Shown: piece after piece, positions 1 to 64,000 of the stretch | Position numbering within the stretch: position 1 is the first letter of the stretch | Layout: the number at the start of each line of letters is the position of its first letter | Assembly (NCBI GenBank): GCA_002256005.1 | Contig: NKIQ01000011.1 | Coordinates: 1-64,000, forward strand | DNA: 64,000 nucleotides | Direction of reading: 5' to 3' | Source: Alphaproteobacteria bacterium PA4 | GTDB lineage: Bacteria; Pseudomonadota; Alphaproteobacteria; Sphingomonadales; Sphingomonadaceae | The notes under the pieces: model-generated | Databases searched by the model: none | Told to the model about the DNA's origin: nothing | What the model saw: the letters and a program-made list of their open reading frames with translations, nothing else | Made by a program: the position numbers and the translations under genes

Positions 1-2
1 CG

Positions 3-311
3 CCCGCCGCCGCCCCGGTGGCCCCGCCGCCGGCGCCCGCCGCCACCGCCGTCACCGCCCGCCCGGCGGCGAAGAAGCCGGTGCGCGCCGCCAAGGCCAG
101 CAAGACCAGCCTGCTCGATCTCAACGAAAAGATCTGCAAATGGCCGCTCGGCCACCCCGGCGATGCCGATTTCCATTTCTGCGGCAAGCCTTCGCAGGCC
201 GGCTTCCCCTATTGCACCGAACATTGCCTCGTCGCCTATCAGGCCCAGCTGCCCCGCCGCGACCGCGACCGCCGCCCGCCGCCGCAGATGCCGGGCATGC
301 CGCGGCGCTGA
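3..311 (+). CDS. gcrA: GcrA cell cycle regulator, C-terminal part (5' end outside window)
   Basis: Translation LLDLNEKICKWPLGHPGDADFHFCGKPSQAGFPYCTEHC matches the conserved GcrA zinc-binding C-terminus; frame is open to the window start. Confidence 0.85.
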   Translation, partial: PAAAPVAPPPAPAATAVTARPAAKKPVRAAKASKTSLLDLNEKICKWPLGHPGDADFHFCGKPSQAGFPYCTEHCLVAYQAQLPRRDRDRRPPPQMPGMPRR

Positions 312-1501
312 TCGCACAGCGCCTCGCAGACCACCGCGCGGCGGCGCGGCGGCGGTTGCCGCGGTTCCTGTTCGATTACATCGATGGCGGCGCCTATGCC
401 GAACAGACGCTGGCGGCGAACGTCAGCGACCTGGCGGCGGTGGCGCTGCGACAGCGGGTGATGGTCGATGTCGCGCACATCGACACCAGCGCGACCTGGT
501 TCGGCACGACCCACGCCCTGCCCGTCGCGCTCGGCCCCATCGGGCTCGCCGGCATGTATGCCCGGCGCGGCGAGGTGCAGGCGTCGCGCGCTGCCAGTGC
601 CGCCAGCGTGCCCTTCTGCCAGTCCACCCTGTCGCTCTGTTCGCTGGGGGAAGTTGCCGCCGCCGGGCCGCCGCCCTGGTTTCAGCTCTACATGATGAAG
701 GACCGCGGCTTCATGCGCGGTCTGATTGCCGAGGCGCGAGACTTGGGCTGCCCGGCGCTGGTGTTCACCGTCGATCTGCCCATCGCCGGGGCGCGCTATC
801 GCGATCGCCGCTCCGGCCTGTCGGGCGCGCCCGGCCTTGCCACCGATCTGCGCCGCTATGCGCAAGCGGCGCTGCATCCGCGCTGGGCGCTCGATGTCGG
901 CCTGTTGGGGCGGCCGCACCGGCTGGGCAATGTCGCGCCGGTGCTGGGGGCGCAATCGGGGCTGGAGGATTTCCTCGCCTGGATCGGCGCCAACATGGAT
1001 CGCAGCGTCAGCTGGGCCGATCTCGAATGGGTGCGGGATGCCTGGCCGGGGCCGCTGATCCTGAAGGGCGTGCTCGATGTGGACGATGCCCGCGCCGCCC
1101 GCGCGCTCGGCGCCGATGCGCTGGTGGTATCGAACCATGGCGGGCGGCAGCTCGACGGCGTGCTGTCCACCGCCCGCGCCCTGCCACTGATCGCCGATGC
1201 GGTGGGGGACGATCTGCTGCTGTTCGCCGATGGCGGGGTACGGTCGGGGCTGGATGTGCTGCGCCTGCTGGCACTGGGCGCGAAGGGCGTGCTGCTCGGC
1301 CGCGCCTGGGCCTGGGCGCTGGGCGGCGCGCATGGCGGCAGCGGCGAGGCGGGCGTGCGCCACATGCTGGGGATCATAACGGCGGAACTGCAGGTGGCCA
1401 TGGCGCTTACGGGGGTCACGTCGATTGCGGAGATCAGCGGCGATGTTCTGGTGGGCGGGGCGGCTCAAGCCCCTCACCCTCTCCTGTCATCCCGGGCTTG
1501 A
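308..1501 (+). CDS. FMN-dependent alpha-hydroxy-acid oxidizing protein (L-lactate dehydrogenase-like)
   Basis: ORF 140..1501; FLFDYIDGGAYAEQTLAAN, ...LILKGVLDVDDARAARALGADALVVSNHGGRQLDG..., FADGGVRSGLDVLRLLALGAKGVLLGRAW. True start uncertain (region before ~308 overlaps gcrA in another frame). Confidence 0.85.
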   Translation: MIAQRLADHRAAARRRLPRFLFDYIDGGAYAEQTLAANVSDLAAVALRQRVMVDVAHIDTSATWFGTTHALPVALGPIGLAGMYARRGEVQASRAASAASVPFCQSTLSLCSLGEVAAAGPPPWFQLYMMKDRGFMRGLIAEARDLGCPALVFTVDLPIAGARYRDRRSGLSGAPGLATDLRRYAQAALHPRWALDVGLLGRPHRLGNVAPVLGAQSGLEDFLAWIGANMDRSVSWADLEWVRDAWPGPLILKGVLDVDDARAARALGADALVVSNHGGRQLDGVLSTARALPLIADAVGDDLLLFADGGVRSGLDVLRLLALGAKGVLLGRAWAWALGGAHGGSGEAGVRHMLGIITAELQVAMALTGVTSIAEISGDVLVGGAAQAPHPLLSSRA

Positions 1502-1572
1502 CCCGGGACCCAGTTTTTCTTTCCGCACGCGCCAGGAGAAACTGGGTCCCGGGTCAAGCCCGGGATGACAGG
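1484..1572. repeat. Dispersed palindromic repeat, family 2 (TGTCATCCCGGGCTTGACCCGGGACCCAG / inverted)
   Basis: ctgtcatcccgggcttgacccgggacccagttt ... aaactgggtcccgggtcaagcccgggatgacag; same sequence recurs at 17630, 30292 and 31385. Confidence 0.9.
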
Positions 1573-1668
1573 AAGAAACCACATCTCACACCAATCTATT
1601 GGCACTTTACGCGCCAGTTGCCATCCCCACGTCCTTCGGTTAACGTGAACGGCAAGCAGGAGCGCGCC

Positions 1669-3156
1669 ATGACCGAACCCCAAAATTTTGACGTGCTGAT
1701 CGTCGGCGCCGGCCTGTCGGGCATCGGCGCTGCCGTGCATCTGCAGCGCGATTGCCCGGACCGGACATTCGCGCTGCTGGAAGGCCGCGATGCCATCGGC
1801 GGCACCTGGGATCTGTTCCGCTACCCCGGCATCCGCTCCGATTCCGACATGTACACCTTGGGCTATCGCTTCAAGCCGTGGCGCGAGGCCAAGGCGATTG
1901 CCGATGGCCCCAGCATCCGCAATTACATCCGCGAAACCGCCGCCGAGCATGACCTCGATCGCCACATCCGCTTCGGCCACAAGGTGCGCGCCGCCAGCTG
2001 GTCCAGCGCCGACGCACAATGGACGGTGACGGTCGCCTTGAAGGACGGCGGCACCACCGAATATCGCTGCAATTTCCTCTACATGTGCAGCGGCTATTAC
2101 GCCTATGGCGAAGCCTATAAGCCCGATTGGGCGGGCGAGGCGGATTTTGCCGGCCAGATCATCCACCCGCAATTCTGGCCGGAAAGCCTCGACTACACCG
2201 GCAAGCGCGTCGTCATCATCGGTTCGGGCGCCACCGCGGTGACGCTGGTGCCGGAAATGGCCAAGCAGGCGGCCAAGGTCACCATGCTGCAACGCTCCCC
2301 CACCTATGTCGTCAGCCGGCCGGGCAAGGATGCCATTGCCGATGTGCTGAGGAAGGTGCTGCCGGCGCAGCTGGCCTATGATCTGGTGCGCTGGAAGAAT
2401 GTCACGCTCGGCATGTGGTTCTACAAGCAGACGCGGCTGCGCCCCGAAAAGGTGCGCGCCAATCTGCTCGGCCGCGTGCAGAAGCTGCTGCCCGAAGGCT
2501 ATGACACCGCGAAGCATTTCACGCCGAAATACAATCCCTGGGACCAGCGGCTCTGCCTCGTCCCCGATGCCGATCTGTTCGACGCCATCAAGGGCGGCAA
2601 GGCCGACATCGTCACCGACACGATCGAGCGTTTCGAGCGCGACGGCATCCGGCTGACGTCGGGCGAGCTGCTGCCCGCCGACATCGTCGTCACCGCCACG
2701 GGGCTGAAGCTGGAGGCGCTGGGCGGCATGGCGGTCAGCGTCGATGGCGTCACCCGCCGGCCGGGCGAGAGCCTCGCCTACAAGGGGATGATGTTTTCGG
2801 GCATCCCCAACCTTGCCGTCAGCTTCGGCTATATCAACGCCAGCTGGACCCTGCGCTCCGACCTCATCGCCGAATATGTCGGCCGGCTGCTCAACCACAT
2901 GAAGGCGACCGGCACGCAGATCGCCACGCCGACGCCGGGCGCGGACGTGACGGCGGAACGGCTGGCGATGGACCTGTCGTCCGGCTACGTCCAGCGCGGC
3001 GCCGACGCCCTGCCCCGCAGCGGCAACCGCGCCCCCTGGATGGTCACCGCCAACTACAAGCTCGACCGCGCCGAACTGCGCGAGGGCGATCTGGCCGACG
3101 ACATGGCGTTCAGCACGGCGACACCGGCACGGGTGCTTGCGGAGGCGGCGGAATAG
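1669..3156 (+). CDS. Flavin-containing monooxygenase (Baeyer-Villiger type, FAD/NAD(P)-binding)
   Basis: MTEPQNFDVLIVGAGLSGIGAAVHLQ (GxGxxG), GGTWDLFRYPGIRSDSDMYTLGYRF, VVIIGSGATAVTL. Confidence 0.9.
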   Translation: MTEPQNFDVLIVGAGLSGIGAAVHLQRDCPDRTFALLEGRDAIGGTWDLFRYPGIRSDSDMYTLGYRFKPWREAKAIADGPSIRNYIRETAAEHDLDRHIRFGHKVRAASWSSADAQWTVTVALKDGGTTEYRCNFLYMCSGYYAYGEAYKPDWAGEADFAGQIIHPQFWPESLDYTGKRVVIIGSGATAVTLVPEMAKQAAKVTMLQRSPTYVVSRPGKDAIADVLRKVLPAQLAYDLVRWKNVTLGMWFYKQTRLRPEKVRANLLGRVQKLLPEGYDTAKHFTPKYNPWDQRLCLVPDADLFDAIKGGKADIVTDTIERFERDGIRLTSGELLPADIVVTATGLKLEALGGMAVSVDGVTRRPGESLAYKGMMFSGIPNLAVSFGYINASWTLRSDLIAEYVGRLLNHMKATGTQIATPTPGADVTAERLAMDLSSGYVQRGADALPRSGNRAPWMVTANYKLDRAELREGDLADDMAFSTATPARVLAEAAE

Positions 3157-3410
3157 CCTGGCGCCTGCGGGTGGGAGCCCCGGGTCGAATAGATCGTGTA
3201 TCGGCGCACCATTATCCGTTTGCTGGATTCTGCTGCTTGGGCCCCGAATTGGCGTGCCTTCGAATAGCAGGAACTAAGAGATTATTGTCGTTGCTGGTGG
3301 GTTCGCCAAATGTCCGGTTAAGCCAAGACCTGCCAGTTGCGCATTTATCAAGTTACCGCAACCAGTCAGGTGCGATAGCGCCGGTTGTGTAGGATTAACT
3401 GGGCCTGACC

Positions 3411-4151
3411 CTAGACCGGTTTTTCCGCAACCACGATCCACATCAGCGATAGCGCCACACCGAAGGCGGGCTTGGACTGCATCACCGTCAGGCCCGCACC
3501 GGCGAACGCGGCGGCGTAGGCATGGGTCGGTACATAGTCGCCAATCACGACCCGACCGCCGGGTTTGAGGACACGGGCTATCTCGCGGCAGGCCCGCGCC
3601 TGATCGGCCTTGTCCTCGATATTGTGGATGCAGAGCAGCGACACCACGCGATCGAAACTGGCGTCGGGAAAAGCCAGTTCACGAGCATCGCCGGTTTGGA
3701 CTTCGACGCGATCTGCCACCCTTTCCGCGACCACGTTCCGCATGGTCGTCGCGGCAGCATTGTTGGAGAGGTCTTTGGATGCCCATAGGTCGATGCCGAT
3801 GACCTTGCCGCGCTGCGTCCGCTTCGCCGCGCCGACCAGCAATAGCCCGGCGCCAGTCCCGACATCGAGGACGGTTTCGTCGCCGCGCAGCTTGGCAAGG
3901 TTGAGAATATGCTCGCGCGTGCGGACTTTGCCGACAACGGCATAGACCACCATCAGCAAACCGAAGAACAGCGGCACCGCGCCGAGCAATAAGAGAACCA
4001 TGCCTGCGTAGCGCCAAGCGCCGGGTGCGAGCGCGGCAATGACGCAACCCATCAATACGGCCGCTCCGCCGCCAAGCAAAAGGCCAAGCATGATGCCTGG
4101 AGCATCGAAACCATAGTCGGCGCGCGCGGGGGGAGTAGCGTGCTGCGGCAT
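3411..4151 (-). CDS. Class I SAM-dependent methyltransferase with N-terminal transmembrane segments
   Basis: Two hydrophobic stretches, then VLDVGTGAGLLLVGAAKR, VIGIDLW, FDRVVSLLCIHNI. Confidence 0.8.
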   Translation of the reverse strand: MPQHATPPARADYGFDAPGIMLGLLLGGGAAVLMGCVIAALAPGAWRYAGMVLLLLGAVPLFFGLLMVVYAVVGKVRTREHILNLAKLRGDETVLDVGTGAGLLLVGAAKRTQRGKVIGIDLWASKDLSNNAAATTMRNVVAERVADRVEVQTGDARELAFPDASFDRVVSLLCIHNIEDKADQARACREIARVLKPGGRVVIGDYVPTHAYAAAFAGAGLTVMQSKPAFGVALSLMWIVVAEKPV

Positions 4152-4247
4152 TCCGACTATCCTGATTGCTATGGCGATTCGTGTACGATTCCGTATAGTA
4201 TTTAAGTGGGCGCATGGCGGTCAAGACGCGATGGGATATCAGGAGCG

Positions 4248-4877
4248 ATGACGACGTCACGCGGACCAGGACGGCCGAAAGATCAGGCGAAGGGCAACGC
4301 CATTCTCGACGCCGGATGGGCACTATTCCTAGAGCGCGGCGTAGGGGCGGTATCAATTGAGGCCATCGCAGCACGAGCGGGCGTATCGAAGATGACTGTC
4401 TACAAGCATTTCACAGACAAGCACGCCTTGTTCGAGGAAGCCGTGTTGCGGGAGATGCGCGCCATCCAGACGGTGCAAATCATCCGCCCTAGCGGTCAGC
4501 AAGACGATCTGGAGGGCACGCTACGTGCTTTCGGGATCGGGATTATGTCATATTTGGCGACCGGCGCGGCAGTCGACTTCTATAATGTGCTGGCCGGCGA
4601 GCTGCGTCGTCACCCCGATATCGCGCAGACTTTTTACGCTCTTGGTCCGGCGCGGACAATCGCGAATTTGGCCTCGATCCTCTCCGGTGCAGGAGACCGG
4701 CTCGCCATCGACGACCCTTTAAAGGCGGCAGAGGCGTTGTTCGGTTTGTGGCAGGGGGCGAGCAACTTTCAACTGTCACTTGGAGTCGATACCGATGCAA
4801 CCGAGAAAGCCATCGCCGAACGAGTTGATTATGGCATAGCATTTTTCATGCGTGCTGTTTTGCGACCACTTCCATGA
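4248..4877 (+). CDS. TetR/AcrR family transcriptional regulator
   Basis: GRPKDQAKGNAILDAGWALFLERGVGAVSIEAIAARAGVSKMTVYKHFTDKHALFEEAV: TetR N-terminal HTH. Confidence 0.9.
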   Translation: MTTSRGPGRPKDQAKGNAILDAGWALFLERGVGAVSIEAIAARAGVSKMTVYKHFTDKHALFEEAVLREMRAIQTVQIIRPSGQQDDLEGTLRAFGIGIMSYLATGAAVDFYNVLAGELRRHPDIAQTFYALGPARTIANLASILSGAGDRLAIDDPLKAAEALFGLWQGASNFQLSLGVDTDATEKAIAERVDYGIAFFMRAVLRPLP

Positions 4878-4905
4878 TACTGACCGAGCGGTTCGCTTGA
4901 ATAAC

Positions 4906-4941
4906 AGGGGTTTGGGGCCTGAGGCCCCAGCCGCCGGAGGC
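4906..4941. repeat. Family 1 palindromic repeat, solo (half) arm
   Basis: aggggtttggggcctgaggccccagccgccggaggc matches the right arm of full copies at 19.6, 26.8 and 30.2 kb; no left arm here. Confidence 0.8.
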
Positions 4942-4957
4942 CCGCTTCTCTCGCCCC

Positions 4958-6541
4958 TTACTGCGCCGCGCTCACCCCCGCCTTTTCATAATCGATGCCC
5001 AGTTGCTGCAGATACGACCGGTATTTCTTCGGGTCGAAATACTGCTTTTCCATCGCCGGGCGCAGCTTGGTCATGATGTCGGCGTTGAGGTGGATGGCGG
5101 GCTGGTCGTCGGGGCCGAGCAGGGGCTGGTAGCGTTCGGTCTTGAACTGGACATCCTGTTGCCAGGTCCTGGCGCTGGCGACGAGTTCGGGCGTCGTCAT
5201 CAGGTCGAGCAGGGTCATCGCTGCCACCTTGGCGCCGGCGACCGCGCCCTTGTGGGCGATCGGCGTCGCCATGGCGGCGGCGGCCATGACGTTGTGGTAA
5301 GACACGCCGGGAATGTTGGACGGATAGACGATGGTGATGGTCGGCACCGTCCACATGATGTCGCCGATATCGTCCGACCCGGCGTTGCGATCGGGGTTGG
5401 GGTTTTCCGGCGACCAGAGCTGCGGCCCGTTGCTGGCCAGCGGCTGGTCCTTGCGGCCGAAGCCGGCCAGCACGGCGCGGGCGAAGTTCCGGTCGGCGGT
5501 GCTCCAGGTCGGCAGGCCCACCGTCTGCATGTTGGCAAAGGCGGCTTCGGCGAGCGGGCGGTTGCCGTAATTGGTGGCGGCATGGCCGAGGATGCGGTGG
5601 GTGACGCTGGTTTCGGTCATCAGCGCGGCGCCATCGGCGATGCGGTTGCCGGCCTCGAACATCGCCTTCACCGCCGGCAGCGTCGTGTCGCGGAAATAAT
5701 ACCAGACGCTGGCCTTGTCGGGCACGATGTTCGGCTGGTTGCCGCCGCCGGTAATCACATAATGGCTGCGCTGGCTGGGCGGCAGATGCTCGCGCTTCAT
5801 GTTCCAGCCGGCGTCCATCAGCTCGACGGCATCGAGCGCGCTCTTGCCATCCCAGGGGTTGCCGGCGGCATGGGCGGTGCGGCCCTGGAATGTGTATTCG
5901 ACGCTCAATGACGCCGTGTAGCTGAGCGGCCCCCAGCTGGTGTTCAGCTGGTCGCCGACATGGGCGAACATGTTGGCGTCGACGTCCTTGAACAGGCCGG
6001 CGCGCACATAATAGGCCTTGGTCGCCACCAGTTCCTCGGCAACGCCCGGCCACAGCATGATGCGGCCCTTGATGCCGTTTTTCTCCATCACCTGCTTGGC
6101 GGCGATGGCGGCGACGATCATCATCGGCATGCCGCTGTTATGGCCCTCGCCATGGCCCGGCGCGCCGGCCACCAGCGGCTTCGCCCCCGGCACCCCCGGC
6201 GTCTGCGACAGGCCGAGCAGCCCGTCGATATCGCTGCCCAGCGCGATCATCGGCCCGCCCTCACCCCAGATGGCGGTGAATGCCGTGGGGATGCCGGCGA
6301 CGCCGCGCGTCACCTTGAAACCGTTCTTTTCGAGGATAGCGGCGAGATAGGCGCTGGTCCGCACCTCCTGAAACCCCGGCTCGGCAAAGCTGAACAGCTG
6401 GTCGATCATGCCGGCCAGCTCGCCGGCGCGCGCATCGACCAGCGCCGCGGCCTCCGCCTTCAGCGGCGCCGGCGCCGCAGCCTGAGCCTGGGCGTGGAGG
6501 GCCATGGCCAGCAGGCTGGCAGTGACGGCATTGCGAATCAT
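4958..6541 (-). CDS. M20-family amidohydrolase/peptidase, exported
   Basis: Signal peptide MIRNAVTASLLAMALHAQAQA; GSDIDGLLGLSQ..., GEGHNSGMPMMIVAAIAAKQVM, YTASLSVEYTFQGRTAHAAGNPWDGKSALDAVELM. Confidence 0.88.
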   Translation of the reverse strand: MIRNAVTASLLAMALHAQAQAAAPAPLKAEAAALVDARAGELAGMIDQLFSFAEPGFQEVRTSAYLAAILEKNGFKVTRGVAGIPTAFTAIWGEGGPMIALGSDIDGLLGLSQTPGVPGAKPLVAGAPGHGEGHNSGMPMMIVAAIAAKQVMEKNGIKGRIMLWPGVAEELVATKAYYVRAGLFKDVDANMFAHVGDQLNTSWGPLSYTASLSVEYTFQGRTAHAAGNPWDGKSALDAVELMDAGWNMKREHLPPSQRSHYVITGGGNQPNIVPDKASVWYYFRDTTLPAVKAMFEAGNRIADGAALMTETSVTHRILGHAATNYGNRPLAEAAFANMQTVGLPTWSTADRNFARAVLAGFGRKDQPLASNGPQLWSPENPNPDRNAGSDDIGDIMWTVPTITIVYPSNIPGVSYHNVMAAAAMATPIAHKGAVAGAKVAAMTLLDLMTTPELVASARTWQQDVQFKTERYQPLLGPDDQPAIHLNADIMTKLRPAMEKQYFDPKKYRSYLQQLGIDYEKAGVSAAQ

Positions 6542-6601
6542 CAGGGTCCCCTTTGTTTGGGGCAAGGCTAACGCTGGGGTTTGGGGGGGTAAAGAGTGGC
6601 C

Positions 6602-7147
6602 CTACGCCAACGTCCGGTCGATCAGCACGGCGAGGAACAGGGCCGGGCCGCCATGCGCCACCCAGGCGTGATTGGTGCCGCGCTGGATAACGACCTGGCC
6701 GGGCTTGATGCGGGTTTCGCCGGCTTCGAGGATCAGGCTGGCGTCGCCCTGCAACAGGCAGATCACGTCGATCGAATGGGTTTCGTGCATCGCCGAGGCG
6801 CGGCTCTGGTCGATGATGTGGCGCTCGCCGCCAAAGCCGGCAAAGACATTGCGGGTGATGGCGTCGAGCTCGGCCTTGGGCACGCCTTCCGGCAGCGGCG
6901 AGACGACGAACCAGCGCACCTGGACATTGCCGGGGCGCGGGCCGAGCACGGCTTTTGTCGTGCCAAGGTCGCTGTGGTCGCGCGGGTTCAGCGGGCCTGA
7001 CGCCGCATCCTCCCAGATTTCGAAAAGCCCGCCGAGATTGGGGTCGCCGGCGAACACCGAAGGCCCGCCATCGATGATGATCGTCGATTGGCCGTCTTCG
7101 GTATCGCCGGTGATGATGCGGCGCATGGCGTCCTGAAATCCCGACAT
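6602..7147 (-). CDS. Cupin-domain protein
   Basis: MHETHSIDVICLLQGDASLILEAGETRIKPGQVVIQRGTNHAWVAHGG: cupin fold motifs; stop abuts the end of the window ORF at 6602. Confidence 0.8.
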   Translation of the reverse strand: MSGFQDAMRRIITGDTEDGQSTIIIDGGPSVFAGDPNLGGLFEIWEDAASGPLNPRDHSDLGTTKAVLGPRPGNVQVRWFVVSPLPEGVPKAELDAITRNVFAGFGGERHIIDQSRASAMHETHSIDVICLLQGDASLILEAGETRIKPGQVVIQRGTNHAWVAHGGPALFLAVLIDRTLA

Positions 7148-7887
7148 CAGCTGTCTCCTCCCGTTTCGTCTTTTTCCGTGTGACTGGCCAGCAGCTGGCT
7201 GACGGTGACCATGCGATAGCCGCGCCGGGCCAGTTCGGCGAGGATCAGCGGCAGTGCGGCGCGCTCGGTGGCGTTGCCGGCATACATGGGATGGATGAGG
7301 ATGATGGAGCCGGGCCTGACCTCGGCCAGCACCTTGCGGGCATAGGCCTGCGGGTCGCGGTCGGGCGGATCGCCGGCATCCCACATGATCATTCGCTTGT
7401 GGCTGCGCGCCACGGCGAGCGGCAGGCCGAACAGCTTCTTGCCGAATGGCGGGCGGAACAGCACCGGCAGCGGGGCGCCACCGCCCTGCAGCACCCGGTC
7501 CGTATCGGCAATTTCAGCGTCATAATAGGCCGCCGACCGGAACATCATCTGCTTGTGGTGAAAACTGTGGTTGCCGATTTCATGCCCATCGGCGACGACA
7601 CGGGCGACCAGCTGCGGCGTGGCCAGCTTGCCGATCATGAAGAAGGTGCCGCGGGCCTGATAGCGGTGCAGCAGCGGCAGCACCGTATCGAGGCCCAGCG
7701 CCGTCGGCCCATCGTCGAAGGTCAGCGCCACCAGCGGTGCCCGGGTTTCGACGCGGCAGATGGCCTCGCCGGTCAGCGCGAAGCAGCGCGCCTTGCTGAG
7801 CCGATGCACGCCGAAGGCGGCGAGGAACAAGGCGAGCGCCAGCAAGGCTCCCAGCCCCAACCGCCGCCGTGCCGAGCGCACCGCCAT
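7147..7887 (-). CDS. Polysaccharide deacetylase family protein (NodB homology)
   Basis: VALTFDDGPTALGLDTVLPLLHRYQARGTFFMIG ... EIGNHSFHH ... FRPPFGKK ... ILIHPMYAGN. Confidence 0.92.
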   Translation of the reverse strand: MAVRSARRRLGLGALLALALFLAAFGVHRLSKARCFALTGEAICRVETRAPLVALTFDDGPTALGLDTVLPLLHRYQARGTFFMIGKLATPQLVARVVADGHEIGNHSFHHKQMMFRSAAYYDAEIADTDRVLQGGGAPLPVLFRPPFGKKLFGLPLAVARSHKRMIMWDAGDPPDRDPQAYARKVLAEVRPGSIILIHPMYAGNATERAALPLILAELARRGYRMVTVSQLLASHTEKDETGGDS

Positions 7888-7896
7888 CGCCTAGCC

Positions 7897-9651
7897 CTAG
7901 ATGCGTTCCTTCACATACCGCCCCGGCGCATCCTCGATGGCCTTGAACTTGCCCGTCCCCGGCACGCGCGGTGCCACCATCTTGCCGGAACGCGGCGCCA
8001 GCCAGGCGATCCAGTCCGGCCACCAGCTGCCCTTGGTCTCCTTCGCGCTGGCGACGAAATCGTCGAAGCGTTCGGGCAGCGTGTCGCTGGTCCAGTACTG
8101 ATATTTGTTCGCCGATGGCGGGTTGACCACCCCGGCGATATGGCCCGAACCCGCCAGCACGAAGCGCTTTTCGCCGGTGAAATTGTTGGTGAGCTTGTAG
8201 GCCGAACGCGCCGGCGCGATGTGATCTTCCTTGCCGCCCTGGATATAGCTGGGGGTCGACACCTGGGTCAGGTCGACCGGCACGCCCAGCACATTGATGC
8301 CGCCGGGCTTTACCAGCAGATTGTCGCGGTAGATGTCGGTCAGATAGCTCCGGTGCCATTTCGCCGGCACATTGGTCGCATCGCCATTCCAGTAGAGCAG
8401 GTCGAAGGGGAAATAATCCTTCCCCATCAGGTAATTGTTGACGACATAATTCCAGATCAGGTCGTTCGAGCGCAGCATGTTGAAGGTCATCGCCATGTTG
8501 CGGCCATCGAGCCAGGGCTGCTCCGCCGTCATCTTGTCGAGCGTTTCGAGCACGGCATCGTCGATGAAGATACCAAGGTCGCCGCACTCGCTCATGTCGA
8601 CCTGGGCGGTGAAGAAGGTGGCGCTGCGCACCTTGTCGCCCTGCCCGCGCGCCGCCAGCACGGCGAGCGTGGCGGCGAGCGTGGTGCCGGCGACGCAATA
8701 GCCGATGACATGCGTCGCCGGCGCCTTGCAGATGTCGAGCACCGTCTCGATCGCCGTCAGCTGACCCTCCCCCACATAGGTGTCGAGCGTCGCGTCGGCG
8801 AGGCTGGCGTCGGCGTTCTTCCAGCTGGTCACGAACACCGTCAGCCCCTGCGCCACCGCCCAGCGGATGAAGCTTTTTTCCGCGGTCAGGTCGAGGATGT
8901 AGAATTTGTTGATCCAGGGCGGGAAGATCAGCAGCGGGATTTCATGCACCTGCTCGGTCGCCGGGCTGTACTGGATGAGCTGGAACAGCCGGTTTTCGAA
9001 CACCACCTTGCCGGGCGTGATGGCGACGTTGCGGCCGACCTCGAAGGCGTCCTCGTCGGTCATCTTCATCCGGCCGGATTTCAGATCCTCGAGCAGATGC
9101 TCCAGCCCCTTGACCAGATTGGCGCCGCCGGTTTCGGCGGTCTTGCGCAACACTTCGGGGTTGGTCAGCGCGAAGTTCGACGGCGACATCGCATCGACGA
9201 ACTGTTTCGCCATGAACTGCGCCTTGGCCTGTTCATGCGCGTTAAGGCCATCGATGTCGCGCGTCGCCTCCATCACGTAATTCGACGTCAGCAGATAGGA
9301 TTGGCGCAGGAAATCGAACGCCGGCGCCTCCCGCCAGGCCTCGCCGGCGAAGCGCTTGTCCTTCACCTCGGCCACCGGGCTGGCGACGGTGCCGGGGGCA
9401 AGGAAGGACTGCCACAGCGTCATGGCGTCGGACAGATAGCGGCTCTGCAGGTCGAACAGGCGCTGCGGGTCGGTCATCGCCGCCGCCGCCGCGCGCTGCC
9501 AGGTCGCCATGATGCCCAAGGGGTCGGGCACCGGCAGGCCGCCCTGCTCCTTCGTCCAGAATTCCAGCATCAGTTGCTGGCCACGCCCGGCGAGTTCCGT
9601 CCATTTCTGGAAGGTTTCGAGCGGTTGCGGCTCGGTCGGCAGATCGGCCAT
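7897..9651 (-). CDS. phaC: Class I poly(R)-hydroxyalkanoic acid synthase
   Basis: PPWINKFYILDL, HVIGYCVAGTTLAATLAVLAA (lipase-like box with Cys), GSGHIAGVVNPP; typical PhaC length. Confidence 0.95.
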   Translation of the reverse strand: MADLPTEPQPLETFQKWTELAGRGQQLMLEFWTKEQGGLPVPDPLGIMATWQRAAAAAMTDPQRLFDLQSRYLSDAMTLWQSFLAPGTVASPVAEVKDKRFAGEAWREAPAFDFLRQSYLLTSNYVMEATRDIDGLNAHEQAKAQFMAKQFVDAMSPSNFALTNPEVLRKTAETGGANLVKGLEHLLEDLKSGRMKMTDEDAFEVGRNVAITPGKVVFENRLFQLIQYSPATEQVHEIPLLIFPPWINKFYILDLTAEKSFIRWAVAQGLTVFVTSWKNADASLADATLDTYVGEGQLTAIETVLDICKAPATHVIGYCVAGTTLAATLAVLAARGQGDKVRSATFFTAQVDMSECGDLGIFIDDAVLETLDKMTAEQPWLDGRNMAMTFNMLRSNDLIWNYVVNNYLMGKDYFPFDLLYWNGDATNVPAKWHRSYLTDIYRDNLLVKPGGINVLGVPVDLTQVSTPSYIQGGKEDHIAPARSAYKLTNNFTGEKRFVLAGSGHIAGVVNPPSANKYQYWTSDTLPERFDDFVASAKETKGSWWPDWIAWLAPRSGKMVAPRVPGTGKFKAIEDAPGRYVKERI

Positions 9652-9912
9652 GGCGATGGTCCCCGGATGCGGTCTTCGGCGTTTGCGGCACTTTGAACTG
9701 TTGCCCGGCCAACGCCAAGTGCAAAGCCCCTTTTCGCCGCGCGCAATTGCGATTAGGGGGGATGGGAGTTTGCAACCGGGGACACCAGCATCGTGCTGAC
9801 CATCAACGCCGCTTTCAACGACAACGCCGCCGTTTTCGCCGCCGCCGCCGCCCCGGCCGCCGTGAAGGCCGCCGCCGCGCGCTGAGCGTTCGCCCCCAAT
9901 CGGATCGCAACA

Positions 9913-9950
9913 GCGGGCGGGGGTGGCAGCACCCCCGCCCGCTTTCGTTT
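9913..9950 (+). terminator. Intrinsic terminator
   Basis: Perfect 12-bp stem gcgggcgggggt-ggcagc-acccccgcccgc followed by tttcgttt. Confidence 0.85.
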
Positions 9951-9982
9951 ACAACCCCATCCTCGCAGCAGAGTGACCGACC

Positions 9983-11185
9983 ATGACCGAAGACTTCTAC
10001 CGCATCAAACGCCTGCCCCCCTATGTCATCGCCGAAGTCAATGCGATGCGGGCGGCGGCGCGCGCCCGCGGCGATGACATCATCGATCTCGGCATGGGCA
10101 ACCCCGATCTGCCGCCGCCGCCGCATGTCATCGACAAGCTGTGCGAAGTGGCAAGGAAGCCCGACGCGCACGGCTATTCAGCGTCAAAGGGGATTCCGGG
10201 CCTGCGCAAGGCCCAGGCCGGCTATTACGGCCGCCGCTTCGGCGTCGATGTCGATCCCGACAGCGAAGTGGTGGTGACGCTGGGTTCCAAGGAAGGCCTC
10301 GCCAACCTTGCGCAGGCGATCACCGCGCCCGGCGATGTCGTGCTGGCGCCCAACCCCAGCTACCCCATCCACACCTTTGGCTTCATCATCGCCGGCGCCA
10401 CCATCCGCAGCGTGCCGACGACGCCGGACGAGCGCTATTTCGAAGCGCTGGAGCGCGCCATGCGCTTCACCGTGCCCAAGCCCTCGGTGCTGGTCATGGG
10501 CTATCCGTCGAACCCCACCGCCGAAACGGTCGACCTGGCGTTCTACGAGCGTGTCGTGGCGTTCGCCAAGAAGCACCAGCTCTGGGTGCTGTCCGACCTT
10601 GCCTATTCGGAACTCTATTATGACGGCAACCCGACGCCTTCGATCCTGCAGGTGCAGGGCGCCAAGGATGTGGCGATCGAGTTCACCTCGCTCTCCAAGA
10701 CCTATTCGATGGCCGGCTGGCGCATCGGCTTCGCGGTGGGCAACAAGACGCTGATCGGCGCGCTGACCCGGGTGAAATCCTATCTCGATTACGGCGCCTT
10801 CACCCCCATCCAGGCGGCGGCAGTGGCGGCGATCAACGGCCCGCAGGATATCGTCGCCGACAATCGCAACCTCTATCACCGCCGCCGCGACGTGCTCGTC
10901 GAAAGCTTCGGCCGCGCCGGCTGGGAGATTCCTTCGCCGCGCGCCAGCATGTTCTGCTGGGCACCGCTGCCGCCGGCGCTGGCCCATCTCGGCAGCCTCG
11001 AATTTTCCAAGCAATTGCTCACCCAGGCCGGCGTCGCCGTGGCCCCGGGCGTCGGTTACGGCGAGGACGGCGAAGGCTTCGTGCGCATCGCCATGGTGGA
11101 GAATGAGCAGCGCCTGCGCCAGGCGGCGCGGAATGTGAAGAAATATCTGACGTCGATGGGGGTGAATACGCCGGGGAAGGGGTGA
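9983..11185 (+). CDS. alaC: Class I/II aminotransferase, alanine/LL-DAP type (AlaC-like)
   Basis: IIDLGMGNPDLPPPPHVIDKL, GYSASKGIPGLRKA, SLSKTYSMAGWRIGFAVGN PLP-Lys motif. Confidence 0.85.
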   Translation: MTEDFYRIKRLPPYVIAEVNAMRAAARARGDDIIDLGMGNPDLPPPPHVIDKLCEVARKPDAHGYSASKGIPGLRKAQAGYYGRRFGVDVDPDSEVVVTLGSKEGLANLAQAITAPGDVVLAPNPSYPIHTFGFIIAGATIRSVPTTPDERYFEALERAMRFTVPKPSVLVMGYPSNPTAETVDLAFYERVVAFAKKHQLWVLSDLAYSELYYDGNPTPSILQVQGAKDVAIEFTSLSKTYSMAGWRIGFAVGNKTLIGALTRVKSYLDYGAFTPIQAAAVAAINGPQDIVADNRNLYHRRRDVLVESFGRAGWEIPSPRASMFCWAPLPPALAHLGSLEFSKQLLTQAGVAVAPGVGYGEDGEGFVRIAMVENEQRLRQAARNVKKYLTSMGVNTPGKG

Positions 11186-11421
11186 GGTAGGGGGGGCCGC
11201 CGGCGGGTAGGACGGTGGTGGTCAGAATCCGAGGTTTGGTGCCCGGGGCGGTGGAGGCGGTTTCCGACTCAGTTCAAGCCGTTCGGCATTCGACGCACGA
11301 ATGATTGCTTAGGGTCAAAGCGGGCTGGCAGGTTTTGAAGATTGGCTGCCCATGGCAGCCGTAGTTACAACCAGAGCGACGGTTGGCGCGCTTAATCGAG
11401 GAATTGTGAACGTCAGACACC

Positions 11422-12072
11422 TTAAAGAAATGCGCGCTGCGGCAGCGGCTCGTCGTCGCTTTGGACTACGGCGCCTTTTTGCTGCCGCGGTAAAATGATT
11501 TTGGGAATTGGCTGTCCAAGCAGGCAAAAGTTGCTGATTTGAAGTGGAGAGACGCTGCGGAGCGCATCCGAGTCCTCACGCAATTTCGTACGGAGGTCCA
11601 TAAGCAATCGCCCAAGAACGTTCTGCCCATTCAACGTTTCATCGTCCTGCGGAGTCGCTCCCCAATAATTGTCTTTACGGGAGTCCTCGACAATGGCGCG
11701 CTCGCCGGTCGACAGGAGCAGTTCCGAAAATTTATGCCAGTTATAAATTAGCTTTACGCGTAAGCACCATTTCATCACCTTGACACGAACGTCATCCCAA
11801 TCGGGCCGGGAATCCGTGCGATAAGGCTTAGATCGCATCTTTGCCGTCATTGGGCTGCCCTCGTTTAGGATCATCCGCTGAACCTCAGGCATGTGCGGAA
11901 AGCGGCAAGCTTGATACAGCGCCTCAGAAGTTCGGATACGGTGTCCAAGCACGACCACCGGAAAGCCTGGAGCCATATTAGATAGCCCGCCAAATTCCTC
12001 GGCTGTCTTCCGGAACCGGACGACATCCTTGGCTTGGTAGGTTCGTAATTGTGTCTCGCTCATGAGCCTCAA
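11422..12072 (-). CDS. NADAR-family protein (YbiA/DUF1768-like; predicted ADP-ribose/NAD-linked N-glycosidase fold)
   Basis: EFGGLSNMAPGFPVVVLGHRIRTSEALYQACRFPHMPEVQRMILNEGSPMTAKMRSKPYRTDSRPDWDDVRVKVMKWCLRVKL ... GERAIVEDSRKDNYWG is characteristic of NADAR. Confidence 0.88.
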   Translation of the reverse strand: MRLMSETQLRTYQAKDVVRFRKTAEEFGGLSNMAPGFPVVVLGHRIRTSEALYQACRFPHMPEVQRMILNEGSPMTAKMRSKPYRTDSRPDWDDVRVKVMKWCLRVKLIYNWHKFSELLLSTGERAIVEDSRKDNYWGATPQDDETLNGQNVLGRLLMDLRTKLREDSDALRSVSPLQISNFCLLGQPIPKIILPRQQKGAVVQSDDEPLPQRAFL

Positions 12073-13076
12073 TTATTCTTGCGTGGGAAGAGAGGATACC
12101 ACGGATCGCCAGCCCAAAACACCAGCGGCGCGTTATTCGGACAATTCCTGTAGGTGACGATCGTGGAACCGAACCCGAGTGATTCGAACATCATTCGACC
12201 CAACGGACGCATGTATTTGTCGAAATGCGGGCACATGTTCCGCACTCGAACGCCAGCGGCGAGAAATTCCTGCTCCAACAAATGACGACCAGCTTCTCCA
12301 GAAAATATGCCGAGCGGGCTTTTACCACCGACTGTTCTAAGCGGTGGTGCTTTTTCAAGACTTGCTACATAGGCTTGTGTCGCATTGTCTGATGGAATAG
12401 CCGTCGGGTACAACACATCGGAATTGTTGATTTCTGACTTACGATTTTCTAATGGCACTGCTCGCCACCACTTTAATTCAATAGACTTGCCGACCGCTGT
12501 TGCCGCTTCCAGAATCATCTTCGTTGAGTACCATTCGCTGTGCAGACCAATCACAAGTACGTCGAGTTTTACATTCGTCGGCGCCGATTCCTTTATCCAT
12601 CTGATGATATCGAACCGCACTCTCCCACCGGAAAAAACGGCATCATCTAAATACAAAAAAGTGTGGGGCGAAATGCCACACAATTCCATCGCGATCCCGC
12701 ATTGTCGCTGGAGCGAGTTTTTCAACAAGGCCAGCATGTCTTTCTGGCTGTGTCCAGCCGTCTGCAAGTTCAGAGCCTTGACGCCCTGCCAAAATTCACG
12801 CGAATTTGCACCTGTGAAGTTTGCGTTGACGACGATGCTGTCAATAAAATTTTGCACTTTGGCCCGCGAGAAATATGTCCGGCGAAATACATGCAACAGT
12901 TCTGTGAGAATAGGATCACGCACAGCAGCCGGGAATTGCGATATCCAACGATCAACATGTGAAGCGTCCGGTGTCGGTATTTCGCCCATACGATAGTCGG
13001 AAATCATGGCCGCTAGTGCGGCGCGCAAATTTGGTGAGCTATCCATACCTACTCCTAAGATTTGCATCTCTCGCAC
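12069..13076 (-). CDS. Phosphoribosyltransferase-like protein (PRTase-CE-like)
   Basis: FLYLDDAVFSGGRVRFDIIRWI resembles a PRPP-binding loop (hhhhDDxxxSG); N-terminal HVDRWISQFPAAVRDPILTELLHVFRRTYFS; ATGA overlap with the NADAR gene. Confidence 0.65.
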   Translation of the reverse strand: MREMQILGVGMDSSPNLRAALAAMISDYRMGEIPTPDASHVDRWISQFPAAVRDPILTELLHVFRRTYFSRAKVQNFIDSIVVNANFTGANSREFWQGVKALNLQTAGHSQKDMLALLKNSLQRQCGIAMELCGISPHTFLYLDDAVFSGGRVRFDIIRWIKESAPTNVKLDVLVIGLHSEWYSTKMILEAATAVGKSIELKWWRAVPLENRKSEINNSDVLYPTAIPSDNATQAYVASLEKAPPLRTVGGKSPLGIFSGEAGRHLLEQEFLAAGVRVRNMCPHFDKYMRPLGRMMFESLGFGSTIVTYRNCPNNAPLVFWAGDPWYPLFPRKNN

Positions 13077-13349
13077 AATCGAAACAGTCTGTCACCAAAG
13101 TGTCGCCGGTTAACTCCTGGCCAGAAACGAAACTGAACGGAAGGCAAGTTTCGAGGAATGCAACGAAGTGTGCGTATGACTGAAGTCTTGTCGGAAGCTG
13201 TCGTTCGCCGTCATTTGAAGTGGCAGGTCAGTCCCAAATTCCGTCAATCGCCGTCCCTCACGACGCGTACCAAGCATCAACTTTGAACCAACAGGCCCCA
13301 GAACCCACTCCTCTGGCTCGCACGTCGCCACATGCGGCCCCGCCAACAC

Positions 13350-13387
13350 CAGGGGTCTGGGGCCAAGGCCCCAGCCGCCGGAGGCCC
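13350..13387. repeat. Family 1 palindromic repeat, solo (half) arm
   Basis: aggggtctggggccaaggccccagccgccggaggcccc; only the right arm is present. Confidence 0.8.
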
Positions 13388-13403
13388 CTTCACACCAACC
13401 ATC

Positions 13404-15092
13404 TCACGCCGAATAGACCGTCCGTCCCCCCGTCACCGTCTCCACGATCCTGATATCCTTGATCCTGTCCTGCGGCACCATCTCCGGATCGTCGGCGAGC
13501 ACCACATAATCGGCGAGCTTGCCGGCGGAGATCGAGCCCTTGATGCTCTCCTCGCGCGAGGCATGCGCGCCGTTCAGCGTGTTGATGCGCAGCGCTTCGG
13601 CGACGCTCACCCGCTGGTTGGCGCCCCAGGTCTGGCCGTTCCAGCCGGTGCGGGTGACCATGCCCTGCATGCCCATCAGCGGCGCGAACGGGCCGGGGTA
13701 GAAGTCGGAACCGGCGCAGACCGGGATGCCGGCGTCCAGAAAACTGCGGAACGCCATGCAATTCTGCATCAGCGCCTCGCCATAGAAGCCGAACTTGTCG
13801 GCGTTGTAATAGGCATAGCTGGTGAAGGGCGCCGGGATGGCGCCGACTGCCTTGATGCGCCGCACCAGATCGGCATTCACCAGCGTGCAATGGGTGATCT
13901 TGAAGCGCGGATCGGCGACCGGGAAGGCCTTTTGCGCCCGCTCGAACGCCGTCAGCACATGATCGATGGCGACATCGCCATTGGCGTGGCAATTCACCTG
14001 GATGCCGGCGCGATGCACCCGCTCCACCCAGGCGTCGAGCACGGGCTGTTCCTCGGTGACATTGCCATAGTATGCCGGGGTGCGGCCGGCATAGGGCGTG
14101 CTGATCGCCATGGTGCGTTCGGAAAAGCTGCCATCGGCGGTGTGTTCGAAGGTGGCGCCAAGCTTGATCCAGTCATCGCCGAAACCGGTCTGGATGCCAT
14201 TGGCGATCATCGCATCGAGCATGGCCCCGCGGGTTTCGAAGCTGACGCGGTGGCAGAGCTCGCCGCGCGCCCTTATCGCCTGCAGCGCCGCCAGATCGCC
14301 GCCCTGGTGGTGGACGCCGGTCAGGCCATAGCGGGCAAAGGCCTTCGACATGTGCGCCGCCGCGTCGCGGGCGCGCTGCACCTGCTGCGCCGGGGTGAAG
14401 CTGGGCCGCGTGCCCACCGTATCGAACACATCCATGGCATTGTCGGTGACCCGGCCGTTGAGTCTGCCATCGGCTGCACGATCGAAGGTGCCGCCCGGCG
14501 GGTTCGGCGTCGCCTGGGTGACGCCGGCGAGCGCGAACGCCCTGGAATTGTAAAAGCCGGTATGGCCGCCGCGATGGTGGACGCAGACCGGATGTTCGGT
14601 CGACACCGCATCCAGATCGGCGATGGTCAGCTGGCGCTTGTCGCTGAGCTTGGTGTCGTCGTGGAAAAAGCCTTCCACCCATTGCCCCGGCGGCAGCGTC
14701 GCCGCCTTGGCGCGCAGCTTGGCGATGATGCTGGCGATGGAAACGAACTCGACCTCGAACGGATTGCCGACCAGCACCTCGTAAAGCAGCATTTCGGCCG
14801 AGGCATGGTTGTGGCAATCGATGAAGCCCGGCACCACCGTCATGCCCCTGGCATCGATGATCCGCGTCCCCTTCCCCGCCAGCGCCCGCGCCCCGGCCTC
14901 GTCACCGACGCGCATGAAGCGGCCGTCCTTCACCGCAAAGGCGGTGGCGCGCGGCCGGGCGGGGTCGACGGTGTGGACGCGGGCGTTGACGACGATGGTA
15001 TCGGCCTCGCCCGCGTCCAGCGCCCAGGCCGGCACCGCCAGCCCGGCAAGGCCGGTGCCGATGAAGCCGCGGCGGTGCATCTGGATGGTCAT
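13404..15092 (-). CDS. Amidohydrolase family protein (YtcJ-like), Tat/Sec-exported
   Basis: MTIQMHRRGFIGTGLAGLAVPAWA signal; VVPGFIDCHNHASAEML; VHHRGGHTGFYNSRAFALAGV; VCAGSDFYPGPFAPLMGM. Confidence 0.9.
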   Translation of the reverse strand: MTIQMHRRGFIGTGLAGLAVPAWALDAGEADTIVVNARVHTVDPARPRATAFAVKDGRFMRVGDEAGARALAGKGTRIIDARGMTVVPGFIDCHNHASAEMLLYEVLVGNPFEVEFVSIASIIAKLRAKAATLPPGQWVEGFFHDDTKLSDKRQLTIADLDAVSTEHPVCVHHRGGHTGFYNSRAFALAGVTQATPNPPGGTFDRAADGRLNGRVTDNAMDVFDTVGTRPSFTPAQQVQRARDAAAHMSKAFARYGLTGVHHQGGDLAALQAIRARGELCHRVSFETRGAMLDAMIANGIQTGFGDDWIKLGATFEHTADGSFSERTMAISTPYAGRTPAYYGNVTEEQPVLDAWVERVHRAGIQVNCHANGDVAIDHVLTAFERAQKAFPVADPRFKITHCTLVNADLVRRIKAVGAIPAPFTSYAYYNADKFGFYGEALMQNCMAFRSFLDAGIPVCAGSDFYPGPFAPLMGMQGMVTRTGWNGQTWGANQRVSVAEALRINTLNGAHASREESIKGSISAGKLADYVVLADDPEMVPQDRIKDIRIVETVTGGRTVYSA

Positions 15093-15223
15093 GGCGAGTC
15101 CCCCTGTTGTGGCGGCATCTTTGCGCCAATCATCGCGCAGGTAAACAGCGCGCGACACCGCTCCGGCCTTGCGCTTTTGCGCTTCGCCCGCAAAGACGGG
15201 ACATCACTGTCTTCGGAGCGTTC

Positions 15224-16516
15224 ATGTCCCTTCCCCTGCGCGTCGGCCTCGCCGGCCTCGGCAATGTCGGCGCCGGCGTTGTCAAACTGCTCGCCGACAA
15301 TGCCGAGCTCATCGCCCGCCGCGCCGGCCGGCCGATCCGCGTCACCGCCGTATCAGCGCGCGACCGCAATCGCGATCGCGGCATCGATCTGGCGCGCTAT
15401 CATTGGGTGGATGACGCGACCGAGCTGGCCGGCCGCGACGATGTCGATGTCGTCGTCGAACTGATCGGCGGCAGCGATGGCCCGGCGCTGACGCTGGCCC
15501 GCCGCACGCTCGCCGCCGGCAAGGCGCTGGTGACGGCCAACAAGGCGATGCTCGCCCACCACGGCCTCGATCTCGCCGCCACCGCCGAAGCCGGGCAGCT
15601 GGCGCTGAAATATGAAGCCGCGGTCGCCGGCGGCATCCCGATCATCAAGGCGCTGAGCGAGGGCATGGCCGCCAATCGCATCGCCCGCGTCTATGGCCTG
15701 CTCAACGGCACCTGCAACTATATCCTCAGCCGCATGGAGGCGGAGCGGCTCGACTTTGCGACCGTCCTCGCCGAGGCGCAGGCCGCCGGCTATGCCGAGG
15801 CCGACCCCAGCTTCGACATTGACGGGATCGACACGGCGCACAAGCTCAGCCTCCTCGCCGCGCTCGCCTTTGGCGCCCGCATCGATTTCGCCGCCGTCGC
15901 CACCCATGGCATCCGCGCCGTGGAGCTGGCCGATATCGACCAGGCCCGGGCGCTCGGTTTCCGCATCAAGCTGGTCGGCCTTGCCGAGCATGAGGATGGC
16001 ACGCTGTTCCAGCGCGTCCACCCGGCGCTGGTGCCGCTCGACCACCCGCTCGCCGCCGCCTCGGGCGCGCTCAATGCGGTGACGGCGGAGGGCGATTTCG
16101 TCGGCCGGCTGTTCTTCCAGGGCCGCGGCGCCGGCGAAGGGCCGACGGCGAGCGCTGTCGTCGCCGATCTGATCGATATCGCCAGGGGCATCAGCGGCAA
16201 CCCGTTCGGCATGCCGGTGGCGTCGCTCGCCGCGCTGCCGCCCGCCGCCATCGCCAACCGGCGTGGCCGTTACTATCTGCGCCTGACCGTCGCCGACCGC
16301 CCCGGCGTGCTGGCGGAGCTGACCGCCGCGCTGCGCGACCATGGCGTGTCGATCGAAAGCCTGATCCAGCGCGGGCCGGCGGCGAACGGCGACGCCATGG
16401 TGGTGATGGTCACCCACATTGCCGGGGAGACGCAGGTGCTCGCCAGCCTCGCCCAGATGGCGCAGGGGGACGCGGTGACGGGCGCGCCGGTGATGATGCA
16501 TATATTGGATTTGTAA
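15224..16516 (+). CDS. hom: Homoserine dehydrogenase (with C-terminal ACT domain)
   Basis: LRVGLAGLGNVGAGVVKLL, VTANKAMLAHHG, AAVAGGIPIIKALSEG, LNGTCNYILSRM, DIDGIDTAHKLSLLAALAFG, ACT tail. Confidence 0.95.
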   Translation: MSLPLRVGLAGLGNVGAGVVKLLADNAELIARRAGRPIRVTAVSARDRNRDRGIDLARYHWVDDATELAGRDDVDVVVELIGGSDGPALTLARRTLAAGKALVTANKAMLAHHGLDLAATAEAGQLALKYEAAVAGGIPIIKALSEGMAANRIARVYGLLNGTCNYILSRMEAERLDFATVLAEAQAAGYAEADPSFDIDGIDTAHKLSLLAALAFGARIDFAAVATHGIRAVELADIDQARALGFRIKLVGLAEHEDGTLFQRVHPALVPLDHPLAAASGALNAVTAEGDFVGRLFFQGRGAGEGPTASAVVADLIDIARGISGNPFGMPVASLAALPPAAIANRRGRYYLRLTVADRPGVLAELTAALRDHGVSIESLIQRGPAANGDAMVVMVTHIAGETQVLASLAQMAQGDAVTGAPVMMHILDL

Positions 16517-16601
16517 TTCCCCTTTCGCACCTGCGAAGCGGCACCCTTCCCCCCGCAAGGCAAACCCCTTACACGGCTGCCACAGCCGCACCGGAGCCAG
16601 C

Positions 16602-17588
16602 ATGACCAGCACCCCCCGCAGTTCGACCCTCGACCGCGTTCTCGTCCTCGAAATGGTGCGCGTCACCGAAAATGCCGCCATCGCCTGTTCGAAGCTGATC
16701 GGCCGCGGCGATGAAAAGGCCGCCGACGCCGCCGCTGTCGAAGCCATGCGCGACGCGCTCAACCAGCTGGACTTCGATGGCACCGTCGTCATCGGCGAAG
16801 GCGAGCGCGACGAGGCGCCGATGCTGTTCATCGGCGAAAAGGTCGGCCGCGCGCAGGGCACCGGCCCCAGGATCGACATCGCGCTCGATCCGCTGGAGGG
16901 CACCACCATCACCGCCAAGGCCGGGCCGAACGCCCTCGCCGTGCTGGCGATTTCCGAACAGGGCGGGCTGCTGAATGCGCCCGACGTCTATATGGACAAG
17001 ATCGCCGTCGGCCCCGGCTATCCCGCCGGCACCATTGATCTTTCGAAGTCCGCCACCTGGAATGTCCAGTCCGTCGCCGCTGCGAAGGGCGTCAAGGCCG
17101 ATGAGCTCATCGTCTGCGTGCTCGATCGCCCGCGCCACGAAGCGCTGATCACCGAATTGCGCGGGCTGGGCTGCGGCATCATGCTGATCCCCGATGGCGA
17201 TGTCGCCGGCGTCATTGCCACCTCCAACCCCGATACCGGCATCGACCTGTACATGGGCAGCGGCGGCGCGCCGGAAGGCGTGCTGGCAGCCGCCGCCCTG
17301 CGCTGCGTCGGTGGCCAGCTGCAGGGCAAGCTCGTCTTCCGCAACGAGGACGAGCGCGGCCGCGCCCGGCGCTGGGGCATCACCGACCTCGACCGCATCT
17401 ATGCGCTGGAAGATCTGGCCGCCGGCGATGTCATCTTCGCCGCGACCGGCGTCACCGATGGCTCGCTGCTGAAGGGCGTCAAGCGCCGCCGCGATGGCGT
17501 CATCACCACGCAGAGCGTCGTCATGCGCGCCTCGTCGGGCACCATCCGCTGGGTGGATGGCGAGCATCGGGCGCACCGCCACGCGTGA
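16602..17588 (+). CDS. glpX: Class II fructose-1,6-bisphosphatase
   Basis: VIGEGERDEAPMLFIGEKVG, DIALDPLEGTTITAKAGPNALAVLA, GSGGAPEGVLAAAALRCVGGQLQGKL. Confidence 0.95.
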   Translation: MTSTPRSSTLDRVLVLEMVRVTENAAIACSKLIGRGDEKAADAAAVEAMRDALNQLDFDGTVVIGEGERDEAPMLFIGEKVGRAQGTGPRIDIALDPLEGTTITAKAGPNALAVLAISEQGGLLNAPDVYMDKIAVGPGYPAGTIDLSKSATWNVQSVAAAKGVKADELIVCVLDRPRHEALITELRGLGCGIMLIPDGDVAGVIATSNPDTGIDLYMGSGGAPEGVLAAAALRCVGGQLQGKLVFRNEDERGRARRWGITDLDRIYALEDLAAGDVIFAATGVTDGSLLKGVKRRRDGVITTQSVVMRASSGTIRWVDGEHRAHRHA

Positions 17589-17629
17589 GCGACTGGCGGG
17601 GTTACGCGGGGGATATCCACACAGTTTCC

Positions 17630-17715
17630 CTGTCATCCCGGGCTTGACCCGGGACCCAGCTTCACTTCGACGTTTGCCAAGCAAGCTGGGTCCCGGGTCA
17701 AGCCCGGGATGACAG
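17630..17715. repeat. Dispersed palindromic repeat, family 2
   Basis: ctgtcatcccgggcttgacccgggacccagctt ... aagctgggtcccgggtcaagcccgggatgacag, near-perfect inverted arms. Confidence 0.9.
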
Positions 17716-17793
17716 ATGAGGCTGGGCGTCGTCTGTCGCTGACGCTACAACCCCTGAGCGGCCGACACCCGCCCCCCAGCCCCCGGAGGCCCC

Positions 17794-19563
17794 GTGATCC
17801 CCCCCGTCTTCAACATCACCCAGTCCGTCCTCGGCCAGCCCTGGCTGTGGCGCGGCGGCGTGGTGCCGGGCGGTGATCTCGATGGCCGCGGCGATGATGA
17901 ACTGCTGCACCATCTGTTCCGCGCCCGCGGTGCCAATCCGGATGATTTCGCCCGGCTGAAGGCGCCGACGCTGCGCGACTGGCTGCCCGATCCGGCGATT
18001 TTCCAGGACATGGAGCGCGCCGCCGCCCGCATCGCCGACGCCATCGCGGCCGACCAGAATATCATCGTCTATGGCGATTATGACGTCGACGGCGCCACCT
18101 CGGCTGCCGTGCTGATCCGCTATCTGCGCCAGGTCGGCGCTACGGTCGGCCATTACATCCCCGATCGCCTGCTGGAGGGCTATGGCCCCAGCGCCGATGC
18201 GCTGGTGGCGTTGCAGCGCGCCGGCGCCGATCTGGTCGTCACCGTCGATTGCGGCACCCAGGGGTTCGAGGCGCTGGCGGCGGCGCGGGCGGTGGCGCTG
18301 GATGTCATCATCGTCGATCACCACAAGGCCGGCACGGCGCTGCCGGCGGCGCTGGCGCTGGTCAACCCCAACCGGCTGGACGAAGCCCCCGACGCCGCCG
18401 CGCACGGCCATCTCGCGGCGGTCGGCGTCGCCTTTCTGCTCGCTGTGTCGCTCAACCGCCTGTTGCGCCAGCGCGGCGTGTTCGAGACGCGCCCCGAACC
18501 GAAACTCACCGAGCTGCTCGATATCGTTGCGCTCGGCACCGTCGCCGATGTCGTGCCGCTCACCGGCCTCAACCGCGCCTTTGTCACGCAGGGGCTGAAG
18601 GTGATGCGCAACCGCCGCAACCCCGGCATCACCGCGCTGCTCGATGTCGCCGGTGTCCATCGCGCCCCGACCGCGCGTGATCTGGGCTTTGCGCTCGGGC
18701 CCCGCGTCAACGCCGGCGGCCGCGTCGGCAAGTCCGATCTCGGCGTCCGCCTGCTGACCACCGATGATCCGGCGGAAGCGCTGGCGCTGGCGGCGGAGCT
18801 CGACCGGCTGAATGTCGAGCGCCGCACCATCGAAACCGATGTCACCGAATCGGCGCTGGCGCTGTGCAGCGCCGACAGCAACATGGCCGTGGCGGTCGTC
18901 GCCGGCGATGGCTGGCACCCCGGCGTCATCGGCATCGTCGCTTCGCGGCTGAAGGACCGGCTGCACCGCCCGGCCATCGTCATCGCCCGGCAGGACGATG
19001 GCCTGGCCAAGGGCTCCGGCCGCTCGCTGCCCGGCGTCGATCTGGGGGCCGCCGTGCTGGCGGCGCGCGACGCGGGCTTGCTGGTGGCCGGCGGCGGTCA
19101 TGCCATGGCGGCGGGGCTGACCGTGGCCTGCGACGGCATCGACGCGCTGGCGGCGTTTCTCAACGATCGCCTGTCCGGCGATGTCGATCGTGCCGCCACA
19201 GGCCGCAGCCTGTCGATCGATGCCGCCGTCACGCCGCGCGGCGTCTCGCTGGCGCTGGTCGAGACGCTGGAGGTCGCCGGCCCCTATGGCCAGGGCTGGG
19301 CGGCGCCGCGCGTCGCCTCCGGGCCCTGGACGGCGGTCGATTGCCGCATCGTCGGCGAACATCATGTCAAGCTGGTGCTGGCCGGCCGCGACGGCGCGCG
19401 CTGCAAGGCCATCGCCTTCCGCCACGCCGATACCGCGCTGGGCGCCTCGCTGGCCGGCGCCCGCGGCCGCCCCTTCTACCTCGCCGGCCGCATCAAGCGC
19501 GACGATTGGCGCGGCGAACCCAGCGCCGAAATCGAAATCGACGACATGGCCTGGGCGTCCTGA
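17794..19563 (+). CDS. recJ: Single-stranded-DNA-specific exonuclease RecJ
   Basis: IIVYGDYDVDGATSAAVLIRYL (DHH), VDCGTQG, IIVDHHKA, GPRVNAGGRVG, GGGHAMAAGLTV; GTG start. Confidence 0.95.
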   Translation: MIPPVFNITQSVLGQPWLWRGGVVPGGDLDGRGDDELLHHLFRARGANPDDFARLKAPTLRDWLPDPAIFQDMERAAARIADAIAADQNIIVYGDYDVDGATSAAVLIRYLRQVGATVGHYIPDRLLEGYGPSADALVALQRAGADLVVTVDCGTQGFEALAAARAVALDVIIVDHHKAGTALPAALALVNPNRLDEAPDAAAHGHLAAVGVAFLLAVSLNRLLRQRGVFETRPEPKLTELLDIVALGTVADVVPLTGLNRAFVTQGLKVMRNRRNPGITALLDVAGVHRAPTARDLGFALGPRVNAGGRVGKSDLGVRLLTTDDPAEALALAAELDRLNVERRTIETDVTESALALCSADSNMAVAVVAGDGWHPGVIGIVASRLKDRLHRPAIVIARQDDGLAKGSGRSLPGVDLGAAVLAARDAGLLVAGGGHAMAAGLTVACDGIDALAAFLNDRLSGDVDRAATGRSLSIDAAVTPRGVSLALVETLEVAGPYGQGWAAPRVASGPWTAVDCRIVGEHHVKLVLAGRDGARCKAIAFRHADTALGASLAGARGRPFYLAGRIKRDDWRGEPSAEIEIDDMAWAS

Positions 19564-19571
19564 ACGGCGCT

Positions 19572-19787
19572 AGGCCGTATCAACATTCAGCATTTCAGCC
19601 GTGCTGAACGCGGATTGCGAAGAAAACAAAGCCTCCGGCGGCTGGGGCCGCAGGCCCCAGACCCCATTTATTGGCTGCCGCATGGCACCACAGGCGGCTT
19701 TTCAGGCCAAACCAAAGCGAAATGGGGTCTGGGGCCTACGGCCCCAGCCGCCGGAGGCCGCTTCAACCTTCAATGTCGATTCAGCCT
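19572..19787. mobile_element. MITE-like element copy 1 (terminal inverted repeats AGGCYGTATCRACATTCA) containing a family 1 palindrome
   Basis: aggccgtatcaacattcag ... ttcaatgtcgattcagcct ends; interior nearly identical to 35224..35461. Confidence 0.75.
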
Positions 19788-19883
19788 CGAGTCGATTGCG
19801 GGCGGACGGCACCGGCACACTCCCCCACCCGCGACGGAGGTCGCATCCGCTCCGGGCCAGCCACTTGGGATAATCCCGATGGG

Positions 19884-19929
19884 TGGCCGGGCGGGTGAGC
19901 GGGCCGGTGCCGACGCGACTTCAACGCAA
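19884..19929. repeat. Dispersed repeat family 3 (CCGGGCGGGKGAGCGGGCCGGYRCCGAC-N-ACTTCAACGCAA)
   Basis: tggccgggcgggtgagcgggccggtgccgacgcgacttcaacgcaa; matching copy at 38031..38080. Confidence 0.65.
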
Positions 19930-19935
19930 TCGCCG

Positions 19936-20598
19936 CTACCGCGCCACCATGCCCTTCTGCTGCAGCCGCCAGACCAGCTGGTCGAAGCGGTCCTGGCCGA
20001 AGAACGGCTCGCCATCCAGCGCCATCAGCGGCACGCCATAATGGCCGGCCGCCGTCTGCGCCGCCTGATTGGCCTCGATCTTCGCGGCATAGCCCGCCGC
20101 ATCCGCCGCCACCGCCGCGTCCAGTTCGGCGAGGTCCAGCCCGGCGCGCGCCGCCGCTTGCGCCAGATGGTCGCCCTCGTGCCAATTCTCGGTCTTGCCG
20201 TTCCAGATCAGCCGCGACACTTCATCGATGAAGGCAAGGCCGCGCCCACGCTCGGTCGCCGCAATGCCGAGATGGCTCAGGCGATGGATGTGCGGCTGCT
20301 CGCGCGGATAGGTGCGGGTCGCCGGGTCCATATAGACCGGGTCCGGCCGCGGCCAATTGTAATCCAGCCCCAGGAACTGCGCCGTGCGATAGGTGTCCTT
20401 CATCAGATAGAAGACCCAGAGCGGATCGACGCTCGCAAAGAAATCCGCCTTCCTGACCGCGATCGGATAGACCACGCGGACATTGCAGGTGACATCATGC
20501 GTCGCCACCAGCTCCACCAGCCGCGGCGTCACCAGATAGGAATAGGGCGAACGGAACGACCAGAAGACGTCGAACGCCAGCGGGGCCGCGGCGCTCAC
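19936..20598 (-). CDS. DsbA-like / 2-hydroxychromene-2-carboxylate isomerase family protein
   Basis: LAFDVFWSFRSPYSYLVTPRLVEL ... YGVPLMALDGEPFFGQDRFDQLVWRL; GTG start overlapping the upstream stop. Confidence 0.8.
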   Translation of the reverse strand: MSAAAPLAFDVFWSFRSPYSYLVTPRLVELVATHDVTCNVRVVYPIAVRKADFFASVDPLWVFYLMKDTYRTAQFLGLDYNWPRPDPVYMDPATRTYPREQPHIHRLSHLGIAATERGRGLAFIDEVSRLIWNGKTENWHEGDHLAQAAARAGLDLAELDAAVAADAAGYAAKIEANQAAQTAAGHYGVPLMALDGEPFFGQDRFDQLVWRLQQKGMVAR

Positions 20599-21017
20599 TG
20601 GCCGAACCCGGCGCCGGGCTTGGTGCGGATGTTGAGCTGGCCCGACAGGCCGGCGAAGCGGTGCATCTCGATGCCCTGATATTCCGGCAGCGCCACCATC
20701 TGCATCATGGCCTGCGGGCTGGGGTAATAGGCCAGCGCCACCATGTCCCACAGCTCCTCGACCTGGCCGAGGATGATGCCGCTGACATCGCCCGAAAACA
20801 CCGCATGGCCGCCGACGAGCGCCAGGCATTTCTGCACGGCGGCGCCATAGATCAGATAGGCCTCCTTGCCGCTGAGCGTCGTTTCGCGGCCGTCGGGATA
20901 GTCCGCCTTGTCCCTGAACTTCAGCAGATTGACCATGACCATCGGGCCATGGTCCGTGTCCGCGAAAAACGCCTGTGCCGCCGCCGATTGCGGCATGACT
21001 TCATTGGTGACGATCAT
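20595..21017 (-). CDS. DUF1330-like (dimeric ferredoxin-like fold) protein
   Basis: [18 protein letters not shown] ... [30 protein letters not shown] ... [19 protein letters not shown]. Confidence 0.75.
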
Positions 21018-21919
21018 GGCTGGCCCTTCGCGAAATCGATGATGAGGCGGGAAAGCTGGTCGGCGGCATCTTCCTGCAGGAAATGCCCGCCGGGGACGAT
21101 GCAATGCGCCTGGCCCTTGGCGCCCGGAATGCGCGCGATGATCGCCGCCTCGCCGCCCTTGGTGACCGGGTCATTGTCGGAAAAACAGGTCAGCACCGGC
21201 TTGTCGAAGGCCTCCAGCACCGTCCAGGCGGCGAGGTTTTCGGCGACCGAGCCGTGCTGCGGCGTCACCGGCACCAAAGTCGGGAACTGCCGCGCGCCTT
21301 CCTTGTACGCCTCTTCCGGGAAGGGCGCGTCATAGGCGGCGATTTCCGCCGGGGTCAGTTCGCGCGACGTGCCCATGTTGACGATCATGCCGGCGGGGAA
21401 ATTCGGGATGGTCTGGCTGATGGTCAGCCATTGGTCGAAGCCCGGCGAGGAGCCGGTGCCGACCGGCAGCCCGGTGTTGGCGATGACCAGCCGGGCGAAC
21501 CGCTGCGGAAACGCTGCAACCAGCCGCAGGCCGATGAGGCCGCCCCAATCCTGGCAGAACAAAGTGATGCCGGTCAGGTCCTTGGCCACCAGCCAGTCCG
21601 ACATCCATTGGACATGGCGTTCATAGGTGTAATCGGCGCGCGCGCCCAATTTGTCGGACTTGCCGAAGCCGATCAGGTCGGGCGCGACGACGCGGTGGCC
21701 GGCGGCGACCAGCGGGCCGACGAAATTGCGATAGAGATAGCTCCAGCTCGGCTCGCCATGCATCAGCAGCACCGGTGGTGCATCGGCGGGGCCTTCATCG
21801 ATGCAATGGATGCGCAGCGGCGTGCCGGTCGCCGCGTCACGCACCTCGCTGTAATGCGGCGCAAAGCCATAGCCATCGAGATTTTCGAAGCACGCATCCG
21901 GCGTGCGCAAAACCTGCAT
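21014..21919 (-). CDS. Haloalkane dehalogenase-like alpha/beta hydrolase
   Basis: [55 protein letters not shown] (nucleophile D), [15 protein letters not shown]. Confidence 0.85.
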
Positions 21920-21936
21920 GTCCCGAGTCTCCGCGT

Positions 21937-21962
21937 ATTATTGACACCTAGAGTGCAATAAT
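21937..21962 (-). promoter_or_regulatory. Candidate promoter/operator upstream of dehalogenase operon
   Basis: attattg-acacctagagtg-caataat: 7-bp perfect inverted arms around CTAG, about 18 bp upstream of the start codon. Confidence 0.4.
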
Positions 21963-22137
21963 CAGCGCGGCCGGTCAACATGCGTCAGTCCTGCCTTCTC
22001 CCTCCCCCCAGGCGAAGCCTAGGGTGGGGAGGGTCGGGGTGGGGGTCTCACCAAAAGGACTAGCTCCGCCGTAGCAAACCCCGCCTTGGCAAGCCCCGCC
22101 ACCCCCGCTACCCCTGCACCAAAAAGGGGACTCGACC

Positions 22138-22941
22138 ATGGGCGATTTCATCCGGCGCGAAACCATCGGCAGGACCGCCATCCTGCACATGAACCGGCCG
22201 GACACGCTGAACGCCATCGGCACGCTGGAGGATTGCGACGATTTCGTCCGCGCCATCGAGGCGGTGGGCGATGACCCCCAGATTTCCTGCGTGATCCTGA
22301 CCGGCAGCGGCCGCGGCTTTTCCGCCGGCGGGAATCTGAAGGCGATGCAGGACAAGACCGGCATCGGCCCCGGCAAGCAGCCGAGTGACACGCGCAACAC
22401 CTACAAGCGCGGCGTGCAGCGCATCACCCGCGCCATGATGGAGCTGGAAGTGCCGGCCATCGCCGCCATCAACGGCCATGCCGTCGGGCTGGGCTGCGAC
22501 CTCGCCTGCCTGTGCGACATGCGCATCGCCGCCGAAAGCGCCCTGTTCGCCTGCAGCTTCATCAAGGTCGGCATCGTCCCCGGCGATGGCGGCGCCTGGT
22601 CGCTGGCCCGGGTCGTCGGCTATGCCATGGCCGCCGAGCTGTTCTTCACCGGCGAACGTTTCGATGCGGCGCGGGCGAAAGCGATCGGCCTCGTCTCCCG
22701 CGTCGTGCCCGATGCCGAACTGCTGCCGGCGGCGCTGGCGCTTGCCGACAAGGTGACCGCCAATCCGGCCCGCGCCCTGCGCCTGACCAAGCGGCTGCTG
22801 CGCGAGGCCCAGACTGCGCGGATGGACCAGATCCTCGAACTCTCCGCTGCCTTTCAGGCGCTGGCGCATGAAACCGACGACCATGCCGAGGCGGTGGCGG
22901 CGTTTCTGGAAAAGCGCCCACCGGTCTTCACCGGGGATTGA
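22138..22941 (+). CDS. Enoyl-CoA hydratase/isomerase (crotonase) family protein
   Basis: AILHMNRPDTLNAIGTLEDCDDFVRAIEAV, CVILTGSGRGFSAGGNLKAM, AAINGHAVGLGCDLACLCDMRIAAESA. Confidence 0.92.
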   Translation: MGDFIRRETIGRTAILHMNRPDTLNAIGTLEDCDDFVRAIEAVGDDPQISCVILTGSGRGFSAGGNLKAMQDKTGIGPGKQPSDTRNTYKRGVQRITRAMMELEVPAIAAINGHAVGLGCDLACLCDMRIAAESALFACSFIKVGIVPGDGGAWSLARVVGYAMAAELFFTGERFDAARAKAIGLVSRVVPDAELLPAALALADKVTANPARALRLTKRLLREAQTARMDQILELSAAFQALAHETDDHAEAVAAFLEKRPPVFTGD

Positions 22942-23094
22942 GCGGGGGCGGCGCTGTCCTACACGGGCGCCGGCTGGTAGTGTTGCCGGCCGGTGTTCTT
23001 TCTCATCGCTATGCCCAGACCTCGCGATACCGCCTCGCGCAGCGTCTGGAAGGTCACAAAATCCATCATTGGGCGTGTACTTCCGCGTGCAATT

Positions 23095-23175
23095 CCCCCG
23101 AAATCGCCCCCGAAATTCTCCCGAAATCCCCCTGAAACGCCCCCAAAATCCCCCCGAAACACCCCGAAATCCCCC
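23095..23175. repeat. Degenerate ~11-bp tandem repeat (CCCCCGAAATC)n, 7 units
   Basis: GAAA/AAAA cores at 23100, 23112, 23123, 23134, ~23145, 23156, 23166 separated by C-tracts. Confidence 0.75.
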
Positions 23176-23252
23176 GCGCGGCCCCGCCACTCCACCTATC
23201 CCGCCTGCAAGATTTTCCAGCCCCCGCCCCCGGAAACCCCTGCTATGACAGC

Positions 23253-24155
23253 ATGATGTCGCTGACCCATCTGCAACGCCTGGAGGCGGAGAGCATTCAC
23301 ATCCTGCGGGAGGTGGTGGCCGAGGCCGAGAATCCGGTGCTGCTCTATTCGATCGGCAAGGATTCCAGCGTCATGCTGCACCTGGCGCTGAAGGCGTTCG
23401 CGCCGGCGCCGCTGCCCTTTCCGCTGCTGCACATTGCGTCGGGCTGGGATTTCCGCGCCATGCTCGCCCATCGCGACATGATGGTGGCGCGGCACGGCCT
23501 GACCCTGCTGGTGCAGCACAATGACGAGGCGGCGGCGGCCGGCGTCGACCCGTTCGACACGCCGACGCCGGTCTACACCCGGCTGATGCTGACCGAGCAG
23601 CTGAAGGCGGCGCTCGACCATCATGGCTTCGACGCGGCCTTTGGCGGCGGCCGCCGCGACGAGGAAAAGGCCCGCGCCAAGGAGCGTATCCTCAGCTTCC
23701 GCAACGCCGCCCATGCCTGGGACCCCAAGACGCAGCGGCCGGAGCTGTGGCGGCTCTACAATGCCCGCAAACCGCGCGGCACCAGCATCCGCGCCTTCCC
23801 GCTGTCGAACTGGACCGAGCTCGACATCTGGCAATATATCGCGCTGGAAAACATCCCGATCGTGCCGCTCTATCTCGCCGCGCCGCGGCCGACGGTGGAG
23901 CGCGACGGCATGATCCTGATGGTGGACGATGACCGCATGGCGCTGCGCCCCGGCGAAACCGCGGTGGAGCGCTCCATCCGCTTCCGCACTTTGGGCTGCT
24001 ATCCGCTGTCGGGCGCCGTCGAAAGCCGGGCCGACACGCTCGACACGGTCATCCAGGAAATGCTGCTCAGCACGCGCTCCGAACGGCTGGGCCGCGCCGT
24101 CGACCATGACCCGACGGCGAGCATGGAGAAGAAGAAGCAGGAGGGCTATTTCTGA
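23253..24155 (+). CDS. cysD: Sulfate adenylyltransferase subunit CysD
   Basis: [69 protein letters not shown]. Confidence 0.96.
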
Positions 24156-26056
24156 TGGACGCCTCCGGCTTCGCCCCCGATCCGCTGATCGCCAGCGACA
24201 TTGCCGCCTATCTCGCCGCGCAACAGGCCAAGGCGCTGATCCGCGTCATCACCTGCGGCTCGGTGGATGATGGCAAGTCGACGCTGATCGGCCGGCTGCT
24301 GCACGACACCCACCAGATTTTCGACGACCAGATGGCGGCGCTGACCAGCGACAGCCAGCGCATCGGCACGCAAGGCCAGGCCATTGATTTCGCTCTGCTT
24401 GTCGACGGGCTGGCGGCGGAGCGCGAACAGGGCATCACCATCGATGTCGCCTATCGCTTCTTCTCGACACCGCGCGCCAAGTTCATCATCGCCGATTGCC
24501 CCGGCCATGAACAATATACCCGCAACATGGTCACCGGCGCCTCCACCGCCGATGCCGCCATCGTGCTGGTCGATGCGCGGAAGGGCGTGCTGACCCAGAC
24601 ACGGCGGCACTCCTACCTTGTGCAGCTGCTAGGGATCCGCCATGTCGTGCTGGCGGTGAACAAGATGGATCTGGTCGGCTATGATCAGGCGGTGTTCGAT
24701 GCGATTGTCGCGGATTATCAGGCCTTTGCCGCCAGTATCGGCCTTGCCGATGTCAGCGCGGTGCCGATTTCCGGCCTGGGTGGTGACAATGTCATCGCCG
24801 CCGCCCCCGCCATGCCCTGGTACGCCGGCCCGCCGCTGCTGGGGCTGCTGGAAGGGCTGGATGTCAGCGACGATGCCGCAGCGGCCCGGCCGTTCCGCAT
24901 GGCGGTGCAATGGGTGAACCGGCCCGACCTCGACTTTCGCGGCTTTGCCGGGCTGGTCAACCATGGCCGGGTGCGGCCCGGCGATGCGGTGCGCATCCTG
25001 CCCGCCGGGCGCACCACCACGATCGCCCGCATCGTTACCGCCGATGGCGATCTCGATGAGGCGGTCGCCGGCCAGTCAGTGACGCTGACGCTCGCCGATG
25101 ATGTCGAATGCGCGCGCGGCTCGGTGATCGCGGCGGCCGAGGCACCGCCGACGGTGGCCGGCCAGTTCGAGGCGACATTGGTCTGGATGGCCGAGGAGCC
25201 GCTGCTGCCCGGTCGGTCTTACTTGCTGAAGCTCGCCACCCAGACCGTCGCCGCCACCATCCAGCCGCCGAAATTCGCCATCAATGTCAACACGCTGGAG
25301 CAGGTTGCAGCGAAGACGCTGGAACTCAATGGCATCGGCACGGTGCAGCTGGCAACGGCGCAGCCCATCGTTTTCGAACCCTATGCCGACAGCCGCGACC
25401 TGGGCGGTTTCATCCTCATCGACCGCGCCAGCGATGCCACGGTTGCCGCCGGCATGATCCATTTCGCGCTGCGACGCTCGCAGAACATTCATCTGCAAGC
25501 CGTTGATATCTCGCGTGATGCCCATGCCGCGCAGAAGGGCCAAAAGGCCAAGGTGCTATGGCTGACCGGCCTGTCGGGCGCCGGCAAATCGACGATCGCC
25601 AACCTTGTCGAAAAGCAGCTGCACCTGCTCGGCCGCCACACCTTCCTGCTCGACGGCGACAATGTCCGCCATGGCCTCAACAAGGATCTGGGCTTCACCG
25701 ACGCCGATCGCATCGAGAATATCCGCCGCGTCGGCGAGGTCGCCCGGCTGATGACCGATGCCGGGCTGATCGTCATCACCGCCTTCATCTCGCCGTTCCG
25801 CGCCGAACGCGCCATGGTGCGGGCGATGATGGCGCCGGGCGAGTTCATGGAAATCCATGTCGACACGCCGCTGGCCGCGGCCGAAGCCCGCGACGTCAAG
25901 GGCCTCTACAAAAAGGCCCGCGCCGGCCAGCTGAAGAACTTCACCGGCATCGACAGCCCCTATGAAGCGCCGGACGCCCCGGAACTGCGCATCGACACCA
26001 CGATGATGAGCGCCGAGGATGCCGCCATGTTGATTGTCGAAAGCCTGATCGGATGA
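24155..26056 (+). CDS. cysN/cysC: Bifunctional sulfate adenylyltransferase subunit 1 / adenylylsulfate kinase (CysNC)
   Basis: GTPase motifs [40 protein letters not shown]-terminal APS kinase [20 protein letters not shown]. Confidence 0.96.
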
Positions 26057-26787
26057 CCAGCGACGCCGCCCTCGCCCGCCGTCTCGCCACCCTGGCCGGG
26101 CAATTGCTGCTGCGCCTGTGCGACAATGAGGATACCAACGCCAGGGCGCTGGGCGATGAAGGCGACCGCGCCGCCAATGCGCAGATTCTGGCGGCGCTGC
26201 GCCGCGAACGCCCGGACGATGCGATCCTGAGCGAGGAGGAAGCCGCCGATCCGGCGCGGCTGAAGGCTCGCCGCATCTGGATCGTCGATCCGCTCGACGG
26301 CACCCGCGAATATGGCGAGCGCCGCAATGATTGGGCGGTGCATGTCGGCCTCGCCATCGATGGCGTCGCCACCCATGGCGCCGTCGCGCTGCCGGCGCTG
26401 AACGCCTGTTTCTGCACGGAATTCCCGCCGACCCTGCAGCCGGAATCGCGCCCGCTGCGCATGCTGGTCAGCCGTACCCGCCCCGCCCGCGAAGCCGTGG
26501 CGGTGGCCAGGGCACTGGGGGCCGAACTGGTGCCGATGGGCAGCGCCGGCGCCAAGGCGATGGCGGTATTGCGCGGCGAGGCTGACATCTACCTCCATAC
26601 CGGCGGCCAATATGAATGGGACAATTGCGCCCCGGCCGCCGTGGCCCTCGCTGCCGGGCTCCACGCCAGCCGCGTCGACGGCAGCCCGCTCGTCTACAAC
26701 CGCGCCGATCCGCTGCTGCCGGACCTGCTGATCTGCCATCGCTCGCGGGCGGCCGAGGTGCTGGCATTGGTGCGTGGGCTGGGGTGA
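26053..26787 (+). CDS. cysQ: 3'(2'),5'-bisphosphate nucleotidase (inositol monophosphatase family)
   Basis: [48 protein letters not shown]; adjacent to cysNC. Confidence 0.92.
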
Positions 26788-26796
26788 AGGCAAGAA

Positions 26797-26919
26797 GCCT
26801 CCGGCGGCTGGGGCCTCAGGCCCCAGACCCAGATCGATTATCGTTCAAAAAACAATGTGTTGAATTAGAGCCGCACCAGAAATCGGGGTCTGGGGCCTGA
26901 GGCCCCAGCCGCCGGAGGC
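26797..26919. repeat. Family 1 palindromic repeat, full copy (~53-bp loop)
   Basis: gcctccggcggctggggcctcaggccccagaccc ... ggggtctggggcctgaggccccagccgccggaggc; followed by gtttttcttg. Confidence 0.9.
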
Positions 26920-26938
26920 CGTTTTTCTTGCCGCAGCC

Positions 26939-28243
26939 TCACGCCAATTCGACGCCCGCCACCACCTTCGGTTCGCGATGCTTCGGCAGCTTCACCACCT
27001 TGGGGATCGGCGAATGCTGGGCGGGGTCGTGCTGGCGGATGAAGGCTTCCACCACCGGCGCGATGCTTTCGCGCCATTTGCGGCCGTTGAAGATGCCGTA
27101 ATGGCCGGCGCCTTCCGCCATGTAATAGGCCTTCTTGTCCTCGGGCAGGCCGGTCGCCAGTTCCAGCGCCGCCTTGGTCTGGCCGAGGCCGGAGATATCG
27201 TCGCGTTCGCCTTCGATGGCGAGCAGCGCGGTGCGGTCGATGGCGTCGGGCTTGATGACGACGCCGCGATGGACGAACTCGCCCTTGGCGATGGCCTGGC
27301 GCTGGAAAACGACGTCGATGGTCTGCAGGTAGAATTCCGCCGTCATGTCGCAGACGGAACGATATTCCTCATAGAAGGCCTTGGTCGAATCGGCGCTGTC
27401 GTCATCGCCGGCGACCAGATGCTTGAACATTTCCCAATGCGATTTCATGTGGTTGGCAAGGTTCATCGACATGAAGCCGGCCAGCTGCAGGAAGCCGGGA
27501 TAAACCTTGCGACCGCCGCCCGGATAGGCATCGGGCACGCGGGCAATGACGGTCTGTTCGAACCAGGCATAGGGTCGCTGGGTGGCGAGATCATCGACCG
27601 AGGTCGGCGCGCGGCGGGTATCGACCGGGCCGCCCATCATGGTCAGCGTCAGCGGCGTGGCCGGGTTCTTCTGGCCCGACATATAGGCCAGCGCCGCATA
27701 GGCCGGCACCGCCGGCTGGCAGACGGCGAGCATATGGCTGCCCGGCCCGACGATTTCGGCGAATTCGATGATATAGTCGATATAGTCGTTGAGATCGAAC
27801 TTGCCTTCCGAGACAGGCACCTGCTTCGCATCGCGCCAATCGGTGATGTAGACCTCATGATCAGGCAGCAGCCGCTCGACGGTGCCGCGCAGCAGCGTGG
27901 CATAATGGCCCGACATCGGCGCGATGATCAGCACGCGCGGATCGTTGCGGCCGGAAATGGCGCGGTTGAAGCGCTTCAGCTGGCCAAAGGGCTTGCGCGC
28001 GATGATTTCCTCGCTCACCGCGACGCTGACGCCATCGACGATGGTGGTGTCGAGCCCGAATGGCGGCTTGCCGCGCGGCGCCGCGGCATGGGCGAACACT
28101 TCCAGCGCGCGCGCCATCACCGGGCTGGTGGCGACATAGGACATCGGGTTGGCCGGGCTGAGCAGCCAGGTCGAGGTGGTCTGTGCCAGCGAACCCATGC
28201 CGGCCAGCCAGGCCTTCTGCATTTCATGTGCGGTGTAGAGCAT
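26939..28243 (-). CDS. phaZ: Intracellular polyhydroxyalkanoate depolymerase
   Basis: MLYTAHEMQKAWLAGM, RVLIIAPMSGHYATLLRGTVERLLPDHEVYITDWRDAKQVP, GHYGIFNGRKWRESIAP. Confidence 0.92.
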   Translation of the reverse strand: MLYTAHEMQKAWLAGMGSLAQTTSTWLLSPANPMSYVATSPVMARALEVFAHAAAPRGKPPFGLDTTIVDGVSVAVSEEIIARKPFGQLKRFNRAISGRNDPRVLIIAPMSGHYATLLRGTVERLLPDHEVYITDWRDAKQVPVSEGKFDLNDYIDYIIEFAEIVGPGSHMLAVCQPAVPAYAALAYMSGQKNPATPLTLTMMGGPVDTRRAPTSVDDLATQRPYAWFEQTVIARVPDAYPGGGRKVYPGFLQLAGFMSMNLANHMKSHWEMFKHLVAGDDDSADSTKAFYEEYRSVCDMTAEFYLQTIDVVFQRQAIAKGEFVHRGVVIKPDAIDRTALLAIEGERDDISGLGQTKAALELATGLPEDKKAYYMAEGAGHYGIFNGRKWRESIAPVVEAFIRQHDPAQHSPIPKVVKLPKHREPKVVAGVELA

Positions 28244-28411
28244 GCGATGTCCTTTTGCTGCGGGGCAGCATTTTCGGCCACCCCAATGCCATATCGCAGG
28301 TGCAGCATAAAGCCATTTGATTGGGGCCTGCCATTTATAACGGCCAGCGCCCTGCGCGCCTGCGGCGCCGGCGCGGATTGAGCCGCACTCAAAGCCCTGC
28401 TATCAGCACGC

Positions 28412-30208
28412 ATGGCCGCCCCCAAAACCGATCTGCCCCCGCCTGAACAGCGCAAGCTCTCGCGGCTCGTCCTGCTCTGGCGCTTTGCTCGCACCTATCC
28501 GGCGCAGCTGACCGCGGCGCTGGTGGCACTGGTCATCGCCGCGCTGGCGACGCTCGCCATACCGCAGGCACTGAAGCTGATCGTCGACAATGGCTTTGCC
28601 AAGGGCTCCGACCCCGCCGCCGTAGCCCCCTATTTCTGGGCGATGCTCGGCATCGTCGTGCTGCAGGGCATCGCGACGGCCTTCCGCTTCTATTATGTCA
28701 GCTGGATCGGCGAGCGCGTTGTCGCCGACCTGCGCAAGACCGTGCAATCGCACCTCGTCACGCTCGACCCGGTGTTCTTCGAGGAAAACCGCCCCGCCGA
28801 GATCGCCTCGCGCCTGACCAGCGACACCGCCATCATCGAACAGGTCGTCTCCTCGGGTGCGTCCATGGCGCTGCGCAATGTGGTGATGGGCGTTGGCGGC
28901 ATCGTCTATATGGGCATCCAGTCGCCCAAGCTGACCCTGCTCATGCTGCTCGTCATCCCGATCACCATCCTGCCCATCGTCTGGCTGGGCAAGAAGGTGC
29001 GGGCCATGTCGAAGACCAGCCAGGATCGCATCGCCGGCGTCGGCACGCTGGTTGCCGAAGTGCTCGGCGCCATCAAGATCGTCCAGGCCTTCACCCAGGA
29101 ACGCCGCGAGGCACAGCGTTTCGGCGATGCAGTGGAGGCGGCCTTCGAAACGGCCAAGCGCCGCATCCGCCTGCGCGCCGGCATGACCGCGGTGGTCATC
29201 ACGCTGATTTTCGGCGCCATCACGCTGGTGCTGTGGCAGGGCGCACTCGATGTCATTTCCGGCCGGTTGACCGGCGGCACCATCGCCGCCTTCGTCTTCG
29301 CCGCCGTCATCGTCGCCGGTGCGTTCGGCACGCTGACCGAAGTCTATGGCGATTTCATGCGCGCCGCCGGCGCCAGCGCCCGCATGGAGGAACTGCTCGC
29401 TGCCCGCCCCGGCATCCGCGCACCCGACAATGCGACGCCGCTGCCGGTGCCGGCGCAGGGCGCGCTCTGCCTCGATCATGTCACCTTCCATTACCCGTCG
29501 AAACCGGAAGGCGCCGCGCTCATCGATTTCAGCCTCAACATCGGCGCCGGCGAAACCGTCGCCGTCGTTGGCCCCTCCGGCGCCGGCAAATCGACTCTGT
29601 TCCAGCTCGTCCAGCGCTTCTACGACCCCGAGGCCGGTGAAATCCGCCTCGATGGCGTGCCGCTGACCGCCGCCGACCCCGAACAGATCCGCGCCCGCAT
29701 CGCCGTCGTGCCGCAGGAAACCGTCATCTTCGCTGCCAGCGCGCTCGACAATATCCGCTATGGCCGGCCATCCGCCAGCGAAGCCGAAGTCTGGGCCGCC
29801 GCCGAAGCCGCCCATGCCGACAGCTTCCTCCGCCAGCTGCCCGACGGCATCAACAGCTTCCTCGGCGAAGCCGGCACCCGCCTCTCGGGCGGCCAGCGCC
29901 AACGCCTGGCCATCGCCCGCGCCATCCTGCGCGACGCCCCGATCCTGCTGCTCGATGAAGCGACCTCGGCGCTCGACAGCGAAAGCGAGCGCCTCGTCCA
30001 GGCCGCGCTCGAACAGCTGATGCAGGGCAAGACCACACTCGTCATCGCCCACCGCCTCGCCACCGTGCGCAACGCCGACCGCATCATCGTCATGGACGGC
30101 GGTCGCATCGTCGCCGAGGGCACGCACGATCGCCTCATCAAGCAGGGCGGCCTGTACGCCAAGCTGGCGCGCTTGCAGTTCGAACAGGTGCAGCCGCAGG
30201 TGGCGTGA
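28412..30208 (+). CDS. ABC transporter, fused transmembrane + ATPase (MsbA-like exporter)
   Basis: 6-TM region; Walker A VGPSGAGKSTLFQLVQRFYDP, signature LSGGQRQRLAIARAIL, Walker B ILLLDEATSALD. Confidence 0.95.
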   Translation: MAAPKTDLPPPEQRKLSRLVLLWRFARTYPAQLTAALVALVIAALATLAIPQALKLIVDNGFAKGSDPAAVAPYFWAMLGIVVLQGIATAFRFYYVSWIGERVVADLRKTVQSHLVTLDPVFFEENRPAEIASRLTSDTAIIEQVVSSGASMALRNVVMGVGGIVYMGIQSPKLTLLMLLVIPITILPIVWLGKKVRAMSKTSQDRIAGVGTLVAEVLGAIKIVQAFTQERREAQRFGDAVEAAFETAKRRIRLRAGMTAVVITLIFGAITLVLWQGALDVISGRLTGGTIAAFVFAAVIVAGAFGTLTEVYGDFMRAAGASARMEELLAARPGIRAPDNATPLPVPAQGALCLDHVTFHYPSKPEGAALIDFSLNIGAGETVAVVGPSGAGKSTLFQLVQRFYDPEAGEIRLDGVPLTAADPEQIRARIAVVPQETVIFAASALDNIRYGRPSASEAEVWAAAEAAHADSFLRQLPDGINSFLGEAGTRLSGGQRQRLAIARAILRDAPILLLDEATSALDSESERLVQAALEQLMQGKTTLVIAHRLATVRNADRIIVMDGGRIVAEGTHDRLIKQGGLYAKLARLQFEQVQPQVA

Positions 30209-30245
30209 GGGGGGGCTGGCATTGCCTCCGGCGGCGATGTTTTTT

Positions 30246-30422
30246 GCCTCCGGCGGCTGGGGCCTGAGGCCCCAGACCCCCTTCATTTCTATGTCATCCC
30301 GGGCTTGACCCGGGACCCAGCTATTCTCTTCACACGAACCAAGAAAACTGGGTCATGGGTCAAGCCCGGGATGACCGTAAATCGATGGGGGTCTGGGGCC
30401 TCAGGCCCCAGCCGCCGGAGGC
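30246..30422. repeat. Nested repeat: family 1 palindrome with a complete family 2 palindrome in its loop
   Basis: Outer arms at 30246 and ending 30422; inner family 2 arms 30292..30375. Confidence 0.9.
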
Positions 30423-30439
30423 AAAAAAAGAACCAGGCC

Positions 30440-31219
30440 TCAATGCGCCGTATAACCCCCATCCACCACCAGTTCCGCCCCGGTCATGAAGCTCGCCTCG
30501 TCCGACGCCAGGAACACGATCGCATCGGCGATTTCACGCGGTACGCCGAAACGGCCGAGGGCGTGGGCGGCGATCAGGCCGTCACGCATCTCGTTGCCGT
30601 TTTCGGCGGCGGCAATGGCGCCGGAGACCATCGGCGTGTCGATGAAGCCGGGGTGGACGGAGTTGACGCGGATGCCAAGCGGCGCCCATTCCAGCGCCGC
30701 GGACTTCGTCAGCAAGGCGACGCCGCCCTTTGACGCGCAATAGGCGGCGGCGTTGGGCAGGCCGACCTTGCCGAGGATCGAGGACAGGTTGATGACCGAG
30801 CCGCCGCCCGAGTCGGCGATGGCCGGGCCGGCGTGGCGCAGCCCCAGGAACACGCCATCGAGATTGACGTCGAGCACCTGCCGCCATTCGGCGAGCGTGG
30901 CGGTCATCAACTCCATGCGGCCGCCAGCGACGCCGGCATTGTTGACGAGGATGTGCAGCGCGCCGAACCGCGCCAGGCAGGCGGCGACCGCTGCCGCCCA
31001 TTGCGCCTCATCGACGACATCATGGGCAATGAACCCGGCCTCGCCGCCCTCGGCTGCAATTTCCAGCGCCACGGCTTCCCCGACTGGGTCGCGATCGGTC
31101 AGCATCACCCGCGCCCCGGCGCGCGCCAGCCGCCGCGCGGTTTCGGCGCCCAGGCCCATGGCGGCGCCGGTGACCAGCGCCACCTTGCCGGCCAGGCGGT
31201 TGCTGCGCGGACTGTCCAT
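30440..31219 (-). CDS. SDR family oxidoreductase
   Basis: LAGKVALVTGAAMGLGAETARRLA, LVNNAGVAGG, INLSSILGKVGLPNAAAYCASKGGV (YxxxK). Confidence 0.92.
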   Translation of the reverse strand: MDSPRSNRLAGKVALVTGAAMGLGAETARRLARAGARVMLTDRDPVGEAVALEIAAEGGEAGFIAHDVVDEAQWAAAVAACLARFGALHILVNNAGVAGGRMELMTATLAEWRQVLDVNLDGVFLGLRHAGPAIADSGGGSVINLSSILGKVGLPNAAAYCASKGGVALLTKSAALEWAPLGIRVNSVHPGFIDTPMVSGAIAAAENGNEMRDGLIAAHALGRFGVPREIADAIVFLASDEASFMTGAELVVDGGYTAH

Positions 31220-31309
31220 GTGCTGGCTCCCCCTGATGTGCGTCACAGCTTAGGCGGCCGGCGCTGCGGGCATAGCTGTGACTTGTGCCAAATCGTGGGA
31301 TGACGAGAA

Positions 31310-31516
31310 GCCTCCGGCGGCTGGGGCCGCGGGCCCCAGACCCCGTTCCATCTTGACTGGTGGAGGCTGTCCTGCTCGCCAGTTTGTCATCCCGGGCTTG
31401 CCCTGGGACCCGGCTTTCTGCGACCCGTTTCCGAGAGCAACTGGGTTCCGGGTCAAGCCCGGGATGACACGGCCATCGATGGGGGTCTGGGGCCTCAGGC
31501 CCCAGCCGCCGGAGGC
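31310..31516. repeat. Nested repeat: family 1 palindrome with a family 2 palindrome in its loop
   Basis: Outer arms gcctccggcggctggggcc... / ...ggccccagccgccggaggc; inner arms 31385..31469. Confidence 0.9.
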
Positions 31517-31542
31517 GTCCTTCTCACGGCAAACGCGCAAAC

Positions 31543-31570
31543 AAAAAGGGCGGACCCTGTGGCCCGCCCC
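31543..31570 (-). terminator. Intrinsic terminator for the tonB-exbBDD operon
   Basis: Minus-strand gggcgg-gccacagggt-ccgccc stem followed by TTTTTGTTTG. Confidence 0.7.
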
Positions 31571-31597
31571 TTCAGCATCATCAGATGAAGCGTAAGC

Positions 31598-32020
31598 TCA
31601 GTTCGCGTAGGCTTCGTTGCCGACGAAGCCCATCTTGGTGAGGCCGGCCTGCTGGGCTTCGGCCATCACCTTGTCGACGACTTCATATTTGGCAAGGCCT
31701 TCCGGGCGCAGCCGCAGTTCCGGCTGGGTCGGCATTTCGGCGGCCTGCCGCATGTAGCTGCGCAGCGTCGGCAGATCGACTTCGGTCTTGTTCCAATAGA
31801 TATTGGACAGGAAGTCGATATCGACCTGGTTGAACACCGGATCCACATTCGAGGGATTGGGATTCGGCGGCGGCAGATCGAGCTTCACCGCGTGCGTCTG
31901 CGGCGGAATGGTGATGATGAACATGATGAGCAGCACGAGCATGACGTCGATCAGCGGCGTCGTGTTCATGTCGTTCATCGGGGCATCACTGCCGCCCCCG
32001 CCGCCCATTGAAATGGCCAT
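31598..32020 (-). CDS. exbD: ExbD/TolR biopolymer transport protein
   Basis: MNDMNTTPLIDVMLVLLIMFIITIPPQTHAVKLDLP. Confidence 0.92.
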   Translation of the reverse strand: MAISMGGGGGSDAPMNDMNTTPLIDVMLVLLIMFIITIPPQTHAVKLDLPPPNPNPSNVDPVFNQVDIDFLSNIYWNKTEVDLPTLRSYMRQAAEMPTQPELRLRPEGLAKYEVVDKVMAEAQQAGLTKMGFVGNEAYAN

Positions 32021-32080
32021 GGCTAACTCCTGAAATCAAAGCGTTTCTGGCGGGGCGGTGCAGGACCGCCCCGGCCAGGA

Positions 32081-32554
32081 TCAGCGGCTGATGTCGCCCG
32101 GGACCGGTTCCGAGATGAAGCCGATCTTCTGGAAACCGGCACGCTGCATGGTGAAGATCACCCCGCCAACGCAGCGATATTCCATGTCCTTGTCACCGCG
32201 AATATGCGCTTCCGGCAGTTCGATCTTGCCGCCAGCCTTTTCCTGGCGGGCAATATCGTCCTTCAGATGCTTGACGGCGCGATCGAGCAGCTCCTGCTTG
32301 GTGTCGACCTTGGTCTGGCCGACATAGACATCGCAGTTGGCGTCGACCGAGAGCAGCATGTTCTCGGGCTTCGTGGTGGTGGGCAGGTTCGTCACGGTCG
32401 GCAGCTTGAGCGGCACCGTCTGGATCACGACGGGAACCGTGATCAGAAAGATGATGAGCAGAACCAGCATGACGTCGACGAGCGGCGTCGTGTTGATTTC
32501 GTTCATCGGCGCTTCGCTGCCGTCCTCGTTCGGCGATCCGATGTTCATCGACAT
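32081..32554 (-). CDS. exbD: ExbD/TolR biopolymer transport protein (second copy)
   Basis: MNEINTTPLVDVMLVLLIIFLITVPVVIQTVPLKLP. Confidence 0.92.
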   Translation of the reverse strand: MSMNIGSPNEDGSEAPMNEINTTPLVDVMLVLLIIFLITVPVVIQTVPLKLPTVTNLPTTTKPENMLLSVDANCDVYVGQTKVDTKQELLDRAVKHLKDDIARQEKAGGKIELPEAHIRGDKDMEYRCVGGVIFTMQRAGFQKIGFISEPVPGDISR

Positions 32555-32585
32555 GGGTCAAATGCCCCTTTCCGGCTGAGCTGCC

Positions 32586-33305
32586 TCAGGCCTTCGGCTT
32601 GGCGGCAGCAGCAGGCGCGGCGGTCGGCTGGGCCACACGGGCACCCGAAACCAGCGCACCATGCACGTCGGACGAGAAGTTGTTGACCTTGTCCGACACT
32701 TCCTTGTTGCGACGGATCAGCCAGTTGTAGCCGAGCACGGCCGGCACGGCGACGAACAGGCCGATGGCGGTCATGATGAGCGCTTCTCCGACCGGGCCGG
32801 CGACCTTGTCGATCGAGGCCTGACCAGCAAGGCCGATGTTGATGAGCGCGCGATAGATGCCGATGACGGTACCCATCAGACCGATGAACGGTGCGGTCGA
32901 ACCGACCGAGGCGAGGAAGGCGAGACCGTTGGTCATCTTCGACGTCACGGCGTTCGACGAACGGTTCAGGGCCATCGTCACCCATTCGTGCTGATCGATC
33001 TTGTCGGTCAAGCGACCTTCGTGATGATCGGAAGCGCGCAGGCCATCGTCGACGATCTGGCGGAAGGCCGAGTTCTTGTCGAGCTTCGAGGCACCGGTCT
33101 TCAAGTCGGGCGCCGTCCAGAACTTCTTTTCCAGATCAGCCGCTTCGCCCAGCATTTTGCGCTGGTCGAGGTACTTGGTGATGATGATGAACCACGACAC
33201 GAACGACATGATCACCAGGATGCCGAAAATCGACTGGGCGATCAGGCCCCCCTGGGTCAGTGCGGCCTGCAGGCCATAAGGATTGTCAACTGCAACGGTT
33301 TCCAT
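32586..33305 (-). CDS. exbB: MotA/TolQ/ExbB proton channel family protein
   Basis: FLASVGSTAPFIGLMGTVIGIYRALINIG ... VGEALIMTAIGLFVAVPAVLGYN. Confidence 0.93.
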   Translation of the reverse strand: METVAVDNPYGLQAALTQGGLIAQSIFGILVIMSFVSWFIIITKYLDQRKMLGEAADLEKKFWTAPDLKTGASKLDKNSAFRQIVDDGLRASDHHEGRLTDKIDQHEWVTMALNRSSNAVTSKMTNGLAFLASVGSTAPFIGLMGTVIGIYRALINIGLAGQASIDKVAGPVGEALIMTAIGLFVAVPAVLGYNWLIRRNKEVSDKVNNFSSDVHGALVSGARVAQPTAAPAAAAKPKA

Positions 33306-33371
33306 TTTGAATTCCCTCGATTGATCTTCAGGTTAACACCCTGCCGCAACAGGGCTTTTACAAACGGGTTC

Positions 33372-34016
33372 TTACTTCGTCGTGATCTGCCAGCGAACCA
33401 GCCGGATCATGGACGATTCCACCGGCGTGCCATTCTGCAGCGCCGGCTTGCTCCGCCAGCGCGACATGGCAAGACGGCAGGACTTCTCGTCGAGCTTGGG
33501 GAAGCCGCTGGTTGCAGCAACTTCACAAGCCGTGACGCGGCCATTGACACCGATGGTGACCTTGACCTTGACCAGACCCTCTTCCTCGGCACGCAGCGAC
33601 GACGGCGGATAATCGTCTTCGGACACGGCAAGGCTGCGCGGATCGAACTGTGCAGCCGACGTCGGCCCGGTCGGCGCCGGCGGGGCCGGCGGTGCGGGCG
33701 GCGTGTAGCGCGGCGGCTCGGGCGCCGGCACAGTGGTCTGGGTGGTGATGGTCGGTGCCGCTTCCTGCGCAACCGAAACTTCCGGCGGCGGCACGTAGGG
33801 CGGGATCTCGATGTCCTTCGGCGGCGGCGGCGGCGGCTCGTCCGGCGGCGGCGCCTCTTCCTTGATATTGACGGATTCGAGCGGCTGCACGATCGCCTTC
33901 ACGGCTTTCAGTGCAAGGCCGCTGACAAGCAAATAACCCATAAGGACGTGCAGCACCGCGACGATGCCGAACGTCATCATCCGGTTCTTGCTCATCCCCT
34001 GATCAGCATAAGCCAT
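33372..34016 (-). CDS. tonB: Energy transducer TonB
   Basis: N-terminal TM anchor, Pro-rich EEAPPPDEPPPPPPKDIEIPPYVPPP, C-terminal KVKVTIGVNGRVTACEVAATSGFPKLD. Confidence 0.9.
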   Translation of the reverse strand: MAYADQGMSKNRMMTFGIVAVLHVLMGYLLVSGLALKAVKAIVQPLESVNIKEEAPPPDEPPPPPPKDIEIPPYVPPPEVSVAQEAAPTITTQTTVPAPEPPRYTPPAPPAPPAPTGPTSAAQFDPRSLAVSEDDYPPSSLRAEEEGLVKVKVTIGVNGRVTACEVAATSGFPKLDEKSCRLAMSRWRSKPALQNGTPVESSMIRLVRWQITTK

Positions 34017-34248
34017 GAGCGTTACGGACTCCCTGAACCTCAAAAACGACAGGGGTGCGCCGGGCGCTCTCGCGTCCTCTGGCTCCTCGGCTTCCCTCTC
34101 ACTGACCCCTGTAACCGCAACTTGGGGACGCTCGCAACCGCTTTGTCGCCACATTCTGTCAATGCAATGCCACATTTCATCACTTTGTCGCATTCGCCTC
34201 GTCGCGACGGCAATGGCGCCGCCCCATTGGAGCCGCTATGAAAAGAGG

Positions 34249-35046
34249 ATGAACCGTCGCTTCCCGGCCTTGCTGGCCTTGTCCCTGACCCTCGCCGCCG
34301 TCCCGGCACAGGCCGGTCCCGGCTATGCCGACGTTGCGGATCTGACATTGGCGGCGTCCGCCATCGTCAGGGCGACGATCGTTGATGTGGAACGCATTTC
34401 GGCGAAACAGGCGCCAGGCCTTGCCGATGACCGGGCAAGGCTGCTGGTGACGGCCGCGGTGGATGCCGTGCTGATCGCGCCCGGCACCACCCCGGCCCGG
34501 CTGCAATGGCTGTGGGACGCCCCGCTCGATGCGCGCGGCAAGCCGCCCAAGCCGAAGGGCCAGGCCGTGCTGGCCTGGCTGACCGCCCCCGCCAGCGACG
34601 GAAAGACGCAGTTGCTGACCCGGCAGGCGCAGCAACCGCATGACCCGGCGCTCGAATCCCGCATCCGCGCCATCGCGGCGGAGGCGCGGAGCGGCACGGT
34701 GCCGGTCATCACCGGCGTCGCCAATGGCTTTCGCGCCGATGGCAGCGTCGCCGGGGAGAGCGAAAGCCAGTTCTTCCTCAACGCGACGGGTGGCAAGGGC
34801 GTCACACTCGTCGTCACCGCCCGGCCCGGCGAGCCGCGGCGTGTCACCGTCGCCAGCGGCGATGTCATCGATGAATCGGCGGTGCCGGTGCAGCGCGATA
34901 CGCTGCTCTGGTATCGGCTTGCCTGTTTCCTGCCCGCCACCCTGCCCGCCGCAGCCGGCGGCGCGGACCGGGCGTTGGCGGCAGACTGGCAGGCGGCGCT
35001 GGCCAGCCTGGGGCCATGCGGTCGGGGATTACCGGCGGCGCACTGA
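34249..35046 (+). CDS. Exported hypothetical protein
   Basis: Signal peptide MNRRFPALLALSLTLAAVPAQA; no family recognised. Confidence 0.7.
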   Translation: MNRRFPALLALSLTLAAVPAQAGPGYADVADLTLAASAIVRATIVDVERISAKQAPGLADDRARLLVTAAVDAVLIAPGTTPARLQWLWDAPLDARGKPPKPKGQAVLAWLTAPASDGKTQLLTRQAQQPHDPALESRIRAIAAEARSGTVPVITGVANGFRADGSVAGESESQFFLNATGGKGVTLVVTARPGEPRRVTVASGDVIDESAVPVQRDTLLWYRLACFLPATLPAAAGGADRALAADWQAALASLGPCGRGLPAAH

Positions 35047-35223
35047 CCCCCCGGCCCCGCATGGGGCCTATATCCGAACGCCCGCATCTTGATGCGATCC
35101 GGCATTGCCGCTGCGGCGAGGCCGCACATCCTGCAGCAGCGCGCGTGTCGAGGGTGAATTCCACCACTTGCAGGGCAGTTCCGGCGTCAGCATCCGTTCT
35201 CCGCCGGGCTTGTCCGCAAGCCT

Positions 35224-35461
35224 AGGCTGTATCGACATTCAGCATTTCAGCCGTTCTGAACGCTGACTGCGAAGAAACCAGAGCCTCCGCCCCGGATCAA
35301 GTCCGGGGTGACAGGCTGGGGCCGTAGGCCCCAGACCCCATTTACTGGCTGCCGCATGGCACCACAGGCGGCTTTTCAGGCCAGATGAAAACGAAATGGG
35401 GTCTGGGGCCTACGGCCCCAGCCGCCGGAGGCCACTTCAACCTTGAATGTCAATTCAGCCT
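35224..35461. mobile_element. MITE-like element copy 2 (18-bp terminal inverted repeats), interrupted by a 25-bp family 2 half-repeat
   Basis: aggctgtatcgacattca ... tgaatgtcaattcagcct (16/18 complementary); interior matches 19572..19787; ccccggatcaagtccggggtgacag inserted at 35290..35314. Confidence 0.8.
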
Positions 35462-35487
35462 GGGCGTGGCGCGGCGCCGGCCGCGGC

Positions 35488-36411
35488 TCAGCACGTCAGC
35501 GTGATCAGCTTCGCCGTCTTGGCGAATTCGATGCGGCTGCACGCCGCCAGCGCAGATCCGGGGATGGTCAGCGTACGGATCGGCTGCGGGCCCTTGGTCT
35601 TGGTGGCGGTGACGACGATTTCGGACGGGTCGTCATCGTCGCTCGGCGGCAATGGCAGCGCATCGCCGCTGCCCATGGCGTCGCGCGCGTCGCGGATGCG
35701 GACGGCAATGCTGGTGAAGCGGAACGGCCCGATGACGAGCGGCTGCGCCAGATCGACCCGGCGCACCGGGCGGCGGATGCCGAGCATCACCTCCTCCTCC
35801 CAGCTGTCGGGCCTGGCGGTGCCACCGAGCGCCCGGGCGATGGCGGCGCCGGCGGCGGCGGAGGCGATGGGCAGGCGCGCCCGGCTTTCGGCGGCAAAGG
35901 TGAGGCCAAAGCCATAGTCGGGCGTGCGAATGACGGTCAGGCTCTGGCTGTTGCGATCACCGACCAGCGGGAAGCTGTAGGATGTGCGGCCGGCGCCGGG
36001 CAGACGCAGCGCGACGCGGTCGTGCGGCAGCGCCCAGGGGCCGATGCTGCCATCGGCGGCCGGGGTGTCCAGCCCGTCGAACCACAGCACGCGATCGCCG
36101 CTGGCGATGCCGGCGGTGGTGTGATCGATCGGCCGGTTGTGCCCCTTGAGCACCTGCGAGCCGCCGAATTTCAGATTGGCCTTGCCCATCAGCGTCGCCG
36201 GCTGGATGCCGATGCGGGTGGCGACAGCACCATCCAGGGTCAGCCGGTCGATGCTGCCGCTGTGCACGACAATGGCGAGCGTCTGCCCGGCGATGGTGAC
36301 GGGGATGGTGTCACCGGCGGCAACCTCCAGCAGCGGCGGCGGCTTGGCGGCGGCGGTGGCGAGCACCAGCATGGCAAGGAGGCCGAGCGTATGACGAACA
36401 GGCAAATGCAT
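35488..36411 (-). CDS. Exported hypothetical protein with possible retropepsin-like fold
   Basis: Signal peptide; IVVHSGSIDRLTLDGAVATRIGIQP resembles an aspartyl protease motif with altered catalytic residue; contains SEIVVTATK. Confidence 0.6.
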   Translation of the reverse strand: MHLPVRHTLGLLAMLVLATAAAKPPPLLEVAAGDTIPVTIAGQTLAIVVHSGSIDRLTLDGAVATRIGIQPATLMGKANLKFGGSQVLKGHNRPIDHTTAGIASGDRVLWFDGLDTPAADGSIGPWALPHDRVALRLPGAGRTSYSFPLVGDRNSQSLTVIRTPDYGFGLTFAAESRARLPIASAAAGAAIARALGGTARPDSWEEEVMLGIRRPVRRVDLAQPLVIGPFRFTSIAVRIRDARDAMGSGDALPLPPSDDDDPSEIVVTATKTKGPQPIRTLTIPGSALAACSRIEFAKTAKLITLTC

Positions 36412-36496
36412 TTCCCCCGAGGTGCGGCAGCGAATCCGATAGCGGAACGGGCCCTTCCTCCGCTAGTTAAGATGAACGGACGGTTAGGGGGCGATT

Positions 36497-37417
36497 GTGG
36501 CGACGGGTTTGCTGGCACTGCTGGATGATGTGGCGGCGATTGCCAAGGTGGCGGCGGCCAGCCTCGACGACACCGTGGCGGCGGCGGGCAAGGCCAGCGT
36601 CAAGGCCGCTGGCGTCGTCATCGACGATGCCGCGGTGACGCCGCAATATGTGCAGGGCTTCACCCCGGCACGCGAGCTGCCCATCGTCGGCAAGATCGCG
36701 CTGGGGTCGCTGAAGAACAAGCTGGTGTTCCTGCTGCCGGGTGCGATCCTGCTCAGCTGGGCGGCGCCCTGGGCGATCAACCCGATCCTGATGGTCGGCG
36801 GCGCCTATCTCTGCTTCGAAGGCGCCGAAAAGATCTATGAACTGTTCCGCCCGCATGCCGCAGCCGAGGATGCGCCAAAGGCCGGTTCGGCGGCCGAGGT
36901 GGAAAAGGACATGGTGCAGGGGGCCATCCGCACCGATCTGATCCTGTCGGGCGAGATCATGGCGATCAGCCTGAACAGCGTCGCCGACAAGCCGATGGCC
37001 GAACAGGCGGTGGTGCTGGTCGTCGTCGGCATCGGCATCACCGCGCTGGTCTATGGCGCCGTCGCGATGATCGTGAAGGCCGATGATGTCGGCGTGGCGC
37101 TGGCGCGGTCGGGCACCGGCGCGGTGCGGGCGCTGGGCCGCGGGCTGGTGCAGGGCGTGCCGCCGTTCCTCAGCCTGCTGGCCAAGGTCGGCACGGCAGC
37201 GATGCTGTGGGTGGGCGGCGGCATCTTCCTCCACGGCCTGCACCTGCTGGGCGTGGCGGAACCCGATCACAGCATCCAGCATCTCGCTGAACAGGCGGGC
37301 GCTGCCGCGGGCGGGTTCGCGCAATGGCTGGTCGGCGCGCTGGGCGCCGGGCTGTTCGGGCTGCTGCTGGGCGGCGTCATCGTCGCGGCGCTGCACCTGG
37401 TGCCGCGCAAGCATTGA
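36497..37417 (+). CDS. DUF808 family membrane protein (YedI-like)
   Basis: MATGLLALLDDVAAIAKVAAASLDDTVAAAGKASVKAAGVVIDDAAVTPQYVQGF is the typical DUF808 start. Confidence 0.9.
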   Translation: MATGLLALLDDVAAIAKVAAASLDDTVAAAGKASVKAAGVVIDDAAVTPQYVQGFTPARELPIVGKIALGSLKNKLVFLLPGAILLSWAAPWAINPILMVGGAYLCFEGAEKIYELFRPHAAAEDAPKAGSAAEVEKDMVQGAIRTDLILSGEIMAISLNSVADKPMAEQAVVLVVVGIGITALVYGAVAMIVKADDVGVALARSGTGAVRALGRGLVQGVPPFLSLLAKVGTAAMLWVGGGIFLHGLHLLGVAEPDHSIQHLAEQAGAAAGGFAQWLVGALGAGLFGLLLGGVIVAALHLVPRKH

Positions 37418-37468
37418 CGGCAGCGGCGGGCAAGCGTATTATATATGCAATACAGTTTGGAGACCGCC

Positions 37469-38014
37469 ATGAAGACGCTTCCCCTGATTCTTGCCGGCGC
37501 TGCCCTGCTGGCGCTCACCGGCTGCGGCCGCAGTGCCGTGGCGGACAAGGACGATGCCAAGGCGTCGAGCGTCAGCATCACTGGCGATGGTGACAGCGAT
37601 GGCACGGTCAAGGTCGATGCCGACAGCGATACCGGCAAGGTGGAGGTGACGCTGCCCGGCGGGCTGGAGGCCAAGGTGAAGATTCCGGGCGGCCTGCCCA
37701 GCGATGCGAAGTTCGATATCGACGGCGTCGGCCTGTTTCCCGGCGCGAACGTCACCAGCATCAGCGTCAACGCCAACGACAAGCCCGGCACGCGCAGCAC
37801 CGTGGCGCTGGGCTTTGCCGCGCCCGGCGATGCGGCGGCGGTGGCCGACTGGTATCAGCAGCAATTCGCCGACAAATCGGTGACCGCCAGCCGCCAGGGC
37901 GACACGCTGACCGGCAAGACCGAAGACGGCGATGATTTCGTGCTGGCGCTGACCCAGGGTGCGCCCGGCAAGGCGCAGGGCAAGCTGACGATCACCGACA
38001 AGGACGCGAATTAA
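37469..38014 (+). CDS. Putative lipoprotein, hypothetical
   Basis: MKTLPLILAGAALLALTGCGRS lipobox; no family recognised. Confidence 0.7.
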   Translation: MKTLPLILAGAALLALTGCGRSAVADKDDAKASSVSITGDGDSDGTVKVDADSDTGKVEVTLPGGLEAKVKIPGGLPSDAKFDIDGVGLFPGANVTSISVNANDKPGTRSTVALGFAAPGDAAAVADWYQQQFADKSVTASRQGDTLTGKTEDGDDFVLALTQGAPGKAQGKLTITDKDAN

Positions 38015-38030
38015 GCGCCGATTTGAGGAC

Positions 38031-38080
38031 GTCGGTGCCGGGCGGGGGAGCGGGCCGGCACCGACTGCACTTCAACGCAA
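38031..38080. repeat. Dispersed repeat family 3, hairpin at gene 3' end
   Basis: gtcggtgccgggcgggggagcgggccggcaccgactgcacttcaacgcaa; similar to 19884..19929. Confidence 0.65.
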
Positions 38081-38086
38081 GCCTTC

Positions 38087-39103
38087 TCAGTCCAGCGCCC
38101 AGATCGGCGTTTTCGAATCCGCCCCCGGCACCTCGCGCACGAATCGCGGCACCAGATAGCCGGGCAGATCGGCCCGCAAGGCCGCCTCCAGCGCGCGGGC
38201 TTCGGCCAGCGGCACATCGAAATGCGCGGCGCCGGCCACCGGATCGAGCAGGTGCGTGTAATAGGGCAGCACCCCACAGGCGAACAGGCGGCGGGCATGG
38301 GCGGCGGCCACCGGAGGCGTGTCGTTGATGCCGCGCAGCAGCACCGACTGGTTGAGCAGATGCACGCCGGCGGCGCGCAGATCGGCAAGCGCGGCGGCGA
38401 CGACGCCATCCAGTTCCTGGGCATGATTGGTGTGGAGCACGATGACGACCGGCGTGCCGAGCCCCGCCAGCAGGGCGCACAGTGCCGGCGTCACCCGCGC
38501 CGGCACCGTGGTCGGCATGCGGGTGTGGATGCGGATGTTCGTCACCTGCGGCAGTGCGGCGATGGCCGGCAGCAGCGCCGCCAGCCGGGTGTCGCTCAGC
38601 ATCAGCGGATCGCCGCCGGACAGGATGACCTCGCGGATTTCCGGCGCCGCCGCAATGGCGGCCAACGCGTCGTCGACGGCGCCGGCCGGCAGCATCGTGT
38701 CGCCATAATCGCTGTGGCGGCGGAAGCAGTAACGGCAATGGATGGCGCAGGCCCCCGCCGCCAGCAGCAGCGCCCGGCTGCGATATTTGCGCAGGATGCC
38801 CTGGCCCATGCCAAAGCCCGCCTCCGCCAGCGGATCGGTCAATGTGCCGGGCGCATCGAGCAGTTCCGCGCCCCGCGCCAGCACCTGGGCGAGCAGCGGA
38901 TCATCCGGATCACCGCGCCGGATCAGCCCCAGATAATGCGGCGGCACCCGCACCGGAAACGCGGTTTCGGCAATGGCACAGGGCAGATCACCCACCCGCA
39001 GCCCGACACGATCGAGCAAGGCGGCCGATGTCATCCCTGCCGCGCGCACATCGGCACGCCAGTCGGAAACATCAGCCTCGGCGAGGCGAAGAACGCTGTT
39101 CAC
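38087..39103 (-). CDS. epmB: EF-P beta-lysylation protein EpmB / lysine 2,3-aminomutase family radical SAM protein
   Basis: CAIHCRYCFRRHSDYGD radical SAM CxxxCxxC; REVILSGGDPLMLSDTRLAALLPAIAALPQVTNIRIHTRMPTTVPARVT; GTG start. Confidence 0.88.
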   Translation of the reverse strand: MNSVLRLAEADVSDWRADVRAAGMTSAALLDRVGLRVGDLPCAIAETAFPVRVPPHYLGLIRRGDPDDPLLAQVLARGAELLDAPGTLTDPLAEAGFGMGQGILRKYRSRALLLAAGACAIHCRYCFRRHSDYGDTMLPAGAVDDALAAIAAAPEIREVILSGGDPLMLSDTRLAALLPAIAALPQVTNIRIHTRMPTTVPARVTPALCALLAGLGTPVVIVLHTNHAQELDGVVAAALADLRAAGVHLLNQSVLLRGINDTPPVAAAHARRLFACGVLPYYTHLLDPVAGAAHFDVPLAEARALEAALRADLPGYLVPRFVREVPGADSKTPIWALD

Positions 39104-39231
39104 GAATACAATCCAGCTATGGGGCAAATCAGCGGCGCGCTGTGGACCGACCTGCGACCAATGGCAACCCGTGCCCTGGCGCGCGCAATAGCGATTGAGC
39201 CGCTGCCCGGTCAGGACTAGTCTGCGGAAAG

Positions 39232-42099
39232 ATGAAGATTTGTCGGGATGTTGCCTTGAGACCATTCGCCGCCGCTATCGTTCTGCTGGCGGCGGGGGCC
39301 GCGCCCATTGCGCTGGCGGCCGCCGCCGCTCGGGCCGGCGAAGTGCCGCTCTACCAGAAGGCGCCGGACTGGGTGGTCCCGGCGGCGCTGCCTGACCTGT
39401 CGAAAGGCGCCAACACGCTGCCGCCGCTGCTGGTCTTTGACAGCCAGATGCGCATCGAAAATGGCGAGGTCTGGCGCTATGTCGACACCGCCACCCGCAT
39501 CGCCAGCGCCGAACAACTGGGCCAGCAATCGTCGCTGACCACGGCCTGGGTGCCGGACAAGGGTGATCTCATCGTCCACCGCGTCGAGATCCTGCGCGGC
39601 AGCGAAACCATCGATGTCATCGCCCGCGGCCAGAAGTTCGACGTGCTGCGCCGCGAGGAAAATCTGGAACAGCGCAGCCTGACCGGCATCCTGACCGGCG
39701 TGATGGCGGTGCAGGGCCTGCAGATCGGCGACATATTGCGCGTCACGCTCTCCACCACCACCCGCGACTCTGCGCTCGCCGGGCGGGCGCAGGCGCTGGC
39801 CGGGCTGCCGGTGGCGCCGCTGAAACTGGGCTTCGGCCGCGCCCGGCTGCTCTGGCCCAAGGCGGCGATGCCCAAGGTCCAGATGCTGGCCAGCGGCCTG
39901 ACCCCGAAACAGGCCGACGTCGGCGGCTATGGCGAGCTGACCTGGACCCTGCCGGCCCCGAAACAACCCGAAATCCCCCGCGATGCCCCCGGCCGCTTCA
40001 AGAAACCGCCGCAGCTGGAGGTGTCGACCTTCACTGGCTGGGACGATGTTTCGCGGGTCATGGAGCCGCTGTATCGCACCAAGGGACTGATCGCCGCCGA
40101 TCACCCACTGCGTGCCGAAATCGCCGCGATCATGGCGGCGACGCCCGATCCGCTGCAGCGCACCCAGCGCGCCCTCGAACTGGTGCAGGACAAGATCCGC
40201 TATCTCGCCGTCGGCATGAACGGCGGCAATTACCAGCCGCAAAGCCCCGCGCAGACCTGGACGTTGCGCTATGGCGACTGCAAGGCCAAGACCTTGTTGT
40301 TGCTGGCGCTTCTGCACGAGATGGGCATCACCGCCGAGCCGGTGCTGGCCAATCTGGGCGAAGGCGACATTGTTTCGGTGCGCCTGCCCAGTGCTGCCGC
40401 CTTCAACCATATCCTCGTCCGCGCCACGGTGAATGGCGAGACGCTGTGGCTGGACGGCACCGGCAGCGGCAGCCGGCTCGCCGACATCCATGACACGCCG
40501 CCGCTCTACAATGTGCTGCCGCTGCGCCCCGACGGCGCCGGGCTGATGCCGGTCGCCATGCACGCCGATGGCCGCCCCGGCCTCGACATCAGCATCGCCA
40601 GCGACGAAAGCACCAGCCCCGATCTGCCGCGCCCGTTCACGGTCACCGCGGTGTTCAGCGGCGGCATCGCCGGCCAGCTGGCGCTGATCGCCAACCAGCT
40701 GGGGCCGAAGGAACGCGCCCAGCTGGCGACGCGATCGTTCAAGGCCATCATCGGTGACGCGCTCTACGCCGATGTGCGGATCACCCCCGATACCGCCGCC
40801 GGCACCACCACCGTCACCGCCCGCGGCGTCGGCGATTCCGATTGGGAGCGTCAGGACAAGCGGCTGAAGCTGTCGGTGGCCAAGGCGGTCGCGGACATGA
40901 ACTTCGCCCCCGATCGGGCGCGCACGGCCTGGGCCGCCATTCCGGTGTCGACCGGCAATCCGCAGGGGGTGCGCTGGCAGCAGAGCCTCAGACTGCCCGA
41001 TGCCGGCCGCGGCTATCGCATCGACGGCACCGCCGATTTCAACGGGCCGGTCGCCGGCCGCCAGTATCGCCGCACGCTGACGCTGGCCAACGGCCTGCTC
41101 GGCATCGACGAACGGCTCGATGCGACCGGCGCCGAAATCCCGGTCAGCGCCATTGCCGCGGCGCGCAACCAGCTTGCCGCCGTCAAGTCCCAGGCACCGC
41201 GGCTGGTGGCGCCGGAAGGCGTGCCGCGCAGCTGGGATGTCAGCGCGAAACAGGCGGCCACCTCGACCCAGGTCAAGGCCATCGACGCGGTGCTGGCCAC
41301 CAACATCGCCACCGATCCCGAGGAAGTGGCCGGGCTGGTGGTGCGCGCTGATCTGCGGACGCATCTCGGCGACCTGAAGGGCGCGCGCGCCGATCTCGAT
41401 GCCGCCATTGCGCTCAAGCCGACGCTGGAACTCTATCTGGCCCGCGCCGAACTGGCCCAGGCGCTTGGCGACCTGAAGGCGGCGACGGCGGATGCCGAGG
41501 CGGCGCAGGGCCTCGATCCCGCCGCCGGCAACGTCATCAACATCTTGACCGACATCAAGAGCGAGGTCGGCGACCTCGACGGCGCGCTTGCCATCATCGA
41601 TGAACGCATCGCCCAGGGTGGCGAAACCCGCTCCGACTTCCGCACGCTGAAGGCCTCGCTGCTCGCCGATTTCGGTGATGCCGCGGCGGCGGTGCAGATC
41701 ATGGACGAAGAGGTCACCGCCAATCCCGGCAAGTCGCAGCTCTACAACAGCCGCTGCTATATCAAGGCGACCCGCAACCTGATGCTCGAATCGGCGCTGG
41801 AGGATTGCAACAAGGCGCTGGCGATGAACAACAGCCCGGCGGCGACCTATGATTCGCGCGCCATGGTCTATTTCCGCCAGGGCAAGCTCGACCTGGCGCT
41901 CGCCGACCTTAACACTGCGCTCGATCTGGTGCCGGGGCTCGACGACAGCCGCTTCATGCGCGCCATCGTGCTGGCGAAGCTGGGCCGCGCGGCCGAAGCA
42001 GGCCGCGATCTGGCCATCGCCCGGCGGGTCAATCCGCATATCGATGCGCAGTTCGGCCGCTATGGCGTCAAGGCGAGCGGCATCAAGCCGGTGGTTTGA
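39232..42099 (+). CDS. DUF3857 / transglutaminase-like domain protein with C-terminal TPRs
   Basis: Signal peptide; DUF3857-like N-terminus; YGDCKAKTLLLLALLHEMGI ... AAFNHILVRATVNGETLWLDGTG transglutaminase core; TPR tail. Confidence 0.85.
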   Translation: MKICRDVALRPFAAAIVLLAAGAAPIALAAAAARAGEVPLYQKAPDWVVPAALPDLSKGANTLPPLLVFDSQMRIENGEVWRYVDTATRIASAEQLGQQSSLTTAWVPDKGDLIVHRVEILRGSETIDVIARGQKFDVLRREENLEQRSLTGILTGVMAVQGLQIGDILRVTLSTTTRDSALAGRAQALAGLPVAPLKLGFGRARLLWPKAAMPKVQMLASGLTPKQADVGGYGELTWTLPAPKQPEIPRDAPGRFKKPPQLEVSTFTGWDDVSRVMEPLYRTKGLIAADHPLRAEIAAIMAATPDPLQRTQRALELVQDKIRYLAVGMNGGNYQPQSPAQTWTLRYGDCKAKTLLLLALLHEMGITAEPVLANLGEGDIVSVRLPSAAAFNHILVRATVNGETLWLDGTGSGSRLADIHDTPPLYNVLPLRPDGAGLMPVAMHADGRPGLDISIASDESTSPDLPRPFTVTAVFSGGIAGQLALIANQLGPKERAQLATRSFKAIIGDALYADVRITPDTAAGTTTVTARGVGDSDWERQDKRLKLSVAKAVADMNFAPDRARTAWAAIPVSTGNPQGVRWQQSLRLPDAGRGYRIDGTADFNGPVAGRQYRRTLTLANGLLGIDERLDATGAEIPVSAIAAARNQLAAVKSQAPRLVAPEGVPRSWDVSAKQAATSTQVKAIDAVLATNIATDPEEVAGLVVRADLRTHLGDLKGARADLDAAIALKPTLELYLARAELAQALGDLKAATADAEAAQGLDPAAGNVINILTDIKSEVGDLDGALAIIDERIAQGGETRSDFRTLKASLLADFGDAAAAVQIMDEEVTANPGKSQLYNSRCYIKATRNLMLESALEDCNKALAMNNSPAATYDSRAMVYFRQGKLDLALADLNTALDLVPGLDDSRFMRAIVLAKLGRAAEAGRDLAIARRVNPHIDAQFGRYGVKASGIKPVV

Positions 42100-42185
42100 C
42101 CGCAAGGCGGAGATTTCACGGGGTGGATGCTGGTCCGGGTGCCGCCAGCCGCCACCTATCCGGCATCACCAATCAAAGGGCTGCC

Positions 42186-42854
42186 ATGACCGCCATCGCC
42201 ACGATCAAGGCCGAACTGCGCGCCGCCATTGCCGAGGCCCGGCCGGACGGCACCTATGAGGATGCGGTGTTCGATCGCATCCACGCCGCCATCGCGGCGC
42301 TGACGCCGCTGCCACCGACGCCCGATTGTCTGGCCGCCCAGGCGTTCGTGCAATCGCCATGGCGGTCGCTCTATTCGCAATTCGGCCCGCGCCACACCGC
42401 CGGCAAGCCGACGCGGCACGAGACGACGATGAACCTGCAAAGCTTCAACAAATTTCCGGCGGTGCCGATGCTGGTCACCGACATCGACCAGGAAATCCGT
42501 GTCGAGGGCGCCAATTACAACAATGTCGTCAGCGTCAGCACGCCCGATGGCGCCCATCATGCCGAAATGATCGTCTGGGGCCGCTATGCGATCGCTGCGG
42601 AAACGCCGCAGCGCTATGGCGTCGATTTCTACGCCGTCGAGCTGCGCCCGCCGGCCGGCGTGTCGGCCGAGGCGATCCGCGCCGGTTTCGGCCTGCCCGT
42701 CGACCACCCGCTGCGATCCGAGCTGAAGCCGATGAAGCTGCATTCCGATGTCGTCTATTGCGATGACGACATGCGCATCAATTTCGGCAGCATGGGCGGT
42801 GTCTATGTGCTGCAGCGGCTGACGTCGCCGGGGAAGTCGGTGGATTTCGGCTGA
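42186..42854 (+). CDS. PAP/fibrillin-like hypothetical protein
   Basis: SLYSQFG ... VTDIDQEIRVEGANYNNVVSV ... GSMGGVYVLQRL; weak family recognition. Confidence 0.45.
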   Translation: MTAIATIKAELRAAIAEARPDGTYEDAVFDRIHAAIAALTPLPPTPDCLAAQAFVQSPWRSLYSQFGPRHTAGKPTRHETTMNLQSFNKFPAVPMLVTDIDQEIRVEGANYNNVVSVSTPDGAHHAEMIVWGRYAIAAETPQRYGVDFYAVELRPPAGVSAEAIRAGFGLPVDHPLRSELKPMKLHSDVVYCDDDMRINFGSMGGVYVLQRLTSPGKSVDFG

Positions 42855-42875
42855 GCGCTGCGGCATGAACCGGGC

Positions 42876-43466
42876 ATGGACCCCGACCTCTCCGAAGCCC
42901 TTGATTCCGCCTGGCGCCTGATCGGGCGCGGTGCCGCCGACCGGCGCAGCCCACTGCACACACCAATGGTGGCCAGTGTGCGCGACGGCCTGCCCCAGGC
43001 GCGGGTGATGGTGCTGCGCGCCGCCGATCGCACGGGCGCGACCCTGCGCTTCCACACCGATGCCCGCTCGCCCAAATGTGCCGAACTCGACGGCCAGACG
43101 GTGACGGTGCTCGGTTATCACCCCGGCGAGGCGGTGCAGCTGCGGTTGTCCGGCACAGCGCGGGTGGTCGGCACCGGCGTCGAGGTCGATCGCATCTGGG
43201 CGCAATCGACGCCCTTTGCCCGGCGCTGCTACATGGTCGAGGCGGCGCCCGGCACCCCCCTGCCCGGCCCCGGCTCCGGCCTGCCCGCCAGTGTCGAGGG
43301 CCGCAAGCCCGAAGAGGCCGAACTCGTCCCGGCGCGCGCCCATTTCGCCATCGTGCAGATCACCGTCACCGCCATCGACTGGCTGCATCTTGCCGCCGCC
43401 GGGCATCGCCGGGCAATGTTCCGGCGCGAAGCCCAGGGCTGGCAGGGGGAATGGCGGCTGCCCTGA
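42876..43466 (+). CDS. Pyridoxamine 5'-phosphate oxidase family protein
   Basis: SPLHTPMVASVRDGLPQARVMVLRAADRTGATLRFHTDARSPKCAEL. Confidence 0.85.
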   Translation: MDPDLSEALDSAWRLIGRGAADRRSPLHTPMVASVRDGLPQARVMVLRAADRTGATLRFHTDARSPKCAELDGQTVTVLGYHPGEAVQLRLSGTARVVGTGVEVDRIWAQSTPFARRCYMVEAAPGTPLPGPGSGLPASVEGRKPEEAELVPARAHFAIVQITVTAIDWLHLAAAGHRRAMFRREAQGWQGEWRLP

Positions 43467-43541
43467 TGCCGGCGATCCCTTCGGAACACTACCTATTGGG
43501 CGGGCTTTTGCCGGCAGATTAGGGTGGGCCGAAACGGGGGC

Positions 43542-44228
43542 ATGGCCATGAACCTCAACGAAGTCGATATCCTGCGCTGGGCGCATATCCTCGCCATGGT
43601 CTATTGGCTGGGCGGCGAATGGGGCGTGTTCCAGACGTCATACAATGTCGTCAACCGCACCCTGTCGCTGGACGAACGGCGGCGGCACATGGAAACCGCC
43701 TATCGCATCGATATCCTGGCGCGCACCGGCATATTGATGCTGCTGCCGCTGGGACTGCACATGGGCAATATCTATGGCCTGCAACCGCTGGGCGGCAGCT
43801 GGCTGGTCGGCATGTGGCTGTTCATGCTGGGCTGGCTGGCGCTGACCTGGAGCGCGTTCTTCGCGCGAGAAACCGACCTTGGCCTCAGGCTGACCCGTAT
43901 CGACGAGATCGGCCGCTATGTGCTGATCCCGGCGCTGGCCATTGTCGCCATCACCTCGCTGGTCGATCTCGGGCCATTGACCGTGTCGGAAGGCACCTAT
44001 TGGTATGCGGCCAAGCTGCTGCTCTACAGCTTCGCGCTGGTCATCGGGCTCGCCCTGCGCTTCGTGATGCGGGCCTGGACGCTGCGCTTCCGCGTGCTGG
44101 CCCTGGGGCCGAACCCGGCGGAGGAAGCCGCGCTGGAACGCGAGATCGGCTGGGCGCGCATCATGGCCTATGTCTATTGGGTGACCATCGCCAGCGTCTG
44201 CTTCCTGGGGGCGACCAAGCCGTTCTGA
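43542..44228 (+). CDS. Multi-pass membrane protein, hypothetical (CopD/DUF2269-like topology)
   Basis: Several hydrophobic helices: DILRWAHILAMVYWLGGEWGVFQT, WLFMLGWLALTWSAFFARE. Confidence 0.65.
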   Translation: MAMNLNEVDILRWAHILAMVYWLGGEWGVFQTSYNVVNRTLSLDERRRHMETAYRIDILARTGILMLLPLGLHMGNIYGLQPLGGSWLVGMWLFMLGWLALTWSAFFARETDLGLRLTRIDEIGRYVLIPALAIVAITSLVDLGPLTVSEGTYWYAAKLLLYSFALVIGLALRFVMRAWTLRFRVLALGPNPAEEAALEREIGWARIMAYVYWVTIASVCFLGATKPF

Positions 44229-44236
44229 GGGCAAGC

Positions 44237-44261
44237 GCGGGGGCGACAGCGCCGCCCCCGC
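44237..44261. terminator. Candidate bidirectional hairpin terminator between convergent genes
   Basis: gcgggggcg-acagcgc-cgcccccgc, perfect 9-bp stem. Confidence 0.6.
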
Positions 44262-44269
44262 ACGCCGCC

Positions 44270-45001
44270 TCAGGCCGCCAGGGCCGCCCGCCGGCGCATC
44301 ATCGCCCCGGTCAGGCCGAAGCCGAGGATGAGCAGCGCCCAGCTCGACGGTTCCGGCACGCTGCCGTTGAAGCTGATGCCGTCGATGCCCCAATTGTCGG
44401 CACCGGGCCGGCTGATCGTCACCGTCGAAAACGCATCATCCGAGGTGAAGCCGAAATAGGCGACACCGCCGTTGGTGGCGATCGGCAGGTTGAGCGTCTG
44501 GCCGCTGGCGCCATCGAACGTCACCGTCAGCGTATTGCCAAGGCCGAGTTCGAGGCCGGTCATGTAGAAGCCGAAGCTGTGCGACGCCTGCGCCAGCGTG
44601 AAGGTCGCGGAACCGCCGGGAAAGCCCAGCCAGCGGGCATTGTCGGTGTTCGATTCGATGGTGCTGTAGCCGTTGAGGCCGGTGCCCGGCGGGTTGAACT
44701 GGTTATCGGTGATGCCGGAATAGCCATCGCCGAGATTGGCTGCTGCCAGCGTGACGATGGCGCCGCGGATGGCGAAGCTGGCGTTGAAGCCCAGCGGCAC
44801 CGTGTCGAGATAGTTGGTCAGCACATTGCCATAGCCGGCGGCGGCCGGAAGAAAGCCAGCCTGCGCCGCCGAGGCATTGGCGCTGCCGCCGCCGACGATT
44901 TCACCGTCATCGACGCCCGAATAGGGGGTGACGGCGGCAAGGCCGGGCGTGGCGGCGAGCAGCAGGGCCGCAAGGCCGGTACGATAGAGATTCTTGATCA
45001 T
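44270..45001 (-). CDS. PEPxxWA-CTERM sorting domain-containing exported protein
   Basis: N-terminal signal peptide and C-terminal VPEPSSWALLILGFGLTGAMMRRRAALAA. Confidence 0.9.
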   Translation of the reverse strand: MIKNLYRTGLAALLLAATPGLAAVTPYSGVDDGEIVGGGSANASAAQAGFLPAAAGYGNVLTNYLDTVPLGFNASFAIRGAIVTLAAANLGDGYSGITDNQFNPPGTGLNGYSTIESNTDNARWLGFPGGSATFTLAQASHSFGFYMTGLELGLGNTLTVTFDGASGQTLNLPIATNGGVAYFGFTSDDAFSTVTISRPGADNWGIDGISFNGSVPEPSSWALLILGFGLTGAMMRRRAALAA

Positions 45002-45141
45002 GGTCTGTCCTTGATTTGGGTTGCAAAAGGGCATGGTTCGACCCGTCACGGCCGCGCCCTTCGTTGCGGCCATGCTGTTATGAAGCGGTGCTGTAAGGCT
45101 GCGGCGGGCCGATCAGCCCGAGGCGCAGCGGTGCGCGTGCG

Positions 45142-46197
45142 TCATGAGGCCACCGCGGCGCGCCAGGCGTCCGGTGACGAGGCGGCGCGATAAGCAGCCT
45201 GCATTTCGGGGGTGAGCAATTCGACCATCAGGGCATTTTCCAGCCAGAATTCGATGACATCGAACAGGCCACCGCGCGAGCAGCGCACCGCTCGCCAGCC
45301 ATGCCGGGCCGCCAGCGCCAGGATCGCGGCCTCCTCCAGCGCCGTCGCCAGCGCCAGATGCACGCCGGCCGCGCCGGTGTCGCCGCCGCGATCGCTGTCG
45401 AACATCGCGGCGCCGGTACCGGGCAGCAGGCGCGTGCCGGCCGGATAGACTTCGATGGCGGAACCATGCGCGTCACCCGCCACCACCACCAGCGCGCCGG
45501 GCACCGGATCGAACCCCATCGCCTGGCCGCCCCAGATTTCGGCAAGCACGCCGGCCACCAGCGCAGGATCATGCGCCGGCAGCGAGGCGTGAAAGATGCG
45601 CCCGGCGGTGCGCCCCGCCGCATGATCGAGCAGCGCCGCGATCGCCAGCGCCGCCGCCTCCCCGGCTTCGGCGCCGCTCAGCCCCCAATATTCGCGCATG
45701 GTCAGCCAGGCCGTCGCCGATTGCAGCAGCTGCACCGCCGCCGCCACCTGTGTCGCCTGGGGTTCGGGCAGGTCGCCGGCGCCATCGCGCACCGCCGCGC
45801 GCATCGCCAGCTTGCGCTTGTCATTCGCCGACAGCGTCATCGCCCGGCCCTGTTCCGACAGCACCATGCCGCGCATCACCTCCGCCTCCGCATCGAATTT
45901 GGGAAAGGCCCGGCGCGGAAAGGCGAGCAGCGCCGCCGCGGTGTCGGGGAAACGCTCCTGGCCGATGTCGCGCTTGTGCCGCGCCCACCAGGCATCGAGC
46001 ATCGCCTCACGGGTGTCGAAATGGCGATAGATGGTGCGCTTGGCGATCCCGGCCGCCAACGCCACCGCATCGATGCTGAGCTGGCTGAGCCCGGTGTCGG
46101 CAAGGCAGGCCCCGACCGCATCGAGGATGAGATCGCTGGTCGCCGCCTTCTGGCGCTGGCGGAGATTCGGCGTTGATGTCACATCTTCTGTCTTCAT
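45142..46197 (-). CDS. TetR family regulator fused to a VOC-like C-terminal domain
   Basis: N-term AAGIAKRTIYRHFDTREAMLDAWW; C-term RIFHASLPAHDPALVAGVLAEIWGGQAMGFDPVPGALVVVAGDAHGSAIEVYPAGTRLLPG. Confidence 0.75.
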   Translation of the reverse strand: MKTEDVTSTPNLRQRQKAATSDLILDAVGACLADTGLSQLSIDAVALAAGIAKRTIYRHFDTREAMLDAWWARHKRDIGQERFPDTAAALLAFPRRAFPKFDAEAEVMRGMVLSEQGRAMTLSANDKRKLAMRAAVRDGAGDLPEPQATQVAAAVQLLQSATAWLTMREYWGLSGAEAGEAAALAIAALLDHAAGRTAGRIFHASLPAHDPALVAGVLAEIWGGQAMGFDPVPGALVVVAGDAHGSAIEVYPAGTRLLPGTGAAMFDSDRGGDTGAAGVHLALATALEEAAILALAARHGWRAVRCSRGGLFDVIEFWLENALMVELLTPEMQAAYRAASSPDAWRAAVAS

Positions 46198-46220
46198 GTC
46201 ACTATGAGTGACATGAAGAC
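46190..46220 (-). promoter_or_regulatory. Perfect inverted-repeat operator overlapping TetR start codon
   Basis: gtcttcatgtcac-tatga-gtgacatgaagac: 13-bp perfect arms, 5-bp spacer. Confidence 0.75.
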
Positions 46221-46465
46221 ATGGCCGTGGCAAGCGGGAAAATGGCAGGGCGGCGAAGGCGCGGGGTTTCATGGGCGTTTGTCCTCCGGAGGAGAGGCTT
46301 AACGCGGGGGTGGTGTTGCGGGATTGGAAAAATCGGACATGGGGAGGCTGTCAGGCGCTACCATTGGGCCGCGGCAAAGCCGCGTCCTGACGTCAGACGG
46401 GTTCGCCGAAGCCGAGGCTTCGACGCCCCGCTGGCCGGTCTGGCGCTTGTCGGCGCCTCGCTACG

Positions 46466-46633
46466 CTAGGCGCTCGCGGCGCTGCGACTCATCTCCTCCT
46501 TCAGCCGCAGCTTTTCCCGCTTCAACCGCGCCAGCACGACCTGATCCGGCAGCGGGCGGCGCGTTTCGGCGGCCACCGACGCTTCCAGCGCGGCATGTTT
46601 GGCATTCAAGGTGGCGAGATGGGCATTGGCCAT
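46466..46633 (-). CDS. YdcH/DUF465 family small protein (55 aa, not in ORF track)
   Basis: MANAHLATLNAKHAALEASVAAETRRPLPDQVVLARLKREKLRLKEEMSRSAASA. Confidence 0.8.
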   Translation of the reverse strand: MANAHLATLNAKHAALEASVAAETRRPLPDQVVLARLKREKLRLKEEMSRSAASA

Positions 46634-46822
46634 CGGATACTCCCTGATTGGCCCCGGATGGGGGCTGGGATGTGACAGTCAATCATAGACGGCGCGACTT
46701 GGAAAGTGTTGCCTTGCGGCGGGCGGCCGGCGCGTTATCTGGTTGCGTTGAACCGGTCTTTGCCACCAGATATGGGGCAGGCGCAGCAGCGGCACGGGCG
46801 GCGGCAGCGCGACTCGGAACCA

Positions 46823-47035
46823 GTGACGGGGGTGTGCGTGGAGGAGGCAGAGATCAGGGCGCGGATCGAGATCGCCCGGCGCGATCACCGCGATCTCGAC
46901 AGCGCCATCGAGGCGCTGCGCCAGATGCCGACGGTCGACATGATCCAGCTGCAGCGTTTCAAGAAGCGCAAGCTCAGGCTGCGCGATGAAATCGCCGTGC
47001 TGGAAGACATGCTGATCCCCGATATCATCGCCTGA
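46823..47035 (+). CDS. YdcH/DUF465 family small protein
   Basis: EEAEIRARIEIARRDHRDLDSAIEALRQMPTVDMIQLQRFKKRKLRLRDEIAVLEDMLIPDIIA; alternative GTG starts. Confidence 0.75.
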   Translation: MTGVCVEEAEIRARIEIARRDHRDLDSAIEALRQMPTVDMIQLQRFKKRKLRLRDEIAVLEDMLIPDIIA

Positions 47036-47047
47036 GGGCGTTTTCGG

Positions 47048-47656
47048 GTGGGCGTCGCCATGCTATGGCGCAGACTGTGTTCAAGAAGGGCCGGGGCCGT
47101 GCGGATCACGCCTGTTGTGTTGCTGATGCTGGGCGCGCCGCTGGCCGCCGCCGTGCCGGTCGCGGGCAAGGGTGCCGCCCAGCGCTGCCATCAGGCGGCC
47201 GACGCCGGCAAGGCCGATCCGGCAGCGCTGCGCCAATGCGACAAGGCCCTGAAGGACATGGCCCTGTCGGCGCCTGAGCGGGCGGCGATGCTGGTCGATC
47301 GCGGTATCCTCAACGCCCGGCTGCAACGTCTTGGCGAAGCGCTGGCCGATCATGAGGCCGCCATCGCCGCCTGGCCCGACAGTGCCGACGCCTATGTCAA
47401 CAAGGGGCTGGTGCTGGTCGAACTCGGCAATCGCGATGCCGAGGCGGTGGCGGCGCTGTCAAAGGGGCTGGCGCTGGGCCCGGAACGGCCGGCGGTGGCG
47501 CTGTTCGTGCGCGCCCAGGCCTATGAAAGCCTGGGCCAGTTGCGCCGCGCCTATGAAGACTATGCCCGCGCCGCAGCGATCGAGCCGGATTGGCCGGCGC
47601 CGGCAGCCGAATTGCAGCGTTTCAAGGTGGTGAAGGCCAAAACGTTGCAGGCCTGA
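47048..47656 (+). CDS. Tetratricopeptide repeat protein, exported
   Basis: Hydrophobic N-terminus; repeats LGEALADHEAAIAAWPDSADAYVNKGLVLVELG..., LRRAYEDYARAAAIEPDWPAP. Confidence 0.8.
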   Translation: MGVAMLWRRLCSRRAGAVRITPVVLLMLGAPLAAAVPVAGKGAAQRCHQAADAGKADPAALRQCDKALKDMALSAPERAAMLVDRGILNARLQRLGEALADHEAAIAAWPDSADAYVNKGLVLVELGNRDAEAVAALSKGLALGPERPAVALFVRAQAYESLGQLRRAYEDYARAAAIEPDWPAPAAELQRFKVVKAKTLQA

Positions 47657-49480
47657 TCACTCCACCGTCACCGACTTGGCGAGATTGCGCGGCTGGTCGA
47701 CATCGGTGCCCTTGGCCAGCGCGACATGATAGGCGATCAGCTGAATCGGCACCGCGGTCACCAGCGGGCTGATGAACGGATCGACGCTGGGCATGGCGAT
47801 CGTCGCCGTCGCGCTGCCGCCATGTTCGGCGAGGCCGGCGGCATCGGAGACCAGATAGACCAGCCCGCCGCGCGCCATCACTTCCTGCATGTTTGACACG
47901 GTCTTTTCGAACCGCGGGCCCGAAGGCGCGATGACGATGACCGGCACCTTGTCGTCGATCAGCGCGATGGGCCCATGCTTCAGCTCGCCGGCGGCATAGC
48001 CTTCGGCGTGGATATAGCTGATTTCCTTCAGTTTCAGCGCGCCTTCCAGCGCCATCGGATAATCGGGGCCGCGGCCCATGTAGAGAATGTCGCGGGCCTG
48101 GGCGAGCGTGCCGGCCAGCGCATGGATGGTGGTTTCGCTGGCCAGCGCCGCGTTCATCGCCGCCGGCACTTCGGTCAGCAGCTGCACCAGCCGCGCTTCC
48201 TCGGTGGCATCGATGCGGCCCTTGGCCTTGCCCAGCGCCACGGCAAAGGCGGCGAGCACGGCGAGCTGGCAGGTGAAGGCCTTGGTGCTGGCCACGCCGA
48301 TTTCGGGGCCGGCATGGGTCGGCAGCATCAGATCGGCCTCGCGCGCCATCGACGAGGAGGCGACGTTGACGACGGCCGCGATATGCTGCCCGCCGGCTTT
48401 GGCGTGGCGCAGCGCCGCCAGCGTATCGGCGGTTTCACCCGATTGCGAGATGAACAGGGCGAGGCCACCGTCTTCATACACCGGGTCGCGATAGCGGAAT
48501 TCGCTGGCATTCTCGATGCTGACGGGGATGCGGGCGAGGCTTTCCAGCCAATAGGTCGCCACCTGGCCGGCATAGAGGCTGGTGCCGCAGGCGACGATCT
48601 GGATGCGCTTCACCCCGGCAAGGTCGAAGGGCAGTGCCGGCAGGCTGATGGTTTCGGTCAGCGGGTCGACATAGGCGCCGAGCGTCTGCGCGACGACGAT
48701 CGGCTGCTCATGGATCTCCTTTTCCATGTAATGCCGGTAGTTGCCCTTTTCGATGACGGCGGCGGAGGCGGAGGAGGTGATGACCGGGCGCGTCACCGGA
48801 GCGTCATGGCTGTCGAACACCTGCGCGCCATCGCGGGTCATCCGCACCCAATCGCCTTCGTCGAGATAGGCGATGCGATTGGTGAAGGGGGCGAGGCCGA
48901 GCGCATCGGAGCCCAGAAACATTTCGCCTTCGCCATAGCCCAGCACCAGGGGCGAGCCGCGGCGTGCGCCGTACATGACATCGGGGTGGCTGCGGAACAG
49001 GATGGCGAAGCTGAAGGCGCCGTGCAACCGGTGCAGGGTGCGCGCCATCGCCTCGTCGGGGGTGGCACCGGCGGCGATCTGCAGGGTCAGCAGATGCGCG
49101 ACGACTTCGGTGTCGGTGTCGGAGGTCAGGGTGCGGCCGGCGGCGACCACCTCGGCCCGCAGCGCCTTGAAATTCTCGATGATGCCGTTGTGAACCAGCA
49201 CCACCTCCTCGGTGGCATGCGGATGGGCGTTGCGGGTGTTGGGCGCGCCATGCGTCGCCCAGCGGGTATGGGCGATGCCGCTGGTGCCGCTGACCGGTTC
49301 CGCCGCCAGCACGGCCACGAGATTGTCGAGCTTGCCCGGTGCGCGGCGGCGCTCGATCTGGCCATCGTGCAGCGTGGCGATGCCGGCGGAATCATAGCCG
49401 CGATATTCCAGACGGCGCAGGCCATCGATCAGCCGGCCGGCGACCGGAGTTTGCGAGACGATGCCGATTATGCCGCACAT
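47657..49480 (-). CDS. glmS: Glutamine--fructose-6-phosphate aminotransferase (isomerizing)
   Basis: MCGIIGIVSQTPVAGRLIDGLRRLEYRGYDSAGIAT; SIS domains; terminal DQPRNLAKSVTVE. Confidence 0.98.
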   Translation of the reverse strand: MCGIIGIVSQTPVAGRLIDGLRRLEYRGYDSAGIATLHDGQIERRRAPGKLDNLVAVLAAEPVSGTSGIAHTRWATHGAPNTRNAHPHATEEVVLVHNGIIENFKALRAEVVAAGRTLTSDTDTEVVAHLLTLQIAAGATPDEAMARTLHRLHGAFSFAILFRSHPDVMYGARRGSPLVLGYGEGEMFLGSDALGLAPFTNRIAYLDEGDWVRMTRDGAQVFDSHDAPVTRPVITSSASAAVIEKGNYRHYMEKEIHEQPIVVAQTLGAYVDPLTETISLPALPFDLAGVKRIQIVACGTSLYAGQVATYWLESLARIPVSIENASEFRYRDPVYEDGGLALFISQSGETADTLAALRHAKAGGQHIAAVVNVASSSMAREADLMLPTHAGPEIGVASTKAFTCQLAVLAAFAVALGKAKGRIDATEEARLVQLLTEVPAAMNAALASETTIHALAGTLAQARDILYMGRGPDYPMALEGALKLKEISYIHAEGYAAGELKHGPIALIDDKVPVIVIAPSGPRFEKTVSNMQEVMARGGLVYLVSDAAGLAEHGGSATATIAMPSVDPFISPLVTAVPIQLIAYHVALAKGTDVDQPRNLAKSVTVE

Positions 49481-49483
49481 GGA

Positions 49484-50830
49484 TTATTTGCCCTTTTTCG
49501 CGGCCTGGCGCGCCCGGAAATGCGCCGCCCAGCCGGGTTTTTCTGTCTGTGCCGGCCGCACCAGCGCCAGCGCATCGGCGCTGACATCGGCGGTGACCGT
49601 GCTGCCGGCAGCGACGATGGCGCCATCGCCGATGCTGACGGGTGCCACCAATGCCGAATTCGACCCGATGAAGGCGGCTTCGCCGATCACCGTCCGATAC
49701 TTGAAGAAACCGTCATAATTGCAGGTGATGGTGCCGGCGCCGATATTGGCACGGGCGCCCACCGTCGCGTCGCCGATATAGCTCAGGTGGTTGGCCTTGG
49801 CACCGGCGCCGAACACCGCCTTCTTGGTTTCGACGAAATTGCCGATCTTGGCGCCAGCGCCCAGCACCGTGCCGGGCCGCAGTCGCGCAAAGGGGCCGAT
49901 ATCGCAATCGGGGCCGATCTCGGCGCCTTCGACATGGCTGTTGGCGCGGATCGTCGTGCCGCTGGCGATGCGCACGCCGGGGCCGAAGACCACGAACGGT
50001 TCGATGGTGACATCGCGATCGATGACCGTGTCGTGCGCGAGGAATACCGAAGCCGGGTCGATCAGCGTCACGCCATCGGCCATGGCAGCGGCGCGGCGGC
50101 GGTCCTGCCAGCGGGCTTCCATGGCGGCAAGTTCTGCCCGGCTGTTGACGCCGGCAACCTCATGCGGGTCGGTTTCGATGACGCGCGCCGTGCGGCCGTC
50201 ACCGATCAACAGGCTGATGACATCGGGCAGATAATATTCGCCGGCGGCATTGTCGTTGCTGACGCGGGCGAGCAGCGGCCAGAGATCGGCAGCGCGAACC
50301 AGCAGCAGGCCGGAGTTGCACAGCGTTTCGGCGCGCTCCGCGGGCGTTGCATCCTTGAATTCCACCATCTTGCGGATCACGCCATCGCTGGCGATGACGC
50401 GACCATAGGCGGCGGGGTCATCGGGCCGGAAGGCGAGAACGACGGCGGCGACGGCATCGGTGAGCTCGGCGCGCAGCCGGGCAATCGTGGCGCTGCCGAC
50501 CAGCGGGGTGTCGCCGAACATGACGACGATATCGCCATCGAAACCGGCCAGCGCGTCCTTGGCCTGCAACGCGGCATGGCCGGTGCCGAGCTGGGGGGAT
50601 TGCACTGCGACAGTGACACCGCGGCCCGCCACAGCCGCCTCCACCTGTTCGCGCAGCGAGCCGACGACCACCACCGTCCGCTGTGGCGCCAGGGCGGCAA
50701 GGCTGTCCAACAGATGCAACAACATCGGTTTATGGGCGATGGGATGCAGAACCTTGTGCCGCGACGATTTCATTCGGGTGCCCTGGCCGGCGGCAAGGAT
50801 GATGGCGGCGAGCGGGCGGGGATCAGTCAC
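49484..50830 (-). CDS. glmU: Bifunctional GlcN-1-P acetyltransferase / GlcNAc-1-P uridylyltransferase
   Basis: AAIILAAGQGTRMKSSRHKVLHPIAHKPML; hexapeptide repeats; NYDGFFKYRTVIGEAAFIGSNSALVAPVSIGDGAIV; GTG start. Confidence 0.97.
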   Translation of the reverse strand: MTDPRPLAAIILAAGQGTRMKSSRHKVLHPIAHKPMLLHLLDSLAALAPQRTVVVVGSLREQVEAAVAGRGVTVAVQSPQLGTGHAALQAKDALAGFDGDIVVMFGDTPLVGSATIARLRAELTDAVAAVVLAFRPDDPAAYGRVIASDGVIRKMVEFKDATPAERAETLCNSGLLLVRAADLWPLLARVSNDNAAGEYYLPDVISLLIGDGRTARVIETDPHEVAGVNSRAELAAMEARWQDRRRAAAMADGVTLIDPASVFLAHDTVIDRDVTIEPFVVFGPGVRIASGTTIRANSHVEGAEIGPDCDIGPFARLRPGTVLGAGAKIGNFVETKKAVFGAGAKANHLSYIGDATVGARANIGAGTITCNYDGFFKYRTVIGEAAFIGSNSALVAPVSIGDGAIVAAGSTVTADVSADALALVRPAQTEKPGWAAHFRARQAAKKGK

Positions 50831-50890
50831 GAACGCCCAATTGCCATAACGCCCTTGCCTTGGGAAGCATTGCCGTCGCATGGAATTGCC

Positions 50891-51562
50891 GTGCCGCTGC
50901 TTCCCGCCACCATCGTCTTCGATCTCGACGGCACGCTCGTCGATACCGCCCCCGATCTGTGCGCGGCGCTGAACCATGCGCTGGGGGCGCTGGGGCGGCC
51001 GCCGGTGCCGGCGGGCGATGTTCGCCACATGGTCGGCCATGGTGCGCGCAAGCTGCTCGAACGCGGCCTCGCTGCCAGCGGTGCGATGACACCGGACCTG
51101 GTCGAAGCCGGCGTGCCGCATTTCCTTAGCCATTACGCCGCGCACATCGCCGATGGCTCGCGGCCCTATCCGGGGGTGGAGGCGGCGCTCGATGCGCTCG
51201 CTGCTGCCGGCAGCCGCGTCGCCATCTGCACCAACAAGCCGGAACGCCTGTCGCGGGCGCTGGTGACGGCGCTGGGCTGGGATGGCCGTTTTGCCGCCAA
51301 TCTGGGCTTCGACTCCGTGCCGCAGCCGAAACCGCATCCCGATCATCTGTTCGCCACCATCGCCGCCGCCGGCGGCGACCGTGCCGACACGGTGTTCGTC
51401 GGCGATTCGATCACCGACACGACGACGGCGCGCGCCGCCGGCATTCCGGTCATTGCCGTCAGCTTCGGCTTTTCGGATCGGCCGGTCGCCGAACTGGGTG
51501 CCGACCGCATCATCGATCATTATGATGCGCTGCTGCCGACCCTTCGGCAGCTGGTGGCATGA
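50891..51562 (+). CDS. gph: HAD hydrolase, phosphoglycolate phosphatase-like
   Basis: ATIVFDLDGTLVDTAPDLCAALNHAL; CTNKPERLSRALV; KPHPDHLFATI; VFVGDSITDTTTARAAG; GTG start. Confidence 0.88.
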   Translation: MPLLPATIVFDLDGTLVDTAPDLCAALNHALGALGRPPVPAGDVRHMVGHGARKLLERGLAASGAMTPDLVEAGVPHFLSHYAAHIADGSRPYPGVEAALDALAAAGSRVAICTNKPERLSRALVTALGWDGRFAANLGFDSVPQPKPHPDHLFATIAAAGGDRADTVFVGDSITDTTTARAAGIPVIAVSFGFSDRPVAELGADRIIDHYDALLPTLRQLVA

Positions 51563-52710
51563 TGATCACGATCGCCATGGCCGTGCTGGCGCTGGTCGTC
51601 GGGCTGGGCGTCGGCCTTCTGCTAGCCCGGCGCGAGGCGCCGACGCCCGCTCTGCCGGTTCAGGAGCTGCCACCGCCGCCGTCGCCGGCCGCGCCCGCCG
51701 ACCGCATTGCCATCGCGACGCTGGGCGACCCGGCGCTGATCGTCGATGGCGATGTCGCCGTTGCCGCCAATGCCGAGGCGCTGCGCCTGTTCGGCGACCG
51801 CATCAACGGCAGCGATCTGCGGCTGACGGTGCGGCACCCGGTGGTGCTCGATGCGCTCGACGAGGCGCGGGTGACGGGGCTGATCATCGAGCGCGAGATC
51901 ACCGGCCTCGGCGCCGGCAACAGCGCCTATCGGCTGCGCGCGGTGGAGGCCGGCGATGGCCGGGTGCTGCTGCTGTTCGACGACATCACCCAGGCGCGGC
52001 TGACCGAGCGGATGCGCGTCGATTTCGTCGCCAACGCCAGCCATGAACTGCGCACGCCGCTGGCGACGCTGTCGGGCTTCATCGAAACCCTGCAGGGCCC
52101 GGCGGCGGAGGATGAGCCGGCGCGGCGGCGTTTCCTCGACATCATGGCGCGCGAGGCAGCGCGCATGTCGCGGCTTATTGACGATCTGCTGTCGCTGTCG
52201 CGCATCGAGCTCGACAAGCATGTCCGACCGGTGACGGTGATCGATCTCGAAGGCATCATCGCCGATGTCGGCAAGACGCTGGCGATGCGGCTGGAAGCCG
52301 ACGAACGCCAGCTGGTCATCGAGGAGGCGCTGCCCTTGCCGCGCGTCATCGCTGATCGCGACCAGGTGCTGCAGGTGCTGCACAATCTGATTTCCAACGC
52401 GCTGAAATATGGCGACAGCGGCACGCCGATCACGGTGACGGCGGTGGCCGAGCCGGCGACAGCGGCCAGCCCAGCGGTGGTGCGGATGACGGTCAGCGAC
52501 GTCAGCCCGGGCATCGCGCCCGAGCATCTGCCGCGGCTGACCGAGCGGTTCTACCGCATCGACTCGCTCCGCTCGCGCAAGATGGGCGGCACCGGCCTTG
52601 GTCTCGCTATCGTCAAGCATATCATCGAGCGGCACCGCGGCCGTCTTGAGATCGAAAGCCAGACCGGCGTCGGCACCCGCATCAGTTTCACCTTGCCCCA
52701 GGCGGCCTGA
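51559..52710 (+). CDS. phoR: Sensor histidine kinase PhoR-like
   Basis: RVDFVANASHELRTPLATLSGFIETL (H box), LHNLISNALKYG, RSRKMGGTGLGLAIVKHIIERHRG; upstream of pst genes. Confidence 0.93.
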   Translation: MMITIAMAVLALVVGLGVGLLLARREAPTPALPVQELPPPPSPAAPADRIAIATLGDPALIVDGDVAVAANAEALRLFGDRINGSDLRLTVRHPVVLDALDEARVTGLIIEREITGLGAGNSAYRLRAVEAGDGRVLLLFDDITQARLTERMRVDFVANASHELRTPLATLSGFIETLQGPAAEDEPARRRFLDIMAREAARMSRLIDDLLSLSRIELDKHVRPVTVIDLEGIIADVGKTLAMRLEADERQLVIEEALPLPRVIADRDQVLQVLHNLISNALKYGDSGTPITVTAVAEPATAASPAVVRMTVSDVSPGIAPEHLPRLTERFYRIDSLRSRKMGGTGLGLAIVKHIIERHRGRLEIESQTGVGTRISFTLPQAA

Positions 52711-52715
52711 ACGCC

Positions 52716-52777
52716 TTGTCATAATGCCGGGGCGGCATTGTCACATAAATGCAATATCACTGTCATAAAGCCCTCAT
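52716..52777 (+). promoter_or_regulatory. Pho-box array (three TGTCAY units at 22-bp spacing) upstream of pstS
   Basis: TTGTCAT at 52716, TTGTCAC at 52738, CTGTCAT at 52760; last unit CTGTCATAAAGCCCTCAT fits the PhoB box. Confidence 0.8.
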
Positions 52778-52881
52778 GCCGATAGGCTAGCGCGATTGGC
52801 AGAGGCGATTCCGCCCGACTTTGCCCGTTTGTGCGCCGCAGCGCCGCCACGGTCCCGGCCGGGCGCAGGAAAGGACAGGCT

Positions 52882-53913
52882 TTGCGGCAATTGCTGCCAG
52901 TATCGGGACTGCTGCTGGTGCTTCTCGCCGGCTGTTCCGACGCGGGCCGCAGCCAGATCCGCATCGTCGGCTCCTCGACCGTCTATCCCTTCACCACCGC
53001 GGTCGCCGAACAGTTCAAGCGGCAATCGCCGCAATATGCTGCGCCGGTGGTCGAATCGACCGGCACCGGCGGCGGCATCAAGCTGCTCTGCGCCGGGCTC
53101 GGCCCGCAGTTTCCCGACATCGCCGACGCCTCGCGCCGCATCAAGCCGGGCGAGGTCGCCGATTGCCGCCGCCATGGCGTCACCGATCTCGTCGAGGTGC
53201 AGATCGGCCTTGATGGTCTGGTCATCGCCCAGGCGCGGGGCGGCGTGTTTGCCGGGCTGACGGCGCGGCAGGTCTATATGGCGCTGGCTGCCGATCCGTT
53301 CGGCCGCGGCCCCAATCGCGCCCGCACCTGGGCGGATGTCGACCCGGCGCTGCCGGCGGTGCGCATCCATGTCATCGGCCCGCCGCCGACATCGGGCACG
53401 CGTGACAGTTTCGATGAACTCTACATGCAGCGCGGCTGCGAGACCGAGCCGGCGATGCCGGCGCTGAAGCTGCGCGACCCGGCCGGCTTCCGCCGCATCT
53501 GTGCCAAGGTGCGCGAGGATGGCGCCTTTGTCGAAGGCGGCGAGAATGACAATCTGATCGTCCAGAAGATCGCTGCCGATCCGCACAGCATCGGCGTGTT
53601 CGGCTATTCCTTCCTCGCCGAAAATGCCGATCGCATCCGCGACGTGCCGCTCGACGGCGTGCTCGCCACTTACGACAATATCGCCAGCTTCCGCTATCCG
53701 GCGTCGCGGGCGATGTATCTTTATGTGAAGGCGCAGCACGCTCGCGCCGTGCCGGCCCTGCGGCCGTTCCTCGCCGCATATGCCCGGGAATCGACCTGGG
53801 GCCGCGAGGGCCTGCTCGCCCGGCGCGGGCTGGTCGCCTCGCCCGATACGGTGCGCGCCGCCAATGCGCAGGTCGCGACGCGCTTCACCCTGCTCGATCC
53901 GGCGACGCTGTGA
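52882..53913 (+). CDS. pstS: Phosphate ABC transporter substrate-binding protein
   Basis: Lipobox LLAGCSD; IRIVGSSTVYPFTTAVAEQFKRQSPQYAAPVVESTGTGGGIKLLCAG. Start uncertain (ORF from 52831; TTG at 52882 has an aggaaagga SD). Confidence 0.92.
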   Translation: MRQLLPVSGLLLVLLAGCSDAGRSQIRIVGSSTVYPFTTAVAEQFKRQSPQYAAPVVESTGTGGGIKLLCAGLGPQFPDIADASRRIKPGEVADCRRHGVTDLVEVQIGLDGLVIAQARGGVFAGLTARQVYMALAADPFGRGPNRARTWADVDPALPAVRIHVIGPPPTSGTRDSFDELYMQRGCETEPAMPALKLRDPAGFRRICAKVREDGAFVEGGENDNLIVQKIAADPHSIGVFGYSFLAENADRIRDVPLDGVLATYDNIASFRYPASRAMYLYVKAQHARAVPALRPFLAAYARESTWGREGLLARRGLVASPDTVRAANAQVATRFTLLDPATL

Positions 53914-55295
53914 TGCTGGCGCTGGCGGTCATCCTGCTGCTCGGCGGCCTCGCCTTTCTCATCGGGCGCTGGCGCGGTGCGGCGCTGGCCCCGGCGGGAG
54001 GGCGCATCGGTGCCGTGCATTCGCGGCCGGTCTATCATGGCGCCTATGTCGCGCTGCTGGCACTGGCGCCGGCGCTGCTGGTGCTGGCGGCCTGGGGCCT
54101 GTTCGGCGGCGCCGTCATCGATGAACGGGTGCTCAGTGCGCTGCCCACCGACGCACGGCCGCTGACGCCGCTCGACAGCGGTGCCTTCATGAACGAGGTC
54201 CATGGCCTCGCCAATGGCGATTTCGCCGCCGCCTTCAACCCCGATACCGCCCGCGCCGTGCCGATCTATCAGCAGATGCGCCGCGAAGGTGATCTGGCGA
54301 CGCTGCTGCTGGCGGTGGCGTTGCTGCTGGCCGGTGGGCTCTGGGCCATTTCGCAGCTGAAGCCGGCGTTCCGGGCGCGCAACCGCGTCGAGGCGGCGGT
54401 GTGGCTGGCGCTGCTGCTCGCCTCCATCGTCGCCATCCTCACCACCTTCGGCATCCTGCTGTCGCTGGTGTTCGAATCGCTGCGCTTCTTCGAACTGGTG
54501 CCGCTGTCCGATTTCCTGTTCGGGCTGAAATGGTCGCCGCAGACGGCGCTGCGGGCCGATCAGGTCGGCGCCTCGGGCGCGTTCGGGGCGCTGCCGCTAT
54601 TCTGGGGCACGATCTTCATCGGCGCCATCATCGCCATGTTGGTCGCCATTCCGCTGGGGTTGATGGCGGCGATCTACCTCACCCAATATGCGCGGCCGCG
54701 GGTGCGGCGGGTGCTGAAACCGGTGCTGGAACTGCTCGCCGGCATTCCGACCGTCGTCTATGGCTTTTTCGCGGCGCTGACGGTGGCGCCGGCGGTGCGG
54801 CAGCTGGGCGTGGCGCTGGGCTATGCCGATGCCTCGGCTGAAAGCGCGCTGGCCGCCGGGCTGGTGATGGGGGTGATGATCATTCCGTTCGTGTCCTCGA
54901 TGGCCGATGATGCGCTGATGGCGGTGCCGGATGCGGTGCGCGACGGCAGCTATGCGATGGGCGCCACCCGGTCCGAAACCGTGCGGATGGTGCTGGTGCC
55001 GGCGGCGCTGCCCGGCATCGTCGGCGGCGTGCTGCTGGCGATCAGCCGGGCGATCGGCGAAACCATGATCGTCGTCATGGCGGCCGGCATGGCGGCACGG
55101 CTGACGCTCAACCCCTTCGACAGCGTGACGACGGTGACGACTCAGATCGTTGCACTGCTGACCGGCGACCAGGAATTCGATTCGGCCAAGACGCTATCGG
55201 CCTTTGCGCTGGGGCTGGTGCTGTTCGTCATCACCTTCCTCCTCAACATCTATGCGCTGCGCGTGGTGAAGACCTATCGCGAGGCCTATGAATGA
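53913..55295 (+). CDS. pstC: Phosphate ABC transporter permease PstC
   Basis: ARPRVRRVLKPVLELLAGIPTVVYGFFAALTVAP; SYAMGATRSETVRMVLVPAALPGIVGGVLLAISRAIGETMIV. Confidence 0.95.
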   Translation: MLALAVILLLGGLAFLIGRWRGAALAPAGGRIGAVHSRPVYHGAYVALLALAPALLVLAAWGLFGGAVIDERVLSALPTDARPLTPLDSGAFMNEVHGLANGDFAAAFNPDTARAVPIYQQMRREGDLATLLLAVALLLAGGLWAISQLKPAFRARNRVEAAVWLALLLASIVAILTTFGILLSLVFESLRFFELVPLSDFLFGLKWSPQTALRADQVGASGAFGALPLFWGTIFIGAIIAMLVAIPLGLMAAIYLTQYARPRVRRVLKPVLELLAGIPTVVYGFFAALTVAPAVRQLGVALGYADASAESALAAGLVMGVMIIPFVSSMADDALMAVPDAVRDGSYAMGATRSETVRMVLVPAALPGIVGGVLLAISRAIGETMIVVMAAGMAARLTLNPFDSVTTVTTQIVALLTGDQEFDSAKTLSAFALGLVLFVITFLLNIYALRVVKTYREAYE

Positions 55296-56539
55296 GCCCG
55301 GCCCGGCCCCTGCTGCGCGAGCCGACCGACTGGTCGGCGGCCGCCCTGCGCGTCCGGCTGGCGCGCCGCCACCGCAGCGAGCGGCTGTTCCGCCTTGCCG
55401 GCCTCGGCGCGCTGCTGCTCGCCGGGCTGTTCCTCGCCTTTCTGCTCTTCACCATCATCCGCGATGGTGCCTCGGGTTTCCGCCACAGCGAAGTCGCGGT
55501 GACGGTGACCTTCGATCCCCAAAGCGTGCGCAGCGGCGATTATGTCGGCCTGATGCAGCGTTCGGCGCGGGCGTTGCCGGTGGCCGGTGACGTTGTCAGC
55601 GAAGGTGCCTGGGTGGCGCTGCGCGAGGCGGTGGCCGCCGATCCGGCGCTGGTCGGCCAGACGCGGACGATGTGGGTGCCGGCAAGGAGCAGTATCGACC
55701 TGCTCGCCAAGGGCAAGTTCGACCTCGCCCAGCCGGCGCTCAGCCGCGGCGTCAGCGATGCCGATGTCGCCGCCTGGCGCGCGCTTGCCGCTGCCGGCAG
55801 GCTGCGCCAGGGCTTCAACCTGGATTTCCTCACCGGATCGGCCTCGACCAGCCCGGAGCTTGCCGGCATCTGGGGCGCGGCGCTCGGCTCGCTGCTGACG
55901 CTGGCCATCACCATCGCCATCGCCTTTCCGGTCGGCGTCTTCGCCGCCATCTATCTGCAGGAGTTCGCGCCGCGGAACCGCTGGACCGACCTCATCGAGG
56001 TCTCGATCAACAATCTCGCCGCGGTGCCCTCGATCATCTTCGGCCTGCTCGGCCTTGCCGTGTTCCTGAACTTCGCCGGCCTGCCGCGCTCGGCACCTTT
56101 GGTCGGCGGGCTGACGCTGGCGCTGATGACGCTGCCGGTCATCGTCATCGCGGCGCGTGCCGCCATCGGCGCCGTGTCGCCCGGCGTGCGCGATGCGGCG
56201 CTGGCGGTCGGGGCTTCGCGATTGCAGACGGTGTTCGACCATGTGCTGCCCCAGGCGCTGCCCGGCATCCTGACCGGTACCATCATCGGCATGGCGCGCG
56301 CGCTTGGCGAAACCGCGCCATTGCTGCTGATCGGCATGCGAGCGTTCGTGGCCGATGTGCCGCATGGCCTGGCGGCGCCGGCGACGGTGCTGCCGGTGCA
56401 GATCTTCCTGTGGTCGGATGATGCCCAGCGCGGCTTCATCGAAAAGACATCGGCGGCGATCATCGTGCTGCTGCTGGTGCTGGTGCTGCTCAACAGCCTG
56501 GCCATCGTGCTGCGCAACCATTTCGAGAGGCGGGCATGA
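55292..56539 (+). CDS. pstA: Phosphate ABC transporter permease PstA
   Basis: [68 protein letters not shown]. Confidence 0.95.
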
Positions 56540-57348
56540 ACGCCATCAACTTCCCGGCCAACCAGCCGCCCGACCGTATCAGCGCCTCGATCGTGCCGAA
56601 GATGACGGCGCGCAATATCGATGTCTTCTATGGCGCCAAACAGGCGATCCGCAACGTCTCCATCGATTTCTCGCGGGAGCATGTCACCGCCTTCATCGGC
56701 CCGTCGGGCTGCGGCAAGTCGACGATCCTGCGCTGCTTCAACCGCATGAACGACACCATCGAGGGCGCCCGTGTCACCGGCGAGATCCGCCTCGACGGCG
56801 TCGACATCACCAGCCCGGCGCTGGACGTGGTGCAGCTGCGCGCCCGCGTCGGCATGGTGTTCCAGAAACCCAATCCCTTTCCCAAATCCATCTATGAAAA
56901 CATCGCCTATGGCCCGCGCATCCATGGCCTTGCCGCCAGCCGCGCCGATCTCGATGGCGTCGTCGAAAGCGCCCTGCGCCGCGCCGGCCTGTGGGACGAG
57001 GTCAAGGACCGGCTGAAGGACAGCGGCACGACGCTGTCCGGCGGCCAGCAGCAGCGGCTGTGCATCGCCCGCGCCATCGCCGTCGATCCTGAGGTGATCC
57101 TGATGGACGAGCCCTGCTCGGCGCTCGATCCGGTGGCGACGGCAAAGATCGAGGAGCTGATCGACGATCTGCGCGGCCGCTATGCCATCGTCATCGTCAC
57201 CCACAACATGCAGCAGGCCGCGCGGGTCAGCCAGCGCACCGCCTTTTTCCACAATGGCGCCATGGTCGAATATGGCGAAACCTCGATGATCTTCACCAAC
57301 CCGGTCCAGGCACGCACCAAGGACTATATCACCGGCCGCTACGGCTGA
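56536..57348 (+). CDS. pstB: Phosphate ABC transporter ATP-binding protein PstB
   Basis: [75 protein letters not shown]. Confidence 0.97.
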
Positions 57349-57359
57349 AAGATGAACTG

Positions 57360-58085
57360 ATGGCCGATACCACTGCCCATACCGTCAAGTCCTTCGATGG
57401 CGACATCGCGCAATTGCGCTCGATAATCAGCCGCATGGGCGGGCTGTGCGAGGCGCAGATCGCCGCCGCCATCGATGCGCTCGTCACCCGTAATGTCGAT
57501 GCCGCCGCCGCGGTGGTGGCGGCCGACAAGCGCATCGATGTGCTGGAAGCGGAGGCCGAGGCGATGGCCGTGCGCATCATCGCGCTGCGCGCCCCGCTGG
57601 CCGGCGACCTGCGCGAGATCGTCGCCGCGCTGAAGATCGCCGGCGTCCTCGAACGCATCGGCGACTATGCCAAGAACATCGCCAAGCGCGCGGCGACGCT
57701 GGCGCTGGCACCACCGATCGGCCCGGTCATCATCGTGCCTGAAATGGCCCGCGTCGTCACCGGCATGATCAAGGACGTGCTCGACGCCTTTGTCGATCGC
57801 GACGATGCGCTGGCGCGGTCGGTGTGCGAGCGCGACCAGGGCGTCGATGATTTCTACAACAGCCTGTTCCGCTCGCTGCTGACCTTCATGATGGAAAACC
57901 CGCACTACATCACGCCGTCGACGCACCTGCTGTTCATCGCCAAGAACCTGGAACGGATCGGCGACCATGCCACCAGCGTCGGCGAGATGGTGCATTTCGC
58001 CGTGACCGGCGAACACATCACCGAGCGCCCGAAGAGCGACAACACCGCCACCATCACCCCGCACAATCCAAGCCCGAGGGAGTAA
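57360..58085 (+). CDS. phoU: Phosphate signaling complex protein PhoU
   Basis: TVKSFDGDIAQLRSIISRMGGLCEAQIAAAIDAL; NLERIGDHATSVGEMVHFAVTGEHI. Confidence 0.95.
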   Translation: MADTTAHTVKSFDGDIAQLRSIISRMGGLCEAQIAAAIDALVTRNVDAAAAVVAADKRIDVLEAEAEAMAVRIIALRAPLAGDLREIVAALKIAGVLERIGDYAKNIAKRAATLALAPPIGPVIIVPEMARVVTGMIKDVLDAFVDRDDALARSVCERDQGVDDFYNSLFRSLLTFMMENPHYITPSTHLLFIAKNLERIGDHATSVGEMVHFAVTGEHITERPKSDNTATITPHNPSPRE

Positions 58086-58089
58086 CCGC

Positions 58090-58806
58090 ATGCGCCCGAA
58101 AATCCTGCTGGTCGAAGACGATGCCAATCTGGTTGAACTGGTCAGCTACAATCTGGAAAAGGAAGGCTTTGACGTCATCCGCACCGGCGATGGTGAGGAA
58201 GCGCTGGTGCTGGCCCAGGAGGACAAGCCCGATCTCGTCATCCTCGACTGGATGATCGCCAATCTGTCGGGCATCGAGGTCTGCCGCCGCCTGCGCCGTG
58301 CGCCTGCCACCGCCAATCTGCCGATCGTCATGCTGACAGCGCGCGCCGAGGAGGCCGATCGCATCCGTGGCCTCGAAACCGGTGCCGATGATTATATCAC
58401 CAAGCCGTTCAGCCCGCGCGAACTCATCGCCCGGCTGCGCGCCGTGCTGCGCCGGCTGCGCCCGGCGCTGTCCGGCGGCAATCTTGACTATGCCGGCATC
58501 ACCATGGACACCTCGGCGCATCGCGTCACCCGCGATGGCCGCACCGTGCAGCTGGGGCCGACGGAGTTCCGCCTGCTCCGCCACTTCCTCGAACACCCCG
58601 GCCGCGTCTTCAGCCGCGAGCAATTGCTCGATGCCGTCTGGGGCCGCGATGTCTATGTCGAACAGCGCACCGTCGATGTGCACATCCGCCGGCTGCGCAA
58701 GGCGGTGAATAGCACGTCGGGGACGGAAGAACTGCCCGATGTCATCCGCACCGTGCGCTCCGCCGGCTATGCGCTGGATGCGGAGCCCGTGCTGGTGCGC
58801 GCCTGA
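58090..58806 (+). CDS. phoB: Phosphate regulon response regulator PhoB
   Basis: ILLVEDDANLVELVSYNLEKEGFDVI; LVILDWMIANLSGIEVCR; GADDYITKPFSPRELIARLRAVLRR; winged-helix tail. Confidence 0.95.
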   Translation: MRPKILLVEDDANLVELVSYNLEKEGFDVIRTGDGEEALVLAQEDKPDLVILDWMIANLSGIEVCRRLRRAPATANLPIVMLTARAEEADRIRGLETGADDYITKPFSPRELIARLRAVLRRLRPALSGGNLDYAGITMDTSAHRVTRDGRTVQLGPTEFRLLRHFLEHPGRVFSREQLLDAVWGRDVYVEQRTVDVHIRRLRKAVNSTSGTEELPDVIRTVRSAGYALDAEPVLVRA

Positions 58807-58840
58807 CACCGAAGCGCATGGACATGAACGGGTAGGAAGC

Positions 58841-58989
58841 GCCTCCGGCGTCCCGGATCGGTGTCCGGGATGACGGGGCCGCAGGCCCCAGACCCCATTT
58901 CGCTTTCATCGGGCCTGGAAAACCGCCTGCGGTGCCGTGCACCAGCCAGTTAATGGGGTCTGGGGCCTACGGCCCCAGCCGCCGGAGGC
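58841..58989. repeat. Family 1 palindromic repeat with family 2 half-repeat inserted in left arm; loop inverted relative to the 19.6/35.2 kb copies
   Basis: gcctccggcg|tcccggatcggtgtccgggatgac|ggggccgcaggccccagacccc ... ggggtctggggcctacggccccagccgccggaggc. Confidence 0.85.
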
Positions 58990-59111
58990 TCTGCTTGGCG
59001 CCGATGCGTCATGGCTAATGCGATCTGGTGAAAGGCGCCGACATCCGATGGCCTGAACGACGTGTCGCACGTCAGCCCCCTTTGCGTTCGCCGCGCCAGC
59101 CGCTAAACAGC

Positions 59112-59126
59112 TGACGTTTACGTAAC
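59112..59126 (+). promoter_or_regulatory. Candidate palindromic operator (tgacgtttacgtaac)
   Basis: Contains TTACGTAA palindrome ~18 bp upstream of the SDR start. Confidence 0.35.
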
Positions 59127-59143
59127 CGGGGCTTTGAAATCTC

Positions 59144-60040
59144 ATGACAATGCGTTTCGACAATCAGGTGGCCATCGTGACCGGCGCCGGCGGCGGCCTT
59201 GGCCGCGCCTATGCGCTGGAGCTGGCGCGGCGCGGTGCCAAGGTCGTGGTCAATGATCTGGGCGGCGCCCGCGATGGTTCGGGCAGCTCGCTGTCGGCGG
59301 CGCAGACCGTCGTCGACGAGATCACCGCGATGGGCGGCGAGGCGATGGCCAATGGTGCCAGCGTCACCGATGCCGCTGCCGTCGAGAAGATGGTCGCCGT
59401 CGTCAAGGAACGCTGGGGCCGCATCGACATCCTGATCAACAACGCCGGCATCCTGCGCGACAAGACCTTTGTGAAGATGAGCCATGACGATTTCCGCCAG
59501 GTGCTCGACGTGCATCTGATGGGCAGCGTCATCTGCACCAAGGCGGTGTGGGAGATCATGCGCGAACAGGCCTATGGCCGCATCCTGATGACGACCAGCT
59601 CGACCGGTCTCTATGGCAATTTCGGCCAGGCCAATTATGGCGCCGCCAAGCTCGGTCTCGTCGGCCTGATGAAGACGCTGGTGCTGGAAGGCGCCAAATA
59701 CAATGTCCGCTGCAACACCATCGCGCCGCTGGCCGCCACCCGCATGACCGAGGATCTGATGCCGGCGGAACTGCTGGCCAGGATGGGCCCGGAAACCGTG
59801 GTGCCGGCTGCCGTCTATCTGGTGAGCACCGATGCGCCGACCAACGCCATCATCAACGCCGGCGGCGGCGGTTTCGAACGCGCCTATGTGACGCTGACCA
59901 AGGGCATCCATGTTGCGCCTGAGGACATGACCGCCGAAACCGTGGCGGCGCGCTTTGCCGAGATCAGCGACCGCACCGGTGAAGTGGTGCCGGACACGGG
60001 TTCGGCGCAGGGCGCCATGGCGCTGGGCGGCGGCCAGTAA
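59144..60040 (+). CDS. SDR family, hydroxyacyl-CoA dehydrogenase (multifunctional-enzyme type)
   Basis: RFDNQVAIVTGAGGGLGRAYALELARRGAKVVVNDLGGARDGSGSS; YGAAKLGLVGLMKTL. Confidence 0.92.
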   Translation: MTMRFDNQVAIVTGAGGGLGRAYALELARRGAKVVVNDLGGARDGSGSSLSAAQTVVDEITAMGGEAMANGASVTDAAAVEKMVAVVKERWGRIDILINNAGILRDKTFVKMSHDDFRQVLDVHLMGSVICTKAVWEIMREQAYGRILMTTSSTGLYGNFGQANYGAAKLGLVGLMKTLVLEGAKYNVRCNTIAPLAATRMTEDLMPAELLARMGPETVVPAAVYLVSTDAPTNAIINAGGGGFERAYVTLTKGIHVAPEDMTAETVAARFAEISDRTGEVVPDTGSAQGAMALGGGQ

Positions 60041-60046
60041 GCGATA

Positions 60047-60076
60047 GCGCCGGGGCCCGCCTGCGGGTCCCGGCGC
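60047..60076 (+). terminator. Candidate hairpin terminator after SDR gene
   Basis: gcgccggggcccgc-ct-gcgggtcccggcgc, 14-bp stem with one G:T; no strong U-tract. Confidence 0.5.
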
Positions 60077-60175
60077 CTGTCCAGCGGCGCTTAACGCGAC
60101 ACTAGCGCGACGCCTCAATCGCGCTTTCGAATTCCGCTAAGTTCTTGTAAAATATGGCGAAAACGCCGGAGACCC

Positions 60176-60562
60176 TCAGGCGGCCAGCGCCCGCACGATC
60201 GCCCAGCCGCTGAGCATGGCCAGCACGCCCCAGGTGCCCAGCACGCCGATGACGCGATAGGGGTTGGCCCCGGTCTTGGCCATGCCGATGGCGTGCGCCA
60301 CGCGGGCGATGACCAGCACGCCGCCGGCGACGCCGAGCAGCACCGGCGCCCGCTGCACCGACACTTCGATGCTGCCCATCAGGATCAGGCAGATCGGCAC
60401 ATATTCGGCGAAATTGGCATGGGCGCGGATGCGGCCGAGCAGCAGCGCATCGCCGCCATCACCCAGCGACACCTGCGCGGACTGGCGCACCTGCACCACC
60501 TGCCACGACAGGATGACGAACAACAGGCCGAGCAGCCCGGCGGTCAGCAGTGTAACGGTCAT
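60176..60562 (-). CDS. MAPEG family membrane protein
   Basis: GGDALLLGRIRAHANFAEYVPICLILMGSIE ... VARVAHAIGMAKTG. Confidence 0.88.
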   Translation of the reverse strand: MTVTLLTAGLLGLLFVILSWQVVQVRQSAQVSLGDGGDALLLGRIRAHANFAEYVPICLILMGSIEVSVQRAPVLLGVAGGVLVIARVAHAIGMAKTGANPYRVIGVLGTWGVLAMLSGWAIVRALAA

Positions 60563-60583
60563 GTCAGCCCCCTCAGCGCCCGC

Positions 60584-61390
60584 TCAGCCGGCGGCCGGCG
60601 CCGGGCGCGGCGCCTTTTTGGCGATCAACGCATAGCTGCGCTCATACCATTTCGAGCCGGGGTAATTGTTGCCCAGCACCGCCGCCGTCTTGCGGGCTTC
60701 CTCCGGCAGGCCCAGCGCCAGATAGGTTTCGACCAGCCGGTGCAGCGCTTCGGGCGTGTGGCTGGTCGTGTCATACTGGTCGATGACGGTACGGAACCGG
60801 CTGATGGCGGCGAGGTAGAGGCCCTGGTTCTGGTAGAAGCGGCCGACCTCCATCTCCTTGCCGGCGAGGTGATCGCGGGCCAGGTCGATCTTCAGCCGGG
60901 CATCGGCGGCATAATCGGTGTTGGGATAGCGGCGGATCAGCTCGCCAAAGGCATCCAGCGCCTGCTGGGTAATCTTCTGGTCGCGCTGCACGCCGGAAAT
61001 CTGCTCATAATAGCTGACGGCGATCATGTAATAGGCATAGGGCGCCTCGCGGCTGCCGGGGTGCAGCGACAGGAAGCGCTGGGCGGCGCCGATGGCCTCG
61101 GCATAATCCTGGGCGACGAAATAGGAAAAGGCGCTCATCAGCTGGGCGCGGCGCGCCCAGATCGAATAGGGGTGCTGGCGCTCGACCTCGTCGAACATCG
61201 CCGCCGCGGTCTTGTACTGCTGGCGGTCGAGATTGTCCTTGGCGACCAGATACAGCGTCTCGACATCGCGGGCGATGTAGCTCTGGTCCTTCTTGCCCTT
61301 GTTGGTCGCGCAGCCGGCGAGCGCGAGGCCGGCGGCAACAATGAGCAGGCCAGAGCGAAACAGGGTGGGGCGAAACACGCGGGTCATCAT
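60584..61390 (-). CDS. bamD: Outer membrane protein assembly factor BamD
   Basis: Lipobox LALAGCATN; DRQQYKTAAAMFDEVERQHPYSIWARRAQLMSAFSYF; FGELIRRYPNTDYAADARLKI. Confidence 0.93.
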   Translation of the reverse strand: MMTRVFRPTLFRSGLLIVAAGLALAGCATNKGKKDQSYIARDVETLYLVAKDNLDRQQYKTAAAMFDEVERQHPYSIWARRAQLMSAFSYFVAQDYAEAIGAAQRFLSLHPGSREAPYAYYMIAVSYYEQISGVQRDQKITQQALDAFGELIRRYPNTDYAADARLKIDLARDHLAGKEMEVGRFYQNQGLYLAAISRFRTVIDQYDTTSHTPEALHRLVETYLALGLPEEARKTAAVLGNNYPGSKWYERSYALIAKKAPRPAPAAG

Positions 61391-61481
61391 GGCGCTTTCC
61401 TAGGTCGAATTCGCGTCACTGGCTATAGCGCGATTGCGCCGCCCAGCCATGCCGGTCGCGGCTGAACCGGGGATGAGCGGC

Positions 61482-61997
61482 TCAGCGCCCGCGAAAGCCG
61501 ATCTGGCCCAGCAACTCCCACGGCCCATCGCAATAGCGCCAGACGGCGATGGCGACGGCCTGGGTGCGGAAGGGCGCCACCGCCGCCTCCAGCCGGAGCA
61601 GCGTCGCCCTGGCTTCCGCCGGCGTCACCTTGTTCTGGAGGGTCAGGTGCGGCTGGAAACCGGCGCGGTCCTGCGGGATCAGCAGCGTGTCCCAGCCGGC
61701 GGCGAGCTCGGCGCGCACGGCTTCCAGTTCCGGGCTGTGCAGCTTCAGCGCCACGCCGCCGCCCAGCGACTTCAGGCCGGTGACGGCAATCTCCGGTGGC
61801 GGCACCTCGCCACAGACCACCCGCAGCCGCCGCTTCACCGCCGCCAGCTCGCGCCCCGGCAGCTGGTGGAACAGGCTGATGTGCGCCGGCACACGGTTCA
61901 GCGCCGGGGGATAATGCGCGCGGCGCAGCGCCTCGCAGCGGGCCTGATCGGCGGGGGGCAGCAGGGCGGTGAGGATGAGGGGGCGGGGGTCGGACAT
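61482..61997 (-). CDS. 2'-5' RNA ligase family protein
   Basis: VPAHISLFHQLPGREL (HxS/T) and FQPHLTLQNKV (HxT) two-histidine phosphoesterase motifs. Confidence 0.85.
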   Translation of the reverse strand: MSDPRPLILTALLPPADQARCEALRRAHYPPALNRVPAHISLFHQLPGRELAAVKRRLRVVCGEVPPPEIAVTGLKSLGGGVALKLHSPELEAVRAELAAGWDTLLIPQDRAGFQPHLTLQNKVTPAEARATLLRLEAAVAPFRTQAVAIAVWRYCDGPWELLGQIGFRGR

Positions 61998-62012
61998 GGT
62001 GGGGACTTGGGG

Positions 62013-62062
62013 AAAAAAAGGGCCTCCGGCGGCTGGGGCCTCAGGCCCCCGCCGCCGGAGGC
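62013..62062 (-). terminator. Collapsed family 1 repeat acting as intrinsic terminator of the aldehyde dehydrogenase gene
   Basis: gcctccggcggctggggcc-tca-ggcccccgccgccggaggc (18/19 bp stem, 3-nt loop); minus-strand T7 tract follows (aaaaaaa on +). Confidence 0.8.
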
Positions 62063-62066
62063 AGAA

Positions 62067-63509
62067 TCACATGTCCCCCGCCCGCCGCCGGATGACCAGA
62101 TTGCGGATTTCGGTCATGTCTTCCATGGCGAAGCGGATGCCTTCGCGGCCGAGGCCCGAATCCTTGACGCCGCCATAGGGCATGTTGTCGACGCGGTAGC
62201 TGGGCACGTCGTTGATGACGACGCCGCCGACATCGAGCCGGTCCCAGGCCTTCAGCATCTTGAACAGGTCGCGGGTGAAGAGGCCGGCCTGCAGGCCGAA
62301 CTTGCTGTCGTTGACCTCGGCGAGCGCGGCATCGAAATCGGTGAAGCGCGAGAAGAAGGCGACCGGGCCAAAGGCTTCCTCGCGATAGAGGTGGCAGTCG
62401 CGCGGTACGCCTTCGAGCAGGGTGGCGGCGAGCATGGCGCCGTCGCGGGTGCCGCCGCAGAGCAATGTGGCGCCGGCGGCGCGGGCCTCGGCGATCCAGC
62501 CGTCGAGCCGGGCGGCTTCCTTCACATCGATCATCGGGCCGATGAAGGTGGCTTCGTCGCTGGGGTTGCCGGCGATCAGCGCGCGTGTGCGGCTGACCAG
62601 CTTGTCGCGGAAGGCGTCATAGACATCGGCATGGACGATGATGCGCTGCACGCCGATGCAGGACTGGCCGGACTGGTAGAAGGCGCCGAACACGGTGCGA
62701 TCGGCGGCATCGTCGAGATCGGCGTCGCGGTCGATGATCACCGCGGCATTGCCGCCGAGTTCGAGCACGACCTTCTTTTTCCCCGCGCGCGCCTTCAGGT
62801 CCCAGCCGACATCGGGCGAGCCGGTGAAGCTGAGCAATTTCAGCCGGTCATCGGTGGTGAACAGGTCGGCGCCCTCGCGATGGGCCGGCAGGATCGAGAA
62901 GGCGCCCGGCGGCAGCGCGGTTTCGGCGAGCACTTCGCCGATGATGATGGCACCCAGCGGCGTGCGGCTGGCCGGTTTCATGACGAACGGGCAGCCGACG
63001 GCGATGGCCGGGGCGATCTTGTGGGCGGCGAGGTTGAGCGGGAAGTTGAAGGGCGAAATGAAGCTGCACGGGCCGATCGGCACGCGCTTCCACATGCCCT
63101 GATAGCCTTTGGCGCGCGGGCTGATGTCGAGCGGCTGCACTTCGCCGGTCATCCGCACGCTTTCCTCGGCGGCGATGCGGAAGGTGTCGATCAGCCGGCC
63201 GACCTCGCCGCGCGAATCGCGGATGGGCTTGCCGGCCTCGATGCACAGCGCCGCCGCCAGTTCCTCGGCGCGCTCGGTAAAGCGGGTGACGCAATGGGCG
63301 AGCACGGCCTGGCGTTCATAGGCGGCCATGCGCGCCATCGGCTCGGCGGCCGCCACCGCCGCGGCGATGCCGCGATCGATGGTGGCGGCATCGGCCATGG
63401 CGACACGGGTGGCGATTTCGCCGGTGAATTTGTCGGTGATGGCAAGATCGGTGTTGGGCTGCTCCGCCCTGTTGGCGAGGTAGAGCGGATAGTGCGGGCG
63501 CAGCGCCAT
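62067..63509 (-). CDS. Aldehyde dehydrogenase family protein
   Basis: LSFTGSPDVGWDLKARAGKKKVVLELGGNAAVIIDRDADLD ... YQSGQSCIGVQRIIV (catalytic Cys). Confidence 0.95.
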   Translation of the reverse strand: MALRPHYPLYLANRAEQPNTDLAITDKFTGEIATRVAMADAATIDRGIAAAVAAAEPMARMAAYERQAVLAHCVTRFTERAEELAAALCIEAGKPIRDSRGEVGRLIDTFRIAAEESVRMTGEVQPLDISPRAKGYQGMWKRVPIGPCSFISPFNFPLNLAAHKIAPAIAVGCPFVMKPASRTPLGAIIIGEVLAETALPPGAFSILPAHREGADLFTTDDRLKLLSFTGSPDVGWDLKARAGKKKVVLELGGNAAVIIDRDADLDDAADRTVFGAFYQSGQSCIGVQRIIVHADVYDAFRDKLVSRTRALIAGNPSDEATFIGPMIDVKEAARLDGWIAEARAAGATLLCGGTRDGAMLAATLLEGVPRDCHLYREEAFGPVAFFSRFTDFDAALAEVNDSKFGLQAGLFTRDLFKMLKAWDRLDVGGVVINDVPSYRVDNMPYGGVKDSGLGREGIRFAMEDMTEIRNLVIRRRAGDM

Positions 63510-63549
63510 GGGGGAGGTCCTTTTTGCGGTCAGCGCCCGATAGCGCCGC

Positions 63550-64000
63550 TCATACGGTCAGCACAACCTTGCCGGTCGCCTTGCGATCCATCATCCAGCG
63601 AATGGCGGCCGGGCCTTCGTCGAGCGTGAAGTGGCGCGAGACATGCGGCTTCAGCTTCCCGGAATTGTACCAGGCCAGCAGCTCCGCCATGTTCTCGCGG
63701 TGCAGCGGCGCTTCGGCCTGGGTGAAGGCGCCCCAGAACACGCCGACGATGCTGGCGCCCTTGATCAGCGGCAGGTTGAGCGGCAGCGACGGGATGGCGC
63801 CACCGGCAAAGCCGACGACGAGGTAGCGGCCGTTCCAGGCGATGCTGCGGAACGCCGGCTCGGCAAAGCGGTCGCCGACCGGATCATAGACGACATCGAC
63901 GCCGCGGCCGCCGGTAAGCGCCTTGACGCGGTCCTTCAGGTCTTCCGTCGCATAGTTGATGACCTCGTCGGCGCCATATTCACGGCACAGCGCCAGCTTC
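63550..64000 (-). CDS. NADPH:quinone oxidoreductase family (zinc-type MDR), C-terminal part, truncated by window end
   Basis: Minus-strand translation ends ...MFWGAFTQAEAPLHRENMAELLAWYNSGKLKPHVSRHFTLDEGPAAIRWMMDRKATGKVVLTV. Confidence 0.85.
   Translation of the reverse strand, partial: KLALCREYGADEVINYATEDLKDRVKALTGGRGVDVVYDPVGDRFAEPAFRSIAWNGRYLVVGFAGGAIPSLPLNLPLIKGASIVGVFWGAFTQAEAPLHRENMAELLAWYNSGKLKPHVSRHFTLDEGPAAIRWMMDRKATGKVVLTV

Follow-up and report, generated by a model that had tools for sequence, protein, structure and literature searches.

The gene pair in the window

The window, as the whole analysed stretch of 64 kb is called here, carries two neighbouring genes on the minus strand, one for a phosphoribosyltransferase-like protein (PRTase) and, downstream of it, one for a NADAR protein. 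Both are real genes with intact reading frames, and two minus-strand open reading frames had been recorded at these coordinates in an earlier note on this DNA. The following features were defined.

12069..13046, minus strand: PRTase-CE protein (DS32_1), 325 aa, ATG at 13046 after TTAGGAG
11422..12063, minus strand: NADAR protein (DS32_2), YbiA-type, 213 aa, ATG at 12063
12064..12072, minus strand: gene junction; the PRTase stop codon TGA (12071-12069) shares bases with an alternative NADAR start TTG (12072-12070)
11300..13200, no strand: AT-richer islet, about 47-56% GC per 200 nt, between the aminotransferase and homoserine dehydrogenase genes
13404..15158, minus strand: Amidohydrolase_3 gene, within the same 3.9-kb insertion, host-like in GC content

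The Amidohydrolase_3 gene probably lies outside the PRTase–NADAR system. With the preferred starts, ATG 13046 for the PRTase, which is preceded by a good ribosome-binding sequence, and ATG 12063 for NADAR, the two genes are separated by a gap of 5 nt. An ATGA overlap at 12069-12072, from which translational coupling had been deduced in the earlier note, is absent: the coding strand reads TTGA at this position, and an overlap would need the TTG as start of the NADAR gene. Gaps of 1-5 nt were also detected in several relatives and overlaps in others. Tight coupling of the genes is likely all the same.

The islet of higher AT content was already apparent from one line of the sequence (12361-12420), which indeed has exactly 50% GC. 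The pair as a whole has 51.3%, whereas the genes on its two sides have 65.5% and 66.6% and the 64-kb window 66.5%. The lowest-GC 1.6-kb stretch of the window is located at the pair, and all stretches of this size not overlapping it have at least 54% GC. Scans of the surroundings of the pair yielded no promoter match and one terminator-like site, in neither case above the expectation from shuffled sequences, and Rfam gave no match in 11000-13500. Repeats flanking the pair were restricted to short imperfect copies, and no convincing target-site duplication was found.

Assignment to DS-32

The PRPP-loop motif reported for the upstream product, FLYLDDAVFSGGRVRFDI, is present, and the protein matches PRTase-CE (PF24390) over model positions 1-253 of 253 with 163 bits (E=1.1e-47), the gathering threshold being 27. 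For the downstream product, the assignment to NADAR was confirmed (PF08719, 91 bits versus 35.1, E=1e-25). More specific models are available from NCBIfam. The upstream protein scored 375 bits against DS32_1 (NF053875, 'phosphoribosyltransferase-like anti-phage protein'), for which the curated cut-off is 250, and the downstream protein, adjacent and on the same strand, 288 bits against DS32_2 (NF053876, 'NADAR family anti-phage protein') with a cut-off of 240. Thus, the suggestion of an anti-phage module made from the sequence alone was well founded, while the novelty implied with it was not, since the pair belongs to an already named system, DS-32.

The DS names of these models match the naming used by DefensePredictor (Science 2026; PMC13092281), where the DS systems were validated in E. 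coli MG1655 by challenge with phages. The main text of that paper mentions both the NADAR and the PRTase components; within this main text, the label DS-32 is not printed and a mechanism for the pair is not given. The pair of the window is almost certainly a stand-alone copy of DS-32, a kind that has been reported before, and an anti-phage role is predicted for it as very probable.

Chromosomal setting and probable acquisition

The neighbours of the pair in the window, genes for PhaC, aminotransferase, amidohydrolase, homoserine dehydrogenase, GlpX, and RecJ, are housekeeping genes, and none of them matched a PADLOC defence model at the threshold used. A defence island is therefore not present around the pair. 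The genes for aminotransferase and homoserine dehydrogenase are parted by an insert of 3.9 kb (window 11185-15107). In four other genomes of the genus (L111, L115-L117) the spacing between them is only about 13-25 bp, and in L109 it is 133 bp. Across the genus, this junction is occupied by differing inserts.

DS32_1 was absent from all 60 other related genomes searched, and none of the 23 further genomes searched from the genus contained the pair. Among the best 80 of 168 related GTDB loci described below, the closest relative is 86% identical and comes from a Sphingomonadales genome, where it is found in a different setting. Similarity to this relative at the DNA level is bounded almost exactly by the two genes, which, together with the other setting, fits horizontal acquisition. 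No relative was detected in viral contigs scanned with the window PRTase, nor in phage records by tblastn. The same type of search in plasmids revealed seven records, each with less than 60% identity and each with a NADAR match as well. On a Bacillus cereus megaplasmid (L008:7013-13892), a helicase gene lies at a distance of about 2 kb from the pair, and the Gabija gene gajA at about 3.5 kb.

An isolated insertion beside housekeeping genes, not shared by the 23 congeneric genomes searched and without a promoter match, could also indicate a recently acquired pair that is rarely used or decaying and has no defensive role in this host. This explanation is very improbable. The reading frames are intact, the scores are far above the curated cut-offs and all conserved residues are kept; moreover, consensus promoter scans overlook many true promoters.

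Pairing in relatives

A GTDB-wide scan revealed 168 related loci, the best 80 of which were kept for analysis. Together with six loci from plasmids and other genomes, 86 loci were compared. In all of them, NADAR is encoded directly or nearly directly downstream of the PRTase; in L058 a second PRTase intervenes, and the contigs of L035 and L083 end within the NADAR gene. Since all of the best 80 of 168 GTDB relatives keep the order PRTase then NADAR, the pairing goes beyond chance. When 399 genomes of the phylum were searched, three passed the DS32_1 cut-off, and exactly the same three passed that of DS32_2. Pairwise identities of PRTases and NADARs covary (r=0.705, reached in 0 of 500 permutations).

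Two arrangements deviate from the simple pair. In L058 (7956-11724), the two tandem PRTase genes are followed by a NADAR fused to DUF4365. In Vibrio (L010:4120-5615), a NADAR resembling DS32_2 (197 bits, below the cut-off) is encoded adjacent to a Dam methylase gene and without a PRTase.

Conserved residues and predicted structures

Short conserved sequences were found in both proteins. The PRTases share the PRPP loop, Y132-x-D134-D135-x3-[ST]139-G140, and a C-terminal motif, GFG...TYRNCPNNxPLxxW. D134, D135, and G140 are identical in 100% of 87 sequences, as are E47, R54, and E126 among 87 NADAR sequences, in which W134 is also invariant and D131 nearly so. Mapped by sequence motif, E47, R54, and E126 correspond to E43, K50, and E125 of the NADAR solved with ADP-ribose. 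In a related NADAR, exchange of this lysine to arginine kept the activity in vitro and lost the antitoxin function (PMC11543638). As far as sequences can tell, conservation of the NADAR and PRPP-loop residues would agree with a reading in which the PRTase writes a modification that NADAR erases.

Structures were predicted by AlphaFold2 with a mean pLDDT of 93.0 for the PRTase and 91.6 for NADAR. In Foldseek searches, the NADAR model matched YbiA (E=5.4e-9), the closest solved NADAR, and the NADAR-ADPr structure 8bau (E=2.6e-7). The structural match and the Glu at the E125 position place the protein in the YbiA subfamily. The PRTase model gave nothing in the PDB at E<=0.001, and a PDB sequence search with the PRTase profile returned chance matches only. 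Its best matches with a PRTase fold are to PyrR (probability 0.63-0.95, E 0.03-0.15), with a weak TM-score to the target of 0.43-0.53; judged from the model, PyrR appears the most plausible among these weak matches. A strong match was obtained to the model of a viral PRTase-CE.

The PRTase might also act by nucleotide depletion, draining PRPP or free bases or converting nucleotides, with NADAR serving as a sensor or binding antitoxin and not as an eraser. Such a pair would resemble those of the ShosTA type, in which a PRTase is combined with a DprA-like antitoxin. Both in retrons and in a validated DprA-PRTase pair (PMC9122126), the PRTase is the probable effector, and the C-terminal part of the window PRTase matches PRTase_III-A retron effectors of PADLOC (E=1.3e-10). 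However, a pure binder would not need the catalytic residues that are invariant in NADAR, and the structural match to ShosT is weak (rank 50, probability 0.25). Overall, depletion appears rather unlikely.

Relatives embedded in restriction-modification operons

In 42 of the 80 GTDB loci (between L020 and L088), the pair is contained in a Type I restriction-modification (R-M) operon with the order hsdM–PRTase–NADAR–hsdR; in three of the 42, hsdR was not seen. A GmrSD-like gene is often located between hsdM and the PRTase gene. A gene of 598 aa with a GmrSD_N domain (DUF262) lies inside many of the R-M-embedded operons (L020:6163 and others, a cluster of 18 loci).

All 41 complete NADARs from these operons are extended at the C-terminus by 447-518 residues. 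A profile built from three extensions that PADLOC calls Type I specificity subunits identified the tails as HsdS-like in 41 of 41 cases (E<=1.2e-63), and a second HsdS-like open reading frame was not found in any of the 41 loci. Four further loci, L038, L043, L044, and L075, contain NADARs with tails of about 980-1,080 residues and a helicase beside them. Three of these tails were scanned with PADLOC or NCBIfam; all three matched DUF1156 methylase models and two matched HmaB. A DUF499-type gene is present in three of the four loci. Among stand-alone pairs, long NADAR tails were detected in two only, one of them being DUF4365.

On a PRTase tree from a quick search, with branch support from SH-aLRT only, the R-M label needs seven changes, at least five of which are forced by starred branches. 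R-M embedding was therefore gained or lost repeatedly. Identities of HsdM and HsdR are closely correlated (r=0.965), while those of PRTase and HsdM are less so (r=0.487). Because the PRTase tracks NADAR more than HsdM, these values suggest that the module moved between R-M backbones. The NPP[FYW] motif of HsdM is kept in 38 of 38 proteins and the DExH motif of HsdR in 35 of 35, and consequently, normal methylation and cutting appear intact in the R-M-embedded forms.

Fusion of NADAR to HsdS or a DNA methylase in 45 loci could indicate an add-on for DNA modification. In this reading, HsdS or the methylase would select the sites, and the pair would introduce, exchange, or remove a base modification there, so that self DNA is labelled or phage DNA loses its protection and can be cut by HsdR. 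Guanine adducts in DNA are substrates of NADARs (PMC11543638), and the related Vibrio NADAR adjoins a Dam methylase gene. On the other hand, ordinary methylation and cutting seem intact according to the motifs, and the stand-alone pair is without a DNA-reading partner. An add-on of this kind is improbable.

No paper joining NADAR, restriction-modification, and a specificity subunit was found in the open literature, outside of which most subscription journals lie. R-M-embedded forms with NADAR fusions are not described in the main text of the DefensePredictor paper. While the pair itself is known, its R-M link with a NADAR–HsdS fusion is new relative to the literature found.

Proposed mechanism

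The best explanation overall, inferred in part and with about even chances of being correct, is a stand-alone DS-32 in which a latent PRTase effector would be kept harmless by NADAR. That the PRTase is the effector and NADAR its restraint is slightly favoured over other divisions of labour. NADAR may cleave a ribosyl-base bond made by the PRTase, may restrain the PRTase itself, or both. Once a phage interferes with the guarded complex or its target, the PRTase would become active and stop the phage from growing, with the cell itself probably being sacrificed; PrrC behaves in this way upon inhibition of the Type I enzyme EcoprrI.

The most likely chemistry would be the transfer of 5-phosphoribose from PRPP to a base amino group in a nucleotide or nucleic acid. 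An N-ribosyl bond of the type cleaved by NADAR/YbiA enzymes would result. Riboflavin intermediates, whose N-glycosidic bond is cleaved by YbiA, are ribosyl-5'-phosphates. Writing and erasing of N-phosphoribosyl groups is a possibility put forward tentatively. Somewhat more doubtful is the extended version, in which a writer and an eraser of N-linked phosphoribosyl on a base would form a PRPP-driven counterpart of DarT-NADAR that is, in many bacteria, wired into Type I enzymes through NADAR::HsdS, inhibition of restriction by the phage releasing the writer.

The precedent for the guard reading of the R-M-embedded forms is PrrC, a nuclease held in a Type I enzyme and freed upon phage infection (PMC3874165). 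As the stand-alone form has no R-M partner, a trigger like that of PrrC would there depend on a different sensor. YbiA and phage NADARs did not rescue DarT1 toxicity in vivo (PMC11125620), and therefore, NADAR activity alone does not make an antitoxin. The repeated fusions of NADAR to HsdS and to a methylase are a direct clue that its activity, whatever it is, benefits restriction systems at the subunit that reads the DNA. Should the PRTase and NADAR prove to be writer and eraser, phosphoribosylation would join the known reversible base modifications in immunity, and Type I enzymes would be shown to contain a second guard of the PrrC kind.

Comparison with known systems

With DarT1-NADAR, the window pair has in common the NADAR fold, an active-site Glu, and a putative base-modifying toxin as partner. 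The partner in the window is a PRTase-CE and not an ADP-ribosyltransferase, and the flanking genes code for an aminotransferase and an amidohydrolase. While DarT1-linked NADARs are of the Asp type, that of the window is of the YbiA (Glu) type, and the essential Lys of the BC4488 type (Asp and Lys) is replaced by Arg. The lack of a DarT-like enzyme beside the pair had been recognized correctly in the earlier note. Membership in the DarT–NADAR systems was rejected, there being no adjacent DarT-type ADP-ribosyltransferase and Glu and Arg instead of Asp and Lys.

As in Type III-A retrons and ShosTA-like systems, the window PRTase is a candidate effector of the PRTase family, and its C-terminal motif is common to PRTase_III-A models. 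Unlike ShosTA and DprA-PRTase pairs, its partner is without DprA/SLOG; Pfam finds NADAR only. Assignment to Type III-A retrons was discarded, since no retron RNA was found (no Rfam match in 11000-13500) and the neighbours are the aminotransferase and amidohydrolase genes instead of a reverse transcriptase.

Hma (helicase-methylase-ATPase) is approached by the four relatives with a helicase and a NADAR fused, where scanned, to a DUF1156/HmaB-type methylase, three of them with DUF499; the likeness is confined to these relatives and absent from the window. Similarly, the arrangement of EcoprrI-PrrC, with the effector encoded within a Type I R-M operon, is seen only in the R-M-embedded relatives (42 of 80). 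These have a PRTase and a NADAR joined to HsdS instead of an anticodon nuclease, and R-M genes are absent beside the window copy.

The closest correspondence is to DS-32 itself. An E. coli pair passing both models (L120:4941-6574) belongs to a lambdoid prophage, where it is flanked by the O/P replication genes on one side and genes of the nin region on the other; a NADAR match of this type was detected in 62 of 5,426 E. coli genomes, the setting being taken from one of these loci. In contrast, the window copy is chromosomal in a Sphingomonadales-like genome with no prophage genes nearby, but the two families, the gene order, and the close spacing are the same.
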